Shown piece after piece: positions 1 to 33,540 of a DNA stretch of 33,540 nucleotides. The stretch lies in IMG/VR virus record IMGVR_UViG_3300036861_000219, positions 1 to 33,540 of that record; one strand, given 5' to 3'. Under the pieces are notes generated by a model. It did not search any database. It was not told the DNA's origin and saw nothing but the letters and a program-made list of their open reading frames with translations. How positions within the stretch are numbered: position 1 is the stretch's first letter; each line of letters opens with the position of its first letter. Origin of the DNA: a virus. Made by a program: the position numbers and the translations under genes.

Positions 1-127
1 CGACCATCACCCTGCCGCCCTGCAATCAGGGACCACCCGAACCACCACCGTTCTGTGGAGGAGGTTAGATCGTGAGCAAGGTCATCTCGTTCATCAAGTC
101 CCGGCCGACCGAGGTCTGGCTGGGTCT
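1..127. repeat. Terminal direct repeat, left copy
   Basis: These 127 bases are identical to positions 33414-33540. The copy spans the 3' end of the RTX-like gene and the 5' part of the small membrane protein gene at 72. An exact overlap of 127 nt is what a de Bruijn assembler leaves on a circular contig when its largest k-mer is 127, so it is most likely an assembly overlap and not a biological terminal repeat. The unique genome length is then 33,413 bp. Confidence 0.95.
3..68 (+). CDS. RTX-like exported protein, 3' end (duplicate of the gene ending at 33481)
   Basis: This is the C-terminal tail of the protein encoded at 32900-33481, present here only because the contig ends overlap. It is proline- and cysteine-rich and ends in TAG at 66-68. 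It should not be counted as a separate gene. Confidence 0.9.
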   Translation, partial: TITLPPCNQGPPEPPPFCGGG

Positions 128-266
128 GTGGACCGCCGCCGTTGCCGTTCTGCTGGCTGCCGGGATCGAGGTTCCCCCCGGTGTCGTGGCCGCGGTATCG
201 GCGGTCATCGGCTGGCTCGTGACATTCGTCGCGTCGCGCGACTCGAACAGCCTCGGCCCTTCATAG
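72..266 (+). CDS. Small two-helix membrane protein, holin-like
   Basis: This 64-residue protein has two hydrophobic stretches, about residues 15-33 and 37-54, joined by a short Pro-Pro turn, with a short basic N-terminus and a polar tail. That hairpin layout is common in small phage holins, which form the membrane lesion for endolysin release. The GTG start is preceded by a strong GGAGGAGG ribosome site seven bases upstream. On the circle it follows the RTX-like gene by three bases and lies after a lysin candidate and two other membrane proteins, which supports a lysis role. It is the last plus-strand gene before the terminator facing the integrase. The holin call is inferred from topology and position only. 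Confidence 0.6.
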   Translation: MSKVISFIKSRPTEVWLGLWTAAVAVLLAAGIEVPPGVVAAVSAVIGWLVTFVASRDSNSLGPS

Positions 267-287
267 TCGCGCTTCCCGCGCGGCCCC

Positions 288-334
288 AGCGCCCCCGACC
301 TGTCTACCCTCCCTGGGACAGGATCGGGGGCGCT
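288..334. terminator. Hairpin terminator between convergent genes
   Basis: The arms at 288-304 and 317-334 pair over 17 bp with one bulged base, around a 12-nt loop, and are very GC-rich. Only a short T run follows on the plus strand. The hairpin lies in the gap between the plus-strand holin-like gene and the minus-strand integrase, so it can end transcription from both sides. The 267-341 gap is also one of the few non-coding places next to the integrase where an attP could sit, but no core could be recognised. Confidence 0.8.
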
Positions 335-341
335 TTCGCGT

Positions 342-1211
342 TCACGGTGTCGGCACGGCCGCCCGGACACGCTCGTCGGTCCCGGCGACGTATCTCGTCC
401 ACTGGCTTAGGTCCGAGTGATTCATAAACCGCCGCCAAGTCTCGGGATCGGAGGATCGGGCGACCCTGGTCGACGCAGCATGGCGTAGGAGGTGCGGCCA
501 GACGCGGCCGAGCCCGGCCTCCTGCTCGGCGGCGTGGACCCACTGGCGGAATCGCTCGGCGCCGACTCCGATGAGCCGGTCGGTGTAGACCCTAGACCCT
601 AGACTGAGGTGCCTGGCCGCGATCACTCCGGCCCGCTCCAGCGGCACGCTGTACGGCCTCCCACCCTTCGCCTCGAGCAGGTCGATCCGGGCGTCGGGGC
701 CGAGGTGAACGTCGGACGGCCGAGCCCCCACGAGCGAGCCGACCCGCGCGCCGGTCACGTAGCAGAGCAGGATCGCCCACCCTCGGCGCGACTCACGGCG
801 GAAGGCCGCGCGGAGCAGGCGGCGTAGATCGTCGTCGGATAGGTCGGGGGCCGGGCCGGTCCTCGGCCGGGGGATGGGGACGTGGGCGGCCGGGTCTCGG
901 TCGATCTCACCCTCGACGACGGCCCACGCGAAGAACGCGCGCAGCGCCCGGATCGCGTCGCCGCGCTTCGACCCGTTACGAGGGAGGGCGCCGACGTACT
1001 CCTCGACGTGGCCGGGTCGGACGTCGACGACCTCGAGTTCGCTGGGGAACAGGTAGTCCGTCCACCAGCGCACGAGCTCGTAGCGGTACTTCCGGCGCGT
1101 CGTCTCGGCACGGCCGAGGACGTCAAGGTGACGGTCGAACCGACGGAGCACCGCGGGGAAGGTGCGGTCCTCCATTCCTACGTCATCGGCAGTACGGGTG
1201 ACGAGGCGCAT
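342..1211 (-). CDS. int: Tyrosine-family site-specific integrase
   Basis: This 289-residue protein catalyses integration and excision of the phage DNA through a tyrosine-DNA intermediate. An N-terminal SAM-like core-binding domain covers about residues 15-105. The catalytic domain follows with every expected residue visible: Arg156 in TGARVGSL, Lys182 in EAKGG, His240 and Arg243 in PHLLRH, His265 in MNHSD and the nucleophile Tyr274. It is at the short end for the family and lacks an obvious arm-binding domain. A start at Met13 (position 1175) would begin just before the conserved domain and is equally plausible, because neither start has a clear ribosome site. It lies downstream of the repressor gene on the same strand and probably shares its promoter. 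No separate excisionase is recognisable. Confidence 0.95.
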   Translation of the reverse strand: MRLVTRTADDVGMEDRTFPAVLRRFDRHLDVLGRAETTRRKYRYELVRWWTDYLFPSELEVVDVRPGHVEEYVGALPRNGSKRGDAIRALRAFFAWAVVEGEIDRDPAAHVPIPRPRTGPAPDLSDDDLRRLLRAAFRRESRRGWAILLCYVTGARVGSLVGARPSDVHLGPDARIDLLEAKGGRPYSVPLERAGVIAARHLSLGSRVYTDRLIGVGAERFRQWVHAAEQEAGLGRVWPHLLRHAASTRVARSSDPETWRRFMNHSDLSQWTRYVAGTDERVRAAVPTP

Positions 1212-1244
1212 CGGTCTGCCGGGTGGTTCGGGCGCGTAGCGGGC

Positions 1245-1532
1245 CTACGCCGCCTGGTGTTGGCGTTGGCCGTTGGCAGACGCCCGCGTGGTCAAAGGCG
1301 GCTCGGACAAGGGCACGAGGTCGCCCAGGAGCCGCTCGAGTGCGACATCGTACAGGGCTGCGAGTTGCAGCAACTCCTCGAGGTGGATCGCCCGCTGACC
1401 TTTCTCGAACCGTGAGAGTTGGGACGTCGTGATCCCGGTCGCCCGCTCCACGTCTGTCTGAGACAGGCCCGCCTCGGCACGGGCACCGCGGAGCTTCCCG
1501 GCGAGTCTGCGTCGGTACTCCTGTCGGTCCAT
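1245..1532 (-). CDS. XRE-family helix-turn-helix repressor, likely immunity repressor
   Basis: This 95-residue protein has a complete XRE (lambda Cro/C1-type) DNA-binding domain at about residues 10-65, with LSQTDVERATGITTSQLSRF forming the helix-turn-helix. A short tail follows with no peptidase or dimerisation domain, so it is not a LexA-type autocleaving repressor. ATG at 1532 is chosen because a GGGAGGGCGAGGG ribosome site precedes it and the domain starts soon after. It lies upstream of the integrase on the same strand and diverges from a second XRE gene, the usual genetic switch layout. Which of the two maintains lysogeny cannot be read from sequence. Position next to the integrase favours this one. 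Confidence 0.85.
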   Translation of the reverse strand: MDRQEYRRRLAGKLRGARAEAGLSQTDVERATGITTSQLSRFEKGQRAIHLEELLQLAALYDVALERLLGDLVPLSEPPLTTRASANGQRQHQAA

Positions 1533-1565
1533 CGGCCCTCGCCCTCCCTGGGGAATGGGGGATGG

Positions 1566-1594
1566 ATTCTGCCCCATCTTCCCAAGGTCGTCAA
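1566..1594 (-). promoter_or_regulatory. Leftward sigma70-type promoter for repressor and integrase
   Basis: Read on the minus strand, TTGACG (1594-1589) and CAGAAT (1571-1566) are separated by exactly 17 bases. This puts the transcript start near 1559, about 27 bases before the repressor ATG and upstream of its ribosome site. It is back-to-back with the rightward promoter. Confidence 0.65.
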
Positions 1595-1612
1595 GTTTCG
1601 CCCCCGCGTGGG

Positions 1613-1641
1613 TTGACAGTCGTCCCCGAAAGGGGGAGACT
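1613..1641 (+). promoter_or_regulatory. Rightward early promoter, apparently giving a leaderless transcript
   Basis: A perfect -35 box TTGACA (1613-1618) is followed after 17 bases by GAGACT (1636-1641), which fits the loose actinobacterial -10 pattern at its A and final T. Transcription would begin about 1648-1650, at or next to the ATG of the XRE gene at 1650, which has no well-placed ribosome site. The transcript is therefore probably leaderless. Confidence 0.6.
1623..1637. promoter_or_regulatory. Inverted repeat operator candidate
   Basis: TCCCC and GGGGA arms flank a 5-base spacer, GAAAG, forming a 15-bp inverted repeat exactly between the -35 and -10 boxes of the rightward promoter. 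A related TCCCTGGGGA element lies at 1546-1555, near the repressor start. An XRE dimer bound here would block early transcription. The role is inferred from position. Confidence 0.45.
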
Positions 1642-1649
1642 GCCCCCCT

Positions 1650-1874
1650 ATGGGAAACCTGCACCCACTGGCAAGGCTCCGAGGTCGCCGAGGCTGGACT
1701 GGCCGTGACCTTGCCCGCGCCGCCGACGTCGCCGACGAGACCGTCTCGCGGATCGAGAACGGCCGCTACAAGCCCGGCCCGAAGACGATCTACAAGCTGG
1801 CGCTCGCCCTCGAGATGGACTTCGACGAGCTGGCGACGCTGCTCACCGAGGAGCCCGACGAGGTGAGCGCATGA
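1650..1874 (+). CDS. XRE-family helix-turn-helix regulator, Cro-like
   Basis: This 74-residue protein is almost entirely one XRE domain, about residues 6-62. LARAADVADETVSRIENGRY forms the helix-turn-helix, followed by the typical alpha-helical end IYKLALALEMDFDELATLL. It is the first gene of the rightward early operon and diverges from the other XRE gene, the position of Cro in lambdoid switches. It may also help excision, because no excisionase gene is seen. Its ATG sits at the predicted transcript start. The next gene overlaps its stop codon as ATGA. Confidence 0.8.
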   Translation: MGNLHPLARLRGRRGWTGRDLARAADVADETVSRIENGRYKPGPKTIYKLALALEMDFDELATLLTEEPDEVSA

Positions 1875-2005
1875 CCACGCGCGAGCTCGAGCGGTTGCTT
1901 GACCTCCTCGCCAAGCTCTCGGAGCAGACCTCCGATGGCCGTCTCCGCGACATGATCGCCGAGATTCGCTCGGCGTGTTGGGACCGGCTCGAGGTGTCGG
2001 CGTGA
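1871..2005 (+). CDS. Small helical protein of unknown function
   Basis: This 44-residue protein (MTTRELERLLDLLAKLSEQT...) is predicted to be mostly helical, with a leucine-rich N-terminal helix, and has no recognised domain. Its ATG overlaps the stop of the XRE gene (ATGA), and its own stop overlaps the next GTG (GTGA), which supports a translationally coupled real gene despite the small size. Confidence 0.6.
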   Translation: MTTRELERLLDLLAKLSEQTSDGRLRDMIAEIRSACWDRLEVSA

Positions 2006-2196
2006 ACACGCGCGAGCGGCTCGAGCTGATCCGGCAGGACTGCAAGTCCGACGTCGCGCGTCCACTGATTGCTCACCTCGCGATGATCGCTGCGCTTGCC
2101 ACGTCGATGCTCGAGCAGGAGCGTCGGCTCGACGCCATCGAAGCGACGCTCGATCGGGCTGAGGCGGCGGCAAATCGGGCGGCGGCATCACGATGA
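2002..2196 (+). CDS. Small helical protein of unknown function
   Basis: The product has 64 residues, starts VNTRERLEL and is rich in Ala, Glu and Arg, with a long amphipathic C-terminal helix (LEQERRLDAIEATLDRAEAA) that could form a coiled coil. GTG at 2002 is preferred over an upstream start because it overlaps the previous stop as GTGA, the pattern used through this operon. The first residues resemble those of the preceding gene (TRELERL against TRERLEL), hinting at a distant tandem duplication. Function unknown. Confidence 0.6.
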   Translation: MNTRERLELIRQDCKSDVARPLIAHLAMIAALATSMLEQERRLDAIEATLDRAEAAANRAAASR

Positions 2197-2468
2197 CCTG
2201 TTGGCGTTGTGGCCGCGTCGTGAATAACCCCCACGACATCCTTGCGCCAGGTGCCATCGGGGCTCATGCCGAGTGGTGCAGCGACGGCACGCCGAACGAT
2301 TGCGATCACTGCGGCGGGAACCCGTGCCGCTGGTGGTGCGAGGAGTCTACCCGCGCGAGCAGATCGTTGAACGCGCCGATGCCGTCATCGTCGAGCGACC
2401 ATGCGGCCTACGTGCGCGAACGGAAACGGCGCATCGCTGCGGGGACGTGGTTTTGGAGCGCCTCCTGA
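2193..2468 (+). CDS. Cysteine-rich zinc-finger-like protein
   Basis: This 91-residue protein opens with MTCWRCG and has a second cysteine/histidine cluster, CDHCGGNPCRWWC, at about residues 37-49. The CxxC pairs suggest one or two small zinc-binding knuckles, with a basic C-terminal helix. It starts by ATGA overlap with the preceding gene and ends by TGATG overlap with the next. Such small zinc proteins are common in phage early operons, where they often bind host transcription or replication proteins. No specific role is assignable here. Confidence 0.6.
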   Translation: MTCWRCGRVVNNPHDILAPGAIGAHAEWCSDGTPNDCDHCGGNPCRWWCEESTRASRSLNAPMPSSSSDHAAYVRERKRRIAAGTWFWSAS

Positions 2469-2737
2469 TGAATCACCTCGGCAGGCTTTCGCCCACTTAT
2501 CCGCGCCCGCCGCTCGCCGGTGTCCGCACCCGCGCCGAGCTCGACGACGAGATCGCCAGCGAGAACCGCGCCATCTCCCGAATCGAGCAGACCATCGACG
2601 AGTACGTCCCGCCGACGTGTGAGTTCTGCACGGCCCCGGCGATCGACGAGTGCTCCCTCTGTGAGCGGCCGATGTGTGAGGACGACTCGGTCGTCGAGAG
2701 CGTCTGCATCGAGTGCGACGCCGAGGTGCTGTCGTGA
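2468..2737 (+). CDS. Zinc-ribbon-like protein with a helical N-terminal region
   Basis: This 89-residue protein has a helical region rich in Glu and Arg (about residues 18-45), then a C-terminal block with CEFC, CSLC, C and CIEC pairs (about residues 52-84), which looks like a two-zinc cross-brace or B-box-type fold. ATG at 2468 shares its A with the stop of the previous gene. It is the second zinc protein in a row. Function unknown. Confidence 0.6.
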   Translation: MNHLGRLSPTYPRPPLAGVRTRAELDDEIASENRAISRIEQTIDEYVPPTCEFCTAPAIDECSLCERPMCEDDSVVESVCIECDAEVLS

Positions 2738-3411
2738 GAGTCCACCGACGGGTGGATCAGGGCATCGGGCATGTTAGCCCCGGAGGCCCCGGTGTAGGAC
2801 CCGAGGGTCGGCGGACGGCCAACGCGACCCTCGGGCAGGCACCGCGGGCAGCGGTTGTCGCCCTCGTCATCGCGGGGCTGCTCGCCACGGCGAGCCCGGC
2901 GACCGCGACCACATGGAGTCCCGGCGAGTCCGGTGTCTCACCCGCGTACACGGTGCCGATCCACGTCGTCGACACGGTGATCGGGACGCTGCGGCTGGAG
3001 AACCGGCCGCTATGGCGACAGGCGCGGAACGAGGCGCTCGCCGAATGGGGCATCCCGTTCATGGTGACGCGGCTGTCGGAGTCGTCGCTGCCCTACACCT
3101 TCGACGACAACATCGGCACGGTCGGCTATGACGGGATGCTGATCCCCGACGCGATCCTGCTGGTCCGTAACCGGATGTCCTACTCGACCGAGCAGGCCGG
3201 GTACTCGGCCACCGTCAACGGCGGGATCGCGGTGTTCACGCCCTGGGCTCCGTGGTGGAAGCCGAACGCTGCGATGTCCGGTGTCATCGCCCATGAGGTC
3301 GGACACGCCCTGGGCTTCTATCACGGCGGGACCGGCGTCATGGCCGGAGCCTTCCGAGTGAACGACGAGGAGCGCGCGCTCGCCCAGACCTACTACGGGG
3401 TCGCGCCGTGA
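2734..3411 (+). CDS. Exported metzincin-type zinc metallopeptidase
   Basis: The product has 225 residues. After a 38-residue basic leader comes a hydrophobic stretch (residues 39-52, AAVVALVIAGLLAT) and an Ala-rich cleavage region ending near ATA57, a plausible Sec signal. The mature part carries HEVGHALGFYH at 187-197, the full metzincin zinc site HExxHxxGxxH (His187, Glu188, His191, Gly194, His197), followed by a Met-turn candidate Met203 in GVM. This fits a matrixin-like secreted peptidase cleaving an extracellular or cell-wall protein. GTG at 2734 overlaps the previous stop and has a GAGG ribosome site; GTG at 2752 is possible. An exported peptidase is an unusual cargo for a phage early operon. 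Its substrate is unknown. Confidence 0.75.
   Translation: MRVHRRVDQGIGHVSPGGPGVGPEGRRTANATLGQAPRAAVVALVIAGLLATASPATATTWSPGESGVSPAYTVPIHVVDTVIGTLRLENRPLWRQARNEALAEWGIPFMVTRLSESSLPYTFDDNIGTVGYDGMLIPDAILLVRNRMSYSTEQAGYSATVNGGIAVFTPWAPWWKPNAAMSGVIAHEVGHALGFYHGGTGVMAGAFRVNDEERALAQTYYGVAP
2800..2835. other. Perfect 11-bp hairpin inside the metallopeptidase leader
   Basis: CCCGAGGGTCG at 2800-2810 pairs perfectly with 2825-2835 across a 14-nt loop. It lies within the part of the gene that encodes the long basic leader, before the signal sequence. No T run follows, so it is a weak terminator candidate. It could attenuate translation or transcription into the peptidase. Confidence 0.6.
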
Positions 3412-3584
3412 GCGCCGCAGCGAAGGACGCCGAGCTGTACCTGCGCCGCTGCCGGAAGCTCGAGGGCGTCATCGCCGACCTGCTGGCCGCACTGACCGAA
3501 ATCGAAGCACTCGGTGATGTGGATTGCGACACGGCCCCTCAGTTTGCGAGCGCCGCCATCGCCCAAGCCAGGGGGGCACTGTGA
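3408..3584 (+). CDS. Small helical protein of unknown function
   Basis: The product has 58 residues, predicted helical, with two Cys (CRKLEGVIADLLAAL and DVDCDTA) and no recognised domain. GTG at 3408 overlaps the metallopeptidase stop as GTGA, and its own stop overlaps the next GTG start. These junctions, with a codon bias like the neighbours, support a real gene. Confidence 0.55.
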   Translation: MSAAAKDAELYLRRCRKLEGVIADLLAALTEIEALGDVDCDTAPQFASAAIAQARGAL

Positions 3585-3937
3585 CGCCGTTCGAGTCGTG
3601 GGTGCTGTTCGGAGCGTGCATCGCCATCGGCGCGTGGGTCTATGTCGCCGTGGTGGGTGGCCGTCGGTACCGGCGGATCGTCGATGTGCTGCCGCATGTT
3701 GATGTGCGGCCCGAGGACGCGCCACCGATGGGCGGCCTGCCACCCGTCCGTCTCTACGGCGGCATCTACGACTGGCAGGCCCGCGAGGACTTCCACGATC
3801 CCATCCGCGACCACGCGTGGTGCGACGACTGCAACGCGCGGCTCCGTCGGGTGTTCAACCGGCTGGGTGACCTCGACCTAGGGCCGCGCGACGCCGACGC
3901 GCTCATGGCCGCGATCCGGCGGGAGCTCGAATCGTGA
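3581..3937 (+). CDS. Single-pass membrane protein of unknown function
   Basis: This 118-residue protein has one N-terminal membrane segment (about residues 6-25, ESWVLFGACIAIGAWVYVAV) followed by a basic GGRRYRR stop-transfer. The remaining soluble region probably lies in the cytoplasm and includes CDDC. GTG at 3581 overlaps the previous stop. No family recognised. Confidence 0.6.
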   Translation: MTPFESWVLFGACIAIGAWVYVAVVGGRRYRRIVDVLPHVDVRPEDAPPMGGLPPVRLYGGIYDWQAREDFHDPIRDHAWCDDCNARLRRVFNRLGDLDLGPRDADALMAAIRRELES

Positions 3938-4119
3938 GCGAGGGCATCGCTGTTGCCGATGAGCGTCAGCTCCTCGCCTACGTCTACGGCATCGCAAAGT
4001 CGGCAACGGAGACCACGAACAATCCCTTCGACGGCAACCAGGACCGCCGTCAACTGCTGCTCATCCGTGACGTACTCACGCCGCTGTTCGAGCCGCGCCT
4101 TGAGGTGAAGGTGCCATGA
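3934..4119 (+). CDS. Hypothetical protein of 61 residues
   Basis: This small soluble protein has a helical N-terminal half (ERQLLAYVYGIAKSATETTN) and a C-terminal segment ending LFEPRLEVKVP. No motif is recognised. GTGA overlap at its start and ATGA overlap with the nuclease gene at its end place it in the coupled early operon, directly upstream of the recombination nuclease. Confidence 0.55.
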   Translation: MSEGIAVADERQLLAYVYGIAKSATETTNNPFDGNQDRRQLLLIRDVLTPLFEPRLEVKVP

Positions 4120-5093
4120 CCGAGCCGCGCAGGGACAGATGGGGCCGCTATCTCCTGCCCGATCCCGTCACCGGCGAGGAGCGCGCGTGGACACGGGCGA
4201 CGACCCTGGCGAACACGCTGTCCGATCCATGGGGCCTAGTCGACTGGAAGCTGCGCATGGCCGTCAAGGGCGTCGCCACGCGTGACGATCTCCGCGCGCT
4301 CGCGTCGGCGCTACCGCTCGACACCGGGAAGAAGCAGCTCAACGAGGTCGCACAGGACGCGATCGAGTACGCCGGGGGCTCGAGCGGCCGGAACATGGGG
4401 ACGGCGCTGCACGAGTGGACGGCGCAGTCAGACCGGGGCGAGGCCCCGGAGGTTCCGTCGCCGTGGGACCGTGACCTCGAGGCGTACCGCGCGGCCCTCG
4501 ACCTCTACAGCGTGCGAATCGTCCCCGGCCTCGTCGAGCAGATCGTGTGCATCCCCGACCTCGGCGTCGCTGGGACGTTCGACCGGATCGTGCTGTGGGA
4601 CCCCGAGGCGTACATCGCGGATGTGAAGACCGCCGCCAGCCTCGACTACTCATGGCTTGAGATCGCGGTGCAGCTCGCCATCTACGCGAACGCGACGCAC
4701 ATCTGGAACGAGACGGCCGAGGCGTGGGAACCGGCGCAGCCGCCGAATCAATCGCAGGGCCTCGTGATGCACCTGCCCGTCGGCCAAGCCCGGTGCGATC
4801 TGTTCTGGGTCGACCTCGAGATCGGGTGGGAAGCGGTCACGCTCGCGGTCGACGTACGCGAGTGGCGCAAGCGCAAGGACATCGCCCGGCCGTTCGGCGT
4901 CGACCTGCTCGGTCGTTCGCCGGTGCAGCCGGTGCTGGACTTGGCGGGGGATTCGGCCATGGGCGGCTCGCCCGAAGGGACTGCTGGTGACGGTCCCCCA
5001 TCCCCCGTCGAGGATTCCCCGGCCGACGAGACCGAGGGGGCACCGACCGCGCTTGCGCCAGCCGGTGTCCCCGCCGGGGAATCCGATGCCTGA
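4116..5093 (+). CDS. RecB/Cas4-like PD-(D/E)XK exonuclease
   Basis: This 325-residue protein has the ordered motifs of RecB-family phage nucleases: His99 in GTALHEW, Glu141 in LVEQIV, Asp156 in AGTFDRI, Asp169-x-Lys171 in IADVKTA, and Gln186 in AVQLAIYA. These coordinate Mg and cut DNA, usually as a 5'-3' exonuclease in a recombination pair with a single-strand annealing protein. The annealing candidate lies at 6329. The domain ends near residue 265, and a 60-residue Pro/Glu/Asp/Gly-rich tail follows that is probably disordered. There is no iron-sulfur cysteine cluster, so it is not a true Cas4. It starts with an ATGA overlap. Confidence 0.85.
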   Translation: MTEPRRDRWGRYLLPDPVTGEERAWTRATTLANTLSDPWGLVDWKLRMAVKGVATRDDLRALASALPLDTGKKQLNEVAQDAIEYAGGSSGRNMGTALHEWTAQSDRGEAPEVPSPWDRDLEAYRAALDLYSVRIVPGLVEQIVCIPDLGVAGTFDRIVLWDPEAYIADVKTAASLDYSWLEIAVQLAIYANATHIWNETAEAWEPAQPPNQSQGLVMHLPVGQARCDLFWVDLEIGWEAVTLAVDVREWRKRKDIARPFGVDLLGRSPVQPVLDLAGDSAMGGSPEGTAGDGPPSPVEDSPADETEGAPTALAPAGVPAGESDA

Positions 5094-5325
5094 ACCGACG
5101 AAGCTGGTCTCGCTGCCGCTCTGTCCGCTGTCCGGCATCCCGCCGGTGCAGCGCGCCTGGTCGGTCAAGCGCGGCGACACGATCATCCTGCGGTTCGCCA
5201 CGGACAACCCCAAGGTGTTCGAGGCGGCGCGGCCGATCCTCGACGAGGCATCCAAGCGCACCGGGATCGAGTTCATCCTGCTGACCTCGGGTGTCGAGGT
5301 CGTGCCACCAGGGGGCGACTCGTGA
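5086..5325 (+). CDS. Hypothetical protein between recombination genes
   Basis: This 79-residue protein has an alternating beta and alpha pattern (GDTIILRFATDNPKVFEAAR, then GIEFILLTSGVEVV), suggesting a small compact alpha/beta fold. No family recognised. ATG at 5086 overlaps the last codons of the nuclease gene and is preceded by GGGGA. Its location suggests an accessory role in recombination or replication. Confidence 0.55.
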   Translation: MPEPTKLVSLPLCPLSGIPPVQRAWSVKRGDTIILRFATDNPKVFEAARPILDEASKRTGIEFILLTSGVEVVPPGGDS

Positions 5326-5765
5326 AGACAATCCCGACGCCAGTAGATGACCTCGCCCTAATCGTCTGGGCTGAACTTGCTGAAGCTGGCAACGACGGTC
5401 TCGCCAAGTGGGAGATTCGCAAGCGTACTCCCGAGCTCAGCAAGTACCAAATCGACCGGGGGCTAGACCGAATCAACCACGTCCTGCAGGGGGTCAACGA
5501 ACGGCCGATCGTCCATTTCAAGGAACGCCGACGGGGGGAAGTCTATCGCCTGCCAGACTTCTGCCCGGACTACAAGACGTTCGCCCTACGGCGGCTGCGC
5601 GAGCTCGTCACCCGAGCCCATACCGAACTCGTCCGGGCTCAAGCGGCGACCCTCAAGTGGCCCGACAGTCTCGCCGTCTACCTCCCGAAGATGATGCGTC
5701 GCACCATCGAGGACATCGAGGACATGATCTCCGAACTTGAGCAGGTGGACGATGGCGAAGGGTAA
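5322..5765 (+). CDS. Winged-helix-like DNA-binding protein
   Basis: The product has 147 residues. Residues 8-60 read as a winged-helix domain (LALIVWAELAEAGNDGLAKW, then a recognition-helix-like ELSKYQIDRGLDRINHVLQ), followed by a basic strand region (VHFKERRRGEVYRL). The C-terminal half is helical (about 85-140). Such proteins in actinophage early regions usually regulate transcription or assist replication. The assignment is by pattern only. GTG at 5322 overlaps the previous stop. Confidence 0.5.
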   Translation: MKTIPTPVDDLALIVWAELAEAGNDGLAKWEIRKRTPELSKYQIDRGLDRINHVLQGVNERPIVHFKERRRGEVYRLPDFCPDYKTFALRRLRELVTRAHTELVRAQAATLKWPDSLAVYLPKMMRRTIEDIEDMISELEQVDDGEG

Positions 5766-6336
5766 ATACGCCGCCCGTGCTCGGACGAAGCAGGACGCAG
5801 ATCGTCGACATGCCGTAGCGGTCGCCGAAGGGAACGAGTTGCGACGCAAGATTCACGAGTTGCGGCATCTCCGTGACGAGAACGCGAACCTGCGACTAGC
5901 CAACGACAACCTGCGCGCGCAGATCACCGAGGGGTCCAGCGCGCGAGAGAAGGAATACAGGGAGCTCCTGAAGAAGGCCGTCGAGACGATGGATGACTTG
6001 CACGCGAAGTATCAACACGATACGGCCGAGCAGCTAAAGAAGTGGGATCAGCTCCTCGACGAACTCAGTCCCTATCCCACAACGGAGGCATGGTGGGGCG
6101 CGGTCACGGCGGTCGCTCGCCAGGCGACGCGGCTCAGCGAGGAGGAGAAGACGCTCCCGCATGAAGTGCTGAAAGTTCGGATCAAGCGAACGCTCAGACA
6201 ATCCGGGGGGGGATTCGGTGGCCGCTTCACGGAGCGGAGGCGACGGCGATCCCTGGACCGCTTGGAGGCAAGGACAATCAACAAGGCGATTTCCTCGGAA
6301 GCGATTATCCGGGAGGCGCTTGCGAACGATGCCTGA
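5752..6336 (+). CDS. Coiled-coil basic protein of unknown function
   Basis: The product has 194 residues. A basic N-terminus (AKGKYAARARTKQ) leads into a long coiled coil at about residues 30-105 (heptad-like NLRLANDNLRAQI and similar). A globular middle has PTTEAWWGAVTAVARQ. A very basic segment follows near residues 155-170 (FTERRRRRSLDRLE), which could contact DNA. ATG at 5752 overlaps the end of the previous gene by 14 nt. No known family is recognised. Confidence 0.55.
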   Translation: MAKGKYAARARTKQDADRRHAVAVAEGNELRRKIHELRHLRDENANLRLANDNLRAQITEGSSAREKEYRELLKKAVETMDDLHAKYQHDTAEQLKKWDQLLDELSPYPTTEAWWGAVTAVARQATRLSEEEKTLPHEVLKVRIKRTLRQSGGGFGGRFTERRRRRSLDRLEARTINKAISSEAIIREALANDA

Positions 6337-7300
6337 GCCCGCCGCCATCGAGCGCCGCGACGATGCCCTGTCGCAGATCGTCGGAACCGGTGACACGCGT
6401 GCCATGCTCGAACAGGTCGAGCGGAACGTCCGCGATGTCATCGATATCGCCCGCGACCGCGGGTTTGTGACGCGGTTCAACAACCGCGACTTCTTCGGCT
6501 TCCCGGCCTGGAGCTTGTTGGCTTTGACGTACGGCCTCGTACCGTTCATCGAGTGGACGAAGCCCGTCGATAACGGTTGGGAGGCAAGGGCTATCGTCCG
6601 CACCCGCGAGGGCGACGTCGTGTCGTCGGCCGAGGCGATGTGTACGCGGAAGGAACAACCGCGCCGCAACGCTGACGACCACACGCTACGGGCGATGGCG
6701 CAGACGCGGGCCATGCGGAACGCGCTGCGGTCCTGTCTCGGTGCCGCCCTGGTCATGGCGGGCTTCGACTTCGCTGACCCGGAGGGACCGGCGACGAACG
6801 AGCAGGTCGGCCTCCTGCACCAGCTCGAGCGCGAGATCGGGATGTCGCACGACGAGGGTCACGCGACCGCGAACGTCGATTCGTACAAGCAACTGAACCG
6901 CGAGGACGCGTCCACGCTGATCAACCGCTGGACCGCGATACGCGATGAACTTCGGGGCGGGGGAGCGGAGACGCCGCCACCCTCCAACGAGTCCGGCCAA
7001 CGCGGCCCCCACCCCGATTCTTCCGACGCCGTTTCAGACTCTCTTTCCGGCGTCGGGATCGAGGAGTCCCCTGGCGAGGGTGAAGGGGAAGCACCCGAGC
7101 CGGGGGATTCCTCACCAGCATCGGACGAGGCATGGAGCCGCGCGCCGAAGGACATGACGCTATCAGGCGCGGTGAAGCTGGCGGGCAAGCTGCGGCAGGA
7201 GAACCGGATCACCGGCAACGTGCCGCGGCGGAAGGCTGAGTTCACCGGGGAGCAGCTCGCGCGGGTCTCGGCGGCGTGGCGGGACGGGGAAAGAGGATGA
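6329..7300 (+). CDS. Single-strand annealing protein candidate (RecT/ERF-like role)
   Basis: The product has 323 residues. The first 150 form a compact alpha/beta domain with EARAIVRTREGDVVSSAEAM (86-104) and a helix LRAMAQTRAMRNALRSCLG (120-138), then an acidic turn. This 'MAQTRA...ALR..LG' signature recurs in phage proteins that travel with RecB-like nucleases and are thought to anneal ssDNA. Residues 155-205 resemble the small helical C-terminal domain of such proteins. A Pro/Ser/Glu linker follows, then a second short helical domain (268-323). Pairing with the nuclease at 4116 supports recombination or replication repair. Its exact superfamily cannot be decided without a profile search. 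Confidence 0.5.
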   Translation: MPEPAAIERRDDALSQIVGTGDTRAMLEQVERNVRDVIDIARDRGFVTRFNNRDFFGFPAWSLLALTYGLVPFIEWTKPVDNGWEARAIVRTREGDVVSSAEAMCTRKEQPRRNADDHTLRAMAQTRAMRNALRSCLGAALVMAGFDFADPEGPATNEQVGLLHQLEREIGMSHDEGHATANVDSYKQLNREDASTLINRWTAIRDELRGGGAETPPPSNESGQRGPHPDSSDAVSDSLSGVGIEESPGEGEGEAPEPGDSSPASDEAWSRAPKDMTLSGAVKLAGKLRQENRITGNVPRRKAEFTGEQLARVSAAWRDGERG

Positions 7301-7611
7301 GCCGCGGGGTCGGGTCGTACTGGTGCGAGGCGTGCCGTCGGACCTTCGGTGGGCGTGAAGCGTTCCGACAGGCCCACTTCGGCCGGTGCCTACCAGCGCG
7401 GGAGCTGCGCAAGCGCGGGTTCCGTCAGCGAGACGATGGTACGTGGACCCGGAGCTACGATCCCCGACTCCCGCGTCAGCTCCGTCTGTTCCGGGTCGGT
7501 CGACCCCATAGGAAGCCCGAGAAAAGTGCGGGGGTCGCCGTCAAGCCATATTGGGTCCCGATTCGTCTCACTACCCAAGAGTCTGATTCCGGCACGCAGG
7601 AGGCCGCATGA
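7297..7611 (+). CDS. C2HC zinc-finger protein
   Basis: This 104-residue protein has one clear zinc finger at its N-terminus: Cys10, Cys13, His27 and Cys31 in a classic finger arrangement with Phe17 and Phe23 as core residues. The rest is basic, with many Arg, suggesting nucleic acid binding. ATG at 7297 overlaps the previous stop and follows AAAGAGG. Function unknown; a DNA-binding accessory factor is plausible. Confidence 0.6.
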   Translation: MSRGVGSYWCEACRRTFGGREAFRQAHFGRCLPARELRKRGFRQRDDGTWTRSYDPRLPRQLRLFRVGRPHRKPEKSAGVAVKPYWVPIRLTTQESDSGTQEAA

Positions 7612-7814
7612 TCCCCTGCGCGCTCTGCGGCAAGCCCGTCGCCCCCAGGGCCGAGGACACGTTCCTCGAGCAGGCCGGTTGGTCGCACAACCGCACCGCC
7701 GGGGGCTCGAACCAACTCAGCCTGCGACGTGAGACCGGGCGCTATGCCCACGGTGCGTGCATCCGCCTGGCGGTGCGCGGCGTAGACCCGCGCGATCAGG
7801 GGGTGCTGATATGA
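7608..7814 (+). CDS. Small CxxC protein
   Basis: This 68-residue protein has Cys4 and Cys7 (CALC), and His and Cys in YAHGACIRLAV near residues 46-54. Together these could hold one zinc ion. ATGA overlap with the previous gene; the replication gene starts at 7811, overlapping its end. No family recognised. Confidence 0.55.
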   Translation: MIPCALCGKPVAPRAEDTFLEQAGWSHNRTAGGSNQLSLRRETGRYAHGACIRLAVRGVDPRDQGVLI

Positions 7815-8578
7815 GCGACCGCATCGACCTCGGCGGTGAACCGTGGCAGGCGATCCCCCGCGCGATCCTGCGCGACGCACGACTGAGCCCGAAGGCCAAG
7901 GGCGGACTCGTGACGCTGCTGTCGCACGAGGAGGGTTGGGTGCGCTCGGCCATCGCCATCCTGCAACGTGAGAACGACTGTGGCCGCGACATGGCCCAGG
8001 CCATCATGCGCGAGCTGCGAGCGATCGGATACGCCGAGCTCGTGCGCGAACGAGACCTCGAGGGGCGCGTGTCGTCGCACTACATCGTCCGCGCGAAATC
8101 CGTAGGTTCAGCCGCCGAAACTGGCGGGTCTCCGGTAGCCGGGAAACCCGGCGGTCGGGAAACCCGGTCGCCGGAAACCCCGGCTGCAGTAGTAGAACCC
8201 CAAGACGTAGAACCCCAAGACGAAGAACCCCAAGGTCAAACCCTTGCGCTCGCTACGCGAACGCGACCCCGCGACGAGGTCTTTGAGGCGCTCTGCGAGG
8301 TCGGAGGCCACGGCTGGGACGGTCTGAACACCGTCGAGCGTGGACGGCTGAACAAGGCGCGAGGGCTCGCCCGCGAGAGCGGCGCCACTCCGGAGATGAT
8401 CCGCCACGCCGCCGACCGATGGCCCGCAGTGATGGGCGACGCGACGATGACGGCGCTCGGTGTGATGAGCAACTTCCACCGGCTGTTGTCCGGCCCGGCG
8501 AGGACGAGGCGACAAACCGCTGAGATGCCGCTCGATCGGATGGCCCGTGAGTTGTTGGAGGGGAACGCCGATGGTTAG
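7811..8578 (+). CDS. Replication initiation protein, winged-helix N-terminus
   Basis: The product has 255 residues. Residues 8-90 match the winged-helix start of phage initiators (PWQAIPRAILRDARLSPKAK, then VRSAIAILQRENDCGRDMAQ, then a wing ending in SSHYIV). A low-complexity linker (about 98-150), rich in Gly, Pro and Glu, is encoded by repeated DNA that looks like an origin. The C-terminal helical domain (about 152-255) ends MARELLEGNADG and would recruit the helicase loader or helicase. This follows lambda O and DnaD-type organisation, where the origin lies inside the initiator gene. The neighbour at 8571 is a loader candidate, giving an initiator-loader pair. Confidence 0.65.
   Translation: MSDRIDLGGEPWQAIPRAILRDARLSPKAKGGLVTLLSHEEGWVRSAIAILQRENDCGRDMAQAIMRELRAIGYAELVRERDLEGRVSSHYIVRAKSVGSAAETGGSPVAGKPGGRETRSPETPAAVVEPQDVEPQDEEPQGQTLALATRTRPRDEVFEALCEVGGHGWDGLNTVERGRLNKARGLARESGATPEMIRHAADRWPAVMGDATMTALGVMSNFHRLLSGPARTRRQTAEMPLDRMARELLEGNADG
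8139..8186. repeat. Three 16-bp iterons, candidate replication origin
   Basis: CCGGGAAACCCGG (8139), TCGGGAAACCCGG (8155) and CCGGAAACCCCGG (8171) recur with exactly 16-bp spacing. Each is nearly palindromic around AAA. A looser relative, with CCGCC and GGCGG arms around GAAACT, lies at 8112-8127. They sit in the linker of the replication protein gene, as in lambda O. Initiator binding sites of an origin are the natural reading. Confidence 0.6.
8192..8236. repeat. Three 15-bp tandem direct repeats
   Basis: GTAGAACCCCAAGAC occurs twice in perfect tandem (8192, 8207), followed by a diverged copy at 8222. They encode VEPQD, VEPQD, EEPQG. The run lies 5 bp after the 16-bp iterons and is locally less GC-rich than its surroundings, so it may be part of the origin. 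Slippage in a coding linker is the alternative. Confidence 0.7.
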
Positions 8579-9065
8579 CGATCAGGCTCAAGCTCTCGCG
8601 CTGCGCCTGCTGGCGAGCTACCCCGGTGTGCCCGCTACCAAGATGGCCGTCGCTGCGCTTGCCGAATCGCTCGATCGCATGGGGCTGGACATCGCCGAGG
8701 CGGTCGTCGAACGAGCCCGGACTGAGCTCGTGCGCGTGCCCTCAGTGGCCCAGCTCTACGAAGTGGCGCGCGACATCCGTGTCGAGGCCGCCGAACAGGA
8801 TCGCCCCGCGCTGCCTTCGGCCGAGGAGTTCGTCTCCGCGATGCCCGACGAGGTGCGCGAGAAGTGGCACGCGACGCAGGCGAAGTGGTCTGGTGATCTC
8901 GACCGTGATGTCGTGGCCGAGGACGCCGAGTGGCAGCGCGTGAAGACCGCGACGCTCGCGCTGCTACGGATGCACGGCACCTGCCTCGGCACCGATAAGC
9001 CGCCGGTGCAGGTCGACGGGATGCTCGTCTGCCCGGTCTGCCGCGTGGAGGTGGCGCGGACGTGA
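8571..9065 (+). CDS. Helicase-loader candidate (G39P-like)
   Basis: This 164-residue protein starts with a helical region (ALALRLLASYPGVPATKMAV, then a helix through LDIAEAVVERARTELVRVPS) resembling the N-terminal domain of SPP1 G39P-type helicase loaders. Those bind the replicative helicase and deliver it to the origin. The C-terminus has Cys residues in GTCLGTD and CPVC (about 142-158), a likely zinc knuckle. It overlaps the initiator gene by 8 nt, matching the usual initiator-loader pairing. The call rests on pattern and context only. Confidence 0.5.
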   Translation: MVSDQAQALALRLLASYPGVPATKMAVAALAESLDRMGLDIAEAVVERARTELVRVPSVAQLYEVARDIRVEAAEQDRPALPSAEEFVSAMPDEVREKWHATQAKWSGDLDRDVVAEDAEWQRVKTATLALLRMHGTCLGTDKPPVQVDGMLVCPVCRVEVART

Positions 9066-9223
9066 AGACCGAGACGACCTGGCGGTGGCTCACGCCGATC
9101 GAGCGCGCGAAGCGCGACGGCCGCATCCGCGAGCTGTACGCGATGGGCTGGACCCGGCAGGAGCTCGCCGACGAGTTCGACCTCACTCGGCAGCGTGTCG
9201 ATCAGATCGTGAGGAAACGATGA
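9062..9223 (+). CDS. Small helix-turn-helix protein
   Basis: This 53-residue protein is basically one HTH: RIRELYAMGWTRQELADEFD followed by the recognition helix LTRQRVDQIVRKR, as in sigma factor region 4 and related resolvase-type domains. It is coupled by GTGA to the loader gene and by ATGA to the RusA gene. Likely a DNA-binding regulator of the early operon or its end. Confidence 0.65.
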   Translation: MKTETTWRWLTPIERAKRDGRIRELYAMGWTRQELADEFDLTRQRVDQIVRKR

Positions 9224-9624
9224 GGTCGCTGGCGTTCCAGGTCTTCGGAGACCCGATCCCCCAGGGATCGAAGCGCGCGTTCGTCGTGAAGAACCGGGCG
9301 GTCGTCGTCGACGACAACAAGTCGACGCTCAGGTCGTGGCGGTCGGCCGTCATCGACGCCGCTCGCGCCGAGCTGAACGGCGAAGGTCCCGAGCTCGGCC
9401 CGGTGCGCATCACGCTCATGTTCTTCCTTCGACGGCCGCAGAGCCCGAAGGCTGGCGTACCGATTGTGAAGCCCGACGTCGACAAGCTGGCGCGTGCAGT
9501 GCTCGACGGCATGACCGACGCCGGGGTGTTCCGTGACGACTCGCAGGTGACGACGCTGACCGCGCGCAAGCGGTACACGACCGAGGCGCCCTGCGTGCGC
9601 GTGTTCGTGGACGGTGACGCGTGA
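9220..9624 (+). CDS. rusA: RusA-family Holliday junction resolvase
   Basis: This 134-residue protein, close to the usual RusA length, has the family motifs. Near the N-terminus GDPIPQGSKRA binds the junction. Then KPDVDKLARAVLDGM gives Asp86, Asp88 and Asp96, and FRDDSQV gives Asp106/Asp107, the metal-binding acids. Lys89 and a late Lys (RKRY) complete the pattern. It cuts four-way junctions from recombination or replication restart and may trim branched DNA before packaging. ATG at 9220 overlaps the HTH gene stop. It fits with the nuclease and annealing proteins upstream. Confidence 0.9.
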   Translation: MRSLAFQVFGDPIPQGSKRAFVVKNRAVVVDDNKSTLRSWRSAVIDAARAELNGEGPELGPVRITLMFFLRRPQSPKAGVPIVKPDVDKLARAVLDGMTDAGVFRDDSQVTTLTARKRYTTEAPCVRVFVDGDA

Positions 9625-9908
9625 ACTTCTCGAAGCGATACGTCGAGGACTTGGAGGCCGAGGTCGAGCGGCTGAAAGCCCTCGCCAAGTCCTATCGGAG
9701 AGATTGGGTAACGGCCGAGGCCGAGGTCGAGCGGCTGCAGGCCATCATCGAGGCCAACGACAACTACGACCAGGATGTCACGGAGCGCGAGGTCGAGCGG
9801 CTGCGGGCGGCGGCGACGGCCGTGTTCATGAACCCACTCGACATCGACGCGATGTTGAAGCTGGGCGAAGTCCTGGGGGAGGTGATGCCCATACACACCG
9901 ATCCGTAG
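9621..9908 (+). CDS. Coiled-coil protein with repeated EAEVERL heptads
   Basis: This 95-residue protein is mainly a coiled coil (about 5-70). EAEVERLKAL, EAEVERLQAI and EREVERLRAA are spaced by 21 and 23 residues and come from near-identical DNA (GAGGTCGAGCGGCTG three times), showing internal duplication. The C-terminal 25 residues (IDAMLKLGEVLGEVMPIHTD) form a separate short helix. GTG at 9621 overlaps the rusA stop. Probably a dimeric small protein of unknown role. Confidence 0.55.
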   Translation: MNFSKRYVEDLEAEVERLKALAKSYRRDWVTAEAEVERLQAIIEANDNYDQDVTEREVERLRAAATAVFMNPLDIDAMLKLGEVLGEVMPIHTDP

Positions 9909-9950
9909 GCCGTGGCGCCGGGAGCGCCCGACGACGACGGAGGTGCAAAC

Positions 9951-10217
9951 GTGCGACAAGCAGTCGTGTACGCGGCCGCCATCACCGCGACCTTGGCAGG
10001 GCTGGTGATGGGGCCACCGGAGGCACTCGCAAGCGCCCGGTTCGCCGATTCTCGGGCAACAGCGTCGGGCACGCAACAGCAGCAGATCAGGGAGCGAACG
10101 TGCAGGTTCCAGTGGGTCGATCGGGGAACATGGACCGCCCGCGAGGAGCGTCGAACCCTGGCGTGCGTCGTGGATCGGTTCGGCCCCGTCGACGGCGGGA
10201 TACCCAAGGTCGAGTAG
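9951..10217 (+). CDS. Exported lysozyme-like protein, N-terminal part ending at an in-frame TAG
   Basis: The product has 88 residues. GTG at 9951 is chosen because GGAGGT precedes it by seven bases. A signal sequence (AVVYAAAITATLAGLVMG) ends at an ALA-S type cleavage site near residue 29. The mature part has two Cys (TCRFQW and LACVVDR) and stops at TAG (10215-10217) right after GIPKVE. The same frame then continues without break for 74 codons as a lysozyme-like catalytic domain (see the next entry). Alone this product would lack the catalytic Glu and is unlikely to be an enzyme. Confidence 0.6.
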   Translation: MRQAVVYAAAITATLAGLVMGPPEALASARFADSRATASGTQQQQIRERTCRFQWVDRGTWTAREERRTLACVVDRFGPVDGGIPKVE

Positions 10218-10442
10218 GTCGGGGCGTGCGAGTCCGGGTGGAACCGGCTCGCGTCCAACGGCGGCTCATACCTCGGCCTGTTCCAGCACGCGGCGTCGGA
10301 TTGGCCGAGCCGCGTGGCATGGGCCATGCCGGACGGCTGGCGCGTCGGCCCCTGGTCGAGCTGGCGAAACAGCAGAGCGCAGATCGTCGTCACGGTGCGG
10401 ATGGTTCACGCCTCCGGCTGGGGTGCCTGGTCGTGCGCCTGA
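10218..10442 (+). pseudogene. Transglycosylase/lysozyme-like catalytic domain downstream of the amber codon
   Basis: In frame with 9951-10217, these 74 codons encode VGACESGWNRLASNGGSYLG, then LFQH, with a Trp-rich end (GWRVGPWSSW, SGWGAWSCA) and a TGA stop. ACESGWN with a catalytic Glu, followed by GSYLGLFQ, is the hallmark of the SLT/Rpf-type transglycosylase fold cutting peptidoglycan. No usable in-frame start lies before the motif, so translation needs TAG readthrough. Joined, the two halves make a normal 163-residue secreted enzyme with one extra residue, often Tyr in relatives, at the TAG. Explanations are a nonsense mutation, programmed readthrough, a suppressor-carrying host or a base error. 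TAG ends many intact genes here, so genome-wide recoding is excluded. Confidence 0.75.
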
Positions 10443-10455
10443 CAGGGAGGAACGG

Positions 10456-10728
10456 ATGAAACGAGCTTTGGCAACGCTGCTCATCGGACTGACCATGATG
10501 GTCGGCACGATGGCCGCACCGGCGCAGGCGCTCGATCGGGTCCGGTGCGAGATTCCGGGCAACTACCGGGTCGTCTGCTACAACACCACGCCGTATCGGG
10601 TCCACGTGAGGCTGCGCATCTTCACGACCAACGGGCTGTACGTGCGCTACTTCACGATCTTCAACTACCGCAAGGTCGTCTACAGCCCGGCCTACATCAA
10701 TCGGATTGCCTGGCGCTGGTGGTTCTAG
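10456..10728 (+). CDS. Small secreted cationic aromatic protein
   Basis: This 90-residue protein has a clear Sec signal (MKRALATLLIGLTMMVGTMA, cleavage after AQA at residue 25). The mature 65 residues hold ten Arg, one Lys and only one Asp and one Glu, and about 15 aromatic residues, ending WRWWF. Two Cys (31 and 41) could form a disulfide. Beta-strand-like alternation suggests a small beta protein or a membrane-active peptide. ATG at 10456 follows AGGGAGG. It sits 13 nt after the amber-split lysozyme, also exported, so the two may act together at the cell surface. No family recognised. Confidence 0.65.
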   Translation: MKRALATLLIGLTMMVGTMAAPAQALDRVRCEIPGNYRVVCYNTTPYRVHVRLRIFTTNGLYVRYFTIFNYRKVVYSPAYINRIAWRWWF

Positions 10729-10736
10729 GCGTGGCG

Positions 10737-11207
10737 ATGACGAACGTGGAGCGGTCCCGCGGTGACGGGGGAGGTGATCGACGGCGGGACCGCTCCCGAC
10801 CCTCGGCCGAGCCGGGCGGTGCCCTACCGCAGCCGCGCGTCGTCGCCCGCGAGGTCCGCGAAATCAGGGTGCGCGTCGAGGTCTTCGCCGCTATCTACGG
10901 CGTGGAGCACGAGGCGCTGCTCAGCCTCGGCGGGTCGGACGTTCACGTCCAGACAGGCCCGAGCGACTCGACGGTTTCGACCCTGCTCGACGGTGAGAAC
11001 GAGGCCGCCCGGCGCCGTTGCGCGCGAGCCGTGGCGCACCTACGATCGGCGTCGACGCACGTCGAGATGGCGCTCAAGGCGTTCGGGCCACTCGTCGAGC
11101 AGCCGCGCGATCGGTCGCCAGATGCCGTCGTCGATCAGTCGACGTTTGATCGTGCGGTGAACCGACGACGGCACCGCGAACGGGAGGAGGAGTTGCGACG
11201 TGGGTGA
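10737..11207 (+). CDS. Hypothetical helical protein
   Basis: The product is about 156 residues. An Arg/Gly-rich disordered N-terminus (to about residue 40) is followed by beta and alpha segments (REIRVRVEVFAAIYGVEHEA) and two long helices (CARAVAHLRSASTHVEMALK and a basic C-terminus RRRHREREEELRRG). GTG at 10731 or 10746 are possible alternative starts, as none has a strong ribosome site. No family recognised. Confidence 0.5.
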   Translation: MTNVERSRGDGGGDRRRDRSRPSAEPGGALPQPRVVAREVREIRVRVEVFAAIYGVEHEALLSLGGSDVHVQTGPSDSTVSTLLDGENEAARRRCARAVAHLRSASTHVEMALKAFGPLVEQPRDRSPDAVVDQSTFDRAVNRRRHREREEELRRG

Positions 11208-11394
11208 GATGAGCAAGGGTGTCAGCGTGGCGACCGTCGAGGCCGCCGATGCGCTGGCCGTCACGGTGCTGTCGCTCATGGATGCGAAGGCGACCGGCGA
11301 ACGGTCGGTGCAGGACATCATGGCGGAGGCAATCGAGCAGGCTGACCGATACCGTCGCAGCCGGATGGCCGACGTGCCGGTGCGACGTGGGTGA
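11200..11394 (+). CDS. Small helical protein of unknown function
   Basis: The product has 64 residues (or 61 from ATG at 11209), rich in Ala and Met, mostly helical: VATVEAADALAVTVLSLMDA, then QDIMAEAIEQADRYRR. Start overlaps the previous gene by 8 nt. No domain recognised. Confidence 0.5.
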   Translation: MGEMSKGVSVATVEAADALAVTVLSLMDAKATGERSVQDIMAEAIEQADRYRRSRMADVPVRRG

Positions 11395-11677
11395 CCACAC
11401 TCCGGGACCGTGGATGGTGCATCACTACAGCAATGTGTCCTTTCACAGGGATGGAACGTATATCCAGCAGGGCGGGCGGGACGTTGGTCAAATCGTGGGA
11501 TTTGACGAAGCCGATGCCCGCCTCATCGCCGCCGCCCCGGACCTGCTGGCGGCGCTGGAGCGGATTGAAGACCTCGACTGGTCACACGACAGCGCCGAGA
11601 GCGCGATGGTCAAGGTGCAAGTCGAAGCGGCCGCTGCCATCGCAAAGGCCAAGGGTTCGGAGAACGTTGCACCGTAG
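11387..11677 (+). CDS. HTPGPW/ARLIAAAPDLL family phage protein
   Basis: This 96-residue protein has two signatures widespread in tailed phages: HTPGPWMV at the N-terminus (residues 4-11) and EADARLIAAAPDLLAALERI in the middle (about 43-62), a conserved amphipathic helix. The family is common in early regions, but its function is not established. GTG at 11387 gives the start right at the conserved motif. A different frame is also open here over 160 codons, but this frame carries the family motifs. Confidence 0.65.
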   Translation: MGDHTPGPWMVHHYSNVSFHRDGTYIQQGGRDVGQIVGFDEADARLIAAAPDLLAALERIEDLDWSHDSAESAMVKVQVEAAAAIAKAKGSENVAP

Positions 11678-11685
11678 GCTATACT
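11656..11685 (+). promoter_or_regulatory. Promoter candidate for a leaderless zinc-finger gene
   Basis: TATACT at 11680-11685 is a strong -10 box. TTCGGA at 11656-11661 is a poor -35 at 18-bp spacing. Transcription would start about 11692, almost at the GTG at 11694, which has no ribosome site. This resembles the leaderless arrangement at 1613-1650. Confidence 0.45.
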
Positions 11686-11693
11686 GGCGTCCC

Positions 11694-11879
11694 GTGGGGA
11701 CGTGCAAGGTCTGCGGGAAGCCCGCGAAACGTCGCGGCCGGTGCTGGACGTGCTACCAGTTTCGCCGTCGTACCGGGCGTGATCGAACCCCCGCGATGAT
11801 CTTCGCAGCGAACGTCCGAAGGCTCGACGACGAGCTCGAGCGGCGTGCGATGGCTGCGATTCTCGGCATCCAAGCTTGA
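11694..11879 (+). CDS. Small zinc-finger protein
   Basis: This 61-residue protein opens with GTCKVCGKPAKRRGRCWTCY, four Cys as CxxC-x8-CxxC holding one zinc. It is followed by a basic stretch (QFRRRTGRDRT) and a C-terminal helix (LDDELERRAMAAILGI). The finger resembles zinc knuckles that start phage HNH proteins, but no HNH follows, so it may be a regulatory or truncated relative. The GTG lies at the predicted transcript start. Its stop codon lies inside the -35 box of the next promoter. Confidence 0.6.
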   Translation: MGTCKVCGKPAKRRGRCWTCYQFRRRTGRDRTPAMIFAANVRRLDDELERRAMAAILGIQA

Positions 11880-11903
11880 CCTTCAGTCAGATGTGCATAT
11901 AAC
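11876..11903 (+). promoter_or_regulatory. Strong sigma70-type promoter for the 12.0-16.9 kb structural block
   Basis: TTGACC (11876-11881) and TATAAC (11898-11903) with a 16-bp spacer give a start near 11910, in a locally AT-rich stretch. It lies at the end of the early operon and before a run of virion-type genes, so it is a candidate late or delayed promoter. The -35 overlaps the stop codon of the preceding gene. Confidence 0.65.
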
Positions 11904-12041
11904 TTACGGTTGCCGTGGTGTGCCCAACGACCGCCACGTCTCTTTGATCTGATCCTCCGAGCGCATCTCCGCGTGCGTCCCCACGTCTCGCGGTCGTGCG
12001 CTCGGACTCCGTCCCCGTCCCCGAGCAGGAGGAGGTAAGGC
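11904..12041 (+). other. Untranslated leader of about 130 nt
   Basis: No gene is seen here. The leader contains CCTCC at 11954-11958, complementary to the GGAGG ribosome site at 12031-12035, so part of it could pair with and mask that site. Other short GC-rich inverted repeats are present but none is striking. Confidence 0.35.
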
Positions 12042-12488
12042 ATGGCAGGCGCAGCCTTCGCGGCGATCGACTCGACCGCCGGTGCTGCCGCGCCGAAGAC
12101 GCAAATCGGTCTTCTGGCGGCGACCGTTCGAGCACGGGTGCGGGGCCTCCGCATCGGCAACACCGCCGCGACGTCGGCCGGTGGCAACCGGTTCGTCCTG
12201 AACGCGGTCACGACGGCCGGGACGAAGACCGACATCACGGCGGCGAACACCAAGCTCGACCCGAACTCCCCGTCGCCGATCACCGCGGCGTCCTCGACGT
12301 ACACCGCCGAGCCGACCTCGGGCGTCACGACGGAGGACTTCGGGTTCGACCGCGTCGGCACGTACATCCTCTGGTACCCGCCCGGTGCCGAGCCGTTCGT
12401 GACCGGCACCACGCGTCTCGCGTTGCAGAAAACGGTCGGCACCGAGACCGATGTGCTGGCCGGGACGCTGGTCTGGTCGGAGGACTGA
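12042..12488 (+). CDS. Virion-type beta-rich protein of unknown function
   Basis: This 148-residue protein has an N-terminal Ala-rich helix and then beta-strand-rich Thr/Ala sequence (AVTTAGTKTDITAANTKLD, VGTYILWYPPGAEPF). The composition is typical of phage decoration, head or fibre proteins. It starts the block downstream of the promoter at 11876, with an excellent ribosome site (GGAGGAGG, 12028-12035). No family recognised; possibly a decoration or minor structural protein. Confidence 0.5.
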   Translation: MAGAAFAAIDSTAGAAAPKTQIGLLAATVRARVRGLRIGNTAATSAGGNRFVLNAVTTAGTKTDITAANTKLDPNSPSPITAASSTYTAEPTSGVTTEDFGFDRVGTYILWYPPGAEPFVTGTTRLALQKTVGTETDVLAGTLVWSED

Positions 12489-12811
12489 TGCCGAAGACGA
12501 AGGACGAGAAGCTCCTCGAGACGGAGACGCCCGATCAGCAGGTCGACAGGATGGGGAACGCCTGGCAGTCCGTCGGCCAGTATGAGAAGCAGCTCGGCCT
12601 GCCGGTGCATCTCATTGCGATCGACGCCGACGACGACCCCATCCTGGTCAAGATCGAGCGGGACGGGGCGAACGTCATGGGCTACCGGACTGTCTGCGGC
12701 CTCGCGCTCGGCGGCGAGGGATCGACGACACGCGGGAAGCACCGCGGCGAGGGCACGCTCCGCTCGACCGACGATCGTGATGATGCGACCTGTCAGGCGT
12801 GCCTCGAGTGA
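12488..12811 (+). CDS. Hypothetical protein with C-terminal Cys pair
   Basis: The product has 107 residues. The first 30 are charged and helical. A beta-rich segment follows (LPVHLIAIDADDDPILVKIE), then a Gly/Arg/Asp-rich tail with DDATCQACLE at the end. ATG shares its A with the previous stop (TGATG). No family recognised. Confidence 0.5.
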   Translation: MPKTKDEKLLETETPDQQVDRMGNAWQSVGQYEKQLGLPVHLIAIDADDDPILVKIERDGANVMGYRTVCGLALGGEGSTTRGKHRGEGTLRSTDDRDDATCQACLE

Positions 12812-13152
12812 AGCGACCCACCCTCGCCGAGAAGCGGAACGGTCCCGGCTATCGCGACCGCCTGCTGACGCACGAGGTCCGGGTGTTCCACGCCTGCGGC
12901 GTCGAGGGTTGCGGCGATCCGGTCTACTGCGTGCTGACGCTCTACGTCGACGCCCATCCGCCGGGCCGCGGCTGGTACGAGAAGCTGCTGCGGACGCTCG
13001 TGCTCGGCGTCGACACCGAGGTCGGCCTCTGCATGGGCCACGCGCGCGACGTCATCGAGCTCGACGACGAGTGGGCGACGCAGCCGGAACGGTGGGAGCC
13101 CGGCCGGGTCAACCCGCCGGTAATGCCGGGGCCGGGGAGGCTCAATGGCTGA
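12808..13152 (+). CDS. Hypothetical Cys-containing protein
   Basis: The product has 114 residues. Cys/His positions in FHACGVEGCGDPVYC and VGLCMGHARDV (about residues 27-79) could bind zinc. GTG at 12808 overlaps the previous stop; GTG at 12799 is also possible. It lies between structural-type genes. No family recognised. Confidence 0.5.
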   Translation: MKRPTLAEKRNGPGYRDRLLTHEVRVFHACGVEGCGDPVYCVLTLYVDAHPPGRGWYEKLLRTLVLGVDTEVGLCMGHARDVIELDDEWATQPERWEPGRVNPPVMPGPGRLNG

Positions 13153-13504
13153 CGATGTAGCGGTGACCCCCGGTGCCGGGGCCACGATGGCAACGCAGGA
13201 TCGTGGCGGGAGGCAGTTTCAGCAGGTCATCCCCGCCGGTGCCGACACCATCGTCTCCGGCGAGGTCTCGGTGACGACGACGGCGGCAGAGGCCATCGCC
13301 GCGCGGTCGAACCGGGTCGGTGTGCAGCTCCTCGCCCTGCCTTCGAACACGGCGACGATTGACGTGGGCGATACCTCGGTGGCCTCGGGCAACGATTTCC
13401 CTCTAGAGCCGGGAGCCTCGTTGTGGATGCCGACCGAGGATGCGATCTGGGCGGACGCGGCGAGCGGCACGCAAACCCTCGCGTACATCGAATACTTCGA
13501 CTGA
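13145..13504 (+). CDS. Small beta-rich virion-type protein
   Basis: The product has 119 residues. After a short linker, its beta-rich sequence (ADTIVSGEVSVTTTAAEAIA, VGVQLLALPSNTATIDVGDT, ASLWMPTEDAIWADAASGTQ) looks like a jelly-roll-type phage structural protein, a fold seen in decoration and fibre-associated proteins. ATG at 13145 overlaps the previous gene and follows GGGGAGG. Confidence 0.5.
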   Translation: MADDVAVTPGAGATMATQDRGGRQFQQVIPAGADTIVSGEVSVTTTAAEAIAARSNRVGVQLLALPSNTATIDVGDTSVASGNDFPLEPGASLWMPTEDAIWADAASGTQTLAYIEYFD

Positions 13505-13517
13505 CCGGAGGTCGATC

Positions 13518-13769
13518 ATGCCGCTGACGCCCGCCGAGCGAACCGATGTCGCGGTGGCTTTCCTGGAGTGCTTCGGCGAGGACGCGTACCACACCGGCCG
13601 AACCCTACTGTTCATGAGCCGCTTCGCATCGGGCGGGAGCGGCGATCTGCTCGCGGCCTACGCAGCGCGCGCGTTGACCTGGCAGCCGTTCATCGACTCG
13701 GGCCTGTCGATCCAGGCGTTCATCGACGAGGTGACCCGCATCTACAACACGGACCAGCAGCCCGCATGA
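13518..13769 (+). CDS. Small helical protein
   Basis: This 83-residue protein is predicted helical throughout (PAERTDVAVAFLECFGEDAY, GDLLAAYAARALTWQPFIDS). Ribosome site GGAGGT lies seven bases before the ATG. Located between virion-type genes; possibly a small structural or assembly factor. No family recognised. Confidence 0.5.
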   Translation: MPLTPAERTDVAVAFLECFGEDAYHTGRTLLFMSRFASGGSGDLLAAYAARALTWQPFIDSGLSIQAFIDEVTRIYNTDQQPA

Positions 13770-14314
13770 GAGGAAGCATCTACACCCCGCCGCGGGTCTA
13801 CCAGCCGAACTTCTATCAGATCGGCAGCCATGACCTGAAATACACCGAGAGGCTCGGCATCTCGGCCGTTTCATCGAACACGGCCTGGGTGTCTGGGCTC
13901 GGGGTCTACGTGCCGGTCGTCATCACCGTACCCAGCACAATCTATGAATGGTGGTGGGTCAACGGCACGCTGACGACAGCGCACAACGGTGACTTCGGGC
14001 TCTACCGCATGGACTTCACCAAGGTGCAGAGCCTCGGCTCCACCGCTCTTGCTACTACGGCCAGCGTCCCCGTGAACACAACGACCTGGACGAATCTCGA
14101 TGTCGCTCCGGGTCAGTACTACATGGCGTTCTGCGACGACTCGACGCGGAACTTCGCCACATCCGCCGACGCACTCGGCCTATACCAGGCGGCGGGCGTC
14201 ATGGAGCAGACCGGGCTCAGCTCTACGCTGCCGAGTCCCGCGGTGCCGGTGGTGTACACGAGGGCGTTCCTGCCGCTGTTCGGGATGAACCTGTACACGG
14301 TGGCTCTCGGATGA
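13766..14314 (+). CDS. Fibre-like beta-sandwich protein
   Basis: This 182-residue protein is rich in Tyr, Trp, Thr and Gly, with beta-strand pattern (TIYEWWWVNGTLTTAHNGDF, YMAFCDDSTRNFATSADALG). The core YEWWWVNGTL...GLYRMDFTKVQSLG resembles ARWFWQNGAT...GIYDENLNLFRASP in the next gene, so the two share a beta-sandwich-like domain found in receptor-binding or fibre proteins. ATGA overlap at the start and GA overlap at the end show tight coupling. Confidence 0.5.
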   Translation: MRGSIYTPPRVYQPNFYQIGSHDLKYTERLGISAVSSNTAWVSGLGVYVPVVITVPSTIYEWWWVNGTLTTAHNGDFGLYRMDFTKVQSLGSTALATTASVPVNTTTWTNLDVAPGQYYMAFCDDSTRNFATSADALGLYQAAGVMEQTGLSSTLPSPAVPVVYTRAFLPLFGMNLYTVALG

Positions 14315-15483
14315 GCTACACGCCTCGCAACATCGCACCCGTGGACCCGGTGTTCCTTTCTGCCTACAGCAAGGGTTCCCTGGGCCTGGCGTATCACTCG
14401 ATGAGGCTCGCTGCCCCGTCGTCGGCCGCATACATCGCGTTGAACCGGGCCTACTTCTACCCGTTCGACACGTCCTACGGGTACTCGCTCGCCCGATGGT
14501 TCTGGCAGAACGGTGCGACGGTCGGCACGGACTACATCCAGGTCGGCATCTACGACGAGAACCTGAACCTATTCCGTGCCTCGCCCAGGACGCTGTCGGC
14601 GGGAACCGTCAACGCCTTGCAATACGCGAACCCCGGCATCCACAGCACGGTCGTCACGAACGGGAATAGCACGACCGACGGCACAACGTTCGTCACGGCC
14701 TCGGTCACGCTCAAGGCAGGCGTGCAGTACCTCCTGTCGGTGACGAACTCGAAAGCGAGCGCCGCAGACGTCATCTCGTCCATCGACGGTGGCCCTACGT
14801 TCACCTCGCGCTCGAGCGTTGCCTGGGATGCCTCGACGGCGCATCGCACGTCGATCTGGTCGTGCGTTCCGACGACGGACTACACCGGAACGCTGACGAT
14901 CAACTTCGGTGCGAATACGCAGACCGGCTGCGTCTGGGTGCTGAACGCCAACTACCACGTCGACACGGCGACGAACGACGGCATCGTGCAGAACGCTACG
15001 GGATCGGGGAACAGTGCGACGGCGCTTGCCACGCTGGCGGCGTTCGGTTCGGCGAACAATGCGACCTTCGGAGCCTTCGGCGCGGCTGCGACGGCTCCGG
15101 TGTTCACCCCGGAGGCCGGGTACATCGAGCAGACCGATGCCGGGTACATCACCCCAAGCACCACGATGGGGACCGTCTTCCGCCCGGACAACGACACGAC
15201 GGTCACCGAAACGCTCACCTCGGGACAGTGGGGAGCCTGCGCCGTGGAGATCAAGTCCCTCGGCACCGGCGCGGTCTACGTTCCGCCGATGCGTGGTTGG
15301 CTGGCGATCCACTGCAACGGGACGACGGCGACGCTGTTCCGCAACGTCACGGGCAACCTGCTGAGCACGATGTACTACATGCAATCGTCGGTGACGAGTG
15401 GGTTGCCTGCAATCGCCACGCTCGCCACGGCGACGGCACCGGCCCTGTACGTCTGCGGTTTCACCTCACGGGCGACGGTCTAG
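14311..15483 (+). CDS. Fibre or receptor-binding protein candidate
   Basis: The product has 390 residues, Ser/Thr/Gly/Ala-rich and beta-structured. The N-terminal domain (about 1-200) is related in pattern to the preceding protein. A flexible Ala/Gly/Ser stretch lies near 235-260 (GSGNSATALATLAAFGSANN). A short C-terminal domain (about 328-390) starts MRGWLAIHCNGTTATLFRN. This layout suits a host-binding fibre or baseplate-tip protein. It is the largest beta-rich protein in this block and ends before the acidic repeat protein. Function inferred from composition. Confidence 0.5.
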   Translation: MSYTPRNIAPVDPVFLSAYSKGSLGLAYHSMRLAAPSSAAYIALNRAYFYPFDTSYGYSLARWFWQNGATVGTDYIQVGIYDENLNLFRASPRTLSAGTVNALQYANPGIHSTVVTNGNSTTDGTTFVTASVTLKAGVQYLLSVTNSKASAADVISSIDGGPTFTSRSSVAWDASTAHRTSIWSCVPTTDYTGTLTINFGANTQTGCVWVLNANYHVDTATNDGIVQNATGSGNSATALATLAAFGSANNATFGAFGAAATAPVFTPEAGYIEQTDAGYITPSTTMGTVFRPDNDTTVTETLTSGQWGACAVEIKSLGTGAVYVPPMRGWLAIHCNGTTATLFRNVTGNLLSTMYYMQSSVTSGLPAIATLATATAPALYVCGFTSRATV

Positions 15484-15493
15484 AGGAGGTTCC

Positions 15494-16897
15494 GTGGCTG
15501 GTCTGATCTGGCTGTGGAACCAGGGCGGTGCGGTCGCCGGTCCCGAGGTTCACATCGCCGCGGACATCAGCACGCAAGCGGCATGGTGGTTTGAGGACGA
15601 GGACACCGGCGAGATCGCCCGCATCGCCGCCGAGACGACGACGGTCGTGCTCGACGCGGTCCCCGCCGTTCTGGTCGGGCCACCGGCGCCGGATGCGGTT
15701 CAGGCGGTGCAGGCGTACAGGGACGACTATCCGCACGGGCATGACCCCGAGGACGCGTGGTGGGGCAACGTCTTCGGTTTCCCGGACCAGGCGCTCGACG
15801 TCGTCCCCACGCTCTTTCCGCCCGCCGCCCCCAGCGAGCCGATCGAGACCTTCGCCGCGCAGCCGACGTTCGGCGAGCACGACTACGCGACGACGATCCC
15901 GGTCGAGATCGAGGACTACCTCGCCCCACCGGAGCAGCTCGAGTTCCTGGCACCGCCCGAAGTCGTCCTCCCCGAACTCCTCGCGGCGCAGCCCCAGCCC
16001 GAGGTCGAGTGGACGCAGACCGAGTTCGAGGACTACGCGAACGACACGGCGCTCGACGTCACGCCGCAGTTATTCCCCCCGGTCGTGGCCGAGCCCATCG
16101 AGACGTTCGCGGCGCAACCGCTGGCCGAGCAGCCGTGGTTCCCCGACACGGAGCTCGAGGACTACCAGGCCCCGGCCGAGCAGAACGAGTGGACCGCACC
16201 ACCCGAGGTCAACACCGACGGCCTGATCGCATCGCAGCCCCACTACGGCGAGGCGTTCTGGCCGGAGGCCGAGACCGAGGACTACCAGGCGGACAGCTCC
16301 GTCGACCTGTCGCCAACGTTCTTCCCCACGGCGGCCGAGGCGATCGAGGTCTTCGCCGCCCAGCCCCACTACGGCGAATGGTGGTGGGACGAGCAAGCCA
16401 CCGAGGACTACGCGGCCGATACCACGGTCGATGTCACCCCGCATCTAGTCGCTGGTGTCGAGACGATCGAGACGCTCGCCGCGGCGGGATACACGGCCTA
16501 TCAGGACGTCGAACCGGCCGAGACGCTCGAGGACTACCAGCACACGTCGACGCTGGACGTGGCCCCGCTCACGTTCGCACCACCGGCCACCATTGTCGAG
16601 CTGGCCCCGTCGTACACCACGTATCACGACACCGTCGACCTGCTCACGCCCGACGCCCTCGAGGACTACCAGCACACCAGCACCATCGAGGACGTCGCAC
16701 CGTTCGCCGCACCACCACCAGCCCCGATCTACCTCACCGAGGGTGATGCCGACGCCACGGTGGGGATGCAGTCCGACGGTGGGATGGGCGACGCGTTGGA
16801 GCACGATGCCAACGCCAACGCGGGAGCCGAGGCCGACGATGGCATGGGCGGCAGCATCGAGGGCGATGCGTCGTCGATCACCGGGCTCGAGTCGTGA
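15494..16897 (+). CDS. Acidic repeat protein with seven EDY repeats
   Basis: This 467-residue, strongly acidic protein starts at GTG after GAGGAGG. After a 90-residue N-terminal part (AGLIWLWNQGG...), it holds degenerate repeats of about 42 residues. EDY falls at residues 140, 179, 222, 262, 304, 346 and 390. Units follow a pattern like DVTPQLFPP...EPIETFAAQP...EDY. Two copies of a shorter motif, DGGMGDALE and DGMGGSIEG, lie near the end. No enzyme motif is seen. Acidic, Pro-rich repeats suggest an extended surface-exposed virion or secreted protein. It ends the structural block before the terminase. Confidence 0.6.
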   Translation: MAGLIWLWNQGGAVAGPEVHIAADISTQAAWWFEDEDTGEIARIAAETTTVVLDAVPAVLVGPPAPDAVQAVQAYRDDYPHGHDPEDAWWGNVFGFPDQALDVVPTLFPPAAPSEPIETFAAQPTFGEHDYATTIPVEIEDYLAPPEQLEFLAPPEVVLPELLAAQPQPEVEWTQTEFEDYANDTALDVTPQLFPPVVAEPIETFAAQPLAEQPWFPDTELEDYQAPAEQNEWTAPPEVNTDGLIASQPHYGEAFWPEAETEDYQADSSVDLSPTFFPTAAEAIEVFAAQPHYGEWWWDEQATEDYAADTTVDVTPHLVAGVETIETLAAAGYTAYQDVEPAETLEDYQHTSTLDVAPLTFAPPATIVELAPSYTTYHDTVDLLTPDALEDYQHTSTIEDVAPFAAPPPAPIYLTEGDADATVGMQSDGGMGDALEHDANANAGAEADDGMGGSIEGDASSITGLES

Positions 16898-17121
16898 TGG
16901 TCAACGTACTTGCTCAACGTGGTTGACGATGTGCATAACGCGCTGACCTGCAGGGCTTGACAACCCAATACGTTGGGGTTCCCCGGCCGAGCAGACCACC
17001 GCAATCCGGCTGTATCAGGGGGGAGGGGTGATGCACCCCCCCATCTCGCACCACGATGACCTCGCCGAACCGGGACCGGGCCATCATCGGGGACCGGGGT
17101 CCATCCACCGAGGGGGGCGGC
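16898..17121 (+). other. Intergenic regulatory region before the packaging genes
   Basis: No convincing gene is seen over these 224 nt. They hold TCAACGT twice (16901 and 16914) followed by TTGACG (16923), making overlapping direct and inverted repeats. GATGTGCATA at 16928-16937 is also found in the promoter at 11890-11899. An inverted repeat AACCCAA/TTGGGGTT lies at 16962-16980 beside a TTGACA, without a good -10 box. A GC-rich hairpin lies at 17025-17039. A regulatory or cos-adjacent region is likely. Confidence 0.45.
17025..17039. terminator. Short GC hairpin, weak terminator candidate
   Basis: GGGGTG and CACCCC pair around an ATG loop of three bases, within longer G and C runs that add a little pairing. 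No T tract follows. It could reduce transcription from the acidic repeat gene into the packaging genes. Confidence 0.3.
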
Positions 17122-17415
17122 ATGAGCAGGGTGCGGCACCGCGCCTGCCCCATCGACGGCCGCATTGACTGTCCGGTCCACGTCCCATCCCGACGCGGTC
17201 GATCCGGTGCGCAGCAGCGCAAGCGCGCCGCGGTGGTGGCGGCCCATCGTTCCGACTACGGCGAGGTGTGCCCCGGCTGGGGCGTGCCCCCCCACCTCGT
17301 CGTGCCACCGAACAGGCTGAGCGCCGACCACGTGGTCGCACGCTCCCTCGGTGGTGAGCATGGCGTGCTCGCCGCTCTCTGCATCGAGTGCAACGCGCGA
17401 CGAGGTCAGGGGTAG
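17122..17415 (+). CDS. HNH endonuclease, first copy
   Basis: This 97-residue protein carries an HNH core: Asp69-His70 in SADHVVARSLGG and a zinc-type CIEC (Cys87/Cys90) with the following Asn in CNARRG. It has extra Cys in ACPIDGRIDC at residues 9-17. ATG at 17122 is preferred because AGGGGGG precedes it; ATG at 17056 would add 22 residues of poor quality. HNH genes next to terminase are typical of cos-type HK97-like phages, where the HNH protein helps terminase cut DNA. Confidence 0.75.
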   Translation: MSRVRHRACPIDGRIDCPVHVPSRRGRSGAQQRKRAAVVAAHRSDYGEVCPGWGVPPHLVVPPNRLSADHVVARSLGGEHGVLAALCIECNARRGQG

Positions 17416-17518
17416 GGGGGGACGGGGGGCATCGAAGACCTCGCGCACCGCCGGGACACCCGCTAGTCAACATTTACACGCGGCGAAAAGCCCAGGTCAG
17501 AGGGGGTGCGCGAGGTCA
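17416..17518 (+). other. Gap between two HNH genes, possible cos neighbourhood
   Basis: No gene is seen in these 103 nt. They include long G runs (GGGGGGGGA at the start) and a locally AT-richer stretch (AACATTTACACG near 17469-17480). Position beside the HNH and terminase genes makes it a fair place for a cos site, but no cos core can be defined from sequence. Confidence 0.25.
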
Positions 17519-17773
17519 GTGGCTCGCACGACACGCGAGGTCTACAACCGCCGGTGGCGCGAGGTCCGGCTCCACGTGCTCGAGCGAGACGGCTATCGGT
17601 GCCAGATCAGGGGGCCGCGGTGCACAACATGGGCCACGCAGGTCGATCACATCGTCCCGTGGCGGATGGGAGGTGCGCTCTATGACGAGGCCAACCTCCG
17701 GGCGTGCTGCGCGCGGTGCAACCGTGACCGCGTCTCCGGCGAGCCCGTCCGGCGACCCTCCCGCGAGTGGTGA
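17519..17773 (+). CDS. HNH endonuclease, second copy
   Basis: This 84-residue protein has a full HNH domain: zinc Cys28 and Cys35 in GYRCQIRGPRC, the active Asp43-His44 in VDHIVPWRMGG, then Asn59 in DEANLRACCARCN with Cys64/Cys67. The N-terminal RRWREVRLHVLERDGYRC is the usual lead-in of terminase-associated HNH proteins. It overlaps the small terminase gene by 50 nt, so this is the more likely packaging partner. GTG at 17519 follows GAGG. Confidence 0.85.
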   Translation: MARTTREVYNRRWREVRLHVLERDGYRCQIRGPRCTTWATQVDHIVPWRMGGALYDEANLRACCARCNRDRVSGEPVRRPSREW

Positions 17774-18020
17774 AAACCGGCTGGCTGCCGAGCGCACGCT
17801 GGCCGAGCTCGAGCGAATCGGGCGCCTCGAGGCCGTGGACGCGGCACGGGTGCAGATGATCCGGTCGATGGCCGACTCGCTGGACGCTCGGCCGAACAAC
17901 TCGCAGATGTGGCACGAGTACCGCGAGACGGTGGAGGGGCTGATCGCCAGTGGTGATGACGGCGCAGAGATCGACGCGGTCCTCGCCCGCCTGCGTGCCC
18001 CGGTTCACGACGAGACGTAG
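17724..18020 (+). CDS. terS: Terminase small subunit
   Basis: This 98-residue protein begins with a disordered Ser/Pro stretch and continues as helices (ENRLAAERTLAELERIGRLE, VQMIRSMADSLDARPNNSQM, WHEYRETVEGLIA). That pattern fits the small terminase of HK97-like actinophages, which recognises phage DNA and assembles with the large subunit. GTG at 17724 lies in the HNH gene and gives the usual short length. It overlaps the large subunit start. Identity rests on pattern and position. Confidence 0.65.
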   Translation: MTASPASPSGDPPASGENRLAAERTLAELERIGRLEAVDAARVQMIRSMADSLDARPNNSQMWHEYRETVEGLIASGDDGAEIDAVLARLRAPVHDET

Positions 18021-19359
18021 GCCCGAGCGGTACACCTTCGGTGGGCGGCTCGCCCAGGTCGCCGAGATGCTGGGCCAGCCGTTCATGCCGTGGCAGCGCG
18101 AGGCCGCCGACATCGGTTGCGAGATCGACCCGGCCACCGGACTCCCGGCCTACAACGAGGTGTTCGTCACGGTCCCGCGGCAGAGCGGGAAGACCCTGCT
18201 CTACCTCACCTGGCAGATCGACCGATGCCTGTCATGGGGTCGGCCGCAACGGTCGGCGTTCACCGCCCAGACCGGCAAGGATGCGCGCGATAAGTGGCTC
18301 GACGAGCTGTTCCCGCTGATCGAAGGCTCCGATCTCGCGCCGCTGGTCGCGGCGGGTGGAATCAACCGAGGGATGGGCAACGAGGCGATCCACTGGAAGA
18401 CGGGTTCGCTCATCCGCATCCTGTCGACCTCGACGGCCTCGGGCCACTCGAAGACGCTCGATCAGGCCGTGATGGACGAGGTCTGGCACGACGTCGACGA
18501 TCGACGTGAGCAGGGGCTCCGTCCCGCGATGATCACGCGGGAGGACGCGCAACTGCTGGTCTGCTCGACGGCCGGGACCGCGGCCTCGACGGTCTACAAC
18601 CGCAAGGTCGCCGCCGGGCGTCGGGCCGTGGGCGAGGACGCCGGTCACGGGATGGCGTACATCGAATATTCGGCGCCCGACGAGTGGGAACCGGAGGACC
18701 GGGACTCGTGGTGGTCGTTCATGCCCGCACTTGGTCACACGGTCACCCCGACGCGGATTGAGCAGGAGCGGTTGGCGATGAGCGCGGGCGAGTTCAAACG
18801 TGCGTACGGGAACCACCCGACGGCCGTGATCGACAGCGTCATCCCCGCCGACCAGTGGGAACGGGTCTGCAACCCGACCGCGAAGCCCGAGGGCGAGCTG
18901 CGATTCGGCGTTGACGTCGCCGAGGACCGTTCGTCGGCCGCGATCACCGCCGCAGGATCGAACGGTGTCATCGAGCTCATCGAGCACAAGGCGGGGATCG
19001 GCTGGGTCGCCGATCGCTGCAACGAGTTGACCCGAGCTCATGGCGTGAAGGTCGCCCTCGACGCCGGTGGCCCGGCGGGTGTGCTGACCGACAGCCTGGA
19101 AGACGCCGATCCGCTGAGCAACCGTGACGTGCTGCACCTCTGCGGTGCCGTGTACGACGCCATCGTCGAGGGACAAATCGTGTTCCGGCGGGATCGGTCA
19201 TTCGACGCGGCCGTCGCCGGTGCGGTGAAGAAGCCGGTCGGCGACCTGTGGGCGTGGTCCCGCAAGGGCTCGGTCGCCGATGTCACCCCGCTCATGGCGG
19301 CGACGCTGTCGTTTCAGGGCAAAGTGGTCGAGAGGGAGCCGATGGTCGCATGGGCTTGA
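17995..19359 (+). CDS. terL: Terminase large subunit
   Basis: This 454-residue packaging motor has an N-terminal ATPase with Walker A PRQSGKT (61-67) and Walker B with catalytic pair Asp161-Glu162 in AVMDEVW, and a STAGT coupling motif near 191-195. The C-terminal RNase H-like nuclease has Asp307 in GVDVAED, Asp356 in ALDAGG and Asp429 in SVADVTPL, all needed for metal binding. Length and motif spacing match HK97-type terminases. GTG at 17995 is chosen because ATG at 17956 would increase the overlap with the small subunit; either is possible. Confidence 0.95.
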   Translation: MPRFTTRRRPERYTFGGRLAQVAEMLGQPFMPWQREAADIGCEIDPATGLPAYNEVFVTVPRQSGKTLLYLTWQIDRCLSWGRPQRSAFTAQTGKDARDKWLDELFPLIEGSDLAPLVAAGGINRGMGNEAIHWKTGSLIRILSTSTASGHSKTLDQAVMDEVWHDVDDRREQGLRPAMITREDAQLLVCSTAGTAASTVYNRKVAAGRRAVGEDAGHGMAYIEYSAPDEWEPEDRDSWWSFMPALGHTVTPTRIEQERLAMSAGEFKRAYGNHPTAVIDSVIPADQWERVCNPTAKPEGELRFGVDVAEDRSSAAITAAGSNGVIELIEHKAGIGWVADRCNELTRAHGVKVALDAGGPAGVLTDSLEDADPLSNRDVLHLCGAVYDAIVEGQIVFRRDRSFDAAVAGAVKKPVGDLWAWSRKGSVADVTPLMAATLSFQGKVVEREPMVAWA

Positions 19360-20720
19360 TGGATCGCTGGTGGAAGTTCATCGGGGCCGAGCGTCAGAAT
19401 GACCCGCTCGACTTCGGTGAATGGATGACCTGGCTCGGGCAGGTGTACGCGCTTGGGCTGAACACGTCGATGACTGGCAACCGCGAGGAGGTCCCGCCGG
19501 GGGCGACCGGGCTGGCCTCCTACGCCTTCGGCGGCAACGCCGTCGTGTTCGCCTGCATGGCCGTGCGGATGCGGGTCTTCACCGAGGCGCGGTTCGCGTT
19601 CCAGCGGATGCGCGGTGGCCGACCGGCCGACCTGTGGTCGTCGCCCGCGCTCGGCCTGCTCGAGCACCCGTGGCCGAACGGCACCACGGGCGATCTGCTC
19701 GCCCGGAACCTGGTATACGCCGACCTGTTTGGCAACGCGTTCACGTATCGGGTGTCCCCGGATCACCTGCAGGTGCTCCGGCCGGATTGGGTGACGATCC
19801 TATCGGGAGTGCGCGAGGAGTCCGAGACGAACGGTTGGGACCTCGGCGCCGAGGTGCTCGGCTACATCTACCAGCCGGGCGGTCGTGGGTCGGGCAAGGA
19901 ACCGCGGTTCCTGCAGCCGGAGACGGTCGCGCACTTCGCGCCGGTGCCGGACCCGATGGCGCCGTGGCGCGGGCAGTCGTGGCTGTCGCCGGTGCTGCGC
20001 GAGATCAAGGCCGACACGGCGGCGACGTCGCACAAACTGGCATTCTTCGAGCAGGCGGCCACGCCGAACCTCAAGGTGAAGGCCGATCCTACGCTGACGC
20101 CCGAGAAGTTCAAAGAATGGGTCGCGGTGTTCCGCCAGGGGCACGAGGGCGCAGCCAACGCGTACAAGACGCTGTTCCTCGGGGGCGGTGCCGACGCCGA
20201 GGTGATCGGCGCGAACCTGCGGCAGATGGATTTCAAGCAGACCCAGGGTGCCGGGGAGACGCGGATCGCCGCCGCCGCCGGGGTGCCGCCGGTGCTGGTC
20301 GGTCTGTCCGAGGGTCTGCAGGCCGCGACGTACTCGAACTACGGCCAGGCCCGTCGCGCGTTCGCCGACGAATGGGCGCGCCCAACGTGGCGCAACCTCG
20401 CCGGATCGCTGCAGTCGATCATCCCGACGCCGACGGACTCCCGGCTGTGGTACGACGACCGCGATATCCCGTTCCTGCAGGAGGATCAGAAGGACGCGGC
20501 CGGGATTCTGTCGGTGCGCGCGTCCACGATCAAGCAGCTCGTCGACGCCGGGTTCGAGCAGCAGTCGGTGGTCAAGGCCGTCGACGCGAACGATCTGTCG
20601 CTCCTGCAGCACACCGGCCTGTTCTCGGTGCAGTTGCAGCCGCCGGGGACCGAACTCACGCCACCGATGCCGACGTCGAACGGGAAGGCCCCGGCCGATG
20701 CCGTGGCACCTGGACAGTGA
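19350..20720 (+). CDS. HK97-type portal protein
   Basis: This 456-residue protein forms the twelve-fold ring at one capsid vertex through which DNA passes. Family features are seen in order: FGGNAVVFACMAVRMRVFTE near the N-terminus, GDLLARNLVYADLFGNAFTY, the crown-to-stem segment WLSPVLREIKADTAA, and GVPPVLVGLSEGLQAATYSN with the long C-terminal helix following. ATG at 19350 or 19359 both overlap the terminase stop. The tail is Pro-rich. Confidence 0.93.
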   Translation: MGLMDRWWKFIGAERQNDPLDFGEWMTWLGQVYALGLNTSMTGNREEVPPGATGLASYAFGGNAVVFACMAVRMRVFTEARFAFQRMRGGRPADLWSSPALGLLEHPWPNGTTGDLLARNLVYADLFGNAFTYRVSPDHLQVLRPDWVTILSGVREESETNGWDLGAEVLGYIYQPGGRGSGKEPRFLQPETVAHFAPVPDPMAPWRGQSWLSPVLREIKADTAATSHKLAFFEQAATPNLKVKADPTLTPEKFKEWVAVFRQGHEGAANAYKTLFLGGGADAEVIGANLRQMDFKQTQGAGETRIAAAAGVPPVLVGLSEGLQAATYSNYGQARRAFADEWARPTWRNLAGSLQSIIPTPTDSRLWYDDRDIPFLQEDQKDAAGILSVRASTIKQLVDAGFEQQSVVKAVDANDLSLLQHTGLFSVQLQPPGTELTPPMPTSNGKAPADAVAPGQ

Positions 20721-21891
20721 CCATCCCGACTGCTCGGGCTGGGCGATCGTCCTCGATGCCACCGGCAAGGCGGTCGGCTGTCATCCGACCAAGGCCAAGG
20801 CGAAAGCGCACCTCGCGGCGTTGAACGCCAACGTGAAGGGGGCAGACATGACCGATCAGGCCACGCGGGCCGCGGTCGACAACAGCACGTGGGACGGCAA
20901 CAAGGCGATGACGCAGTGCTCATCGGCCGCCGACTACAACAAGGTCTGCGCCGGGAAGACCGCGGGCGATCCGGCGCTCCGCTCGTCGCACAAGTTGCCC
21001 CATCACTACCTCGCCAAGGCACCCGTACCGAACGCCGCAGGCGTCCGTGCATCACTGCAGCGGTTCGGACAGACCCAAGGGCTGATGAACAGCGCGGAGG
21101 CCCGCCGACACCTGGAGGCGCACATGACAATGATCCAAGCGCAGGAGGCATCCGCCTTCCCGCGGGGGGACCTATACCGGGCGATGCCGCCATCGCTGGC
21201 GCACTTCGAGGTCCGCGAGGAGTCCGACGGCGGCCGCACCCTTGTCGTGCCGTTCGCGCGGTTCAACGAATGGACCGAGATCGACTCGTGGTTCGAGGGT
21301 CGATTCATGGAGCGAGTCCTGCCCGGCGCGTTCGTCGACTCGTTCGCCGAGCGCACGCCGAAGATCACGTTCAACCACGGGCGCGATCCCGAGCTCGGCG
21401 ACAAGCTGCTCGGCCATCCGGTCACGGCGTACGAGAACGACGTCGGCGGAGTGGTCGAGGCCCCGCTGTTCTCCGGCGTGCCCCCGCTCGTGACGGACGG
21501 CCTGCGCGCCGGGGCCTATGGTTCGTCGTTCCGATTCGGCGTCGACGAGGACGACATCGTGCACAAGCCAAAGGTCTCGGACTACAACCCCGAGGGCCTG
21601 CCGGAGCGGTCGATCATCAAGGCGTCGGTGCATGAGGCAGGGCCGGTGACGTTCCCGGCCTACGCGAACACGACGGCGGGCGTGCGCTCGCTGACAGACG
21701 AGTTTCGGCCAGCCGCGGAGACCGTTGCGGAGCTGGCCGCAAGGCGTCCGGGTGAGCTGGCCCGGATGATCGAAGAAGTCCTGCATCAGAAGGGCGTCGA
21801 GGACAAGCCTCTCGAGGACAAGCCTCTGCCCATCGAGGTGCGGAGGTTCCGCACACGAGAGGAGTTTCTGGCATGGATGTCGCAGAGCTGA
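20698..21891 (+). CDS. Capsid maturation (prohead) protease with an N-terminal extension
   Basis: The product has 397 residues. The C-terminal part from about 165 is an HK97-type serine protease: His227 in TFNHGRDP, Ser276/Ser277 in AYGSSFRFG, and Glu313 in SVHEAGPVTFPAYANT, which ends the domain. It cleaves the capsid delta domain during maturation. Residues 1-45 (MPWHLDSDHPDC...GWAIV) and 60-143 form one or two extra modules often fused to actinophage proteases, with Cys74 and Cys84 and a His-rich KLPHHY. ATG at 20698 lies in the portal gene. The C-terminus overlaps the capsid gene start. Confidence 0.88.
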   Translation: MPWHLDSDHPDCSGWAIVLDATGKAVGCHPTKAKAKAHLAALNANVKGADMTDQATRAAVDNSTWDGNKAMTQCSSAADYNKVCAGKTAGDPALRSSHKLPHHYLAKAPVPNAAGVRASLQRFGQTQGLMNSAEARRHLEAHMTMIQAQEASAFPRGDLYRAMPPSLAHFEVREESDGGRTLVVPFARFNEWTEIDSWFEGRFMERVLPGAFVDSFAERTPKITFNHGRDPELGDKLLGHPVTAYENDVGGVVEAPLFSGVPPLVTDGLRAGAYGSSFRFGVDEDDIVHKPKVSDYNPEGLPERSIIKASVHEAGPVTFPAYANTTAGVRSLTDEFRPAAETVAELAARRPGELARMIEEVLHQKGVEDKPLEDKPLPIEVRRFRTREEFLAWMSQS

Positions 21892-23366
21892 ACGAGCTCC
21901 GATCCATCGAGGAGTTGACGAACAAGCAGGGGGAGGTGAAGGCCGAGCTGACGGCGCTCGAGAACGAGTACGCCGGTCTCCCCTATCCCGACGACGCCCG
22001 CGAGCGGTACGCGGACCTCGTCGAGACGAACGAGGAGATCGACAAGCGCGTCGTCGAGCTCGACAAGCGCGAGAAGTACCTCAAGCACATCGCCGAGAAC
22101 GGCGGGTCGGACCCGGCCCGCGTGACCCCGGCATGGGAGGCACCCAAGGTCGACCGTTCCAGCCTCAAGGAACGGGACATCTACGACCTGTCGAACGTCC
22201 GATTCAACCCCGAGGACCCGCAGCGCGGACGCCAGGAGTACCGCGACCGGGCGATGCGAGCGATCGAGCTCGCGCACTTCCCGGAGCAGATCGGCCGGGA
22301 GCGCGCAATGGAGCACATCGGGCGCCTGCTCGATGAGTTCGACACCGACGATGGGCAGCTCGCCCGTCGCATCCTGAAGACCGGCTCGCCGCAGTACCGC
22401 GCGGCGTTCCGCAAGTGGATGATGGGCGTGCCGATGACGAACGAGGAGCAGCGCGCCTTCTCGCTGTCGACGACCGGCATCCCGATCACGTTCACCCTCG
22501 ACCCGACGCTGATCCCGGTGTCGGCCTCGGTGGTGAACCCCCTACGCGCGATCTCCAGCGTGGAGCCGATCGTCGGGTCGAACGAGTGGCGTGGGGCCAC
22601 CGCCGCGGCGATCACCGCCTCACGTGCACTCGAGGCCGCAGTCACGACCGACAACACCCCGACGCTCGCGCAGCCCGCGATCGTCTGCTCACGGGTGCAG
22701 GCGTTCGTGCCGTTCTCGGTTGAGGCCGAGGGTGACTGGCCCGGTATGGACGCCGGGCTGGCGCGGCTGTTCGCCGACTCGAAGGACGATGAGGAGGCGA
22801 CGGCGTTCTTCTCCGGCAACGGCACGCCGCCGAACCCCTTCGGCCTGTCGACCGGCGTCACGGGGACCACGGCGCTCGCAACCGGACTGACGATCACCGC
22901 CGCCAACCTGTACGCGATCGAGGCGGCGCTGGCTCCGAGGTTCCGGCCGCGGGCGCAGTGGGTGGCGAACCGGGCGATCTACAACATCATCCGGGCGCTG
23001 GACACCGCGGGCGGCGCGCAGTTGTGGCTCCGCATCGGTGAGCTGATGGGCAACGCTCCGGCGTCCTCGGGTGGCAACGGCAATACCGGGCTCCGTCTGC
23101 TCGGCTACGCCGTGAACGAGCTCTCGACCGCACCGGCGACGATCGTGAACGGAGTGAAGGACATCTTCCTGGGTGACTTCTCGATGTTCAAGATCATCGA
23201 CCGGGTGGGCATGAACATCGAGCTCGTGCAGAACCTCACGCAGCAGGCCACGGCCGGGACGGGCTTCGGGATGCCGACCGGACAGCGCGGTCTGTTCGCG
23301 TGGTGGAGGAACGGATCGAAGGTGCTGGACGCGGTCGGGTTCCGCGCCGGAACCGGCACCACGTAA
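21873..23366 (+). CDS. Major capsid protein, HK97 fold with delta domain
   Basis: The product has 497 residues. The first 75 or so form a coiled coil (ELTNKQGEVKAELTALENEY) that acts as the internal scaffold (delta domain) and is removed by the protease. The HK97 core starts near residue 190, and its recognisable parts include VNPLRAISSVEPIVGSNEWR, the E-loop/P-domain region and the end GQRGLFAWWRNGSKVLDAVG. The gene starts 18 nt before the protease stop, after GAGAGGAG. A strong hairpin follows the gene, separating it from downstream genes. Confidence 0.95.
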   Translation: MDVAELNELRSIEELTNKQGEVKAELTALENEYAGLPYPDDARERYADLVETNEEIDKRVVELDKREKYLKHIAENGGSDPARVTPAWEAPKVDRSSLKERDIYDLSNVRFNPEDPQRGRQEYRDRAMRAIELAHFPEQIGRERAMEHIGRLLDEFDTDDGQLARRILKTGSPQYRAAFRKWMMGVPMTNEEQRAFSLSTTGIPITFTLDPTLIPVSASVVNPLRAISSVEPIVGSNEWRGATAAAITASRALEAAVTTDNTPTLAQPAIVCSRVQAFVPFSVEAEGDWPGMDAGLARLFADSKDDEEATAFFSGNGTPPNPFGLSTGVTGTTALATGLTITAANLYAIEAALAPRFRPRAQWVANRAIYNIIRALDTAGGAQLWLRIGELMGNAPASSGGNGNTGLRLLGYAVNELSTAPATIVNGVKDIFLGDFSMFKIIDRVGMNIELVQNLTQQATAGTGFGMPTGQRGLFAWWRNGSKVLDAVGFRAGTGTT

Positions 23367-23387
23367 GACCGGGCAACCGGGTGGATC

Positions 23388-23414
23388 GGGGGGGAGGCAC
23401 GGGGCCTCCCCCCC
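23388..23414. terminator. Strong hairpin after the capsid gene
   Basis: GGGGGGGAGGC (23388-23398) and GCCTCCCCCCC (23404-23414) pair perfectly over 11 bp around a 5-base loop, ACGGG. It lies in the 66-nt gap between capsid and the next gene. There is no T run, so it may act as a partial terminator or as an mRNA stabiliser keeping capsid messages more abundant than downstream ones. Confidence 0.6.
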
Positions 23415-23432
23415 ACCCGATAGGGAGGTCCG

Positions 23433-23660
23433 ATGCCAGCAGCGAAGACGTACATGAAGGCCCGCCATGCCTTCGGCGTGCAGTACGAGGGCGAGTTCAT
23501 CACGATCTCCGAGGGCGAGATCGTCCCGTCCGGTCACAAGCTGCTCAAGCAGCTCGGCAAGGCGGGCGTCGAGGAGCACTTCGAGGAGGTCACGTCGTTC
23601 GGCCGGTGGGACAAGGTCGAGCAGGCGACGGCCGCCCCCGGTGAGAAGCGCGGCGCATGA
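23433..23660 (+). CDS. Small head-region protein
   Basis: This 75-residue, charged protein has a beta-rich core (YMKARHAFGVQYEGEFITIS, EGEIVPSGHKLLKQ). It is in the place of small head or head-completion proteins between capsid and connector. Ribosome site AGGGAGG before ATG. No family recognised with confidence. Confidence 0.5.
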   Translation: MPAAKTYMKARHAFGVQYEGEFITISEGEIVPSGHKLLKQLGKAGVEEHFEEVTSFGRWDKVEQATAAPGEKRGA

Positions 23661-23806
23661 GGATCGTCGCGTTCATCGCCGCCATGGCCTGCATCGTCGT
23701 CGGTTTGCTGACGGGCCTGTTCGAGCTCGACACGAACCTGTCGGCGCTCGCGTGGTTCGTCGCGGCCATCGCGATCGCGCTCGTGTTCAAGGGTGAGCCC
23801 GGATGA
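23657..23806 (+). CDS. Tiny two-helix membrane protein
   Basis: This 49-residue protein is almost all hydrophobic: VAFIAAMACIVVGLLTGLF and then LSALAWFVAAIAIALVF, joined by an ELDTN loop and ending KGEPG. Two membrane segments are clear. ATGA overlap with the previous gene and overlap with the next support a real gene. A membrane protein among head genes is unusual; role unknown. Confidence 0.6.
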   Translation: MRIVAFIAAMACIVVGLLTGLFELDTNLSALAWFVAAIAIALVFKGEPG

Positions 23807-24636
23807 CGGTGCAGCGCGTCCTTCGGGACACGCGGGCGCAGCCCGAGGTCGTCTTCTACGTCGGCACGACGCCGACCGACGCCGACGCGTCCGTCACGGT
23901 GGACATCTTCCGCGCCGATGGGTCGATCTTCGCCACCGACGCCGCGACGACGCACGGCGCGACCGGCCACTACGTCTACACGCTCGCGCCGCAGTCGGTG
24001 CTTGAGCGGTTCCAGCTCGTGTGGGAGGGCACGTTCGGCGGCGTCGTGCAACGGCAGACGTCCTATGTCGAGGTCGTCGGCGGATACGTCGTGTCGCTCG
24101 CCGACCTGGCGGCCGAGTCCGGGCTGGCGACGAAGACCCCCGCCGAGCTTGCCGAGGCCCGTCAGTGGTTCGAGGACCGGGCCGAGGACTTCTGCGGCGT
24201 GGCGTTCGTGCCGCGATACGCGCGTGATGTGCTCGACGGCACGGGATCGCGCAGGCTCGACCTGCTGCACGCCCGGCCGCGCTCGATCATCTCCGCGAAG
24301 TTCGACGGGGTCGTGCAGGACGCGACGACCTGGGACCTGTACGAATCCGGGTACATCATCGCGCCGTCGACATTCCCGTGGGGATTCCGGAACATCGAGC
24401 TGATTTACGAGCACGGGTACGATTCGGCGCCGTCCGACATCCGCGACGCGGCGCTGACCGCGATCCGGTCGAACGTGCTCGCCGATTCGTCCGGCGGGGG
24501 CGGCATCCCCGCAGGTGTGACCTCGCTCATCACCGACGCGGGCACGATGGTCTTCGGTGGTCGGCTGACCCGGCCGTTCGGTATCCGCGCCGTCGACGAT
24601 GTGCTGCTCGATCGGCGCGTCGTGATGATGGCATGA
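23803..24636 (+). CDS. Head-tail connector with N-terminal Ig-like domain
   Basis: The product has 277 residues. Residues 1-95 are a beta-sandwich, Ig-like domain (VVFYVGTTPTDADASVTVDI, GHYVYTLAPQSVLERFQLVW). From about 97 it matches HK97 gp6/SPP1 gp15-type connectors (SLADLAAESGLATKTPAELA, EARQWFEDRAEDFCGVAFVP, then IRDAALTAIRSNVLAD). Those form a ring below the portal. The Ig-like extension may decorate the neck. Start overlaps the small membrane gene by ATGA. Confidence 0.7.
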   Translation: MTVQRVLRDTRAQPEVVFYVGTTPTDADASVTVDIFRADGSIFATDAATTHGATGHYVYTLAPQSVLERFQLVWEGTFGGVVQRQTSYVEVVGGYVVSLADLAAESGLATKTPAELAEARQWFEDRAEDFCGVAFVPRYARDVLDGTGSRRLDLLHARPRSIISAKFDGVVQDATTWDLYESGYIIAPSTFPWGFRNIELIYEHGYDSAPSDIRDAALTAIRSNVLADSSGGGGIPAGVTSLITDAGTMVFGGRLTRPFGIRAVDDVLLDRRVVMMA

Positions 24637-24803
24637 TCCGGCGCTGGCGTTCGCGGCGATTCTGGCGGCGAGTCGAGGCCGGGAAGAAGGCACGGCTGCC
24701 GAAGTATCTCAATCCGACGCGTGTGCCGGTGGAGGGTTCAAATCCATTCCGCGGTTTCGTCAAGCTGTCCCAGGCTGATTTCAGGGAATGGTGGACCGGA
24801 TAG
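24633..24803 (+). CDS. Small basic protein between connector and tail terminator
   Basis: This 56-residue, very basic protein (MIRRWRSRRFWRRVEAGKKA) has the short tail FRGFVKLSQADFREWWTG. It fits the position of head-tail stopper or small neck proteins but is shorter than those. ATGA overlap at the start, and its TAG abuts the next ATG directly. No family recognised. Confidence 0.5.
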   Translation: MIRRWRSRRFWRRVEAGKKARLPKYLNPTRVPVEGSNPFRGFVKLSQADFREWWTG

Positions 24804-25259
24804 ATGTCGCGGACCTCGCGCCTCGCCGCCGCCGAGGTTGGGCTGTTCCATCTGCTCGAGGGACGCGCCGCCATCGGGGGCAACCCGCTCTCAGGCGTGC
24901 CGCTGTCCTACGGCTGGCCGGGCGACGAGCTCGCCGCCGAGCATGTGTGGATCGGCGAGGAGGCCACGTCCGAGCAAACGTGGGAAATCACCGGCTCGGG
25001 CTCGCAGGCGAAGACCGAGACGGCCTCGCTCGAGGTGTGGTTCTGGCACACGGTCCCCGGCACCGATTACCCCGCCGCGCGCGACCGAATCCTCGACATG
25101 GTCGGTGAACTCGAGATCGCGCTGCGTGACGACTGGAAGCTGCAGGAGTCGGTGTTCGACGCGACGCTGACCCGCATCCGAAAGTCCGCGGCGCCCGCTG
25201 AGAACGCGCGCGGGCTGTTCGTCCGCGCCGATGTCGAGTTCCGAGCGTGGTTGAGCTGA
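24804..25259 (+). CDS. Tail terminator/completion protein candidate
   Basis: The product has 151 residues. A helix at the N-terminus (RLAAAEVGLFHLLEGRAAI), then beta strands (AEHVWIGEEATSEQTWEITG, TETASLEVWFWHTVPGTDYP), a helix RDRILDMVGELEIALRDD and a final strand ADVEFRAWLS match the alpha/beta layout of tail terminators (lambda gpU, HK97 gp10-region). Position just before the tail tube agrees. It starts immediately after the previous TAG. Confidence 0.65.
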   Translation: MSRTSRLAAAEVGLFHLLEGRAAIGGNPLSGVPLSYGWPGDELAAEHVWIGEEATSEQTWEITGSGSQAKTETASLEVWFWHTVPGTDYPAARDRILDMVGELEIALRDDWKLQESVFDATLTRIRKSAAPAENARGLFVRADVEFRAWLS

Positions 25260-25366
25260 TGTAGGGAAGCCTGCCCAGCCGAGCCACGCCTCGCCTCGCC
25301 TTGTCACGCCCTGCCAAACCTTGCCACGCCACGTAGCCCTGATGTTATCGCCCATGAGGAGGACCC
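25260..25366 (+). other. Gap with repeated GCC/CGCC motifs
   Basis: No gene is seen in these 107 nt. The first 75 are C-rich with many short repeats (GCCACGCC, CGCCTCGCCTTG), reading like low-complexity or recombination-scar sequence. The end carries the GAGGAGG ribosome site of the next gene. Confidence 0.4.
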
Positions 25367-25534
25367 ATGAAATACCGCGTGCGGGAAGACGTGTCGGTGT
25401 CGAACCAGTTTGGGCCGGACACCGAGTTCAAGCAGGGCGTGCATGAGGCGAAGGAAGCGAACCGGGAGCAGCTCGAGCGACTCGAGTCCCTCGGCCTCGC
25501 GGAACGGGTGAAGTCGTCCGACAAGGAGGCATGA
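25367..25534 (+). CDS. Small charged protein before the tail tube
   Basis: This 55-residue protein (MKYRVREDVSVSNQFGPDTE...) has a beta-like start, then a charged helix (AKEANREQLERLESLGLAER). GAGGAGG lies six bases before ATG. Short proteins of this kind precede many actinophage tail tube genes. No function assigned. Confidence 0.55.
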   Translation: MKYRVREDVSVSNQFGPDTEFKQGVHEAKEANREQLERLESLGLAERVKSSDKEA

Positions 25535-25535
25535 G

Positions 25536-26525
25536 GTGGCGCTGAACAAGAAGATCGCGGTCGTCGCGTTCGACAAGCAGACCTCGTTCGGCACGCTGGC
25601 CGTGGCCCGCAAGTACGGGTTCGGCGTGCGGTCGGGCTCCATCCTGGACGCGGGGGTTGACCAGGCGTACGAGGAGCTCACGACCGCCAACCGTTTCCCT
25701 CCATCGGCCTACCGATCCGGCGCGCTGTGGACGGTGGATTGTGTCTCGCGGGCGTGGCCTCGCTCCGTCGTCATGCTGCTCGAGAACGCGCTCGGGTCAC
25801 GCAACACGACCGGCGCCGCCGACCCGTTCACCCACACGATCACCCCGGCTGATGCCCCCGGCTACTTGACCGCGGCGACCCGGCTCGACACGGAGTACCA
25901 CAAGATCAGGGATTGTCGTGTCGACGTGTGGTCGCTCTCATGGAACCAGGCCGAACCATGCGAGATGGGCGTGCGGATGATGGGCACCGTGGGGTCGCCG
26001 TTCACGACCTCCGGCGACCCGACTACCGACGACTCCGACCAGCAGTCGTTCTATCCCGCGGGCGGCGTGTTCCAGATCGACTCGGATTCAATCACCCCGG
26101 TTACCGCCGACATCACCGGCGGCACCATCACGATTGCCAACCATCTCGAGCCGGTGCGTGTCTCCCGGTCGCTCGAGCCCATCGACGTGTGGCCAGGCCT
26201 GCACGAGATTACCGTCACGTTGCGGCTGATCCCGACCAATACGACCCTATGGCGCTCGGTCGTGACCGGCTCCGATGCCGGGACCGCGCTGGGGAACGCG
26301 CCAGTGTACGGATCGTTCCACACGCTGTTCACGATTACGGCCGGAACCCGTGACCTCGACCTGACCGCCACGCGAATCGCGTTCATGGGCGATTACCCGG
26401 AGCCGGACCCGGCGGGCGGGCCGGTCGAGATCGAGCTCACCGGCACGGTGGTCAAGCCCGCCGCGGCGGCGTTCACCGCCGTCGTCCACAACCAGGAGGC
26501 GGCATCCAACTACGCGGGCTCGTAG
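25536..26525 (+). CDS. Major tail (tube) protein
   Basis: The product has 329 residues. Start MALNKKIAVVAFDKQTSFGT, a beta-sandwich tube domain, and the motif LEPVRVSRSLEPIDVWPGLH followed by strands up to VEIELTGTVVKPA are typical of siphovirus tail tube proteins. The protein stacks as rings to form the tail tube. It directly precedes the tail chaperones and tape measure. The GTG lies one base after the stop of the preceding gene, whose AAGGAGG supplies the ribosome site. Confidence 0.82.
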   Translation: MALNKKIAVVAFDKQTSFGTLAVARKYGFGVRSGSILDAGVDQAYEELTTANRFPPSAYRSGALWTVDCVSRAWPRSVVMLLENALGSRNTTGAADPFTHTITPADAPGYLTAATRLDTEYHKIRDCRVDVWSLSWNQAEPCEMGVRMMGTVGSPFTTSGDPTTDDSDQQSFYPAGGVFQIDSDSITPVTADITGGTITIANHLEPVRVSRSLEPIDVWPGLHEITVTLRLIPTNTTLWRSVVTGSDAGTALGNAPVYGSFHTLFTITAGTRDLDLTATRIAFMGDYPEPDPAGGPVEIELTGTVVKPAAAAFTAVVHNQEAASNYAGS

Positions 26526-26549
26526 TCCGCGGGAACCAGGGGGGAACTC

Positions 26550-26846
26550 ATGCTCATCGTGAACGACCTAGGAAACGAGGTCGTCAACTCCGACCTCGTG
26601 TTCGCCATCACGGTCGTCGAGACGCCCGAGGGATGGATTGTCCTCGCGCAAGGCGTCGCGCAGTGGCGCTCCGTGATTGTCGCGGGATCGAAGGAGCGAT
26701 GCCAGCGTGCGCTCAAACTCATCACCGACGGGGTCAAGCAACGACAACATATCCTCGACCTGGTCGGCATCCTCGGCCAGCGGGCCGACATCACCGTCCC
26801 GCAGCCCAAGATCGTGCTGCCCGGCAACGGCGAAGGGCGGCCGTGA
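26550..26846 (+). CDS. Hypothetical protein between tail tube and chaperones
   Basis: This 98-residue protein has a beta-rich N-terminal half (LVFAITVVETPEGWIVLAQG, WRSVIVAGSKERC) then a helix (CQRALKLITDGVKQRQHILD) and Pro-rich tail. Ribosome site GGGGGGAA near ATG. Position suggests tail assembly. No family recognised. Confidence 0.5.
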   Translation: MLIVNDLGNEVVNSDLVFAITVVETPEGWIVLAQGVAQWRSVIVAGSKERCQRALKLITDGVKQRQHILDLVGILGQRADITVPQPKIVLPGNGEGRP

Positions 26847-27202
26847 TGGCGTCCTGGCGTGTGGTCGGCGTCATGCTCGACGGGACGAAGCACGAGGCCG
26901 TCGGCGTCTACATGGCGCTATCGGATCGCGTCGCTTTCGAGCGGCTCTACAACGTGTCGGTCGTTGACCTCCGACGCGAGGCGAGACTGATCGACGACGA
27001 AGGCAACGCCCAGGCGCCGGTACGGAACCTGCGCGAGGAGCAGACCGCGTATTTCGCATGGCGCACGCTCACGCGGGGCGACTGTCCGGTCGGTGGGTTC
27101 GAGGACTTCCTCGAGACCGTCGAGGAGATCAAGCTCGAAAGACTGGACGGCCCCGTGGACCCTACGGACCCGGCTCCGGCGTCTGGCGAGTCGCCGTCTT
27201 AG
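26846..27202 (+). CDS. Tail assembly chaperone, short (G-type) product
   Basis: This 118-residue protein has a helical core (VAFERLYNVSVVDLRREARL, EEQTAYFAWRTLTRGDCPVG, GFEDFLETVEEIKLERLDG) and a Pro-rich tail. It lies between tail tube and tape measure, the fixed place of lambda G-like chaperones that fold the tape measure. Its 3' end overlaps a downstream frame open in -1 register that yields the longer GT-type product. ATG shares its A with the previous stop. Confidence 0.75.
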   Translation: MASWRVVGVMLDGTKHEAVGVYMALSDRVAFERLYNVSVVDLRREARLIDDEGNAQAPVRNLREEQTAYFAWRTLTRGDCPVGGFEDFLETVEEIKLERLDGPVDPTDPAPASGESPS

Positions 27203-27342
27203 CGGCGGACCTGCACATCCCACCGAACGCGATCCTCGAGGCGCCCGTCGAGGTGCAGCAGGCGCTCGGGGAGTACCACGATCAGCAGGTCGAACAGCTC
27301 GAACAGGCGATGCGGGAAGCGGAGGCGAGGCGGCGTGGCTAG
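27154..27342 (+). CDS. Tail assembly chaperone, T-type extension reached by -1 frameshift
   Basis: The -1 frame relative to the gene at 26846 is open to a TAG at 27340-27342. It encodes WRVAVLAADLHIPPNAILEA and a charged end EQLEQAMREAEARRRG, as seen in actinophage T-type chaperone extensions. No good start sits at its head. The best slip candidate is CCCC at 27151-27154, where tRNA-Pro on CCC can re-pair with CCC one base back. A slip there makes a 165-residue fusion. The extension overlaps the next gene by 8 nt. Confidence 0.65.
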   Translation, partial: RGPYGPGSGVWRVAVLAADLHIPPNAILEAPVEVQQALGEYHDQQVEQLEQAMREAEARRRG

Positions 27343-27727
27343 CGGTGGCACTGTCACGGTGCAGGGGCTCAATGAGTTCAGGGCCGCGGTGCGCAAGGCG
27401 GCCGGTGCCACGCCCCGTGAGATACCGCTCGCGTTGAAACGCGCGGGCGTCCCAATCCTCATGCAGGCTGCGGCGACCGCTCCACACCGCTCGGGCCGCC
27501 TGGCGGCCGGGTACAAGGTTGCGGTGCGAGGGACCACGGCGAGCATCGTGTCGTCGGTGCCCTACGCGGGTGGTGCGGAATGGGGATCGCGCGGCAAGTG
27601 GGCCGGATTCGCGGGTGCCCCGCCCCGCATCGTGTGGCCCGCCGTCGAGGCGCAGGAGGGCAACGTCGAACTCATCCTTGAGAACGAGCTCCGCAACATC
27701 GTCGGCATCTACGGCTGGGCGGTCTAG
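27335..27727 (+). CDS. HK97 gp10-like tail completion protein
   Basis: This 130-residue protein follows the family pattern: GLNEFRAAVRKAAG and a helical start, then TAPHRSGRLAAGYKV, VSSVPYAGGAEWGSRGKW, and PRIVWPAVEAQE. The fold belongs to the neck or tail completion group. In most phages this gene precedes the tail tube; here it lies after the chaperones and before tape measure, an unusual order. GTG at 27335 overlaps the previous frame by 8 nt. Confidence 0.7.
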   Translation: MASGGTVTVQGLNEFRAAVRKAAGATPREIPLALKRAGVPILMQAAATAPHRSGRLAAGYKVAVRGTTASIVSSVPYAGGAEWGSRGKWAGFAGAPPRIVWPAVEAQEGNVELILENELRNIVGIYGWAV

Positions 27728-27744
27728 ACCACGCACGGTCTAGA
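27723..27744. terminator. Hairpin shared by two convergent stop codons
   Basis: TCTAGACC and GGTCTAGA pair over 8 bp around a 6-base loop, ACGCAC. One arm contains the TAG of the plus-strand gp10-like gene and the other contains the TAG of the minus-strand ORF at 27740-27871. It could end transcription of either, though no T run is present. Confidence 0.45.
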
Positions 27745-27871
27745 ACACGGCGTCGACGAGGTGCCGGTAAGCGTCGAACCGGAGCAGCAGCACCGATAGG
27801 ACAGCGGTCACCGCCGCCACGGCCAGGATCAGCACCAGCACCCGGCGGTCGGCCCATGCACGCGCGAACAT
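27740..27871 (-). CDS. Possible minus-strand single-pass membrane peptide
   Basis: On the minus strand, this 43-codon frame reads MFARAWADRRVLVLILAVAA, then VTAVLSVLLLRF and a polar end. It is a well-formed membrane segment with a basic lead, ending in TAG. It occupies nearly the whole 157-nt gap before tape measure, where the plus strand shows no gene. No ribosome site is seen before its ATG, so expression is uncertain. It would be the only minus-strand gene outside the lysogeny region. Confidence 0.35.
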   Translation of the reverse strand: MFARAWADRRVLVLILAVAAVTAVLSVLLLRFDAYRHLVDAVF

Positions 27872-27884
27872 GGAGGGATCGTAG

Positions 27885-29747
27885 GTGGCCGGACGCTCGT
27901 TGACCATCACCTATATGGCCGACGCCGATAAGGTGCTGGCGGCTCAGAAGCAGATTGACGCCGGGCACTCGACGCTGGACTCGTCGACGAAGAAGACCGG
28001 CGGCGTGTTCTCCTCGACCTTCGGCTCGGTCATGCCGCTCGCGGCGGCTGCGGCCGGGGCGGCCGTCCTCAAGTTCGGCGCGGATTCAATCAACGCGTTC
28101 AAGGAGTCCGAGGCGGCGATGGCGCAGACCAACGCCGTCCTCAAGTCGACGGGCGGCGTGGCGAACGTGACGGCCGACGATGTGCTGAAACTCGCTCAGA
28201 AACTCCGCGATGTCTCGGGTGCCGACGATGAGGCGATCCAGGCGTCGGAGAACCTGCTGCTGACGTTCACGCAGATTCGCAACGAGGCGGGCAAGGGTAA
28301 CGACGTGTTCAACCAGACCGAGGCCGCGGTCCTCGACATGGCGACGTCGATGAACAACGGCGCCATTCCGTCGATGGAAGACCTCAACTCGAAGACGATC
28401 CTCGTCGGCAAGGCCATGAACGACCCCATCAAGGGGCTGACCGCGCTGACCCGTGTCGGTGTGACTTTCAAAGACGGCCAGCGCGAGCAGATCGCGGCGA
28501 TGGTCGCTGCGGGCGACACGATGGGCGCGCAGAAGATCATCCTCGCCGAGCTGACGAAAGAGTTCGGCGGGTCGGCCAAGGCCGCGGGCGACACGTTCGC
28601 CGGTGCGCAGGCCAAGGCCGCGCAGAAGATCGAAGACCTGCAGGAGAAGATCGGCGGCATCCTGCTGCCGGTGCTGACCGACCTGGCCGATACGTTCGCC
28701 GACATCCTGACGAAGGCCGGGCCACTGATCGAGCTGATCGGGCACGCGTTTGCCGCGGCCGTGGAGCTCGCGTCGGAGAACCTGAAACAGATGGTCGGGC
28801 CGCTGGAATACCTGGTCGACCTCATCCCCCAGACGAGCAAGGCGACCGATGAGGGGGGCGCGTCGTTCTTCGAGTACGGGAAGGCAATCGTCAACCTCGG
28901 GAACCCGATCACGACGTTCACGAACCTGCGCGGCAAGCTGAACGACGTCGTCGACATCGCCACGCTGTCCCTCGGTGAGGAGAAGGACGCGCTCGAGGAG
29001 CTGCCGTCGACGATGAAGGGCGTCGAGTCGAGCTCGCGCGGACTGTACGAGCAGCAGCTACGCGGTGCCGACGCCACCGAGGAGTGGGACTCGGCGACGA
29101 AGAAGCTCACGGAGTCCATGCGCGATCAGCGGCTCGCCCAGCTCGCGCTTGCCGACTCGTTCCTGGGCATCATCGAGTCCGCGCGGACGCTGGCCGAGGA
29201 TCAGAAGGAACTCAACCGGCTGCAGGAGAAGGGCCGGGACAACACGAAGGCGTACGACGACGCTGTGCTGCAGGTCATCGAGGATCAGATCGCCCTCGAG
29301 GAGTCGATCTTCTCCTACGGCAAAGAGCTCGTCGACGCGGGTGAGAAGCAGCGCAACGTGGAGAAGGCGATCCGTGATGCGGCACGGGAGGCGGGTGTCA
29401 ACAAGGACGCCGTGCATGACTTGATCGACGAGATCAGGGATTACATCCATGAGCTGAACCGCATCCCCAAGGAGGTCATCACACACATCGGCACGGTGAC
29501 GACGGGCGGCTGGCAGACCGGCGGCGGGTTCCAGCACGGCGGCGTCGTCGAGAAGACCGGCATGGCGCTGGTTCACAAGGGCGAGGTCTTCTCCGGCGTC
29601 AACAACGAGATGGGCTTCGGCGGCCCCACGCTGAACGTGAGCATCGGCACCGTCGTCGGCCCCGGTGGGATCGAGGAGGTCGCCGACATCCTCCTGCGGG
29701 AGCTGCAGAAGCACGGCATCCGCAACGTGACCGCTGGTATCCCGTGA
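27885..29747 (+). CDS. Tape measure protein
   Basis: This 620-residue protein has an Ala-rich helical body with a hydrophobic segment near 50-62 (MPLAAAAAGAAVLKF) and long coiled coils around 110-260 and 410-520, ending in a Gly-rich region and HGGVVEKTGMALVHKGEVFS, seen at the C-terminus of many tape measures. It sets tail length and is delivered through the tail. At roughly 0.15 nm per residue the tail would be near 93 nm. GTG at 27885 has GGAGGG upstream. Confidence 0.9.
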   Translation: MAGRSLTITYMADADKVLAAQKQIDAGHSTLDSSTKKTGGVFSSTFGSVMPLAAAAAGAAVLKFGADSINAFKESEAAMAQTNAVLKSTGGVANVTADDVLKLAQKLRDVSGADDEAIQASENLLLTFTQIRNEAGKGNDVFNQTEAAVLDMATSMNNGAIPSMEDLNSKTILVGKAMNDPIKGLTALTRVGVTFKDGQREQIAAMVAAGDTMGAQKIILAELTKEFGGSAKAAGDTFAGAQAKAAQKIEDLQEKIGGILLPVLTDLADTFADILTKAGPLIELIGHAFAAAVELASENLKQMVGPLEYLVDLIPQTSKATDEGGASFFEYGKAIVNLGNPITTFTNLRGKLNDVVDIATLSLGEEKDALEELPSTMKGVESSSRGLYEQQLRGADATEEWDSATKKLTESMRDQRLAQLALADSFLGIIESARTLAEDQKELNRLQEKGRDNTKAYDDAVLQVIEDQIALEESIFSYGKELVDAGEKQRNVEKAIRDAAREAGVNKDAVHDLIDEIRDYIHELNRIPKEVITHIGTVTTGGWQTGGGFQHGGVVEKTGMALVHKGEVFSGVNNEMGFGGPTLNVSIGTVVGPGGIEEVADILLRELQKHGIRNVTAGIP

Positions 29748-30907
29748 GCCTGCCGACACTCACCTGCGAGATCGCCTTCGGCGACCCGACGGACACCCCG
29801 ACGTACACCGACGTGTCGGCGCAGCACATCTCGACGCGGATCACGCGCGGGCGCAACCACGAGCTCGATCGCATGGTGGCAGGCAAGGCGGTCACACGCC
29901 TGCGCGATCCCGACGGCTACTTCGACACGACGAACCTCGGCTCGCCCTACGCTGGGAACGTCCTGCCGATGCGGCGCATGAGGATTCGCGGGACGTGGCA
30001 GGGCGTGACGTACGACCGGTTCAACGGCTACATCGAGTCCTACCCGCGGTCGTGGACGCCTGGACCCGCCGGAATCGCCTACGTCGAGATACACGCCGTC
30101 GATGCGTTCAAGGTGCTCGCGCTGGCGAAGGTGAGCACGGTGCGTTCGGCCGAGTCCTCGGGCGCGCGGGTCGGCGCCATCCTCGACGCGATTGGATGGC
30201 CCGCCGCCGACCGTGCCATCGACACGGGTCTGTCGACCGTGCAGGCCGTGACCTATGTCGATCAGCCCGCGCTGACCGCTCTGCAGGCCGTCGAGTCCAC
30301 CGAGGGTGGCGTGCTGTTCGTGTCGCGCGATGGGAAGATCACGTTCCTCGATCGGACCAAGCCGGTCACCGTGGCGCTCGATGCAGCGAATCTGACCTGG
30401 GGGGACTCCGGGCTCGAGAAGGACTACCTCGACCTGACGACCTCGTTCGACGACTCGCAGATTTGGAACGACGTCAAGGTCACGGCGCCGGGCAACCCCG
30501 ACGGTACGGCCGAAGACCTCACGAGCCAGGATCGCTACTTCCGCCGAACGCTCGTTGAGTCGACGCTGCACCAGGATGCGAACGAGCAGCAGTCCAAGGC
30601 CGAGTACCTCGTGACGCGGTTCAGTGAACCGGCGCTCCGTATCACCACGCTTGATCTGAGCTCGGCCAAGGGCCAGGACATCCAGTGGCCGCACATCCTG
30701 CCCCGTGAGCTCCACGACAAGCTGCGCGCCCGGAAGACGTCGGTCAGCGGCACGATCTCGCAGGACTCGTTCATCGAGGGATACACCGAGACGATCCGAC
30801 AGGGCGTCTGGGACATCGTGTGCAATCTGTCGCCGCTTGAGCGCGCGACCGACTACTGGATTTGGGGGGAGTCGGCATGGGGCGTCGACACGCGCTGGTA
30901 CTGGTGA
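29744..30907 (+). CDS. Minor tail/baseplate protein
   Basis: This 387-residue protein follows the tape measure with a GTGA overlap, the position of distal tail or tail-associated proteins. The N-terminal domain begins LPTLTCEIAFGDPTDTPTYT and carries RITRGRNHELDRMVAGKAV, a pattern of siphovirus minor tail proteins. The C-terminal part (about 190-387) is beta-rich with LVTRFSEPALRITTLDL and a repeated Trp end. It likely forms the tail tip. No cell-wall enzyme motif is seen in it. Confidence 0.75.
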   Translation: MSLPTLTCEIAFGDPTDTPTYTDVSAQHISTRITRGRNHELDRMVAGKAVTRLRDPDGYFDTTNLGSPYAGNVLPMRRMRIRGTWQGVTYDRFNGYIESYPRSWTPGPAGIAYVEIHAVDAFKVLALAKVSTVRSAESSGARVGAILDAIGWPAADRAIDTGLSTVQAVTYVDQPALTALQAVESTEGGVLFVSRDGKITFLDRTKPVTVALDAANLTWGDSGLEKDYLDLTTSFDDSQIWNDVKVTAPGNPDGTAEDLTSQDRYFRRTLVESTLHQDANEQQSKAEYLVTRFSEPALRITTLDLSSAKGQDIQWPHILPRELHDKLRARKTSVSGTISQDSFIEGYTETIRQGVWDIVCNLSPLERATDYWIWGESAWGVDTRWYW

Positions 30908-30916
30908 GGAGGGCCG

Positions 30917-31453
30917 ATGGCCTACACCACGCCTGACACGGCCGTCACTGGTGTCGTTGCACCGGCGTCTATGTGGAACTCGGGCGTGCGCGACAACCTG
31001 CTCGCGATGATGCACCCGATCAACCGGAAGACCTCCGATCAAAGCGTCACGAGCTCCGTCACGCTCGTGGACTGCACCACCATGACCCTCCCCTTACTGG
31101 CGAACGAGGTTTGGGAGTTCTCGTTCAACATCATTTACGGTGCCGCGACCACTGGCGATATCAAGTTCGGCTTCACCTTCCCCGCCTCTGGTCGCATCGA
31201 CGCGACGACGGCCTGGCGTGACAACACGGGTGCTATCCAGCTCCAAAGCTGGACGGGGACGACCACGCCAAGCTCGGCGTTCAACGTCGAGGGGTTAGGT
31301 ACGGCTAACCGTGTGTTCTACCCGATCAGGGGCATCTTCACGAACAGCACCAACGCGGGCAATCTGCAACTGCAGTTTGCCCAGGCGACTTCGGATGCAG
31401 GGGCGTCCACGGTCTACACGAACTCGACCGTGTGGGGCGCAAGGCTCGCCTAA
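30917..31453 (+). CDS. Tail fibre-like protein
   Basis: The product has 178 residues. The N-terminus AYTTPDTAVTGVVAPASMWN, then SGVRDNLLAMM, is the standard start of many actinophage and siphovirus tail fibre proteins. The rest is a beta-sandwich-type domain (about 50-178), which may bind the host. Ribosome site GGAGG ten bases before ATG. It follows the minor tail protein directly. Confidence 0.7.
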   Translation: MAYTTPDTAVTGVVAPASMWNSGVRDNLLAMMHPINRKTSDQSVTSSVTLVDCTTMTLPLLANEVWEFSFNIIYGAATTGDIKFGFTFPASGRIDATTAWRDNTGAIQLQSWTGTTTPSSAFNVEGLGTANRVFYPIRGIFTNSTNAGNLQLQFAQATSDAGASTVYTNSTVWGARLA

Positions 31454-31463
31454 GGAGGCAAGC

Positions 31464-31787
31464 GTGGCAGTCATCGCTATCCAGACCATCGACCTCGACG
31501 GCGAGGGCGCCGACTATGCCGCGGCCGTCGGCCCCGACACGTTCGTCAACGACGGGCGCACGTTCCTGCACGTGAAGAACACGAACGCGGCGACGCGTGA
31601 CGTCACCATCGACTCGACCAAGCTGTGCGATCAGGGGTTCGACCACAACCAGGTCGTGACGATCCCGGCGACGACCGGCGACGTGATGATCGGGCCGTTC
31701 CCGACGGCGCGCTTCGGAACGACGGTCACCGTGACCTACTCGGCCGTGACCAACCTCACCATCGCCGCGTTCAAGCTGTCGGCGTAA
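31464..31787 (+). CDS. Small beta-sandwich tail or decoration protein
   Basis: This 107-residue protein has a full beta-strand pattern (VAVIAIQTIDLDGEGADYAA, TFLHVKNTNAATRDVTIDST, VTIPATTGDVMIGPFPTARF). It resembles small jelly-roll proteins seen beside tail fibre genes. AAGGAGG precedes GTG at 31464. Likely a virion decoration or tail-tip component. Confidence 0.6.
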   Translation: MAVIAIQTIDLDGEGADYAAAVGPDTFVNDGRTFLHVKNTNAATRDVTIDSTKLCDQGFDHNQVVTIPATTGDVMIGPFPTARFGTTVTVTYSAVTNLTIAAFKLSA

Positions 31788-31814
31788 CTCCCGACTGAAC
31801 CCGAAAGGCGACCT

Positions 31815-32468
31815 GTGGCTGACACCGAGTTCATCACCGCCCGCTATCCCGAGAACGAGATGCCGAAGACGCAGAACCGCAAGGAGATGATGACCCGCGT
31901 CCGCGGCTTCCTCGATGGTCCGGGGAGACTCCGTGAGGCCGGTGGAGACTGGTCTCCTTGGCGAACGGAACCCGAGCTCCTGGATCGGATCGCCACGCGC
32001 ACCGGCCGGATGGGAGTGGGTCCCAAGCTCATCGTTCAGAAGCGCTCGAACCGAGCGCAGCTTTCCATCCGCGAAGTCAAGGCGATCCCCGATCTCGGTG
32101 CCGCCCCGGAGATCGAGAAGATTCACGCCGCGGTCTGGGCCGAGTTCGACGTCCGATCCGGTGGGCTATGGCTCTGCCGATTCATCGACGGTACGCATTC
32201 CGTCTCCAAGCACGGATACCTCAAGGATGACCCGAACGGCTGGAAGGGCGCCGCCGAGGACATCTTTGTCATCAACGGTGGGATGGCCGACCTGGTCAAG
32301 GTGGCCGAGTTCATCGTCAATGGAACCAAGCACGGAGCGTTGGAGGCGGCGACGGTGATCGTGGACCGGCAGATTTGGACCCCATCACAGGGCTGGCATG
32401 CCTACACCGGGGAGCAGCACTTCCATGTTCACGCCGATGTCCTCGGTGGCCATGCCTGCACCCCCTGA
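31815..32468 (+). CDS. Endolysin candidate with an M15-like peptidase C-terminus
   Basis: The product has 217 residues. The C-terminal half has DGTHSVSKHGYLKDD with His128 and His133, GAAEDIFV with Asp149, the conserved RQIWTPSQGWHAYTGEQ, and HFHVHADV with His204 and His206. This IW...GW..Y.G..H..HvHvd pattern is typical of D,D-carboxypeptidase-like phage lysins that cut the peptidoglycan peptide. The N-terminal third is basic and might bind the wall. It opens the exit block, followed by three small membrane proteins. The motif is not an exact M15A match, so a catalytic role is probable but unproven. Confidence 0.55.
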   Translation: MADTEFITARYPENEMPKTQNRKEMMTRVRGFLDGPGRLREAGGDWSPWRTEPELLDRIATRTGRMGVGPKLIVQKRSNRAQLSIREVKAIPDLGAAPEIEKIHAAVWAEFDVRSGGLWLCRFIDGTHSVSKHGYLKDDPNGWKGAAEDIFVINGGMADLVKVAEFIVNGTKHGALEAATVIVDRQIWTPSQGWHAYTGEQHFHVHADVLGGHACTP

Positions 32469-32640
32469 TGGCAACGACCCCACGACGGGCGAGATATGGC
32501 GTGCATTCGTCGACTTCCGGCAGGAGAGCAGGGATCAATACAAGTTCATCCTGCGACTGCTGATCGGAGGAATCGCCGCCTCCGTGATTGGCAACATCGT
32601 TGCCACGCTGACCGCAATCGGAGCGAGGCCGCCGTCATGA
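32452..32640 (+). CDS. Single-pass membrane protein, holin-like
   Basis: The product has 62 residues from ATG at 32452, where the N-terminus reads PAPPDGNDPTTGEIWRAFVD. A helix FRQESRDQYKFIL leads into a membrane segment (about 34-54, LLIGGIAASVIGNIVATLTA). It overlaps the lysin candidate by 17 nt. Upstream ATGs at 32428 and 32437 are possible. A small membrane protein here suits a lysis role. Confidence 0.55.
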   Translation: MPAPPDGNDPTTGEIWRAFVDFRQESRDQYKFILRLLIGGIAASVIGNIVATLTAIGARPPS

Positions 32641-32915
32641 ACACACCCGAGGCTCAGGCCGCCCGGATCAACCGGCTCCGCAACTGGGTAGTGGCGCTCG
32701 TGTTCGTCATCATCCTCGCGGGGTCCATCGGCCCGCTGACGGTCATCACGTATTTCAACCGAGCCTCGGCCGCTCAACAGGTCGACCTCACGTGTCAGGG
32801 CCTCGAGAACCAGGACACGATGCTGCGCGCTTTCCGCACGGCGTTCGAGGAGGGGCTTGGAGTTCCCTGGAGATTCCCGATACCGGAGGTGCCGCCCGAG
32901 TGCGATGGTTCCTGA
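32637..32915 (+). CDS. Membrane protein, possible spanin-like or holin partner
   Basis: This 92-residue protein has one membrane segment at about 16-40 (NWVVALVFVIILAGSIGPLT) with a short basic cytoplasmic start and an outside part holding Cys residues (LTCQGLENQD, VPPECDGS). ATGA overlap with the preceding gene. In the exit block, likely a lysis accessory protein. No family recognised. Confidence 0.5.
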   Translation: MNTPEAQAARINRLRNWVVALVFVIILAGSIGPLTVITYFNRASAAQQVDLTCQGLENQDTMLRAFRTAFEEGLGVPWRFPIPEVPPECDGS

Positions 32916-33481
32916 TCTCCCTCATCCTGGCGACGATCGCGTCGCTCGCCTTCGTTGCCGCTGGTGGGGAGTCCGCGAGGGCACCATCACCTTGCACTTG
33001 GACCGGCACTCCCGAGCGCGACGTGAAGACCGGGACCGCGGGCGCGAACGTCCTGTGCGCCGAGCCGGGCAACGACTTCATCCACGGTGCCGCGGGCAAC
33101 GACGTCCTCCGGGCTGGCAAGGGCCGCGACGTGGCGGTGGGCGGCGGCGGCCGCGACGTGCTGCGCGGTGGTCGTGGACGCGACCGGCTGTTCGCCGTGG
33201 ACGACCAGGGCGGGGAACGCATCATCGGCGGGCGTGGCAACGACCAGTGTTTCGTCGATCCCGGCGACGTCGTGTTCGGATGTGAGCAGACCTTTCGATC
33301 GAGTGAGCCCGAGATGGCGAGCGCGCTCGGTCAGTCGCTCCGTTCCGTGATGGAGATCGTCGAGGAGGTCACGGTCTCCCCGACCGTGGCGCCACCGCCG
33401 GTCATCGTCACCTCGACCATCACCCTGCCGCCCTGCAATCAGGGACCACCCGAACCACCACCGTTCTGTGGAGGAGGTTAG
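32900..33481 (+). CDS. Exported RTX-like glycine-rich protein
   Basis: The product has 193 residues. GTG at 32900 follows GGAGGT. The signal peptide VRWFLISLILATIASLAFVA is cleaved near residue 26. The mature part carries RTX/hemolysin-type repeats, GNDFIHGAAGNDVLRAGKGR, then DVLRGGRGRDRLF and IIGGRGND (about 54-116), which in this family bind calcium in a beta roll. Basic residues replace several acidic ones, so calcium binding is uncertain. The end is Pro-rich with Cys (LPPCNQGPPEPPPFCGGG). It lies in the exit block before the two-helix membrane gene. A role at the outer cell surface or in lysis is possible. Confidence 0.7.
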   Translation: MRWFLISLILATIASLAFVAAGGESARAPSPCTWTGTPERDVKTGTAGANVLCAEPGNDFIHGAAGNDVLRAGKGRDVAVGGGGRDVLRGGRGRDRLFAVDDQGGERIIGGRGNDQCFVDPGDVVFGCEQTFRSSEPEMASALGQSLRSVMEIVEEVTVSPTVAPPPVIVTSTITLPPCNQGPPEPPPFCGGG

Positions 33482-33540
33482 ATCGTGAGCAAGGTCATCT
33501 CGTTCATCAAGTCCCGGCCGACCGAGGTCTGGCTGGGTCT
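33414..33540. repeat. Terminal direct repeat, right copy
   Basis: Identical to 1-127; see that entry. It covers the last 68 nt of the RTX-like gene and the first part of the holin-like gene, proving that these two are adjacent on the circle. Confidence 0.95.
33485..33540 (+). CDS. Holin-like gene, 5' end (duplicate of the gene at 72)
   Basis: This is the first 56 nt of the small membrane protein at 72-266, present again because the contig ends overlap. Not a separate gene. Confidence 0.9.
   Translation, partial: MSKVISFIKSRPTEVWLG

Follow-up and report, generated by a model that had tools for sequence, protein, structure and literature searches.

An amber codon in a putative secreted Rpf-like gene of one metagenomic phage sequence is probably an ordinary nonsense change

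The reading frame at positions 9951-10442 (+ strand) of the IMG/VR virus record IMGVR_UViG_3300036861_000219, which would encode a secreted Rpf/transglycosylase-like protein, is broken at codon 89 by one in-frame TAG. With a probability of about 0.93 we consider this TAG to be an ordinary nonsense change in one assembled sequence, either as a natural null or as a base error. The initial annotation had offered a fresh nonsense mutation or a base error as a fallback, and this is supported by the presence of CAG in close relatives and by an intact gene in all 11 relatives found. The DNA studied is a single assembled record of 33,540 bases, the whole of which is referred to below as the window.

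The interrupted reading frame and its relatives

Translation of the frame, which begins with GTG, yields 88 residues, the TAG (10215-10217, + strand) and a further 74 residues containing VGACESGWN and GSYLGLFQ, followed by a TGA at 10440-10442. Frame translation and comparison with relatives revealed no indel in the frame, the TAG being its only lesion, which confirms the earlier description of a frame split by a single in-frame amber codon. A good ribosome site had also been described: the ribosome-binding-like sequence GGAGGTG (9940-9946, + strand) indeed lies ahead of the GTG start, and both are kept in the two close relatives. The remaining parts are on the same (+) strand. Residues 1-28 (9951-10034) resemble a signal peptide, as judged from a hydrophobic stretch ending near ALAS. 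The conserved N-terminal part of the mature protein, C51RxQ...WTxREExRT..C72V (10089-10214), is defined by invariant columns in a 12-member alignment and precedes the TAG. The putative catalytic part (10218-10439), with the CES motif that includes Glu94 and with GLFQH, follows the TAG and is indicated by profile matches and invariant residues. Upstream of the gene are a RusA-type resolvase gene and a single small gene; the lysis-like region lies elsewhere, close to the end of the window. Directly downstream, 10456-10728 encodes a small secreted basic protein that gave no family match; a 49% identical relative occupies a similar place in the related record G001.

Virus contigs were scanned three times with the protein or with alignments of it as query, and 11 distinct relatives were found. 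All of them have an uninterrupted single frame spanning the N-terminal conserved and catalytic parts, and none has a stop at the TAG site. Their alignment extends across both halves, which shows that the frame is genuinely coding before as well as after the TAG. The nearest relatives, IMG/VR contigs 3300026116_000073 and 3300036850_000038 (90% and 74% identical, respectively), read CAG (Gln) at the codon that is TAG in the window, a difference of one C-to-T transition, and two more distant ones have TCG (Ser). Across the family the residue at this position is Gln, Ser, His or Arg and never a stop, so that there is no conserved readthrough signal. Among the relatives found the TAG is private to the window sequence, and a DNA pattern with CAG at codon 89 matched just the two known relatives. 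The comparison with homologs proposed in the initial annotation thus returned 11 full-length proteins without the stop, with CAG in the two closest; homologs starting after the TAG, the case that it had set against its own reading, were looked for, and none of the 11 starts there. A genome scan gave one remote match, to a Verrucomicrobia MAG (27% identity over a short stretch). In contig IMGVR_UViG_3300036860_000210 (1498-2460, - strand) the Rpf-like gene shares a single frame of 320 residues with an HNH-endonuclease-like part ahead of it; a homing endonuclease may have been inserted where the gene starts, or the frame may be open by chance.

A putative Rpf-like muralytic enzyme

Judging by its sequence motif, we take the protein to be a putative Rpf-like muralytic enzyme. 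Pfam family PF06737 (transglycosylase-like, Rpf catalytic domain) matches residues 87 to 162 of the read-through protein at 18.6-19.1 bits, below the 27-bit Pfam cut-off, and is matched by 6 of the 12 family members (best E 0.0013). A PHROG annotated as transglycosylase matches the read-through protein at E 0.023. NCBIfam model NF052397 (aggregation-promoting factor C-terminal-like domain) is matched by 7 of the 12 members (best E 6e-5), the match of the window member being short and partial (17.2 bits, below the 40-bit cut-off). With a profile of the 12 family members RpfC structures were the only solved ones matched at E up to 10, and RpfB was among four matches when a smaller family alignment served as profile. 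C93-E94-S95, containing the putative catalytic glutamate of a C-E-S/G motif, is invariant in all 12 sequences, as are an Asn, a Gly-Leu..Gln-His segment and several Trp positions. The proposal of a secreted lysozyme-like enzyme therefore finds its support in the motif, the Rpf/transglycosylase-like models being matched below their cut-offs. Annotated phages searched with the read-through protein gave no match, and hence there was no annotation to borrow. An AlphaFold model built from the 12 sequences is of moderate confidence (pLDDT 68.6) and gave no significant match in fold searches; an earlier structure prediction from 3 sequences was poor.

Genome context and the use of TAG in the window

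The major capsid protein is ~30-36% identical to those of Rhodococcus, Gordonia and Mycobacterium phages, a likeness that suggests an actinobacterial host. The alignment of related record G001 continues from the window's end into its start, and that of G002 wraps at about 27,600-27,900 in the window; since the related genomes are circularly permuted, the window (33.5 kb) is probably near complete. All four related records of 32-35 kb carry an intact Rpf-like gene, as do seven other phage contigs; the gene was undetected in the 38.4-kb related record G014. Its presence in all four smaller records and its apparent lack in the larger one indicate that it may be accessory.

Three other genes of the window deserve mention. 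Next to small membrane proteins, 31815-32468 encodes a protein with S..H..G and HFHVH motifs that matched no Pfam or PHROG family and has three relatives in other virus contigs (66-81% identity); it may be the real endolysin. A secreted metalloprotease-like protein with the zinc motif HEVGHALGFYH, unusual cargo for a small phage, is encoded at 2713-3411, and a protein with RTX calcium-binding nonapeptide repeats, conserved in G001 (65% identity), at 32792-33481.

The use of TAG was established by a curated gene-by-gene check in which 59 window genes were compared with homologs. This check replaced a six-frame stop survey, which was dropped as too noisy because overlapping non-coding frames stay open in 67% G+C DNA. 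The 59 genes end in TGA (40), TAG (15) or TAA (4), and every TAG that had been named as the end of an intact gene proved to be one. An internal stop was found in 9951-10442 alone, and the homolog comparison revealed no other split gene among the 59. The TAG-ended genes 25536-26525 and 27199-27342 each have a relative ending at the same residue with TAA, and 10456-10728 has one ending there with TGA. No tRNA or tmRNA gene, and hence no suppressor tRNA, was found in the window, which may miss a small part of the genome.

Origin of the amber codon

The TAG, the intact relatives, the CAG at the homologous codon and the lack of any other broken gene are direct observations. They would best be explained if an ordinary accessory gene, encoding a secreted peptidoglycan-hydrolase-like protein in a probable group of actinobacteriophages, had undergone a single C-to-T change, from the glutamine codon CAG to TAG, in one assembled sequence. 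In the structural model the TAG codon (model residue 46) lies inside the helix (model residues 40-52) that bears the putative catalytic Glu, so that the product as written, an 88-residue stub ending in the middle of this predicted helix and before the catalytic glutamate, would be without active site and the enzyme would be lost. We infer here that the protein is a secreted, active enzyme, that its function is lost and that the change is recent, the origin being either a recent natural null allele of the phage or a base error in the metagenomic consensus. Among single substitutions in these genes about 3.1% produce a stop, and among the C-to-T/G-to-A changes 4.2%; one stop therefore needs just a few dozen unselected changes or errors.

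Between the two origins we lean towards a natural recent nonsense allele, such that the phage truly carries the TAG and has lost an accessory enzyme. A single transition suffices, no other gene is broken, and the gene may be dispensable, as part of the related records, the 38.4-kb one among them, gave no sign of it. Its intact presence in all four 32-35 kb records and the seven further contigs speaks against this origin, and a natural null would be exceptional because every other relative found has kept the gene intact. A base error or a minority variant in the consensus is a serious but distinctly less probable origin. It would fit a lesion of one base in a single assembled virus contig of which an independent copy was not found. 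However, no further frame damage is present in the 33.5 kb, which argues for a low error density. Over all window genes, 0.1 stops are expected at an error rate of 1e-4 and about one at 1e-3; given the former value, base error alone is not very likely a priori. As a mechanism, one nonsense change in a single phage sequence from a metagenome matters little; if the allele is real, the enzyme would seem dispensable.

Codon differences from the nearest relative number 7 synonymous and 12 nonsynonymous before the TAG, and 13 and 5, respectively, after it (dN 0.052, dS 0.366). When the second half was polarised with a third sequence, 5 synonymous and 2 nonsynonymous changes fell on the window branch and 7 and 5 on the sister branch. 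Since divergence of the C-terminal half is mostly synonymous, there is no sign of long decay. A recent mutation, a base error and a product still in use would all leave the sequence without decay, and the test has little power because the stop may be younger than most of the branch.

Readthrough, restart and reassignment

The initial annotation had proposed that low-level or suppressor-dependent readthrough supplies small amounts of the full-length enzyme as a control. In its favour, the frame is open and conserved after the TAG, and family members differ at this position, which should therefore accept whatever residue is inserted. If full-length enzyme were still made by readthrough and used, the second half would likewise be expected to show purifying selection, which is not specific to this case; an open frame is just as expected after a recent mutation. 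Against the proposal, the stop is absent from all 11 relatives, the close ones having CAG at a position that is not conserved, the remaining TAG codons end genes normally, and neither a suppressor tRNA nor any tRNA or tmRNA gene was found in the window. These results weaken the proposal to the point that we consider it improbable, and still more so its variant in which a newly acquired amber codon of this lineage is read through by the specific host, so that the dosage of a cell-wall enzyme is controlled. Readthrough has nothing in its favour that would not equally accompany any recent nonsense change.

Restart of translation cannot rescue the enzyme, because the in-frame start codons after the TAG come beyond the putative Glu94: the first ATG/GTG/TTG is the GTG at 10314 (residue 122), and a CTG is present at residue 110. 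The earlier statement that no start codon serves the second half thus holds, there being none between the TAG and Glu94. Two separate proteins, a secreted 88-residue N-terminal one and an independently started C-terminal domain, would account for the open frame in both halves, but the missing start codon, the one-protein layout in 11 of 11 relatives and the presence of conserved cysteines and further invariant residues both before and after the TAG make this extremely improbable. Restart and an independent C-terminal protein were both rejected on the start-codon positions and the layout of the relatives.

In some gut phages TAG is reassigned to an amino acid throughout the genome (translation table 15; PMC11210395), and CAG to TAG is the kind of change that such genomes carry; here such a reassignment has next to no likelihood, and the earlier exclusion of recoding stands, because TAG ends 15 genes, several with relatives stopping at the same residue by TAA or TGA, one internal TAG is present in 59 genes and no suppressor tRNA was found in the window.

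Comparison with known systems

The window resembles phages in which TAG is recoded to Gln (Crassvirales and others, PMC11210395) in having TAG at a Gln position, but differs from them in that this is a single instance, that TAG is a stop elsewhere and that the window is without a suppressor tRNA. As a by-product the analysis brought to light a small family of secreted Rpf-like proteins that is poorly annotated and is encoded by a group of probable actinobacteriophages. With the catalytic domain of RpfB/RpfC (PF06737) this family shares the CES/CE motif with the catalytic Glu, the N..Y.G..Q segment and the GWGAW end, all of which align. Unlike in that domain, the conserved N-terminal C..Q..WT.REE.RT..C part falls outside the matched stretch, and it is absent from existing profiles. 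The window protein also scores under the Pfam cut-off and under that of NF052397, the likeness to the latter consisting of the matches by 7 of 12 family members. The closest systems are contigs 3300026116_000073 and 3300036850_000038, which share with the window a nearly equal length, the ribosome site, the start region and the domain order, but carry the gene intact, with a glutamine codon in place of the TAG.

Follow-up and report, generated by a model that had tools for sequence, protein, structure and literature searches.

A small cationic, aromatic protein with a predicted export signal in the early operon of a temperate soil siphophage with a probable actinobacterial host

Exported early phage proteins are poorly catalogued beyond a few model phages, and the original prediction for the locus described here started from the view that the products of early phage genes usually act inside the cytoplasm. 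A known exception is Spackle (gp61.3) of phage T4, an early, exported protein with a mature part of 75 residues and a disulphide, which exerts superinfection exclusion outside the cytoplasm (PMC7677548). Two further systems are close enough to be compared: the Ltp-type exclusion lipoproteins of Streptococcus thermophilus phages, which are exported surface products of temperate phages of a Gram-positive host (PMC3952083), and the Mtz-Tim pair of Listeria, a secreted metzincin and a TIMP-like protein of phage origin (PMC8235301). The small protein studied here (Table 1) resembles Spackle in its early phage origin, its export, its small mature part and, if its two cysteines pair, its disulphide. 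On the other hand, Spackle is alpha-helical, resides in a Gram-negative periplasm and has a known target, and neither homology to it (tblastn against phages up to E 10, PDB sequences) nor its fold (a low-confidence model with strands) was found for the small protein. The Ltp-type proteins are likewise exported products of temperate phages of Gram-positive bacteria, but they are lipoproteins encoded in a lysogeny module, whereas the small protein has no lipobox and lies in a lytic operon. With Mtz-Tim the likeness lies in phage-derived proteins that are exported to act on the wall, and in a metzincin that this operon has as well; Tim, however, is a lipoprotein whose gene forms a pair with that of the metzincin, and here the metzincin lies ~7 kb away from the small gene.

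The window, i.e. the whole stretch of DNA that was analysed, is a complete IMG/VR virus record of 33,540 bases. Leftward integrase (342-1175) and HTH-domain (1245-2045) frames face a long rightward gene series. An HTH regulator is its first gene, exonuclease, replication-initiation-like protein and RusA genes belong to it, and the genes for terminase, prohead protease, major head protein and tape measure lie further downstream; holin-like genes are found late (32637-32915 and 72-266). The best terminase relatives are from phages of Actinobacteria, at 33-36% identity, and those with names are mostly Actinobacteria phages. Given this gene content and layout and these terminase relatives, the virus is a temperate siphophage, probably of an actinobacterial host. 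Two related records, G001 (33,899 bases) and G002 (34,860 bases), can be aligned with it for the greater part of their sequence, although the order is permuted. The early-operon location originally assigned to the small gene is borne out by its replication and recombination company (RusA, the replication-initiation-like protein and the exonuclease). This lytic operon runs rightward and the integrase/repressor side leftward, an arrangement that gives no hint of the small gene being expressed in a lysogen. No tRNA genes are present in the 33,540-base window. A promoter scan of positions 7000-12600, which is a weak guide for actinobacterial promoters, returned no promoter, and genome scans for a host or prophage gave no relative of the small protein or of the neighbouring lysozyme.

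Table 1 Features of the early operon considered in this work.
Feature	Position	Strand	Remarks
Metzincin-like protease frame with signal peptide and HEVGHALGFYHG	2713..3411	+	Start codon not fixed
RusA-like resolvase	9220..9624	+	Early operon marker
Rpf-like secreted lysozyme/transglycosylase frame, interrupted	9951..10442	+	Translatable from own start: 9951-10217 alone (88 aa)
In-frame TAG	10215..10217	+	Ahead of catalytic Glu; CAG (Gln) in three nearest relatives
13-base leader GACAGGGAGGAAC containing Shine-Dalgarno	10441-10453	+	Once each in this record, G001, G002
Shine-Dalgarno GGGAGG of small gene	10445..10450	+	Strong; ATG at 10456
Small exported cationic, aromatic protein, 90 aa (signal peptide ~1-25, mature 65 aa, two Cys)	10456..10728	+	Frame, export rule script, homologue
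Predicted signal peptide MKRALATLLIGLTMMVGTMAAPAQA	10456..10530	+	n/h/c and (-3,-1) rule script; conservation in relative
Conserved gene closing variable slot behind lysozyme	10737..11207	+	Also in G001, G002

The composition first reported for the mature part of the small protein proved exact: 10 Arg, 1 Lys, two acidic residues, 15 F/W/Y and a C-terminal WRWWF, to which two Cys can be added. Its net charge is +9, its aromatic residues number 15 against 5.0 expected, and it is the most aromatic 65-residue window among all proteins predicted in the record. Secretion, also claimed at the outset, is upheld by a signal-peptide-like N-terminus with an AQA site, as called in a script by n/h/c-region and (-3,-1) rules and not by SignalP. 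The predicted cleavage (AQA-LDRVRC) makes the first Cys the sixth residue of the mature protein, and no lipobox Cys is present at that site. Structure prediction with AlphaFold did yield a model, but one of low confidence (pLDDT 46) and too poor to interpret.

A single relative of the small protein was found, an 88-residue product encoded at 6436-6702 of locus L003 in the soil phage record G002. The two mature parts have identical numbers of Arg (10/10), Lys (1/1), acidic residues (2/2) and Cys (2/2), the same net charge of +9, and 15 and 13 aromatics, respectively; the aromatic C-terminus is retained. Since a homologue in a related phage keeps the same composition, the small gene is not a chance frame and, by this comparison, is a real coding gene. 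The signal peptides are 79% identical and the mature parts 43%, with dN values of 0.17 and 0.69 and dN/dS ratios, from these two sequences, of 0.37 and 0.87. Such a pattern points to a real exported protein that is either changing fast or weakly constrained, two sequences being too few to separate these. A passenger cassette of little or no function, evolving almost neutrally, would account for the mature-part ratio of 0.87 and for the patchy presence of the gene; we regard this as unlikely, as the frame, start, strong ribosome-binding site, signal peptide, Cys, charge and C-terminal aromatics have all been kept at 43% mature identity. Further relatives were absent from IMG/VR, 50,697 phage records, plasmids, one GTDB scan, Pfam, PHROGs and the PDB, where the IMG/VR and GTDB scans were pattern-based and reach close relatives only. 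A tblastn search against phages up to E 10 gave just unrelated short matches, rejected for E-values above 1 and for lying mostly within tail sheath or terminase genes; a match in G004 was discarded as the antisense of a DNA polymerase I-like frame. The Pfam scan up to E 10 produced an insignificant match to DUF5119 alone. No homologue of known function emerged from these searches.

The small gene had been seen as one of two adjacent exported products, the other being the lysozyme directly upstream. This second product does not stand in the present record. The lysozyme frame extends from a GTG at 9951 to a TGA at 10440-10442 and is continuous only through the in-frame TAG, at a codon that is open in all eight relatives (CAG in G001, G002 and G003, other sense codons in the five more distant ones). 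The TAG precedes the catalytic ESG motif, and a restart of translation behind it was rejected, the next in-frame start (10314) being already past the catalytic Glu. Amber readthrough or recoding is unlikely because TAG ends both flanking genes and other predicted genes, no tRNA is encoded, and this is the sole premature stop, a genome-wide comparison with G001 and G002 having revealed no second one in the record; programmed readthrough at this one site is conceivable. As sequenced, this lysozyme copy is a dead 88-residue stub. The part behind the TAG is conserved (dN/dS 0.135 against G001) and carries few window-specific changes, five silent and two replacing, so that the TAG is either a recent nonsense mutation or an error in the consensus.

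The lysozyme family itself is best described as Rpf-like, at sub-threshold profile scores. The window frame falls short of the PF06737 gathering cut-off (17.7 bits vs 27), its intact relatives match this family weakly (best E 0.0066), and RpfC is matched weakly both by NCBIfam and by a profile against PDB sequences. In the latter, positions 76-151 align to RpfC (2n5z/4ow1) at marginal E-values of 0.04-0.07 with CESG aligned, and CES is invariant in the eight relatives. Foldseek gave no match for the lysozyme, and its AlphaFold model was too poor to interpret. What the family shares with the Rpf/PF06737 domain is thus the CESG with the predicted catalytic Glu and an alignment to RpfC (2n5z) over the full domain; it differs in its scores, an unusual N-terminal part and, in this record, the interrupted frame. 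The signal-peptide part of the lysozyme is near-identical between L003 and L004 and different in the window and L002, despite the window enzyme domain being nearer to L003, which suggests that the signal-peptide segment has been exchanged.

Occurrence across records also weakens the notion of a working exported pair. The lysozyme is present in eight other records, and the small gene accompanies it in G002 alone, so that the search for the same gene pair returned both genes once, yet not side by side, a further small gene separating them there. The closest relative, G001, has the lysozyme without the small gene, which is thus found in two of nine records. With seven of eight lysozyme records lacking it, the small protein is not a dedicated partner of the lysozyme, which is a separate, more widely held accessory enzyme, broken in this record. 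The broken lysozyme serves as a caution that adjacency alone is no proof of a functional pair. These data bear on the idea that the small protein is an inhibitor or immunity protein of the Spackle kind, which would guard the infected cell either against the adjacent lysozyme or against the tail lysin that arriving phages bring with them. The small protein does resemble T4 Spackle (PMC7677548) in its size and export, its likely disulphide, its place in an early operon and the lysozyme beside it, but this role is improbable: most lysozyme records do without the small gene, the small gene is still open here where the lysozyme is broken, neither the tape measure nor the next tail gene has a muralytic domain in Pfam, and the strands of the weak model do not match an alpha-helical Spackle.

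The small gene occupies a variable slot between the lysozyme and a conserved downstream gene. The slot holds the small gene in the window, another small gene plus this one in G002, and other genes in G001 and L004. The shared leader always precedes one of the two genes that come next behind the lysozyme, and the genes that follow it differ, which fits an exchange of slot genes by recombination at this leader. By eye, the slot in L002 and L004 contains a conserved LKRVQ(V/I)HG... protein; the next frame is Ntn-hydrolase-like in L002 but RuvC-like in L004.

The metzincin-like frame, which has sub-threshold matches to Astacin and Matrixin, is 78% identical in G001 and has a diverged copy elsewhere in G002. 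It brings the export-directed frames of the operon to three: protease, lysozyme and cationic protein. In Listeria, the phage-derived pair with its secreted metzincin makes cells more sensitive to phage lysins (PMC8235301), so that an envelope theme for the operon is plausible by analogy. The small protein might accordingly be a lysis helper, an exported cationic protein that loosens the wall or membrane alongside the metzincin and the Rpf-like lysozyme and aids holin/endolysin lysis in a tough soil actinobacterium. Three envelope-directed frames in one operon, the Listeria precedent and the conserved cationic aromatic composition argue for such a role; it is nevertheless doubtful, in that the small gene sits among early genes, away from the late holin-like genes, the metzincin of G001 occurs without it, and the lysozyme is broken in this record.

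We rank superinfection exclusion ahead of assistance in lysis. Our preferred reading, to which we give a probability of roughly 0.35, is an accessory, lytic-phase exported protein that binds the envelope and most likely acts in superinfection exclusion. On this view the temperate siphophage would carry the small gene as an accessory cassette and express it together with the other genes of the early lytic operon; the product of the small gene would be exported by Sec, cleaved after AQA and probably closed by one disulphide, and would settle in or on the anionic cell envelope via its Arg/aromatic surface. The envelope of the infected cell would thereby be altered for the remainder of the infection, most likely blocking entry or wall penetration by competing phages. 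Exclusion is consistent with a signal peptide that has changed far less than the mature part, with a composition that is kept, and with a variable slot and presence in two of nine records. The setting agrees as well: early operon genes, an integrase and an HTH frame that are encoded on the other strand, and terminase relatives in Actinobacteria phages. Exported early exclusion proteins are, moreover, a known kind (T4 Spackle, PMC7677548). Against exclusion stand the lack of a homologue of known function and of a confident structure (pLDDT 46), and a dN/dS near 0.9 that, coming from two sequences, could also mean weak constraint. Exclusion genes of temperate phages are often expressed in the prophage state, whereas this gene sits in the lytic operon. 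A surface function, as originally proposed, is the natural reading of export, and the evidence does not single out exclusion over another envelope effect. Attack would imply a secreted, bacteriocin-like antimicrobial against competing cells, of the general lactococcin 972 type. A 25-residue Sec signal and a cationic, aromatic mature part of 65 residues would suit such a protein, and lactococcin 972 is of similar size, but a Pfam scan up to E 10 gave no match to a bacteriocin family, the lactococcin 972 model included, no immunity or transporter gene was recognised alongside, and a product made from a lytic operon would benefit a cell that is about to die, making this the least probable of the roles considered here. 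A broader but rather unlikely reading is a new family of small exported Arg/aromatic proteins that re-coat the envelope of the infected cell early in the lytic growth of soil actinobacteriophages, exchanged cassette-like downstream of an exported muralytic enzyme, with rapid diversification against rival phages. If it does exclude other phages or soften the wall, the cationic protein would offer a small and convenient means of exploring how the actinobacterial envelope is reshaped by phages.

Two other genes deserve mention. Between the tail genes and the holin-like proteins, positions 31815-32468 (+) encode a 217-residue protein without a family match, whose conserved His/Asp positions (SVSKHG...AEDIFV...HFHVHAD) recall M15 peptidases, making it a candidate late endolysin. 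Near the right end, an RTX calcium-binding repeat protein (PF00353, E 1.2e-17) is encoded at 33023-33481 (+), with relatives in G002 and G003.
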